From positions 1 to 20,150 of IMG/VR virus record IMGVR_UViG_3300045118_000383: DNA of 20,150 nucleotides. One strand, given 5' to 3'. The stretch is from a virus. Within the stretch, counting starts at the first letter, position 1, and each line of letters begins with the position of its first letter. Below are positions 1-20,150 of this stretch, piece by piece. The notes under the pieces are model-generated. The model made no database searches, had not been told where the DNA came from, and was given only the letters and a program-made list of their open reading frames with translations. Both the position numbers and the translations under genes were made by a program.

Positions 1-94
1 CTGCAACAGAACCTTCTTTTAGATATTGACCATCAACTAAACTATTAATCTTTGGTACTACGAAATTTGGACTGATCTTTCCACCAATTTCCAT
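1..94 (-). CDS. Partial gene, probable tail/structural protein N-terminus
   Basis: The minus strand opens with ATG at 94-92 and stays open to the window edge, giving 31 residues beginning MEIGGKISPN. Only the N-terminus is present, so no family can be named. It starts one base after the stop of the 500-residue neck/tail protein, the tight spacing seen through this operon, so it is very likely the next gene of the morphogenesis operon. There is no strong Shine-Dalgarno sequence; a GGA lies about 18 nt upstream, so translation may be coupled to the gene before it. Confidence 0.6.
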   Translation of the reverse strand, partial: MEIGGKISPNFVVPKINSLVDGQYLKEGSVA

Positions 95-95
95 A

Positions 96-1598
96 TCAAG
101 TTAAAATAATCCTTAATAATTCTGGTGTGGTTGTTGAAGTTCCAAGTAATTCACATCTAATCTGTAAATTTTCACAAGCAGGTATATTAACTGCATCATT
201 AAAAGAAATTTCACCAGTCCTAATATTGCTGGTTGTATAAGTACCTATAGTCGTCCAACTATCTGTCAAATTAATTCTAAATTTGACCCTAATTCCTTCA
301 CTGGCTGCCAATTCCTTAGCCAAATAAAATTCTATTTGGCTAAATGGTTTTCTATTCAAAAAAGTACCAACCTGATATAAGGGACTTTCAAAATAACCAG
401 AATAACTGGTACTATAAGAAAAGGAAGTTGTTGAAAGTAAATCTATTCCATAAGTAGTATTATCACGCCAGCCACATAAAAATTGATCTCGACTAATTGG
501 TAATAAAGCACCAATAACTGTTGCATTAGCACTTCCTGTGCTTTCACTACTGATAAAATGCTCAAGATTCAAAATATTTTCATCACCTGTTTCGTATAAA
601 CTATAAATACCAATTCCATCAGATACTATCTTTCCTGAAGTAGTAGATGAACTTAAGGCAAAATATAGTTTACCTTTAAAAGTCATTATTGCTCCAGGAT
701 AAGGCTCTAAATATTTACCACCAGAAATATCTGAAACTGACAAAGGAATCTTGCCAATCGGCCATGCTTGTATGCCATTTGATTTATAAATTAAACCACC
801 AATACCAGCTAAAATATATAAACTACCATTGTCAGATAACATTGCATTAACACCATTCTCTTTTATAAAGATTGGCTGGTTATATGTTATAGATGAACCA
901 TCCCAAGGATAGATAATAGCAGAATTAAAATCATAAATATTCGTACCTTTCCAAGTACCAATCATTAAATTATTACTTAATTCTGCAAGACATTTAACTT
1001 TTATATTAGCAGGTAAAGTTAAAGCTCGTGCTGTTGCCGTATAAGTAGTACTTGTTGCTGGTGCAAAAGTTTCACCAGTATCTTCAGAAATACTAAAAAT
1101 ATAACGACCAGCACCACCATATAATTTATCATCTAATTCTGAAACAAATAACGGATGCCATAGACTATCAGTATCCATTGTTAAACCAGACCAAGCATTA
1201 GTCCAAGATGGTGAACCAGATAATGGGCCATATAAATCCATTGCAGTTGCTCTCGGACACCATAAATAATCTTTCCAAATTGCCAATCCCTGTCCTGCTC
1301 CCGCTGAAGATGGTTGAGAACCTAAAGCTGCAAAACTAGCACCACTATTAGTTGAAACATAAACTGTACCAGCACTATCAACAGCATAAAAATTAGCTAC
1401 TGTCACTGGGTCTCTTACTATCCATTTCACTGTTGCTGTAACATTAGTAGATGAAACTTTAGCCAAAATATTATTTAACTTGGCTACACCAGGTACAGAA
1501 TAAATATCTAAATTTCTAACATTACCAAAACCAATATGAGGACTTTGAGCGATTCCTTGTCTTGGTGCTTCAATTATAAGTGGTTTTGGTTCAGCCAT
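96..1598 (-). CDS. Large neck/tail protein, beta-rich (propeller-like)
   Basis: This 500-residue protein is almost entirely beta-strand-like, with recurring Gly/Ser/Thr/Trp blades such as FYAVDSAGTVYVSTNSG (about 68-85), LYGGAGRYIFSISEDTG and LYFALSSSTTSG. That pattern suggests a beta-propeller. The C-terminal 110 residues (SGYFESPLYQVG onward) look like a separate beta-sandwich. Position directly after the head-tail adaptor fits a neck, stopper or tail-hub role, comparable in place and size to P22 gp10, but I cannot show homology. No signal peptide or membrane segment is seen. A receptor-contacting tail protein is an alternative. It starts one or two bases after the adaptor stop, so the two are probably translated together. 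Confidence 0.6.
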   Translation of the reverse strand: MAEPKPLIIEAPRQGIAQSPHIGFGNVRNLDIYSVPGVAKLNNILAKVSSTNVTATVKWIVRDPVTVANFYAVDSAGTVYVSTNSGASFAALGSQPSSAGAGQGLAIWKDYLWCPRATAMDLYGPLSGSPSWTNAWSGLTMDTDSLWHPLFVSELDDKLYGGAGRYIFSISEDTGETFAPATSTTYTATARALTLPANIKVKCLAELSNNLMIGTWKGTNIYDFNSAIIYPWDGSSITYNQPIFIKENGVNAMLSDNGSLYILAGIGGLIYKSNGIQAWPIGKIPLSVSDISGGKYLEPYPGAIMTFKGKLYFALSSSTTSGKIVSDGIGIYSLYETGDENILNLEHFISSESTGSANATVIGALLPISRDQFLCGWRDNTTYGIDLLSTTSFSYSTSYSGYFESPLYQVGTFLNRKPFSQIEFYLAKELAASEGIRVKFRINLTDSWTTIGTYTTSNIRTGEISFNDAVNIPACENLQIRCELLGTSTTTPELLRIILT

Positions 1599-1600
1599 AA

Positions 1601-2554
1601 TTATTTATAACTTCTTATTTCTGGTTGAATAATGGTGCTTAAATCTCGATCTCGATGACTCCAATAATCTAATATTCCTTGTTCATCCTGAGCAATTAAT
1701 TGAGCGAGGTTATTAGTCTGTCCTAACTTTTTTTCAACACAAAAAGGTAACGCAGCCATTCTTGCCAAATAAGGATGATGAATTACTGGGATACCAGGTT
1801 CTTTTGAAACTTTAATATATTTATGATTACCAGTCTGTGTACTAGTTGTATTAACTGCACTACCACCGATTGTTGTTGATACTTCAAAAGCATCAGCCGT
1901 TAAACCAGCTGAAATAACATAATAAACCACTGTATCCGCAGTTAAACCAGTCAATAATGTTCCATCAGTTTCTAAAATTAAAGCATCATTGACTGCTAAA
2001 CCATGTCCAGTTGCTGTAAAAACAGCCGGACTAGCTTGAGTAACAGTAAAAGATACAAAATTAAACTTCGATAATTCCCGATTAAGATAAGCCCTAAGAC
2101 CAGAAGTCTCAGAATAATTAGGGCAAGGATAAAGATAAATATAATCCCCCATTTTTATCCAACGACTTGGTATGCCAGTAATATCGGTTGTATAAGTCTC
2201 ATAAAAATCATTAAGATTATCAAATTCTTCTCTGACTAAATCATGCTCTATACCATTATCGTCTAAAACCGCTAATTTAAGGATTTGGTACACATTACTG
2301 GTAAAAGATGATATTTTATAATAATTCGTCCCAGAAACGATATTTTGCGTTTCTACGGGCAAGGAAGTATTATTTTCATCATCAAAAGTACCTTTAGGTG
2401 CGGCATTAGAAGCTAATTGCCAATATTTATCCATTGCCGCATTGACACGGGCAATAATTGATTTATTAGGATAAGCAGCACTTGTTGTCAAACCACAAAT
2501 CCTTAAAGTTTCATCAATTATTGAATCACTAAAAATTGGTTCATAAAGTTTCAT
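1601..2554 (-). CDS. Head-tail adaptor/connector protein with inserted beta domain
   Basis: The 317-residue protein has the look of phage adaptor (neck) proteins: a helical N-terminus with SIIARVNAAMDKYWQLAS (about 32-49), a beta core and the segment GIPSRWIKMGDYIYLYPCP (about 127-145), a pattern common in podovirus-like adaptors. Between about residues 165 and 250 lies a Thr/Gly-rich beta insertion (TATGHGLAVNDALIL, TGLTADTVVYYVISAGLTAD) resembling the E1-FCCH-like domain found in many phage structural proteins. The C-terminus returns to helices. It would sit between portal and tail in the virion. It is the first gene after the glycosyltransferase pair and is followed almost without gap by the neck/tail gene. 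The family call rests on motifs and gene order. Confidence 0.6.
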   Translation of the reverse strand: MKLYEPIFSDSIIDETLRICGLTTSAAYPNKSIIARVNAAMDKYWQLASNAAPKGTFDDENNTSLPVETQNIVSGTNYYKISSFTSNVYQILKLAVLDDNGIEHDLVREEFDNLNDFYETYTTDITGIPSRWIKMGDYIYLYPCPNYSETSGLRAYLNRELSKFNFVSFTVTQASPAVFTATGHGLAVNDALILETDGTLLTGLTADTVVYYVISAGLTADAFEVSTTIGGSAVNTTSTQTGNHKYIKVSKEPGIPVIHHPYLARMAALPFCVEKKLGQTNNLAQLIAQDEQGILDYWSHRDRDLSTIIQPEIRSYK

Positions 2555-2555
2555 A

Positions 2556-3179
2556 TTAGTAAATTATTTCCCCTAAATGTCCGACTTTAATTGTCGGATC
2601 GGTATAAATTTTAAATCCTGCATCTTTGGCTTTAAAGCAAAAATTCCAATCTTCTCCTTCTTTACAACATCCATTGTCATAATAAGTAAATTCAAACCAT
2701 GGTCTAGGAATCTGATATAAAATATCACATTTTATTAATATTATTCCTGTACCAGTGGCATAACATTCAAATACATCTTTATATTTTGGGTCAGTTTCAG
2801 TTTCCAAATCAATATATTTACCTTTATCTACTTCAGCAATCGACATTATTCCATTAGGTACAAGTTTAAGTTTTACATCACTACCTCTTGAATGATAGGC
2901 TACCCCACAAATATCCTTGCCATTGCTAATTAATTTATCCAAGGTATCTACTGGAAAAACCATATCATCATCAATCATTAACAGATAATCAGATTTATTA
3001 TTTAATGCTTGAGCTACTGTCCAATTTCTATTCTCTGCTATGGTATAACCTTCACTTGGTACTAAAATATGAAAATCATATTTTCGTTTATTCTTCTCAA
3101 CTAATTCCATCAAACACTGAAAAGTCTTTGGTTGGATTCCTCTATTTGATGGGCAAGCTAAAGTAATTCTAATATTCAT
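2556..3179 (-). CDS. GT-A fold glycosyltransferase, second of a tandem pair
   Basis: A 207-residue family-2-like glycosyltransferase. The N-terminal Rossmann-type strand is followed by AENRNW (about 48-53), a DDD metal/nucleotide-sugar motif in LLMIDDDMVF (70-72), the hydrophobic TGTGIILIK strand, and GEDWNF near residue 178, whose acidic pair fits the usual catalytic-base site. A late His (VGHLG) fits a metal ligand. The frame extends to a TTG at 3188, but I chose ATG at 3179 because it is a normal start; it overlaps the previous gene by 11 nt. Protein and neighbour are clear paralogs, sharing AENRNW, DDD, GTG and KAGFK-type motifs. It presumably transfers a sugar to a virion protein or to a host surface glycan. 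The acceptor cannot be read from sequence. Confidence 0.8.
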   Translation of the reverse strand: MNIRITLACPSNRGIQPKTFQCLMELVEKNKRKYDFHILVPSEGYTIAENRNWTVAQALNNKSDYLLMIDDDMVFPVDTLDKLISNGKDICGVAYHSRGSDVKLKLVPNGIMSIAEVDKGKYIDLETETDPKYKDVFECYATGTGIILIKCDILYQIPRPWFEFTYYDNGCCKEGEDWNFCFKAKDAGFKIYTDPTIKVGHLGEIIY

Positions 3180-3726
3180 ATAATCCAATATGTTTAGCTT
3201 TTATATTAGGATCACACCAAACTTTAAATCCTGCTTTTCTAGCATTTTTACAAAATATCCAATCAACACTTTCCTTTATCATTCCATTGTTATACCATTC
3301 ATACCCATACCAAGGTTGTGGTGTTTTTCTATAAACATCAGTCTTAACTAATAAAAGTCCAGTTCCTAAAGCCGCACATTCAAATATTCTGTCATGTTCT
3401 TTAATTTGATTTAGATACTCAATTACATCGTTTTGAATTTCATATTTTGTTTTGTAAAGACCACCTACTATATCGGCTTCAGCTAATAATAATTCTTCTA
3501 AAGTATCTGATTCATAAATCATGTCATCATCAACATGAAATAAATAATCACAACCTTTATTAACTGCCTGAGTTGCTATCCAATTACGATTTTCAGCACA
3601 ATTATATCCTCTAGTTGAAACGATTATCTCTAAATCTTGCTCTGTTTGATTAACTAATTTAAGCAATGATTCAGCAGTTTTAGTTTTAATTAACCTATTT
3701 GTCGGTAAACCGATAGCAATTAACAT
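3169..3726 (-). CDS. GT-A fold glycosyltransferase, first of a tandem pair
   Basis: A 185-residue glycosyltransferase with the same order of motifs as its downstream neighbour: CAENRNW (about 43-49), DDD (66-68) in FHVDDDMIY, GTGLLLVK, QPWYGYEWYNNG, and a C-terminal CDPNIKAKHIG segment with the expected His. At the catalytic-base site it has SVDW where the paralog has GEDW, so one acid of the pair is replaced while Asp stays. That could mean a changed activity. It follows the capsid gene directly. Its ATG lies two bases after a perfect 10-bp hairpin that contains the likely ribosome-binding site, so expression relative to capsid may be controlled at translation. Confidence 0.8.
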   Translation of the reverse strand: MLIAIGLPTNRLIKTKTAESLLKLVNQTEQDLEIIVSTRGYNCAENRNWIATQAVNKGCDYLFHVDDDMIYESDTLEELLLAEADIVGGLYKTKYEIQNDVIEYLNQIKEHDRIFECAALGTGLLLVKTDVYRKTPQPWYGYEWYNNGMIKESVDWIFCKNARKAGFKVWCDPNIKAKHIGLYEY

Positions 3727-3728
3727 AT

Positions 3729-3752
3729 CTCAACCCCTATAAAGGGGTTGAG
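3729..3752 (-). promoter_or_regulatory. Perfect hairpin covering the glycosyltransferase RBS
   Basis: A perfect 10-bp stem (CTCAACCCCT / AGGGGTTGAG) with a 4-nt loop lies between the capsid stop (3764) and the glycosyltransferase start (ATG 3726-3724). On the minus-strand transcript the 3' arm carries AGGGG seven bases before the ATG, so the only Shine-Dalgarno-like sequence is paired. No U-run follows, which argues against a normal terminator. It could act as a translational brake, an RNA-thermometer-like element, or an mRNA 3'-end stabiliser for the capsid message. Confidence 0.7.
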
Positions 3753-3763
3753 TATATTAACAA

Positions 3764-4639
3764 CTAAGCAACATTAACATCCATTAAAAATTCTTTGTAG
3801 TAACTTGTAGTACCAGACCAGTCAAAACCATAGTCAACACGACTGACTATGCCAAGACCGGAAATATTACCTGGGTCTTCAATGAATTTAGCTTTACCGA
3901 AAGTTGCTCGTAAAATGCCCAAAATGCCAATTTTCTTAATACCAGCAAATACATGATTTGCAGTATGAGAATTTGACATATAATGATCTACCCCCATGTA
4001 ATGGAAGGCCTTTTCTACAGGAATACCATTAACTAAAGCCATATCAGCCGGATTGTAACCATTAGCTTGGACAAAGGCTTCTAAAGCCTCAAAATCAGCT
4101 GGTCGCCAAACAATGAAAGCGCCATTCTTTACCATAAAGTCAACTCCATTATTGACTCTTAATTTCCGTTTAATAGCACGGATAATATCATCAATATTTG
4201 CAGAAGAAACAGTAATTTGGCTTGTATCATCATCTCCAGTATTGGCTAAATCAGTTAAACCAAAATCAGTCCAATTAGAATGAGCCGCAAGGTATAAACT
4301 TTCTAATTTCTCAGAAATTTTCTCACCTTGATAAGCAGCAATATTCATTGCTGATACATAATCTTGTTGGGCTCGGTCTGCTTCATCGATAAGGATTGGT
4401 ATATTGTAATTTTGATTGATAGTTTGAGTATCACTCGCAAGTACAAAATCTTCATAGGTATAAGCAGTGCCACGAGTACCACCAACTACTGGTGGTTCAG
4501 TTGTCATTGCTGCCCTAACAATAGTTCGATTATCATTATATTGGACATCTAGTACATCGTTCCAAGTAGTCGGCAATGCAATTCTTTCTCGCATTTTGGC
4601 TACATAATCATTCTTGTTATAAATAACAGTATTTGCCAT
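3764..4639 (-). CDS. Major capsid protein (HK97/P22-like coat)
   Basis: A 291-residue protein directly after the scaffold gene, the expected place and size for the coat protein. Features typical of HK97-fold coat proteins of the P22/N4 type are an extended N-terminal arm (about 1-60), the helix IDEADRAQQDYVSAMNIAAYQGEK that would form the long spine helix, a central domain with VNNGVDFMVKNGAFIVWRPADFEALEAF, and a C-terminal beta region ending VDYGFDWSGTTSYYKEFLMDVNVA. It would assemble around the scaffold into the procapsid. No cleavable N-terminal delta domain is visible, consistent with a separate scaffold. Family assignment is by pattern and context, not by search. Confidence 0.8.
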   Translation of the reverse strand: MANTVIYNKNDYVAKMRERIALPTTWNDVLDVQYNDNRTIVRAAMTTEPPVVGGTRGTAYTYEDFVLASDTQTINQNYNIPILIDEADRAQQDYVSAMNIAAYQGEKISEKLESLYLAAHSNWTDFGLTDLANTGDDDTSQITVSSANIDDIIRAIKRKLRVNNGVDFMVKNGAFIVWRPADFEALEAFVQANGYNPADMALVNGIPVEKAFHYMGVDHYMSNSHTANHVFAGIKKIGILGILRATFGKAKFIEDPGNISGLGIVSRVDYGFDWSGTTSYYKEFLMDVNVA

Positions 4640-4686
4640 CTCTTTAATTCCTTAAATTAAATCAAACGCCGACTACCGAATTATTC

Positions 4687-5286
4687 TCAAAACTTATCGT
4701 CAGAGAACATACTTTTTTTCTTATTTTGTTTAATACGTTCATTGACAACTTGTTGATGCAAAACAGGATCATCGGGAGAAACATAATTTCCGTCTTTGTC
4801 GGTTTTATTTAACCAATAATCAACAGAATTTTTTGTTGAACCTCCTCCTGAACCACCACCTTGTGGCATACCAGCTTCAGCTTCACGCTGATTAGCAGCA
4901 TCTTTCAATTTAGATTGAATATGCTCCATTCCCAATATGTCAGTAAGTGGCAGTTTAAGCCGTTTTGCTTCTTCTTGAACTATTTTTTGGTCATCAGGAT
5001 TTTTAATTCCCCTACCTTCCAAAAAAGCAAGCTGAGAATAATTTGGTTCGTTTGATGGTTGATTAATTAACTCATCTGACTTTGGGGGTTCGTTTGGTTT
5101 TATAATTTCTTTTTTAACCCATTCTTTGCTATCCTTATTCCATTCAAACCCTTCAGCCTTTTTAGCCCTGATAAACAGTTGTTTATTCTGCTTTTCAAGA
5201 GCTTCTGCTTCAGATTTAAGTATTGCCTTCATATCTGAAACATTTACATCGTTTAAAGAGTCGATGACCTCAGTTATTTTTGCCAT
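4687..5286 (-). CDS. Scaffolding protein
   Basis: A 199-residue, highly charged, helix-rich protein immediately before the capsid gene, the classic scaffold position. Residues about 1-45 form a Lys/Glu/Leu coiled-coil-like helix. A Pro/Asn-rich linker follows (PNEPPKSDELINQPSNEP), then a second helix (NPDDQKIVQEEAKRLKLPLTDILGMEHIQSKLKDAANQ), a glycine-rich linker (GGGSGGGS, about 143-150) and a short Lys-rich C-terminal helix (NERIKQNKKKSMF) of the type that binds coat protein. It should be absent from mature virions. A 6-bp hairpin (GCGATT/AATCGC, 5297-5312) lies just upstream of its start. Confidence 0.75.
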   Translation of the reverse strand: MAKITEVIDSLNDVNVSDMKAILKSEAEALEKQNKQLFIRAKKAEGFEWNKDSKEWVKKEIIKPNEPPKSDELINQPSNEPNYSQLAFLEGRGIKNPDDQKIVQEEAKRLKLPLTDILGMEHIQSKLKDAANQREAEAGMPQGGGSGGGSTKNSVDYWLNKTDKDGNYVSPDDPVLHQQVVNERIKQNKKKSMFSDDKF

Positions 5287-5344
5287 AAATTTTGAAGCGA
5301 TTATGGAATCGCAATTATTGTTAAGTTAAGAGCTTAACTCTCAA

Positions 5345-6091
5345 TTATCGAATAAATCGTAATTTATAAGTACCTTTAAAGGCATTAGTTGCTGGGTCTA
5401 AAATTGCACCATCTAAAGCAGTAATAGCATTTCCTTCGGAATCAGAAGAATAAACACGACCAATTACCCAATTATTTGGCCCAACCAAAACTCTAGTTAG
5501 AGTATTAGTACCAGCTGAGACATGACCAGAATCTAAGCCAACACCAGTAACACCATTAACTATATAAGCATGAGTTGAAGTAACAGTTAATGCCTTATTA
5601 ACGATGTTTCCATCACCAGCAGTCCCGTCAGTAAAAGCAGAAGTCGAAGTAGCAACATAAAAAGAAACAGTTGATGTACCATTGTCAAAATCCAAAATTG
5701 CTAAATCAAGAGTTGAAGTAGCGTTATATGGATTTTTAACAGCAAATGGTGTAGTAGTTGCATCTTTGAAAGTGCCATTTTTAACATAAACAGTTAAACC
5801 ATTGACACTTAAATATTCACTACTAATATCTGGCCCAGGCATTGCACCAAGATTTTCATCTTCATTATAAATTTTAACTGTTCCAGGAATGGGAATAACT
5901 CCAGGTCTTAATACAACTGCACCATCAAGAAATCTATCATATTGGTCTGGTTCATATCTTAACATTGATGGAATATTCAATATCTGATACTGAGTAGCTG
6001 CATTGACACTAATACTTAATCCAAAAATAGCGATCAATGAAATAACTACGTAAAATATTCCATTGTATTTATAACCTTTATTTTTTACCAT
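5345..6091 (-). CDS. Exported Ser/Thr-rich beta protein with signal peptide
   Basis: The 248-residue protein begins with a clear export signal: basic residues (MVKNKGYKYN), a hydrophobic core at about 11-29, and a likely cleavage site after SVNA-A (about 31-32). The rest is beta-rich and carries repeated motifs ATTTPFAVKNPYNATST, DNGTSTVSF and VATSTSAFT, which I recall from surface proteins of Patescibacteria. The end, GTYKLRFIR, resembles the terminal strand of small beta-sandwich subunits. It sits between portal-side genes and the scaffold, where virion assembly genes are expected, so an exported product is odd. It may coat the host, help release, or be a virion spike made in an unusual way. 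A good SD (AAAGGAAAG) precedes the ATG. Confidence 0.7.
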   Translation of the reverse strand: MVKNKGYKYNGIFYVVISLIAIFGLSISVNAATQYQILNIPSMLRYEPDQYDRFLDGAVVLRPGVIPIPGTVKIYNEDENLGAMPGPDISSEYLSVNGLTVYVKNGTFKDATTTPFAVKNPYNATSTLDLAILDFDNGTSTVSFYVATSTSAFTDGTAGDGNIVNKALTVTSTHAYIVNGVTGVGLDSGHVSAGTNTLTRVLVGPNNWVIGRVYSSDSEGNAITALDGAILDPATNAFKGTYKLRFIR

Positions 6092-6236
6092 ATTTCTTTC
6101 CTTTCAATTTTTTAGTTGAGGCTCGACCACTTCCTCTAACTTTTTTATCCTCTTGGACTAATTTTTCTTCTTTTAAAGATTCTGCTTGCGCAAGTATTTT
6201 ATCCTTTAAAGAAGGTTTTTTCTTGTCGTACAACAT
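6078..6236 (-). CDS. 52-residue lysine-rich protein
   Basis: ATG at 6236-6234 opens a 52-codon frame ending TAA at 6080-6078 and overlapping the next start by 14 nt. The protein starts MLYDKKKPSLKDKIL, has a charged helix (AQAESLKEEKLVQEDKKV) and ends in a strongly basic, glycine-containing tail (RGSGRASTKKLKGKKYGKK). It could bind nucleic acid or capsid protein. No family is recognised. The overlap and the lack of any other gene in this stretch support it as real; the upstream RBS is weak. Confidence 0.5.
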   Translation of the reverse strand: MLYDKKKPSLKDKILAQAESLKEEKLVQEDKKVRGSGRASTKKLKGKKYGKK

Positions 6237-6268
6237 AATTTTTTAATTATTATTTAATATAATTATTT

Positions 6269-6727
6269 TTATCTAAATGTGATTGTTGATGTACCATAAG
6301 TACCACTCAAAACTTCTAACCATAAACCATATTTAAAATTGGTATCAATCGTATAAGTACCAACTGTTGCATTGGGTGGAAAACTAACTAAAGTTTGAGT
6401 GCTCGTATTAATCGGATTAGTTTCAGTATTAGGTGTTGAAGTAGCATCTAATAATACAAAACTCAAATCACCAGAAGAAGTGATAACTACTGAACCTAAT
6501 GATCCTGAACCAAGTTTAATCCTATTACTAGTCCAACTATTCTCCCAAGGGGTAGACGTAGCTGAATATTCTTGGCTTTGGATAATACTACCTACTGGGC
6601 CTTCTGGTTGTAAGGAAAAATAAATATTAATTCCAAATACTATACCAAGAGCTACTCCAATTACTACAATCATTATCAATGCTATAGCAAAGATTAAATC
6701 CGAGAATAGTTCTTTTGATGTTTTCAT
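6269..6727 (-). CDS. Membrane-anchored pilin-sized Ser/Thr-rich protein
   Basis: A 152-residue protein with one strong transmembrane helix at about 11-37 (LIFAIALIMIVVIGVALGIVFGINIYF) after a short charged N-terminus, then a beta-rich outer domain with SATSTPWENSW, LLDATSTPNTETN and a terminal GTYGTSTITFR strand. No type IV prepilin peptidase site is seen, so it is more likely a plain type II membrane anchor. The ATSTP motifs match those of the exported protein two genes downstream, suggesting they work together on the outer face of the host membrane. Placement inside the head operon between portal and scaffold is unusual. Confidence 0.65.
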   Translation of the reverse strand: MKTSKELFSDLIFAIALIMIVVIGVALGIVFGINIYFSLQPEGPVGSIIQSQEYSATSTPWENSWTSNRIKLGSGSLGSVVITSSGDLSFVLLDATSTPNTETNPINTSTQTLVSFPPNATVGTYTIDTNFKYGLWLEVLSGTYGTSTITFR

Positions 6728-6745
6728 AAAATTATATATTAATTA

Positions 6746-7000
6746 TTATTTACCTTTATTGTATTGTTCAGAGCCGACCTTTCTTTCTCTATAAGAATCA
6801 ATGTCTGTAAATACTTCAGTAATTATCATTTTTGCTTGTTCATAAGCTCTGTATTTTTCACCAATTAAATCATTTTTATCTAATTGGCTTATTTCAGGTT
6901 TTTCTTTCTCAATTCTTTGATTAAAAATAAAATGTAATGCTTTTAAAGTTGGCCCGTCATCAGCTAAATGTTGTAATCTGTCTTCGATAATATCACTCAT
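6746..7000 (-). CDS. Small helical protein coupled to portal
   Basis: The 84-residue acidic, helical protein (MSDIIEDRLQHLADDGPTLKALHFIFNQR...) overlaps the portal stop by 4 nt (ATGA), so it is probably translationally coupled to it. The long helix around KYRAYEQAKMIITEVFTDID could dimerise. No family is recognised. Its place between portal and head genes suggests a minor head or assembly-chaperone role, but nothing in the sequence proves it. Confidence 0.6.
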   Translation of the reverse strand: MSDIIEDRLQHLADDGPTLKALHFIFNQRIEKEKPEISQLDKNDLIGEKYRAYEQAKMIITEVFTDIDSYRERKVGSEQYNKGK

Positions 7001-8769
7001 AATTGTTGATTTTGCTGTTGATTCATTTGACCTTTACTCAAATTTTGTATTGGTACCGTTGAACTAACTGGTATTGGTTGAGCCTGTACTAGCGAAGGCG
7101 AAAACATAATTGGTGATAAACCAGAACTCTCCAAAATTGTATTTAATAACTTAGTCATTTCAGGGTCTTGTCTTAATTGAGGTGTAGCAATATATTGACG
7201 CAAAACATTAACTAACTTGTCAGTCAATAAAGAAAGATTCTTTTGCTTTCCCGCAATATTAGTAGAAACTGATAAACTAATATCTTTCATTTCATCTCTT
7301 AAGATTTGAAAAAATCTTTTATTACCTTGTTTAATAAAATCAGCTTTAACTTGCTCCTTGTAATCATTAACTAATTCTTCATTAATATCTTGCATTGATA
7401 AAATCATTCTTTTCTTAAAATCATTGGCTTCTAAAGTTAAAACCTTTTCCATCACCATCTGCATTTCATCAGCACTCAATTCTTGCATAAATGTTTGTTC
7501 TTTCACAATTTCACTAGATAAATGTGGTAATATCCAATCACGATAGATTTCATCCATAAATACTGCTAATTTACCCTGTCGATATTTATGCATTCCCTTA
7601 CCTTCAATCTGTTGAGCTTCATAAAGCTTAAAAGGTGTACCAGATGATGGCGCTTCTCCCATTAAAGCTTCAGGTGCTGATCCTAACATTTGAGCGTGTT
7701 GCCAAAACCTTTCAATACTATCATTAAAGACCCCTAAATTACGAGGAAAAGTATCTAATTGAGTAATAGTATTACCCTTATTTAAACTTAAAACTTGATT
7801 ATTAACGACGTTATTTAGATTATTTTTAGCTTTAAAAGATGGATCATCTGACCAATACAAAGTTTTAGAAGCAGCATTAAGCATTTCAGTCTTTTTAACT
7901 TCATCCCAATTAGTCCAAATTTGAGGTTCAAACAGTTCTTCTACTCCACCTCGTCCCAAAGCTCGATTTTGTATGTCATCACGCTTTAAAAATTTGAATG
8001 GTAATTCTGGCATTTCCTTTTTAAATAAGCAAACACCTTGCTTGTAGCTATTTGTATTTTTATAAAATGCTACTATTTGAATTTGATTAACGTCCTTACG
8101 ACTTTCATAGACATATTTTTCTTCATAATCAAGCCATTCAATCGGTAAAGAACCATGGACTTCATAAATATCAATACAATCTTTACTTTCTTTTTTAACT
8201 AACCTAATTAATGATTCAACATCAATATCAGAACCATTACCGCCCCAACCTCTACCTTTAGCCTCCCTACGTAATTCAGAAAAGCTCATCTTATGTAAAA
8301 TAGCAAAAGGATTATTTAATAAATCATTTTGATTACAAAACGCTAAACTTTTTAAATCAATAACTTCTGGCCTAGCCTGTTTAGTCTTTCTGACTAATAC
8401 TCCACCATAAGTGCAGTAACATTCAGTCATATCATCAATGAAAGTATCAATTTGATTTTCTACTGCCCATTTATCGTGATATTTCTTAATTAATAATGAT
8501 TTATAATATTCATCAGGATTATCAACATAAAGCTCAATATCTTTAACATCAAAACCTTCTGAGCGAAACTCAATATTTAAAATCGGTAAAACAATGTTTC
8601 TAAAAGGCCTTAACTTTCTATCATCATTATTCTCAGTAAATTGGCTATTAAGATACAAAAAAGTCTGCCTTAAATGCTCTTTCATTGACCAATACCAACC
8701 ATCAGCCAATTCCACTGGCTTTTGGTAATCTGCTTGTTGTTTAATAATGTAATCAAATATTGTTTCCAT
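6997..8769 (-). CDS. Portal protein
   Basis: A 590-residue protein two to four genes after the large terminase, with the size and layout of podovirus-like portals. The N-terminal third is mixed alpha/beta (WYWSMKEHLRQTFLYLNSQF; FRNIVLPILNIEFRSEGFDVKDIELYV). A middle region holds EVHGSLPIEWLDYEEKYVYE and LPFKFLKRDDIQNRALGRGGVEELFEPQIWTNWDEVKKTEM, a pattern common to portal wing/stem regions. The C-terminal part is long helices (LSADEMQMVMEKVLTLEANDFKKRM) ending in a Gln-rich tail (QNLSKGQMNQQQNQQL) that could form the barrel/crown. It would form the DNA-entry ring and bind terminase. A structured RNA element lies just upstream. Confidence 0.8.
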   Translation of the reverse strand: METIFDYIIKQQADYQKPVELADGWYWSMKEHLRQTFLYLNSQFTENNDDRKLRPFRNIVLPILNIEFRSEGFDVKDIELYVDNPDEYYKSLLIKKYHDKWAVENQIDTFIDDMTECYCTYGGVLVRKTKQARPEVIDLKSLAFCNQNDLLNNPFAILHKMSFSELRREAKGRGWGGNGSDIDVESLIRLVKKESKDCIDIYEVHGSLPIEWLDYEEKYVYESRKDVNQIQIVAFYKNTNSYKQGVCLFKKEMPELPFKFLKRDDIQNRALGRGGVEELFEPQIWTNWDEVKKTEMLNAASKTLYWSDDPSFKAKNNLNNVVNNQVLSLNKGNTITQLDTFPRNLGVFNDSIERFWQHAQMLGSAPEALMGEAPSSGTPFKLYEAQQIEGKGMHKYRQGKLAVFMDEIYRDWILPHLSSEIVKEQTFMQELSADEMQMVMEKVLTLEANDFKKRMILSMQDINEELVNDYKEQVKADFIKQGNKRFFQILRDEMKDISLSVSTNIAGKQKNLSLLTDKLVNVLRQYIATPQLRQDPEMTKLLNTILESSGLSPIMFSPSLVQAQPIPVSSTVPIQNLSKGQMNQQQNQQL

Positions 8770-8774
8770 AAAAA

Positions 8775-8871
8775 TAGGATGCCACAGTTTAGTAGCATCC
8801 TACCGATAATCAAGAGCTGTTCAGAACTTGATAGACCGGCCGGATGCTATCAAACTACGAACAGCTTTTTT
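8775..8871. promoter_or_regulatory. Two-hairpin structured element before the portal gene
   Basis: The 108-bp gap before the portal gene holds two clear stems. The first is an 8-bp stem TAGGATGC/GCATCCTA (8775-8782 with 8795-8802, 12-nt loop), eight bases before the portal start codon. The second is nested: AGCTGTTC/GAACAGCT (8815-8822 with 8859-8866) around TTGATAG/CTATCAA (8828-8834 with 8847-8853), capped by a 12-nt loop containing the palindrome CCGGCCGG. The loop also contains GGATG/CATCC, which could pair with the first stem in an alternative fold. On the plus strand the outer stem is followed by TTTTTT (8866-8871), so it may instead be a terminator for antisense transcription. Confidence 0.55.
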
Positions 8872-8877
8872 ATTTAA

Positions 8878-9123
8878 TTATTCAAATATACTTTCCCACC
8901 TCTTAGCAGTAATTTCCTTAGTTAACTTGTTATTAAATACTCGTCTTAATTGGGGAGCATTAAAAAACTGAATATACTCTTTTTTACCCTTTTTAATAAT
9001 AACTGTCCCTTTGCCTTTAATCTCTAACCAACCCATCTTAAACTTATCTAAAGTTTCTAAAATAGTATCTCCAGTATTACTTGTTTCTTCACCTAAACAT
9101 TCAACTGTTATTTTATACTCCAT
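8878..9123 (-). CDS. Small conserved-looking protein, function unknown
   Basis: The 81-residue protein opens with a beta strand and ubiquitin-like rhythm (YKITVECLGEETSNTGDTILETLDKFK), continues with a beta hairpin (GKGTVIIKKGKKEYIQFFN) and ends in a helix (APQLRRVFNNKLTKEITAKRWESIFE). I do not recognise a named family. It overlaps the preceding zinc-ribbon gene by 11 nt and is the last gene before the structured element and portal. Confidence 0.6.
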   Translation of the reverse strand: MEYKITVECLGEETSNTGDTILETLDKFKMGWLEIKGKGTVIIKKGKKEYIQFFNAPQLRRVFNNKLTKEITAKRWESIFE

Positions 9124-9313
9124 AAATTTCCTTTCTTAACTTTTTATCAAAACAATCTTTACAAACATGGATTAAAGTTTTCTTTTGTTGTTTAGGCGGA
9201 TCAACTATATCCTTAGCTACAACTACTGGGATTACCTCTATAATAGCTGCTTCAAACATAAATTCAGTGTTTTCAATGTCTTTTTTACACAAATTACAAA
9301 CTAATTTAATCAT
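9113..9313 (-). CDS. Small zinc-ribbon protein
   Basis: The 66-residue protein has two CxxC knuckles, C6/C9 (CNLCKKD) and C51/C54 (CKDC), separated by a hydrophobic beta-rich stretch, which together would bind one zinc ion. Such proteins are common in phages and usually contact nucleic acid or protein. It overlaps the gene before it by 4 nt and the gene after it by 11 nt, so the three small genes between terminase and portal look translationally coupled. Confidence 0.65.
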   Translation of the reverse strand: MIKLVCNLCKKDIENTEFMFEAAIIEVIPVVVAKDIVDPPKQQKKTLIHVCKDCFDKKLRKEIYGV

Positions 9314-9555
9314 AATGATACGTTAAATGCCTCTTTAATGGCTTTAATAAATTGGGGATTTTCTATAAAATTATCAGGCATATCTTCTTCACCTTGCTTC
9401 ATTCTTTTAAATCTAACAACTACTTTTAAAATTCTAGGGTCAGTCGTATAAACTTTAAAACCGACAATATTACTTATTAATTTATCTATCGGTGGTTCTA
9501 ACCTAGGCTTAGGTTGACCTAATTCTCTAGCATTAATCCATTGTAATTCTTCCAT
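9310..9555 (-). CDS. Small protein after terminase, function unknown
   Basis: An 81-residue protein (MEELQWINARELGQPKPRLEPP...) with a Pro-rich N-terminal third, a beta hairpin (IVGFKVYTTDPRILKVVVRFKRM) and a C-terminal helix. No family is recognised. It starts two bases after the large-terminase stop and overlaps the zinc-ribbon gene by ATGA, so it belongs to the packaging cluster. Confidence 0.55.
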   Translation of the reverse strand: MEELQWINARELGQPKPRLEPPIDKLISNIVGFKVYTTDPRILKVVVRFKRMKQGEEDMPDNFIENPQFIKAIKEAFNVSL

Positions 9556-9557
9556 AT

Positions 9558-10784
9558 TTATTTTCCTTTGTTATAATTTTCTACTTGTACTTGAGGGTTT
9601 AGTTCTTTTTCCCAAATTCTATCCCAATAATTAAGTTCTTGTTTTAATCGACCTAAAGTCTCAAAAGCATATCTAACAGCATCCAAAGTGTGATCATTAC
9701 CCTTAATTGGCTCATTAGGCTGAATATACTTACCATCCTTATCTGTAGCCCAAAGATAATTACGATATTCCTTAATTAAATTAACACTTCTTTTAGTAAC
9801 TGAGATAGGCTGGTCTTGGACTAATTGAATCCCAGACCTTACGCTATCTTTACCCTTCGTACAAGGTTGAATATTCAAACCATAAGCCCTAATTTCATCA
9901 ATACTTTTAGGTTCAGCACTATCAGCTATTACCATCTTATCTTTTAGTTTTTCCCCTGTAATTTGCTTTAAAGTATCAACAATATCTTTATTTGACATTC
10001 CCTTTTTATAAACTTCCTCATCTAAAATATATCTACCATTACAGTAATAAATAGCTATAATTGCGGTTGGATCGGTCGTATAGCCAAAATCTAACCCATA
10101 ACGCTCTAATCTTGCTTCTTTTGGTATTTCGTCAATAATCTGCCAACCAACATAAATACGGCTTTCAATTTCACCTAATTGACCTAAACCATAAACTTTA
10201 AACCAATTAGCGTTATTTATCCTAACTTCTATTGACCTAACAATCTCTTCAGGACAAGCCTCGTTATCCTTATAAGTTAAAATTAAATGTTCAACGTCTT
10301 TTCTGCTAGGTAATAAATCAGTGAATACCCAAAATTCATTAGTCGGATTATAGTCTAAAAATATATAATCTTTAGTTCTGACCTCTAATTGTTCAAAAGC
10401 CTCTAAACTAACATTATTAGCTTCATTTATAAATAACCTATCACGCCTAGCACCACGCAGTTTATCAGGTTGGTCAACTGAAAAAAACTCTATTTTACTG
10501 CCAGTTTCAAAAGTATAAGTATTTTCTGTTTTAGACCATCTAGAATCCTCAAATATTCCTAAATCCATCATTATATTAAGAAAATCACGCATTGCCCCAC
10601 GCCTTAAATGAGGGAAACTCTCAGACACAATACTTGTCAAAGTTGGTATTTTATCTAAATTAGCCTCTCTAATTAAGAAAAAAACAATACTATAAGTCTT
10701 GCTCGCTGATGTCCCGCCCTGTATTATCCGTATTCTCTTGGTCAATTCCTTTATTTTCTTGGTTGCTGTTGTTATTTTGATCAT
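9558..10784 (-). CDS. terL: Terminase large subunit (ATPase-nuclease packaging motor)
   Basis: A 408-residue terminase of the PBSX/Terminase_3 type. The Walker A-like loop is GGTSASKT (23-30), Walker B is RLFINE (116-121) and a coupling motif DYNPT lies at 144-148. The RNase-H-like nuclease domain follows with LDFGY (231-235), IADSAEP (287-292) and HTLDAVRYA near 380, giving three acidic positions. It pumps DNA into the procapsid through the portal and cuts it. The start (MIKITTATKKI...) gives the normal short stretch before Walker A, so I keep it although it overlaps the upstream gene by 95 nt. That overlap is long for this genome. Confidence 0.93.
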   Translation of the reverse strand: MIKITTATKKIKELTKRIRIIQGGTSASKTYSIVFFLIREANLDKIPTLTSIVSESFPHLRRGAMRDFLNIMMDLGIFEDSRWSKTENTYTFETGSKIEFFSVDQPDKLRGARRDRLFINEANNVSLEAFEQLEVRTKDYIFLDYNPTNEFWVFTDLLPSRKDVEHLILTYKDNEACPEEIVRSIEVRINNANWFKVYGLGQLGEIESRIYVGWQIIDEIPKEARLERYGLDFGYTTDPTAIIAIYYCNGRYILDEEVYKKGMSNKDIVDTLKQITGEKLKDKMVIADSAEPKSIDEIRAYGLNIQPCTKGKDSVRSGIQLVQDQPISVTKRSVNLIKEYRNYLWATDKDGKYIQPNEPIKGNDHTLDAVRYAFETLGRLKQELNYWDRIWEKELNPQVQVENYNKGK

Positions 10785-11028
10785 CTCGCCATTGTAGATA
10801 ATTAAATAAATCTACTCCGCCAATTCTTTTACCACCGCTCATAATATCCGTTTTTACTGTCATATCCTTTAAAACTATTTGGATTGCTTCCTTATCATCC
10901 ATTTTAGCTTCTTTCATTAACCAAGCCCTATGTTTTACTCTATTTTTCAACCTTTCATCAGCAGCCGATAATCGTCCACTTCTTCCTTTTTTACCATAAA
11001 ATCCTTTTGGTGCTATTCCTGTTGGCAT
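10690..11028 (-). CDS. Probable terminase small subunit
   Basis: A 112-residue protein directly before, and overlapping, the large terminase, the usual place of the small subunit. The N-terminus is basic and glycine-rich (GIAPKGFYGKKGRSGR), followed by a helical region (ADERLKNRVKHRAWLMKEAKMDDKEAIQIVLKDM), then an Asn/Gln-rich acidic tail encoded in the overlap with terL. A clear helix-turn-helix is not obvious, so DNA recognition could use the basic N-terminus. Family assignment is mainly by position. Confidence 0.55.
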   Translation of the reverse strand: MPTGIAPKGFYGKKGRSGRLSAADERLKNRVKHRAWLMKEAKMDDKEAIQIVLKDMTVKTDIMSGGKRIGGVDLFNYLQWRDDQNNNSNQENKGIDQENTDNTGRDISEQDL

Positions 11029-11065
11029 ATTAGTATATTAAAATACTGATTTTAACTAATTTAAG

Positions 11066-11194
11066 CTATTTTTTAGGACTCCATCCTGTTTTCCTCATTG
11101 ACCCATAAATATAAGCTCTAGCTCTTTGAGAATTAGTTGATCCAAATTTCTTTTTAGCCTCTTTTTTTAAGGCTTTTTCCATTTCTTTTGGCAT
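11066..11194 (-). CDS. 42-residue basic conserved phage protein
   Basis: ATG at 11194-11192 to TAG at 11068-11066. The product begins MPKEMEKALKKEAKKKFG, continues with STNSQRARAYIYGSMRKTGW and ends SPKK. I recall very similar small proteins with a KKFG...RAxAYIYGxxRKTGW core from many phages, with no assigned function. It follows the zinc-ribbon gene by a single base between stop and start, which supports it as a real gene. Confidence 0.7.
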   Translation of the reverse strand: MPKEMEKALKKEAKKKFGSTNSQRARAYIYGSMRKTGWSPKK

Positions 11195-11195
11195 A

Positions 11196-11363
11196 TTAGT
11201 TATAGTCAAAGGTTATCTTAGATTTACCATAATCTTTATCTAAAACTTCTAAATTACTACCAAAGTAGCATTTCTTACAATACCAGCCATTAAAACCAAT
11301 AGTGGTATATTTAGTTTCTTCAGTTATATCTTTATCACATTTTAAACAATAGGTTTTTTCCAT
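11196..11363 (-). CDS. 55-residue zinc-ribbon protein
   Basis: ATG at 11363-11361 to TAA at 11198-11196. The protein has paired knuckles CLKC (C6/C9) and CKKC (C29/C32) with a short spacer (DITEETKYTTIGFNGWY), a compact zinc ribbon. It is the first gene of the structural/packaging operon. A 10-bp inverted repeat ends 13 bases before its start codon. Confidence 0.65.
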   Translation of the reverse strand: MEKTYCLKCDKDITEETKYTTIGFNGWYCKKCYFGSNLEVLDKDYGKSKITFDYN

Positions 11364-11680
11364 ATTACTCGTTTATACTAGGCAATAAGCCACTTTAGTC
11401 ATATGGACAAGGGGTGGATTGCCTAGTGTGCTTAGGTTTATTACCTAATAAGCGTTTATTACCCTGTATAAGCAAGCAATATCTACCTGTAAAGTTTCTT
11501 TTTTGATTTTTTCATATAAAAAAATGGCAATATTAAAATAACCATTTAGTATAACTAAGCCAACTTTTCTTTTGATTATACATAGTTCAGAGCTTCCGGA
11601 TTGCTCTGGACTAAACTAATTGTCTAACTTTATTTTATAATATATAAATTTTAACGCAACTTTCGGTAAAAAAATACCCT
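11364..11680 (-). promoter_or_regulatory. Intergenic control region before the packaging/structural operon
   Basis: This 317-bp stretch has no gene I can support. It holds a perfect 10-bp inverted repeat ACTAGGCAAT/ATTGCCTAGT (11377-11386 and 11418-11427) with smaller nested pairs (CCAC/GTGG, GTC/GAC); two direct copies of GTTTATTACC (11436-11445 and 11454-11463) 18 bp apart; and an 11-bp stem with one G-U pair (11583-11593 with 11603-11613) whose 9-nt loop contains TCCGGA. A minus-strand TATAAT lies at 11580-11575 and TATACT-like boxes nearby, but without a matching -35. Together this looks like an activator-dependent late promoter and leader. Confidence 0.45.
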
Positions 11681-11863
11681 TTATTTGGCTTTCTTTAGCC
11701 AATATTTCACTGTCTCATATGGTAAATTTACCGCTTTTGCTATGACTGTTTTTGACAAATGAGTTTTTTCAACCATACAAACAATAATCCTATACTTTCT
11801 TGGCCCAAAATGCCTTATAAAATCTTTTTTAAACTCAGGATTAATCATTGGATAAATACCCAT
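11681..11863 (-). CDS. Small HTH DNA-binding protein, candidate late regulator
   Basis: A 60-residue protein whose C-terminal half is a helix-turn-helix: VEKTHLSKTVIAKAVNLPYETVKYWLKKAK, with the second helix of the LPYETVKYWL type seen in resolvase/sigma-region-4-like HTHs. The start at 11863 overlaps the upstream gene by 23 nt; an inner ATG at 11848 is an alternative and would leave the HTH intact. It is the last gene before the 317-bp control region of the structural operon, so regulation of late transcription is a reasonable but unproven role. Confidence 0.6.
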   Translation of the reverse strand: MGIYPMINPEFKKDFIRHFGPRKYRIIVCMVEKTHLSKTVIAKAVNLPYETVKYWLKKAK

Positions 11864-12059
11864 TTTTTATAAGAAGCTCCCTAAAGCTACTTCGTCCCCT
11901 TGAACGCTTTTCGGCCTCAACGCAGCAATTTTGACAGTAATTCCCATATAAGTAGTAATGCTGAAATGTCCCCGCCAATTCCTTATTACAATTCGTAGAT
12001 ACGCATTTAGTCTTGATATACTGCTCAAAATCAACGGGATTATAGTATTCTTTAGCCAT
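11841..12059 (-). CDS. Small cysteine-knuckle protein
   Basis: The 72-residue protein has CVSTNC (C19/C24) and CQNCC (C42/C45/C46), likely a zinc site, with a Tyr-rich spacer and a C-terminal helix with SRGRSSFRELLIKNG. No family is recognised. A 6-bp hairpin (AGGTAA/TTACCT, 12064-12079) lies four bases upstream and its loop region contains the AAGGA ribosome-binding sequence, so translation may be tuned. Confidence 0.6.
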   Translation of the reverse strand: MAKEYYNPVDFEQYIKTKCVSTNCNKELAGTFQHYYLYGNYCQNCCVEAEKRSRGRSSFRELLIKNGYLSND

Positions 12060-12077
12060 ATTAAGGTAAATCCTTAC

Positions 12078-12164
12078 CTAATAATTTAAAGTTCCCCAAC
12101 TGATAATTATACAAACACCGATAAATAAAATAAGATAGATTATGAACTTTATTTTTTCTTTCAT
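12078..12164 (-). CDS. 28-residue single-helix membrane peptide
   Basis: ATG at 12164-12162 overlaps the stop of the previous gene (ATGA) and the frame ends TAG at 12080-12078. The peptide is MKEKIKF followed by a hydrophobic helix (IIYLILFIGVCIIIS) and WGTLNY. Coupled spacing inside a run of small membrane genes supports it; on composition alone it could be spurious. Confidence 0.45.
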   Translation of the reverse strand: MKEKIKFIIYLILFIGVCIIISWGTLNY

Positions 12165-12331
12165 GAGAAATTAAGTATAAACCAAACCATTAAAGCCACC
12201 CCACCTATGATTACACCATCAAATAAGGTTACCCAAAATAACCAATTATGGCCATGTTTAAACTGAAAATGCTCAATATCAGGGAATTGGTCGTGATAAG
12301 ATGGGGTTAGCTCTTCTGGGTCAGGCCACAT
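12161..12331 (-). CDS. 56-residue membrane protein, holin candidate
   Basis: ATG at 12331-12329 to TGA at 12163-12161. The N-terminal half is polar and His-rich (YHDQFPDIEHFQFKHGHNW); the C-terminal half is one transmembrane helix (LFWVTLFDGVIIGGVALMVWFILNF). Size and layout fit a small holin or pinholin, but no family is recognised. It is linked by ATGA overlap to the next small membrane peptide. Confidence 0.5.
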   Translation of the reverse strand: MWPDPEELTPSYHDQFPDIEHFQFKHGHNWLFWVTLFDGVIIGGVALMVWFILNFS

Positions 12332-12333
12332 AT

Positions 12334-12450
12334 TTAATTAATAACCTTTAAATAGTTAGCAATACCTAAACTATAGCCCAAGTTATAACCTATTACCCAC
12401 AATAATACGAGTATAATTACCCCTAATAGAACTTTAACTATCGTTTCCAT
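12334..12450 (-). CDS. 38-residue membrane peptide
   Basis: ATG at 12450-12448 to TAA at 12336-12334. The sequence METIVKVLLGVIILVLLWVIGYNLGYSLGIA is one long hydrophobic helix with GxxxG-like spacing. It lies eight bases after a larger membrane protein gene and two bases before the next one. It may be part of a membrane or lysis cassette. Confidence 0.5.
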   Translation of the reverse strand: METIVKVLLGVIILVLLWVIGYNLGYSLGIANYLKVIN

Positions 12451-12458
12451 AAAGTTAT

Positions 12459-12761
12459 TTAGTTAGCCGGCACTGAAGAAACAGGCTGATCTTGCCTTTG
12501 AGTAATGACATAGCCAGCAGACTGAATCGCTAGTCCGCAAGCGTTTAAGGTTTCTTTAGTTAGAGTCTTTTCTTGTAATCCTTTCAAAAACGCTTGGGCT
12601 TGTTCATTTTGCTTTGCTACAAAATCCTTGTATTGCTGAGTGTTTTGGATTTGAACCATTTTGAAAGCCATGTCTGGTGAAGGAAAAGCATGGGCTAACC
12701 CATATCCCAAACCAAATACAATGATGAATCCGATAACACAAGCAATGATTGTTTTAGTCAT
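12459..12761 (-). CDS. Exported/anchored 100-residue protein
   Basis: The N-terminus (MTKTIIACVIGFIIVFGLGYGLAHAFPSP) is a signal peptide or signal anchor with a possible cleavage after AHA. The rest is a helix rich in Gln (FKMVQIQNTQQYKDFVAKQNEQAQAFLKGLQEK) and a short C-terminal tail. The layout, anchor plus periplasmic-type coiled coil, resembles spanin subunits in outline. A spanin is only one option, and would need a two-membrane host. Confidence 0.6.
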   Translation of the reverse strand: MTKTIIACVIGFIIVFGLGYGLAHAFPSPDMAFKMVQIQNTQQYKDFVAKQNEQAQAFLKGLQEKTLTKETLNACGLAIQSAGYVITQRQDQPVSSVPAN

Positions 12762-12767
12762 AGTGTT

Positions 12768-13256
12768 TTATTTAATTAAATTTTTAAGTTCTTGACAACG
12801 ATTATAATTTTTAGGGACAATAACCTCATACTGTAAAAATCCAGTTTCTGAATCAGACGCAAAATTTTTGGTATAACAGCTACCACAATCATTATCACTT
12901 AATTTTTCACCGCAATATGGCATTTTATCACAATTTAAGTTTACCCACTCTTTTTTCAAGGGGTCATTAGATAAAAAGGTAGAAACACAATCATCACTTT
13001 TAGGTGCATAAAGTAAATCTAAACATTTTCGGTCAGTTTTAGTAAATTCAACTACTCCTAAATAATCTAAAAGTTCTTGCCAGCGTTTATCTTGTAATTT
13101 TTTATAGTCTACTTCATCTTTAGTAAAAGAAATTTTACTTTTTATATCAGAATCTTTTTTATTATTGAGAACTAAATTATTAAGAGCTAAGATACTAACA
13201 CATACAAAAAACGCTGAAATGAACAATGTTATAAACAATTTTCTTGTTTTAGTCAT
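12768..13256 (-). CDS. Membrane-anchored cysteine-rich extracytoplasmic protein
   Basis: A 162-residue protein from ATG at 13256 (the open frame extends further upstream but that part lies inside the preceding gene). One transmembrane helix at about 7-28 is followed by an outer domain with seven cysteines: KC, DDC, NLNC, PYC, NDCGSC and NRC, enough for three disulfide bonds. The start directly follows the upstream stop (TAA T ATG). An extracytoplasmic disulfide-bonded domain suggests action at the envelope, such as superinfection exclusion or lysis control. No family is recognised. Confidence 0.6.
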   Translation of the reverse strand: MTKTRKLFITLFISAFFVCVSILALNNLVLNNKKDSDIKSKISFTKDEVDYKKLQDKRWQELLDYLGVVEFTKTDRKCLDLLYAPKSDDCVSTFLSNDPLKKEWVNLNCDKMPYCGEKLSDNDCGSCYTKNFASDSETGFLQYEVIVPKNYNRCQELKNLIK

Positions 13257-13257
13257 A

Positions 13258-13479
13258 TTATTTTTCAATATAAACAGTTGGGTAAGTATTAAAACCATTT
13301 TTTCCAGTATAACACAAAACTTCAAAACCCATTATACGATATTTTGGTAAATCCATTGCTTTAACTATCTCAAAAGCCCTATAAGGATTTGATTCCATTA
13401 ATGGAAAGTAAATTCGTTTAATTCCTTTTTCAAATTTAATTTTTCTATTCTTTTTAGGTTTTATTTTTTGGATTGACAT
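13258..13479 (-). CDS. 73-residue basic protein, function unknown
   Basis: A Lys-rich N-terminus (MSIQKIKPKKNRKIKFEKGIKR) is followed by an alpha/beta segment (YFPLMESNPYRAFEIVKAMDLPKYRIMGFEVLCYTGKNGFNTYPTVYIEK). No family is recognised. It lies five bases after the heptapeptide-repeat gene and is coupled to the cysteine-rich membrane gene. Confidence 0.5.
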   Translation of the reverse strand: MSIQKIKPKKNRKIKFEKGIKRIYFPLMESNPYRAFEIVKAMDLPKYRIMGFEVLCYTGKNGFNTYPTVYIEK

Positions 13480-13484
13480 AAAAT

Positions 13485-13757
13485 TTAAGGTCTAAAAATT
13501 TCTCCAGTTTCTAATTTACACTCATAATCATTCTTTTTACTAACATATCGCCATTCCAATTTTATGTTTCCATAAACTTCTAAAATTCCCTCTGCCCATA
13601 GTTTGTCACCCTCTGCCCATAGTTTATTTCCCTCTACTCGAAGTTTTTCACCCTCTACTCGAAGTTTTTCACCCTCTGCCCATAGTTTATTTCCCTCTGC
13701 TCGAAGTTTATTTCTAATACTCCAAATAAAATTTAGACTTAATTGTTTCTTTTTCAT
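13485..13757 (-). CDS. Heptapeptide-repeat protein (KLWAEGN-type)
   Basis: The 90-residue protein contains six tandem 7-residue units of the form [NED]-K-L-[RW]-[AV]-E-G at about 16-57, then a conserved-looking C-terminal beta domain (ILEVYGNIKLEWRYVSKKNDYECKLETGEIFRP). I recall phage proteins with the same repeat and the same VYGNI...LETGE tail, of unknown function. The periodicity would give a helix or solenoid with one Leu per turn pair. Its leader (13767-13869) is strongly structured. Confidence 0.65.
   Translation of the reverse strand: MKKKQLSLNFIWSIRNKLRAEGNKLWAEGEKLRVEGEKLRVEGNKLWAEGDKLWAEGILEVYGNIKLEWRYVSKKNDYECKLETGEIFRP
13588..13713 (-). repeat. Six 21-bp tandem repeats encoding heptapeptides
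   Basis: Six in-frame copies of a 21-bp unit starting ccctct on the plus strand. Three types alternate: two units with gcccatagtttattt, two identical units with actcgaagtttttca, and two single variants (ending gtttgtca and gctcgaagtttattt). Near-identical neighbouring copies show recent expansion or gene conversion. Confidence 0.9.
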
Positions 13758-13766
13758 ACTTTTAGG

Positions 13767-13869
13767 TTACTAATTATTGTTTATTTAGTAATCTAGCTTT
13801 GCGGATGGATTATATTGGGAACAGGATGCCTAACCTTTCGGTTAATTATACCCATACAATCCAATCCGC
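13767..13869 (-). promoter_or_regulatory. Long structured leader with GAAA tetraloop
   Basis: Between two genes lies a roughly 69-nt stem-loop: GCGGAT/ATCCGC, then GGATTGTAT/ATATAATCC (one G-U) and GGG/CCC, together about 18 bp from 13801-13819 with 13851-13869. It encloses a smaller hairpin TAACC-GAAA-GGTTA (minus strand) with a GNRA tetraloop. A second 7-bp stem (TTACTAA/TTAGTAA, 13767-13791) follows, near the start of the repeat gene. A GNRA loop in the sense orientation supports function as RNA. Confidence 0.5.
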
Positions 13870-13881
13870 CAAGTTAAATTA

Positions 13882-14049
13882 CTATTTTTTATATTCCCAA
13901 AATAATTCATGCCAAATTGATTTTCTTCGTCTTTTAATAGTTTCAAGCCAATAAATAGTATTACCATCTGAAACTGGCCTCCAAGCAAACCAATTATGCC
14001 ATTTAAAACTTAAAGTATAATTTTTATTTCTATTATGGGTAAATTCCAT
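13882..14049 (-). CDS. 55-residue Trp-rich conserved phage protein
   Basis: ATG at 14049-14047 to TAG at 13884-13882. The product has eight tryptophans in a compact beta/alpha arrangement: FKWHNWFAWRPVSDGNTIYWLETIKR and SIWHELFWEYKK. I recall phage proteins with a similar WFAWxPV...G...WLE core and a C-terminal WEY motif, of unknown role. It is too short for standard length cut-offs but reads well. Confidence 0.65.
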   Translation of the reverse strand: MEFTHNRNKNYTLSFKWHNWFAWRPVSDGNTIYWLETIKRRRKSIWHELFWEYKK

Positions 14050-14059
14050 AAGAATTAAA

Positions 14060-14210
14060 TTACTTTAATAATTCATTAATCGCTTCTTTTATTCCTTTCC
14101 ATTCACCATTTTCAATTTCTTTGCTTAGTTAAACCAAATTTATCAGCTATCTGTTGGTAAGTTAAGCCTTGGTTTTTTAATTCTTGGATTTTTTCTTTTT
14201 GTAGTGTCAT
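14060..14210 (-). pseudogene. Frameshifted small HTH gene
   Basis: ATG at 14210 (overlapping the nuclease stop as ATGA) encodes MTLQKEKIQELKNQGLTYQQIADKFGLTKQ, the first two helices of an HTH, and then stops at TGA (14114-14112). One base over, the same strand continues as KEIENGEWKGIKEAINELLK to a TAA at 14062-14060 with no start codon of its own. Joining the two across AAGCAAAG gives one sensible protein of about 49 residues. It is either a one-base indel (real or from assembly) or a +1 translational frameshift. Confidence 0.55.
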
Positions 14211-14530
14211 ATTATTTTACTTATTAAACTATCTAAACTATCACAAACCATACCTTGAACTGAATAGATACCATCAATATTATCTAGGAAAACAAGTTGA
14301 TCAATACTAGCTTTTTTCTTTGTTGCTTTGGTTTCAATAAATAACAATCTTCTTAACTTTTTATTTATACAAAGTAAATCTGGCACTCCTTTTGTTTGAT
14401 GTGAAATCCAACAATTCTGCTTCTGGTTAAATACTGCCCCGTTATTTATCCTGAAAACGTGATAGCCAGATAATTCTAAATAATCTTTAATTGCTTTCTT
14501 AACTTGGTTTTCGCTTTGCTTTAGCTTCAT
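14207..14530 (-). CDS. VRR-NUC domain nuclease
   Basis: A 107-residue stand-alone VRR-NUC nuclease. From the ATG at 14530 (preceded by CAGGTAG, a good SD) the order is SENQVKKAIKDYLELSGYHVFRINNGA, GVPDLL with the metal-binding Asp (48-51), FIETKA with the ExK pair (E66, K68) and Q78 in IDQL. The open frame reaches further upstream but that part lies in the pentapeptide gene. Stand-alone phage VRR-NUC proteins are PD-(D/E)xK-type nucleases, with Holliday-junction or branched-DNA cutting proposed. It is coupled to the frameshifted HTH gene. Confidence 0.85.
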   Translation of the reverse strand: MKLKQSENQVKKAIKDYLELSGYHVFRINNGAVFNQKQNCWISHQTKGVPDLLCINKKLRRLLFIETKATKKKASIDQLVFLDNIDGIYSVQGMVCDSLDSLISKII

Positions 14531-14540
14531 ATCTACCTGT

Positions 14541-15125
14541 TTAAATAATTGACAATTCCTTTTCAACATCAATACCGCTTATCTCCTTAAATATTTCATT
14601 ATCCCAATTAGGTAAAGCCATCACTTTTTTCTTATCTTCTAAACTCGCCTTGTCCCAAGAATTTCTCCACGCAGACTTGTAAGAATAAAACTTTAAATAA
14701 CCGCCAATCGTAATATAACTAGGATGTGCTTCTTTTTCTTTATCCGTCATTTCTTCTTCGTCAATCCATTCCGTCAAATTAAAATAAAAGAAATTAGGAA
14801 ATGCTAAATTTTCCCTTTTAATATCAGTTTCTTTATTAAAAATAATTACTTTTGGCTCTATTGTGTTACAATAACCGGTGTTACAATTGCCGGTGTTCCA
14901 ATTGCCGGTGTTACAATTGCCGGTGTTACAATTGCCGGTGTTCCAATTGCCGGTGTTACAATAACCGGTGTTCCAATTGCCGGTGTTACGATTGCCGGTG
15001 TTACAATAACCGGTGTTCCAATAACCGGTGTTACGATAACCGGTGTTACAATTGCCGGTGTTACGATTGCCGGTGTTACGATAACCGGTGTTACAATTGC
15101 CGGTGTTACAATTTTTTTCTTTCAT
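14541..15125 (-). CDS. Pentapeptide-repeat protein with conserved C-terminal domain
   Basis: The first 90 residues of this 194-residue protein are about 16 tandem units of N-T-G-[NY]-[CRW]. This matches the NxGxx type of pentapeptide repeat rather than the ADLxx type. The C-terminal domain (about 95-194) has ALPNWD-type, WIDEEEMTDKEKEAHPSY and GGYLKFYSYKSAWRNSW segments, which I recall following such repeats in many phage proteins. Pentapeptide repeats often form a right-handed beta helix; cysteines at every few units could be stacked on one face. Function is unknown; DNA mimicry and structural roles are options. No export signal is seen. Confidence 0.8.
   Translation of the reverse strand: MKEKNCNTGNCNTGYRNTGNRNTGNCNTGYRNTGYWNTGYCNTGNRNTGNWNTGYCNTGNWNTGNCNTGNCNTGNWNTGNCNTGYCNTIEPKVIIFNKETDIKRENLAFPNFFYFNLTEWIDEEEMTDKEKEAHPSYITIGGYLKFYSYKSAWRNSWDKASLEDKKKVMALPNWDNEIFKEISGIDVEKELSII
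14862..15112 (-). repeat. 15-bp tandem repeats encoding NTGxx units
   Basis: About 16 copies of a 15-bp unit based on ccggtgttacaattg (plus strand) with a small set of variants: tac/tcc/tacg in the Cys/Trp/Arg codon and attg/ataa for Asn/Tyr. Variation is confined to the two exposed positions of the peptide repeat while NTG codons are constant. Long identical blocks favour slippage and copy-number change. Confidence 0.95.
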
Positions 15126-15129
15126 AAAT

Positions 15130-15558
15130 TTATTTATTATTTAAAAAGCTTAATTGCTTTTGCCTAATTATCTGCTGTTTTAAATCTTCCCAGCTCTTCT
15201 TGGTTTCCGCTTCAGCCACAAAAACTCCTGCTAATTGTGCTTTAGGTATACCGATTGCCTCTTGTCTGCACCTTTCAGCCTGTTTTTTACCCCTTTTACG
15301 GCATCTGTCAAAATATTCGGCCTGATAGCGGGCAAAGCCGTATTCGTGCCATTTTTCTTTCAAATCATTAAGGACTTCTTCAAGTGCTTTGTTTATGGTA
15401 GCGTCAGATTTGGCTGGGGGGTTAATATAAACTTCAGGGGTTAATTCATAACCAAGATTTTCCAGATAAATAATATAAAGTTTGCGGAAATTATCAGCTT
15501 TGGTATAATCCCGTTTTAATTCTTTAATTATGAAATTTTTTATATTATTTTTTATCAT
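15130..15558 (-). CDS. 142-residue helical protein, function unknown
   Basis: An all-helical, charged protein: LYIIYLENLGYELTPEVYINPPAKSDATINKALEEVLNDLKEKWHEYG, then a Cys/Arg-rich basic helix DRCRKRGKKQAERCRQEA and a C-terminal coiled-coil-like stretch. The basic middle could bind nucleic acid. No family is recognised. It starts inside the end of the previous gene (14-nt overlap) and stops four bases before the pentapeptide gene. Confidence 0.6.
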   Translation of the reverse strand: MIKNNIKNFIIKELKRDYTKADNFRKLYIIYLENLGYELTPEVYINPPAKSDATINKALEEVLNDLKEKWHEYGFARYQAEYFDRCRKRGKKQAERCRQEAIGIPKAQLAGVFVAEAETKKSWEDLKQQIIRQKQLSFLNNK

Positions 15559-15790
15559 CTATTATTTTTTTACATAATCCAAAAATCTTTTCGGCACATT
15601 CGTTAGCATTTCCTTGATAAATTACTAAACTTTCAGTAGTTGACCATCCTAAATCTTTTTTACAATTTGAACAAATATAATGACTTGTTGTAGCTTCACT
15701 ACCAAAAAAACCTTGACTTTTAAATGACCCAATCTCTTGATAAATATGATTTCCTAATAAACATTTAATAAATTGTATAATTTTTTTCAT
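15545..15790 (-). CDS. Small zinc-binding protein (CxxC/CH type)
   Basis: The 81-residue protein starts MKKIIQFIKCLLGNHIYQE with C10 and H15 and has HYICSNCKKDLGW with C40/C43, the spacing of small phage zinc proteins of the 'C..GH..CxxC' sort. The C-terminal half is alpha/beta without further motifs. Its start overlaps the 17-residue reading frame upstream by ATGA. Confidence 0.6.
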   Translation of the reverse strand: MKKIIQFIKCLLGNHIYQEIGSFKSQGFFGSEATTSHYICSNCKKDLGWSTTESLVIYQGNANECAEKIFGLCKKIIDDKK

Positions 15791-15840
15791 AAATATTTTG
15801 ATATAATTTCCTCTAAATTAGCTAGAACCAAGGCCTTCAT
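15787..15840 (-). other. 17-codon reading frame, copy of a C-terminal tail
   Basis: ATG at 15840 encodes MKALVLANLEEIISKYL and ends in TGA overlapping the next start. Its KAxxxANLEEII core matches the last residues of the HNH endonuclease (QKAIRANLEEIINRFVNI), and 15 bases are identical (tcctctaaattagct at 15809-15823 and 16071-16085). It looks like a remnant of a duplicated gene end, though a leader peptide that couples translation to the next gene is also possible. Confidence 0.5.
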
Positions 15841-15863
15841 AAATTTATATATTTAATAATAAT

Positions 15864-16046
15864 TTAATCATGATTATCACCCCTAATTTCCCAGTGTGAA
15901 GGATATTCCGGTATCCATTTTTCATCAATTTCAACCCAAGATTTACATTCTATCCATTCATAAATTTTACCATCATCACCTAATCCTAAAATGGTATAAG
16001 TTCCAATTCCAGTTTCATGATGCGTCCAAGCATTAATAATTTTCAT
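15864..16046 (-). CDS. 60-residue beta-rich protein, function unknown
   Basis: A small protein (MKIINAWTHHETGIGTYTILGLGDDGKIYEWIE...) with strand-rich, WD-like segments (LGLGDDGKIYEWIE; WVEIDEKWIPEYPSHWEIRG) that read as one small sheet. I recall similar 'GDDGKIYxW' short phage proteins, unnamed. It overlaps the HNH gene stop by 4 nt. Confidence 0.6.
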   Translation of the reverse strand: MKIINAWTHHETGIGTYTILGLGDDGKIYEWIECKSWVEIDEKWIPEYPSHWEIRGDNHD

Positions 16047-16858
16047 ATATTTACAAACCTATTAATAATCTCCTCTAAATTAGCTCTGATAGCTTTTTGA
16101 ACTAGGCTATAATAGTCTTCCTCCGGCATTTCTATTCCCTTGTTCCGTCTATAATTACTGATCAATTTTTTTATTTCACTTTCAATACTTCCTGGATAAT
16201 TTTCAGTATGTTTATGGCAATTTATACATAATGTTTGACCATTATTTATGTCCCAAAATTCATTACAATTTATAGCTTCTTCTAATGTTTTAATATTATT
16301 ATCATATAAAATATCAGAAAAAGATTTTATATGATGAGGATGAAAAATACGATATTCACCATTTCCATTTCTAAACCCACAATCTTGACAAGTATAATTA
16401 TCTCTTTGAAAAATTGCTGTTCTCCACTTTTTATATTGATCTGATTGTCTTATTTTTTTTGTTAATGGCGTAATTCCACCTTTCCAATTAACACTTTTTT
16501 CACCTTTATGTGAAAGACCTATTTTAATTTTTGCCTCTTCGGTATGTTTTTTACCTTTAAATCCATAATTACCAATTTTTGCCAATGACATTTTTTTCTT
16601 AGTTTCTTCACTAAGTTTTATACCCTTACGAATTTCACTTAATTTTAATCTTGTTTCTTTACTAACTTTTCTACCTTTAGTAAACATTCCCATACATTTA
16701 AAACTACAAAATTTTGTATTTCTTTTTAATCTATATGCCGTTACCTTAAATTTTTTATTACAAACCAAACATTTTATTATCTTACATTTATCACAAATAA
16801 AATTATGATTTGAGTTTTTATTGAAATTTTCATTACAGATTTTACATTTTGTAATCAT
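16043..16858 (-). CDS. HNH homing-type endonuclease with NUMOD3 repeats
   Basis: A 271-residue free-standing endonuclease. The N-terminus has several zinc knuckles (CKIC 5/8, CDKC 22/25, CLVC 30/33, CSFKC 51/55). Residues 64-129 carry NUMOD3-like DNA-binding motifs (SKETRLKLSEIRKGIKLSEETKKKMS; KKHTEEAKIKIGLSHKG; NWKGG). The HNH domain at about 145-218 has C157/C160, HPHH (173-176), N206 and CINCHKH (211-217), so the bb-alpha-metal site looks intact. Such genes nick or cut intronless or endonuclease-less alleles and spread to them. The last 32 residues do not belong to the HNH family but match the end of the neighbouring protein, marking a chimeric C-terminus. Confidence 0.88.
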   Translation of the reverse strand: MITKCKICNENFNKNSNHNFICDKCKIIKCLVCNKKFKVTAYRLKRNTKFCSFKCMGMFTKGRKVSKETRLKLSEIRKGIKLSEETKKKMSLAKIGNYGFKGKKHTEEAKIKIGLSHKGEKSVNWKGGITPLTKKIRQSDQYKKWRTAIFQRDNYTCQDCGFRNGNGEYRIFHPHHIKSFSDILYDNNIKTLEEAINCNEFWDINNGQTLCINCHKHTENYPGSIESEIKKLISNYRRNKGIEMPEEDYYSLVQKAIRANLEEIINRFVNI

Positions 16859-16862
16859 AAAA

Positions 16863-17240
16863 TTAATTAATTTTTACAAATAAATCAGCAATTTTGTCTA
16901 AATTATGTAAAATTGAATTGGTATAAATCTCATAATATTTATCTTCGTCAATCTCTAATCCTCGTTCTTCTCTTAAATCATTAATACCAAATCTGATTTT
17001 TTGGCTTTGACTCCATTTTTGTCTAGCAACTGTCTTAACCTTTTTCCCTTCCGATTCAGTTTCACAACTAATTAACCTAGCTTTATAATTGACATTTATT
17101 GAGCCGTCTTCGTTATCTTCAATCTCGGCTTTTGGGATTGTCGCCGTAATCTTGAAAACATAATCCACTCCCCGATTAAGCTGGCCAGATACACTACATT
17201 TTCCCCTAAAAGATAAAGTGTATTCGTTTATGTTCTCCAT
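16863..17240 (-). CDS. Conserved phage protein, beta-rich, function unknown
   Basis: A 125-residue protein with an N-terminal beta sandwich-like half (YTLSFRGKCSVSGQLNRGVDYVFKITATIPKAEIEDNEDGSINVNYKARLI) and a C-terminal helical part. The 'KGxCx...Y...I...DNxDGxxxVxYK' pattern resembles widely spread unnamed phage proteins. Its tail (GLEIDEDKYYEIYTNSILHNLDKIADLFVKI) is 12 of 31 identical to the endonuclease tail. A very G-rich ribosome-binding region (GGGGGGAGAAAAGGGGGG) sits 12 bases before the ATG. Confidence 0.65.
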   Translation of the reverse strand: MENINEYTLSFRGKCSVSGQLNRGVDYVFKITATIPKAEIEDNEDGSINVNYKARLISCETESEGKKVKTVARQKWSQSQKIRFGINDLREERGLEIDEDKYYEIYTNSILHNLDKIADLFVKIN

Positions 17241-17252
17241 TTATTTATAATT

Positions 17253-17479
17253 CCCCCCTTTTCTCCCCCCATATCTAATTATTGAGGGAAAATTGGTTAG
17301 CATATGTATTAGGTATTAGCTAGTTAGTTCCTAGTTTCTCCATTCCCTAGATGTCCTAGCACTTTCTGATATTTAAATGGGGGTTTCCTGTTGTCAGGGG
17401 GGACGACAGAGCAGGAAATTTTGATCTAAATACCAGACAAGTTAATTTTGGCGGGGCAGTTTTTCACAAGCCTCCCCCG
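17253..17479 (-). promoter_or_regulatory. G-run/C-run leader of the middle gene cluster
   Basis: Sense-strand G6 runs at 17270-17265 and 17258-17253 form the RBS region of the gene starting at 17240. Upstream, the same strand carries C5 (17383-17379) and C6 (17402-17397); the C6 lies in the loop of a 12-bp hairpin (17384-17395 with 17405-17418, bulged). A further 5-bp CGGGG/CCCCG pair joins 17452-17456 with 17475-17479. The C-runs could pair with the G-runs and hide the RBS. I see no convincing promoter in this stretch. Confidence 0.45.
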
Positions 17480-17501
17480 AGACGCTTGATACCTAAATTG
17501 T

Positions 17502-17526
17502 AAAAAACCAACTAAAAAATAGTTGG
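17502..17526 (-). terminator. Intrinsic terminator of the right-hand operon
   Basis: On the minus strand CCAACTA-TTTTT-TAGTTGG (7-bp perfect stem, 17526-17508) is followed by TTTTTT (17507-17502). It lies about 190 nt after the 3D-domain gene stop, so it ends the transcription unit begun at the 19590 promoter. Confidence 0.85.
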
Positions 17527-17603
17527 AATTATTAAAATCTCAATTAAATTAGTTATTTTTTCCATAATGACAAGCTCTAATTATGGTTTTAATTAATTCT
17601 TCC

Positions 17604-17707
17604 TAACCCACCAGTAAGCCACTAGCTACCGCTTTTGGCTTTCACAAGAAAGGGGTCTAGTCACTTTACAACCTAAGAGTGAATAGAAGGAACAGACTGG
17701 CGGGTTA
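17604..17707 (-). ncRNA. Candidate 104-nt branched RNA element in the 3' region
   Basis: The ends pair over 12 positions with one mismatch (17604-17615 with 17696-17707). Inside are an ACTAG/CTAGT stem (17621-17625 with 17657-17661) enclosing a 5-bp hairpin (17639-17643 with 17648-17652) and a hairpin TCACTTT/AAGAGTGA (17661-17667 with 17675-17682, one bulge), giving a three-way junction. It begins seven bases after the 3D gene stop; another 7-bp hairpin (17562-17586) and the terminator follow. This fits a 3'-UTR-derived small RNA. No known RNA family is recognised. Confidence 0.45.
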
Positions 17708-17714
17708 AAAACAA

Positions 17715-18212
17715 CTAATCTAAAATAATTACTTGTAATTGTTTAACTCCCCAATTTTTAGCACCCTGTAAATCCTTATCAAACGAAACATCTATCCTGT
17801 GATCATACTTAGAAGCTAATCTATCTAGGCAAGTATAAGTCTTGCCATTAATCACAAATTTAGTTCCAAGTTTATATTGCCTTGAACAGGCCACAACATC
17901 ATTTCTGCCGCAGATATTATCACCAGAAGCGGCAATACAAGGACTTGAGTCTGTCTGCTCCGGGACTGTATTATAGGCTGAAATTTCAAATACTTTTTCG
18001 TTAGGACAGACAACTGATTCGAGCAGACAAGGATTATCAGCAGATAGCGGCGGGTCTGAAACCACATTTCTGTCAAAGGTTATTTCCTTTGCACCGCTAG
18101 AAGCTGCCACTCCTTTAGTATTTAACCCATAGGAAAGGTATGATAAGACTAAACTGATAATGATAATTCCATAGACTCCCGAATAACTAATTTTGTTTTT
18201 GTTTTTGTCCAT
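17715..18212 (-). CDS. Membrane-anchored 3D-domain cell-wall lytic enzyme
   Basis: A 165-residue protein with an N-terminal transmembrane or signal segment (about 13-30, YGIIIISLVLSYLSYGL) and a 3D domain at about 75-165. The domain shows FEISAYNTVPEQTDSSPCIAASG, the basic ACSRQYKLGTKF turn, CLDRLASKYDHRIDVSF and a terminal VIILD strand, with Asp88, Asp130 and Asp141 as the conserved acids. 3D domains are double-psi beta barrels related to the MltA lytic transglycosylase core and act on peptidoglycan. The cysteine pairs C92/C101 and C109/C128 suit an extracytoplasmic fold. It could be the endolysin or an entry enzyme; the anchor favours action from the membrane's outer side. Confidence 0.8.
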   Translation of the reverse strand: MDKNKNKISYSGVYGIIIISLVLSYLSYGLNTKGVAASSGAKEITFDRNVVSDPPLSADNPCLLESVVCPNEKVFEISAYNTVPEQTDSSPCIAASGDNICGRNDVVACSRQYKLGTKFVINGKTYTCLDRLASKYDHRIDVSFDKDLQGAKNWGVKQLQVIILD

Positions 18213-18216
18213 ATTG

Positions 18217-18357
18217 TTAATTTTCTTTTTTTAACTCTTCATTATAATCTTCTTGAGCTTCAGTTATTTCTTTGCCTAAAAGATTATGAATTTTATGTAA
18301 GATTGTAAGATTCTTTTTGGCTATTTCTTTCCAACCTTGTTGGTATTTATTTAACAT
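18217..18357 (-). CDS. 46-residue helical protein
   Basis: ATG at 18357-18355 (one base after the upstream stop) to TAA at 18219-18217. The product MLNKYQQGWKEIAKKNLTILHKIHNLLGKEITEAQEDYNEELKKEN is a continuous amphipathic helix that probably dimerises as a coiled coil. No family is recognised. Spacing to both neighbours is one and four bases, supporting a real gene. Confidence 0.6.
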   Translation of the reverse strand: MLNKYQQGWKEIAKKNLTILHKIHNLLGKEITEAQEDYNEELKKEN

Positions 18358-18358
18358 T

Positions 18359-19042
18359 TTATTTTCCCTCCTGCGCTATTAAACTTTTAATCATTTCTGA
18401 AGCATCTTGAGAAGTTAAGGTTTTTTCATCAAAAACTACTGGGCAATTTTTTTCAGTTGATAATTTGTTAATCAGATTCACTTGGGCTTTGCTGGCTAGT
18501 CTTTTCACTAGAGTAGATTCTTTAACTGTTTTATTCTCTTTACCGCTAAATTCATTGCCGGCAAATGGCTCAGTTTCTATAATTTCTTCGGCTGGTGTGG
18601 CCTCTACTCCGGCTAAAACCGCTACAAAGCCGAAAATTGACCGCAGAGCCTTACTCATTGCCCTTGTTTGCGCCATTGAACGCACTTGAAAGCTAGGCTT
18701 ACCTACCCAATTTCTTTCGTCAGCCATACAGGCTGCTTCCGCCCCGCCGATAGTAATACCATCCTGATAAACTACGGCCTTTGCCTCCCAGCCAATTATT
18801 GTATCTTTAGCCATTATTGGCTTAGTCCATTCAATCCCGACAGTCGCCCTAAAAAATCGAGCAATCGTCTGCCAATGTTCAAAATAAAGATAGCGTTTGC
18901 CATTCATTGTCAATGGTTTAGTGGCATCAATCACTGTCATTAATGCCTTAGCCGCCATTTGAGCATTAACTACATCTTTTTCGGGATCAAATTGCTTGAC
19001 CGCCGTTGGTGGCGCAGAGATAATTTCTAAATCTTTGTCCAT
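18359..19042 (-). CDS. Conserved phage protein, possible ssDNA annealing/recombination role
   Basis: A 227-residue protein with an alpha/beta core (about 20-150) ending in RSMAQTRAMSKALRSIFGFVAVLAGVEATPAEE. This MAQTRAxSKALR...LAGxxATPAEE motif is one I recall from many phage proteins near recombination genes, but I cannot attach a proven function. A variable linker (about 155-180) leads to a small C-terminal module (ASKAQVNLINKLSTEKNC...LTSQDASEMIKSLI) of the 'ASxxQxxxIxxL...LTxxxASxxI' type found at the ends of unrelated phage proteins. Substrate and partner are unknown; single-strand annealing is a guess from context. Confidence 0.6.
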   Translation of the reverse strand: MDKDLEIISAPPTAVKQFDPEKDVVNAQMAAKALMTVIDATKPLTMNGKRYLYFEHWQTIARFFRATVGIEWTKPIMAKDTIIGWEAKAVVYQDGITIGGAEAACMADERNWVGKPSFQVRSMAQTRAMSKALRSIFGFVAVLAGVEATPAEEIIETEPFAGNEFSGKENKTVKESTLVKRLASKAQVNLINKLSTEKNCPVVFDEKTLTSQDASEMIKSLIAQEGK

Positions 19043-19063
19043 ATTTTTTTCTTTCCTCTAGCC

Positions 19064-19276
19064 CTAAGACAGACTAGACTTAAGTTTATTAGCTTGGTAT
19101 CGTTCTTCTACCTGTAATCTGAAATCATAATCCTGTTTTTCTTCATCAGTCATATCATTGGCAGGATAATGATTGTCACATTGTTCGTCTTCGTATTGGT
19201 GAAATTTGTCGTAAATCATATGATTTTTTATTAAGTCCGGTAGCGTTTTGGCCGGAATTTGTTTCCTTAACGGCAT
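19064..19276 (-). CDS. 70-residue acidic protein, function unknown
   Basis: A small charged protein (MPLRKQIPAKTLPDLIKNHMIYDKFHQYEDEQCDNHYPANDMTDEEKQDYDFRLQVEERYQANKLKSSLS), with a helical C-terminus. It is the first gene after the attenuated leader; its ATG is about 170 nt downstream of the leader terminator, so its expression depends on readthrough. No family is recognised. Confidence 0.55.
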   Translation of the reverse strand: MPLRKQIPAKTLPDLIKNHMIYDKFHQYEDEQCDNHYPANDMTDEEKQDYDFRLQVEERYQANKLKSSLS

Positions 19277-19556
19277 TTTGGCTTCCTGACTGCTATCACT
19301 TTTCAGTGGTCATTGTCGCCAATAGCTTTAGAGAGACCGCATTAATTGCTTACTAAATGAGGCAACCAATCAGCTAAAAGCCAATTTTGAAGTGTAAAGA
19401 TGGTGTCGCACACGGTTGCCTCTTTCAATAAGCAATTTATAAAAATCACCACCTTATAGGTGGTGTCATTGTAAGCCTTTGTATTGGCTAGGTTGACTTG
19501 TCCACAGTATATTTTGGCTTATTTTAGCCAAGATATATTGTGCGACTCCACCTATA
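19277..19556 (-). promoter_or_regulatory. Attenuator-like 280-nt structured leader
   Basis: No gene is seen here. The expected transcript starts near 19555 with ATAGGTGG, complementary to the terminator's 5' arm (minus 19463-19456); adding one base gives TATAGGTGG/CCACCTATA. The next bases GTCGCACA (19546-19539) are complementary to TGTGCGAC (19412-19405), which sits in the loop of a long hairpin: AATTGCTTA/TAAGCAATT (19344-19352 with 19429-19437), a symmetric 6-nt internal loop, and GAGGCAACC/GGTTGCCTC (19359-19367 with 19414-19422). A TTGGCT/AGCCAA hairpin lies at 19514-19531 and a GAAA-capped stem at about 19291-19326. Confidence 0.6.
19441..19465 (-). terminator. Leader terminator (attenuation site)
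   Basis: Minus strand CACCACCT-ATA-AGGTGGTG, an 8-bp perfect stem, followed by ATTTTT. It lies about 100 nt downstream of the predicted start and before any gene of the operon, so full expression needs antitermination. Transcripts ending here would form a small RNA of about 110 nt. Confidence 0.75.
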
Positions 19557-19561
19557 TATTT

Positions 19562-19590
19562 AGTATAGCGCACTTAAAAAAGATTGTCAA
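19562..19590 (-). promoter_or_regulatory. Sigma70-type promoter
   Basis: Perfect -35 TTGACA (19590-19585), a 17-bp spacer and -10 TATACT (19567-19562). It overlaps the last codons of the gene ending at 19574 and would start transcripts near 19555, at the head of the structured leader. Confidence 0.8.
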
Positions 19591-19891
19591 TACCCTCTTC
19601 TAACTTTTCTTTCTCTGTTAGTGGATAATTACCAATCAATTTTTTTGCTATCTGAACCCTAATTGGTTCTTTTTTATTTTTAATTTCTTTTGCTAAATCA
19701 ACTCCTAAATCATGGCAAAAATCTGAAACTTGATTTATTGGCACAATAATTGGATCACCAGGTAAAACTCTCCCCTCTCTTGGTATAAATCCAATTCTAA
19801 AACCAGCTACACCAGTTTCCTTGTCTACTGTGATTTTACCAAAATGTCTAGTGTTTTTTCCTCCATAAGGATAAGATTTTAGTAATAACAT
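19574..19891 (-). CDS. 105-residue protein, function unknown
   Basis: The protein MLLLKSYPYGGKNTRHFGKITVDKETGVAGFRIGFIPREGRVLPGDPIIVPINQV... has a beta-rich N-terminal half and an acidic helical end (LTEKEKLEEGIDNLF). The frame extends to a TTG at 19915, but I prefer ATG at 19891. A hairpin CATAGG/CCTATG (19889-19907) covers this ATG and its weak AGG. It is driven by the 20100 promoter and carries the next promoter in its 3' end. No family is recognised; an early regulator is possible by position only. Confidence 0.5.
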   Translation of the reverse strand: MLLLKSYPYGGKNTRHFGKITVDKETGVAGFRIGFIPREGRVLPGDPIIVPINQVSDFCHDLGVDLAKEIKNKKEPIRVQIAKKLIGNYPLTEKEKLEEGIDNLF

Positions 19892-19939
19892 AGGTTTATA
19901 GCCTATGACAAGCAAGTTTGGTTATTAATAATTATAATA

Positions 19940-19974
19940 CCGCCGTCCTCACCAAGAGGAACGGCGGCTTTTTT
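19940..19974 (+). terminator. Strong plus-strand terminator-like hairpin in a minus-strand leader
   Basis: CCGCCGT/ACGGCGG (19940-19946 with 19961-19967) around CCTC/GAGG with loop ACCAA, one bulged A, then C and TTTTTT on the plus strand. All genes here run the other way, so either it blocks antisense transcription or the hairpin serves the minus-strand leader. The segment TCTTGGTGA (plus 20036-20044) is complementary to TCACCAAGA (19949-19957), which includes the loop, so a loop-leader pairing is possible. Confidence 0.6.
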
Positions 19975-20071
19975 ATAATAGCATTTTTAGCTAAAACCAG
20001 CTACAAAATACCGCTACCCATAAGGTAATACCCTATCTTGGTGAAGGTTGCGCTATATTGAACCTACTTTG

Positions 20072-20100
20072 ATCCTATACCTCGCTAGAATCTTTGTCAA
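20072..20100 (-). promoter_or_regulatory. Second sigma70-like promoter
   Basis: TTGACA (20100-20095), 17-bp spacer, TAGGAT (20077-20072, four of six to consensus). It is placed to transcribe the gene starting at 19891 with a leader of about 175 nt that includes the 19940-19974 hairpin. The rest of the window edge (20101-20150) shows nothing I can identify. Confidence 0.55.
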
Positions 20101-20150
20101 TAGAGTTAAATCGAAGGGTCAGATAAGTCTTCGTCTGGGTTTCCAAGTTC

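Follow-up and report, generated by a model that had tools for sequence, protein, structure and literature searches.

In the lambdoid phages, the Q-dependent pR'-tR' region and the N/nut systems present a promoter and then a terminator before any gene, with the production of a short RNA, and Q or N is required. Attenuators and riboswitch expression platforms are located before genes and contain an early helix that shares a strand with the terminator, with two mutually exclusive folds of similar energy. The C4 RNA of P1 and P4 is a short structured RNA at the operon start, complementary to its own downstream leader. In HK022, the put RNA is a 5' element of the early transcript that makes readthrough possible without a dedicated phage protein. 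It has about 70 nt in two stem-loops and binds the zinc-binding domain of the RNA polymerase beta' subunit, and putL is located just after the early promoter (PMC9378689). The leader described here resembles the attenuators, C4 and put in the exclusive folds, the downstream complement and the 5' position in an early transcript, respectively, and pR'-tR' in its promoter, terminator and short RNA before any gene.

The window analysed in this work is a whole virus record of 20,150 bases, a phage fragment in which all the recognised genes are on the minus strand. Their products include a terminase, a putative portal protein, glycosyltransferase-like proteins and nuclease-type proteins (NUMOD3-type and VRR-NUC). 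The searches for tRNA and tmRNA found none, and among the genes examined no integrase, repressor or other lysogeny gene was recognised and no N-like protein was noticed. The likely transcription start, A19555, was taken from the promoter spacing, and transcript nt n corresponds to window position 19556-n. The leader thus defined has 279 nt, from A19555 to the first start codon at 19276 (Table 1).

Table 1. Coordinates of the early leader, of the site before the putative portal gene, and of the leader RNA in two related loci
Feature	Positions	Strand	Remarks
Sigma70-type promoter, TTGACA-17-TATACT	19562..19590	-	11/12 consensus
P1 antiterminator, 5' strand, nt 1-8, AUAGGUGG	19548..19555	-	Putative start; exact complement of 19463-19456
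Long-range contact, 5' strand, nt 3-17, AGGUGGAGUCGCACA	19539..19553	-	
Helix P2, long imperfect hairpin, nt 10-56	19500..19546	-	From folding; present in both main states
Helper helix P1', 3' strand, ACCUA, nt 63-67	19489..19493	-	Predicted; pairs with UAGGU (nt 2-6)
Helix P3, nt 59-91	19465..19497	-	Predicted; joins P1 in a three-way junction
Intrinsic terminator, hairpin (nt 91-109) and U-tract, CACCACCTATAAGGTGGTG + ATTTTT	19441..19465	-	5' arm overlaps P1 3' strand (19463-19456)
Long hairpin, 94 nt, nt 119-212	19344..19437	-	-38.8 kcal/mol; made only on readthrough
Apical part of long hairpin, nt 144-158, UGUGCGACACCAUCU	19398..19412	-	Complementary to nt 3-17
First downstream gene, 70 aa	19064..19276	-	No known family
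Second early gene, 227 aa, putative single-strand annealing protein	18359..19042	-	Putative annotation; phrog_19042, unknown function
Hairpin A, 5' hairpin of second site	8815..8866	-	Segment 8856-8842 is the antiterminator 5' strand
Second-site antiterminator, 3' strand, GGAUGCUACUAAACU	8786..8800	-	Overlaps terminator 5' arm
Second-site terminator, hairpin and U-tract	8770..8804	-	Directly before putative portal ATG (8769)
Leader RNA of relative L002	1058-1165	+	Conserved GGTTGGTCTGTA...CAGGTCAGCC core
Leader RNA of relative L059	5978-6101	+	Conserved GGTTGGTCTGTA...CAGGTCAGCC core

Other structured or repetitive regions were observed in the record. A strong terminator, CCGCCGTCCTC...GAGGAACGGCGG CTTTTTT, is present at 19940-19975 (+) with no evident plus-strand gene nearby. 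Two long intergenic hairpins, at 13771-13880 (-) and 17330-17730 (-), are strongly folded and lack terminators of the same kind; they may be RNase III sites or additional RNA elements. Repeat-rich open frames occur at 14541-15125 (-) and, in the related phage L002, at 7837-8203 (+) (NTGN-type and GAG/SGSW-type).

A preliminary description of this DNA had proposed that a terminator stands between a consensus promoter and the first gene and that the start of the transcript is complementary to the 5' arm and loop of this terminator. Every sequence element that it named is present in the leader. The promoter is the top scorer on the coding strand of the record, the terminator is the top-scoring one on its strand and lies upstream of any gene, and nt 1-8 are perfectly complementary to its 5' arm and loop. 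An 8-nt match between the first 12 nt and the terminator arm appeared in 0.02% of shuffled sequences (0.0002), and a match of this length anywhere in the 90-nt leader in 0.8% (0.008). Only five perfect Watson-Crick helices of at least 8 bp exist in the 279-nt leader, among them AUAGGUGG/CCACCUAU, the terminator and GUCGCACA/UGUGCGAC.

The leader region ranked first for folding strength in a scan of the whole 20-kb record, with z scores against shuffles of -6.3 for the first 115 nt and -7.1 for the 279 nt (-6 to -8 overall). All folds are equilibrium calculations, not kinetic ones, and at equilibrium the terminator wins; at the terminator, its state and the P1 antiterminator state are 2-3 kcal/mol apart. 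In folds of the growing transcript, P1' appears at 68-92 nt, P1 with the weak predicted helix P3 at 98-107 nt, and the terminator with P1' from about 108 nt, followed by the long-range contact at 155-190 nt and lastly by the 94-nt hairpin. P1' keeps the 5' end when the terminator has formed (predicted pairing probability of 0.99 for transcripts of 68-80 nt, and of 0.94 for 110 nt); because it has 5 bp, its evidence is weak on its own. At equilibrium the long-range contact yields upon closing of the long hairpin. A translation-coupled attenuation through a mini-ORF (AUG at 19469, MTPPIRW and a stop codon, AAAGG upstream) was set aside, since its AUG emerges only when the polymerase reaches the terminator; no comparable mini-ORF was seen in the L002 leader.

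The competition for the terminator arm was compared among 63 intergenic terminators from about 65 phage loci, this record included (61 others). Only the two coding-strand terminators of the record showed an upstream pairing of the 5' arm beyond all shuffles (z -5.3 and -4.4, n=63), while the next-best of the 63 had a p of 0.04. Competitors of 8 nt were found for both terminators here (2/2) against 1/41 in controls, and for none in the other relatives. A promoter-pattern scan gave 45 matches, mostly in unrelated phages with ordinary leaders, and these were used as a control.

The second of these terminators, the one other clear coding-strand intergenic terminator of the record, is the latter of a pair of long hairpins that lie between two genes of the structural region, at 8877-8769 (-). 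The upper part of hairpin A is complementary to its 5' arm, in a core of 8 nt that reaches about 15 nt if one mismatch is allowed. The predicted folding order is hairpin A, then the antiterminator (probability near 1 at 84-100 nt), and then the terminator together with hairpin A. No strong promoter is adjacent to this site, and the putative portal gene has no clear ribosome-binding site.

These results bear on another view of the early leader, in which it is a small-RNA gene, with a promoter, a structured RNA of 115 nt and an ordinary terminator, whose product acts in trans and whose arm overlap is incidental. The unit is indeed compact and its fold is very stable. However, competitors of a terminator arm are rare elsewhere and yet occur both here and at the portal site, which lacks an adjacent strong promoter; the best target of the 5' end in the record is in its own leader, and the leader lies directly upstream of the early genes. 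We consider a small-RNA gene improbable.

A close homologue of the 279-nt leader was found neither in the phage collection nor in the viral contig and genome-collection searches, and the exact terminator sequence was absent from the viral contigs. A protein search with the 70-aa first gene gave no match, and the genome-collection scans returned no annealing protein. The 227-aa early protein, on the other hand, led to 25 related loci, the nearest being L002 and L058 (54% identity) and L059 (51%); L059 also has a terminase, and a portal protein that is 27% identical. The other annealing-protein relatives are mostly GC-rich and without a comparable early leader.

Where their early gene block begins, L002 (G001) and L059 (G004) have a leader RNA that is clearly homologous between the two (77% mean column identity) and for which Rfam gave no match. 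This RNA is preceded by an extended -10 promoter (TGCTATACT, TGGTATAAT), and its 3' end is formed by a terminator and a U-tract. Its 5' strand, CCUGCUAC or CCUGUUAGA (CCUGYUA-type), pairs with GUAGCAGG or UCUAACAGG within the terminator hairpin. Eight pairs persist in the antiterminator helix of both RNAs, two of which are preserved through compensatory substitutions (CG to TA and CG to GC), and the terminator stem has further compensated pairs. For both relatives, folding predicts that the antiterminator arises first and then gives way to the terminator. The linker of a few nucleotides would not span the full terminator stem, and the antiterminator and terminator folds would therefore be mutually exclusive. 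A covariance model (R1) built from the two relatives finds both of them and not the leader of the window; therefore, the shared feature is the place and the logic, not the sequence. In a motif scan for this RNA only the two known members were convincing. A second promoter (12/12) was also observed in L002, at 1679-2060 (+); in its transcript, nt 13-26 are complementary to nt 220-233 (14 bp), and nt 1-10 are complementary to the second gene's Shine-Dalgarno region.

Taken with the comparison of terminators and the second site, this covarying positional analogue upholds the terminator and antiterminator reading. The device is probably a cis-acting transcription attenuator in the early operon leader, and it looks like a real RNA switch because the same stop-or-go design recurs upstream of the putative portal gene and, in two relatives, in the leader of the early genes.

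The role of the contact beyond the terminator can be read in two ways. The preliminary description had matched 8 bases, adjacent to the antiterminator strand, to the loop of the 94-nt hairpin. These 8 bases are present, but one A separates them from the antiterminator strand, and the 8-nt GUCGCACA match is not significant by itself, as a match of 8 nt to some downstream position arises in 25% of shuffles. It is part of a longer duplex, nt 3-17 with nt 144-158, in which 14/15 positions are paired with one mismatch and one G-U (-22.5 kcal/mol; shuffle p of about 0.001, or 0.01 with the look-elsewhere correction). Apart from the DNA complement of the 5' end itself, nt 144-158 are its best target in the record. 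About 17 kcal/mol must be spent to open both partners, for a gain of 21; the contact is therefore possible but marginal after the long hairpin closes. The contact may serve for capture of the 5' end after readthrough or for antisense control by the terminated RNA. The 94-nt hairpin itself would be a candidate RNase III site; it is crossed by a putative open frame of 36 codons with a GTG start (19452-19342, -).

Antisense control could by itself account for the locus if, as with the C4 RNA of P1 and P4, the terminated RNA accumulated and its 5' end bound other nascent leaders at nt 144-158, so that early expression fell. The extent and rank of this complementarity point in that direction, as does the 14-bp pairing in the second leader of L002. 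The cost of opening the partners weighs against it, as do the missing Rfam C4 match, the position of the complement within the terminator itself in the L002 and L059 terminator leaders, and the genes examined, in which no integrase or repressor was recognised. Besides, the leader differs from C4 in that its complement is in a long hairpin. This autoregulation is less probable again than a small-RNA gene.

The preliminary description had likened the leader to the put-type RNAs, which would bind the RNA polymerase and confer resistance to this and later terminators. Like putL, the leader stands just after an early promoter, at the structured 5' end of the transcript, and the neighbouring stem-loops P2 and P3 precede the terminator. 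The analogy was not supported in the comparisons: blastn against the phage collection, HK022 included, gave no match to put, nor did the leader resemble any phage record there; P3 is weak, and the elements of L002 and L059 are not two adjacent stem-loops. Moreover, the terminator would be blocked by direct base pairing, and competition for its arm is not a feature of put. A put-like RNA thus appears very improbable. Least probable of all is chance complementarity in an ordinary leader and terminator, which the frequency of 8-nt GUCGCACA matches and the single record would allow, but both coding-strand intergenic terminators of the record beat all shuffles, an ordered three-state fold exists at both sites and compensatory changes occur in the relatives.

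The attenuator proposed here also departs from the other described systems. Unlike pR'-tR' and N/nut, its RNA folds explain the competition without Q or N, and no similarity of the leader to lambdoid phages was found. Unlike classical attenuators and riboswitches, it has no known aptamer or leader peptide, its antiterminator strand is the first 8 nt, it serves a phage early operon and it has the extra 5'-end contact beyond the terminator. The Rfam search of the leader gave nothing at the gathering threshold, the weak matches being eukaryotic snoRNA and miRNA models, and no known riboswitch or T-box family matched. The view that no family has this layout was therefore right as to Rfam, but its logic is that of a classical attenuator. 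In the open-licence literature, no description of such a device was found.

As the RNA of this attenuator emerges, the 5' end would pair first with nt 63-67 (P1') and then with the new 5' arm of the terminator (P1), forming the antiterminator and closing the three-way junction with P2 and P3. Once the 3' arm is out, the terminator hairpin and P1' would be favoured by about 2-3 kcal/mol, and transcription would stop near nt 115 unless something keeps P1 in place, be it a protein or ligand that binds or the speed of the RNA polymerase. If the polymerase passes, nt 144-158 of the next hairpin could capture the 5' end and the early genes would be transcribed. Entry into the putative portal gene would be governed by the same logic. 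Judged from the sequence, transcription would probably terminate by default near nt 115, in part or in full; the start site, the occurrence of termination or readthrough, any trigger and the function of the contact downstream are likewise what we infer from it.

To our knowledge, proteins (N, Q) and a single RNA (put) account for most of what is known of antitermination in phages. A wider proposal, speculative and rather improbable, is that the early and structural operons of a group of uncultivated phages are under RNA switches that diverge rapidly and hand the 5' end on from the helper helix to the antiterminator, the terminator and the downstream capture site, and that the nascent RNA alone antiterminates without a dedicated N, Q or put-type factor. 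The leader is a small system suited to in vitro testing. If the early and portal genes of this phage do both lie behind base-pairing switches, with a separate RNA of like logic in its relatives, attenuation by RNA folding may be a general layer of phage control.
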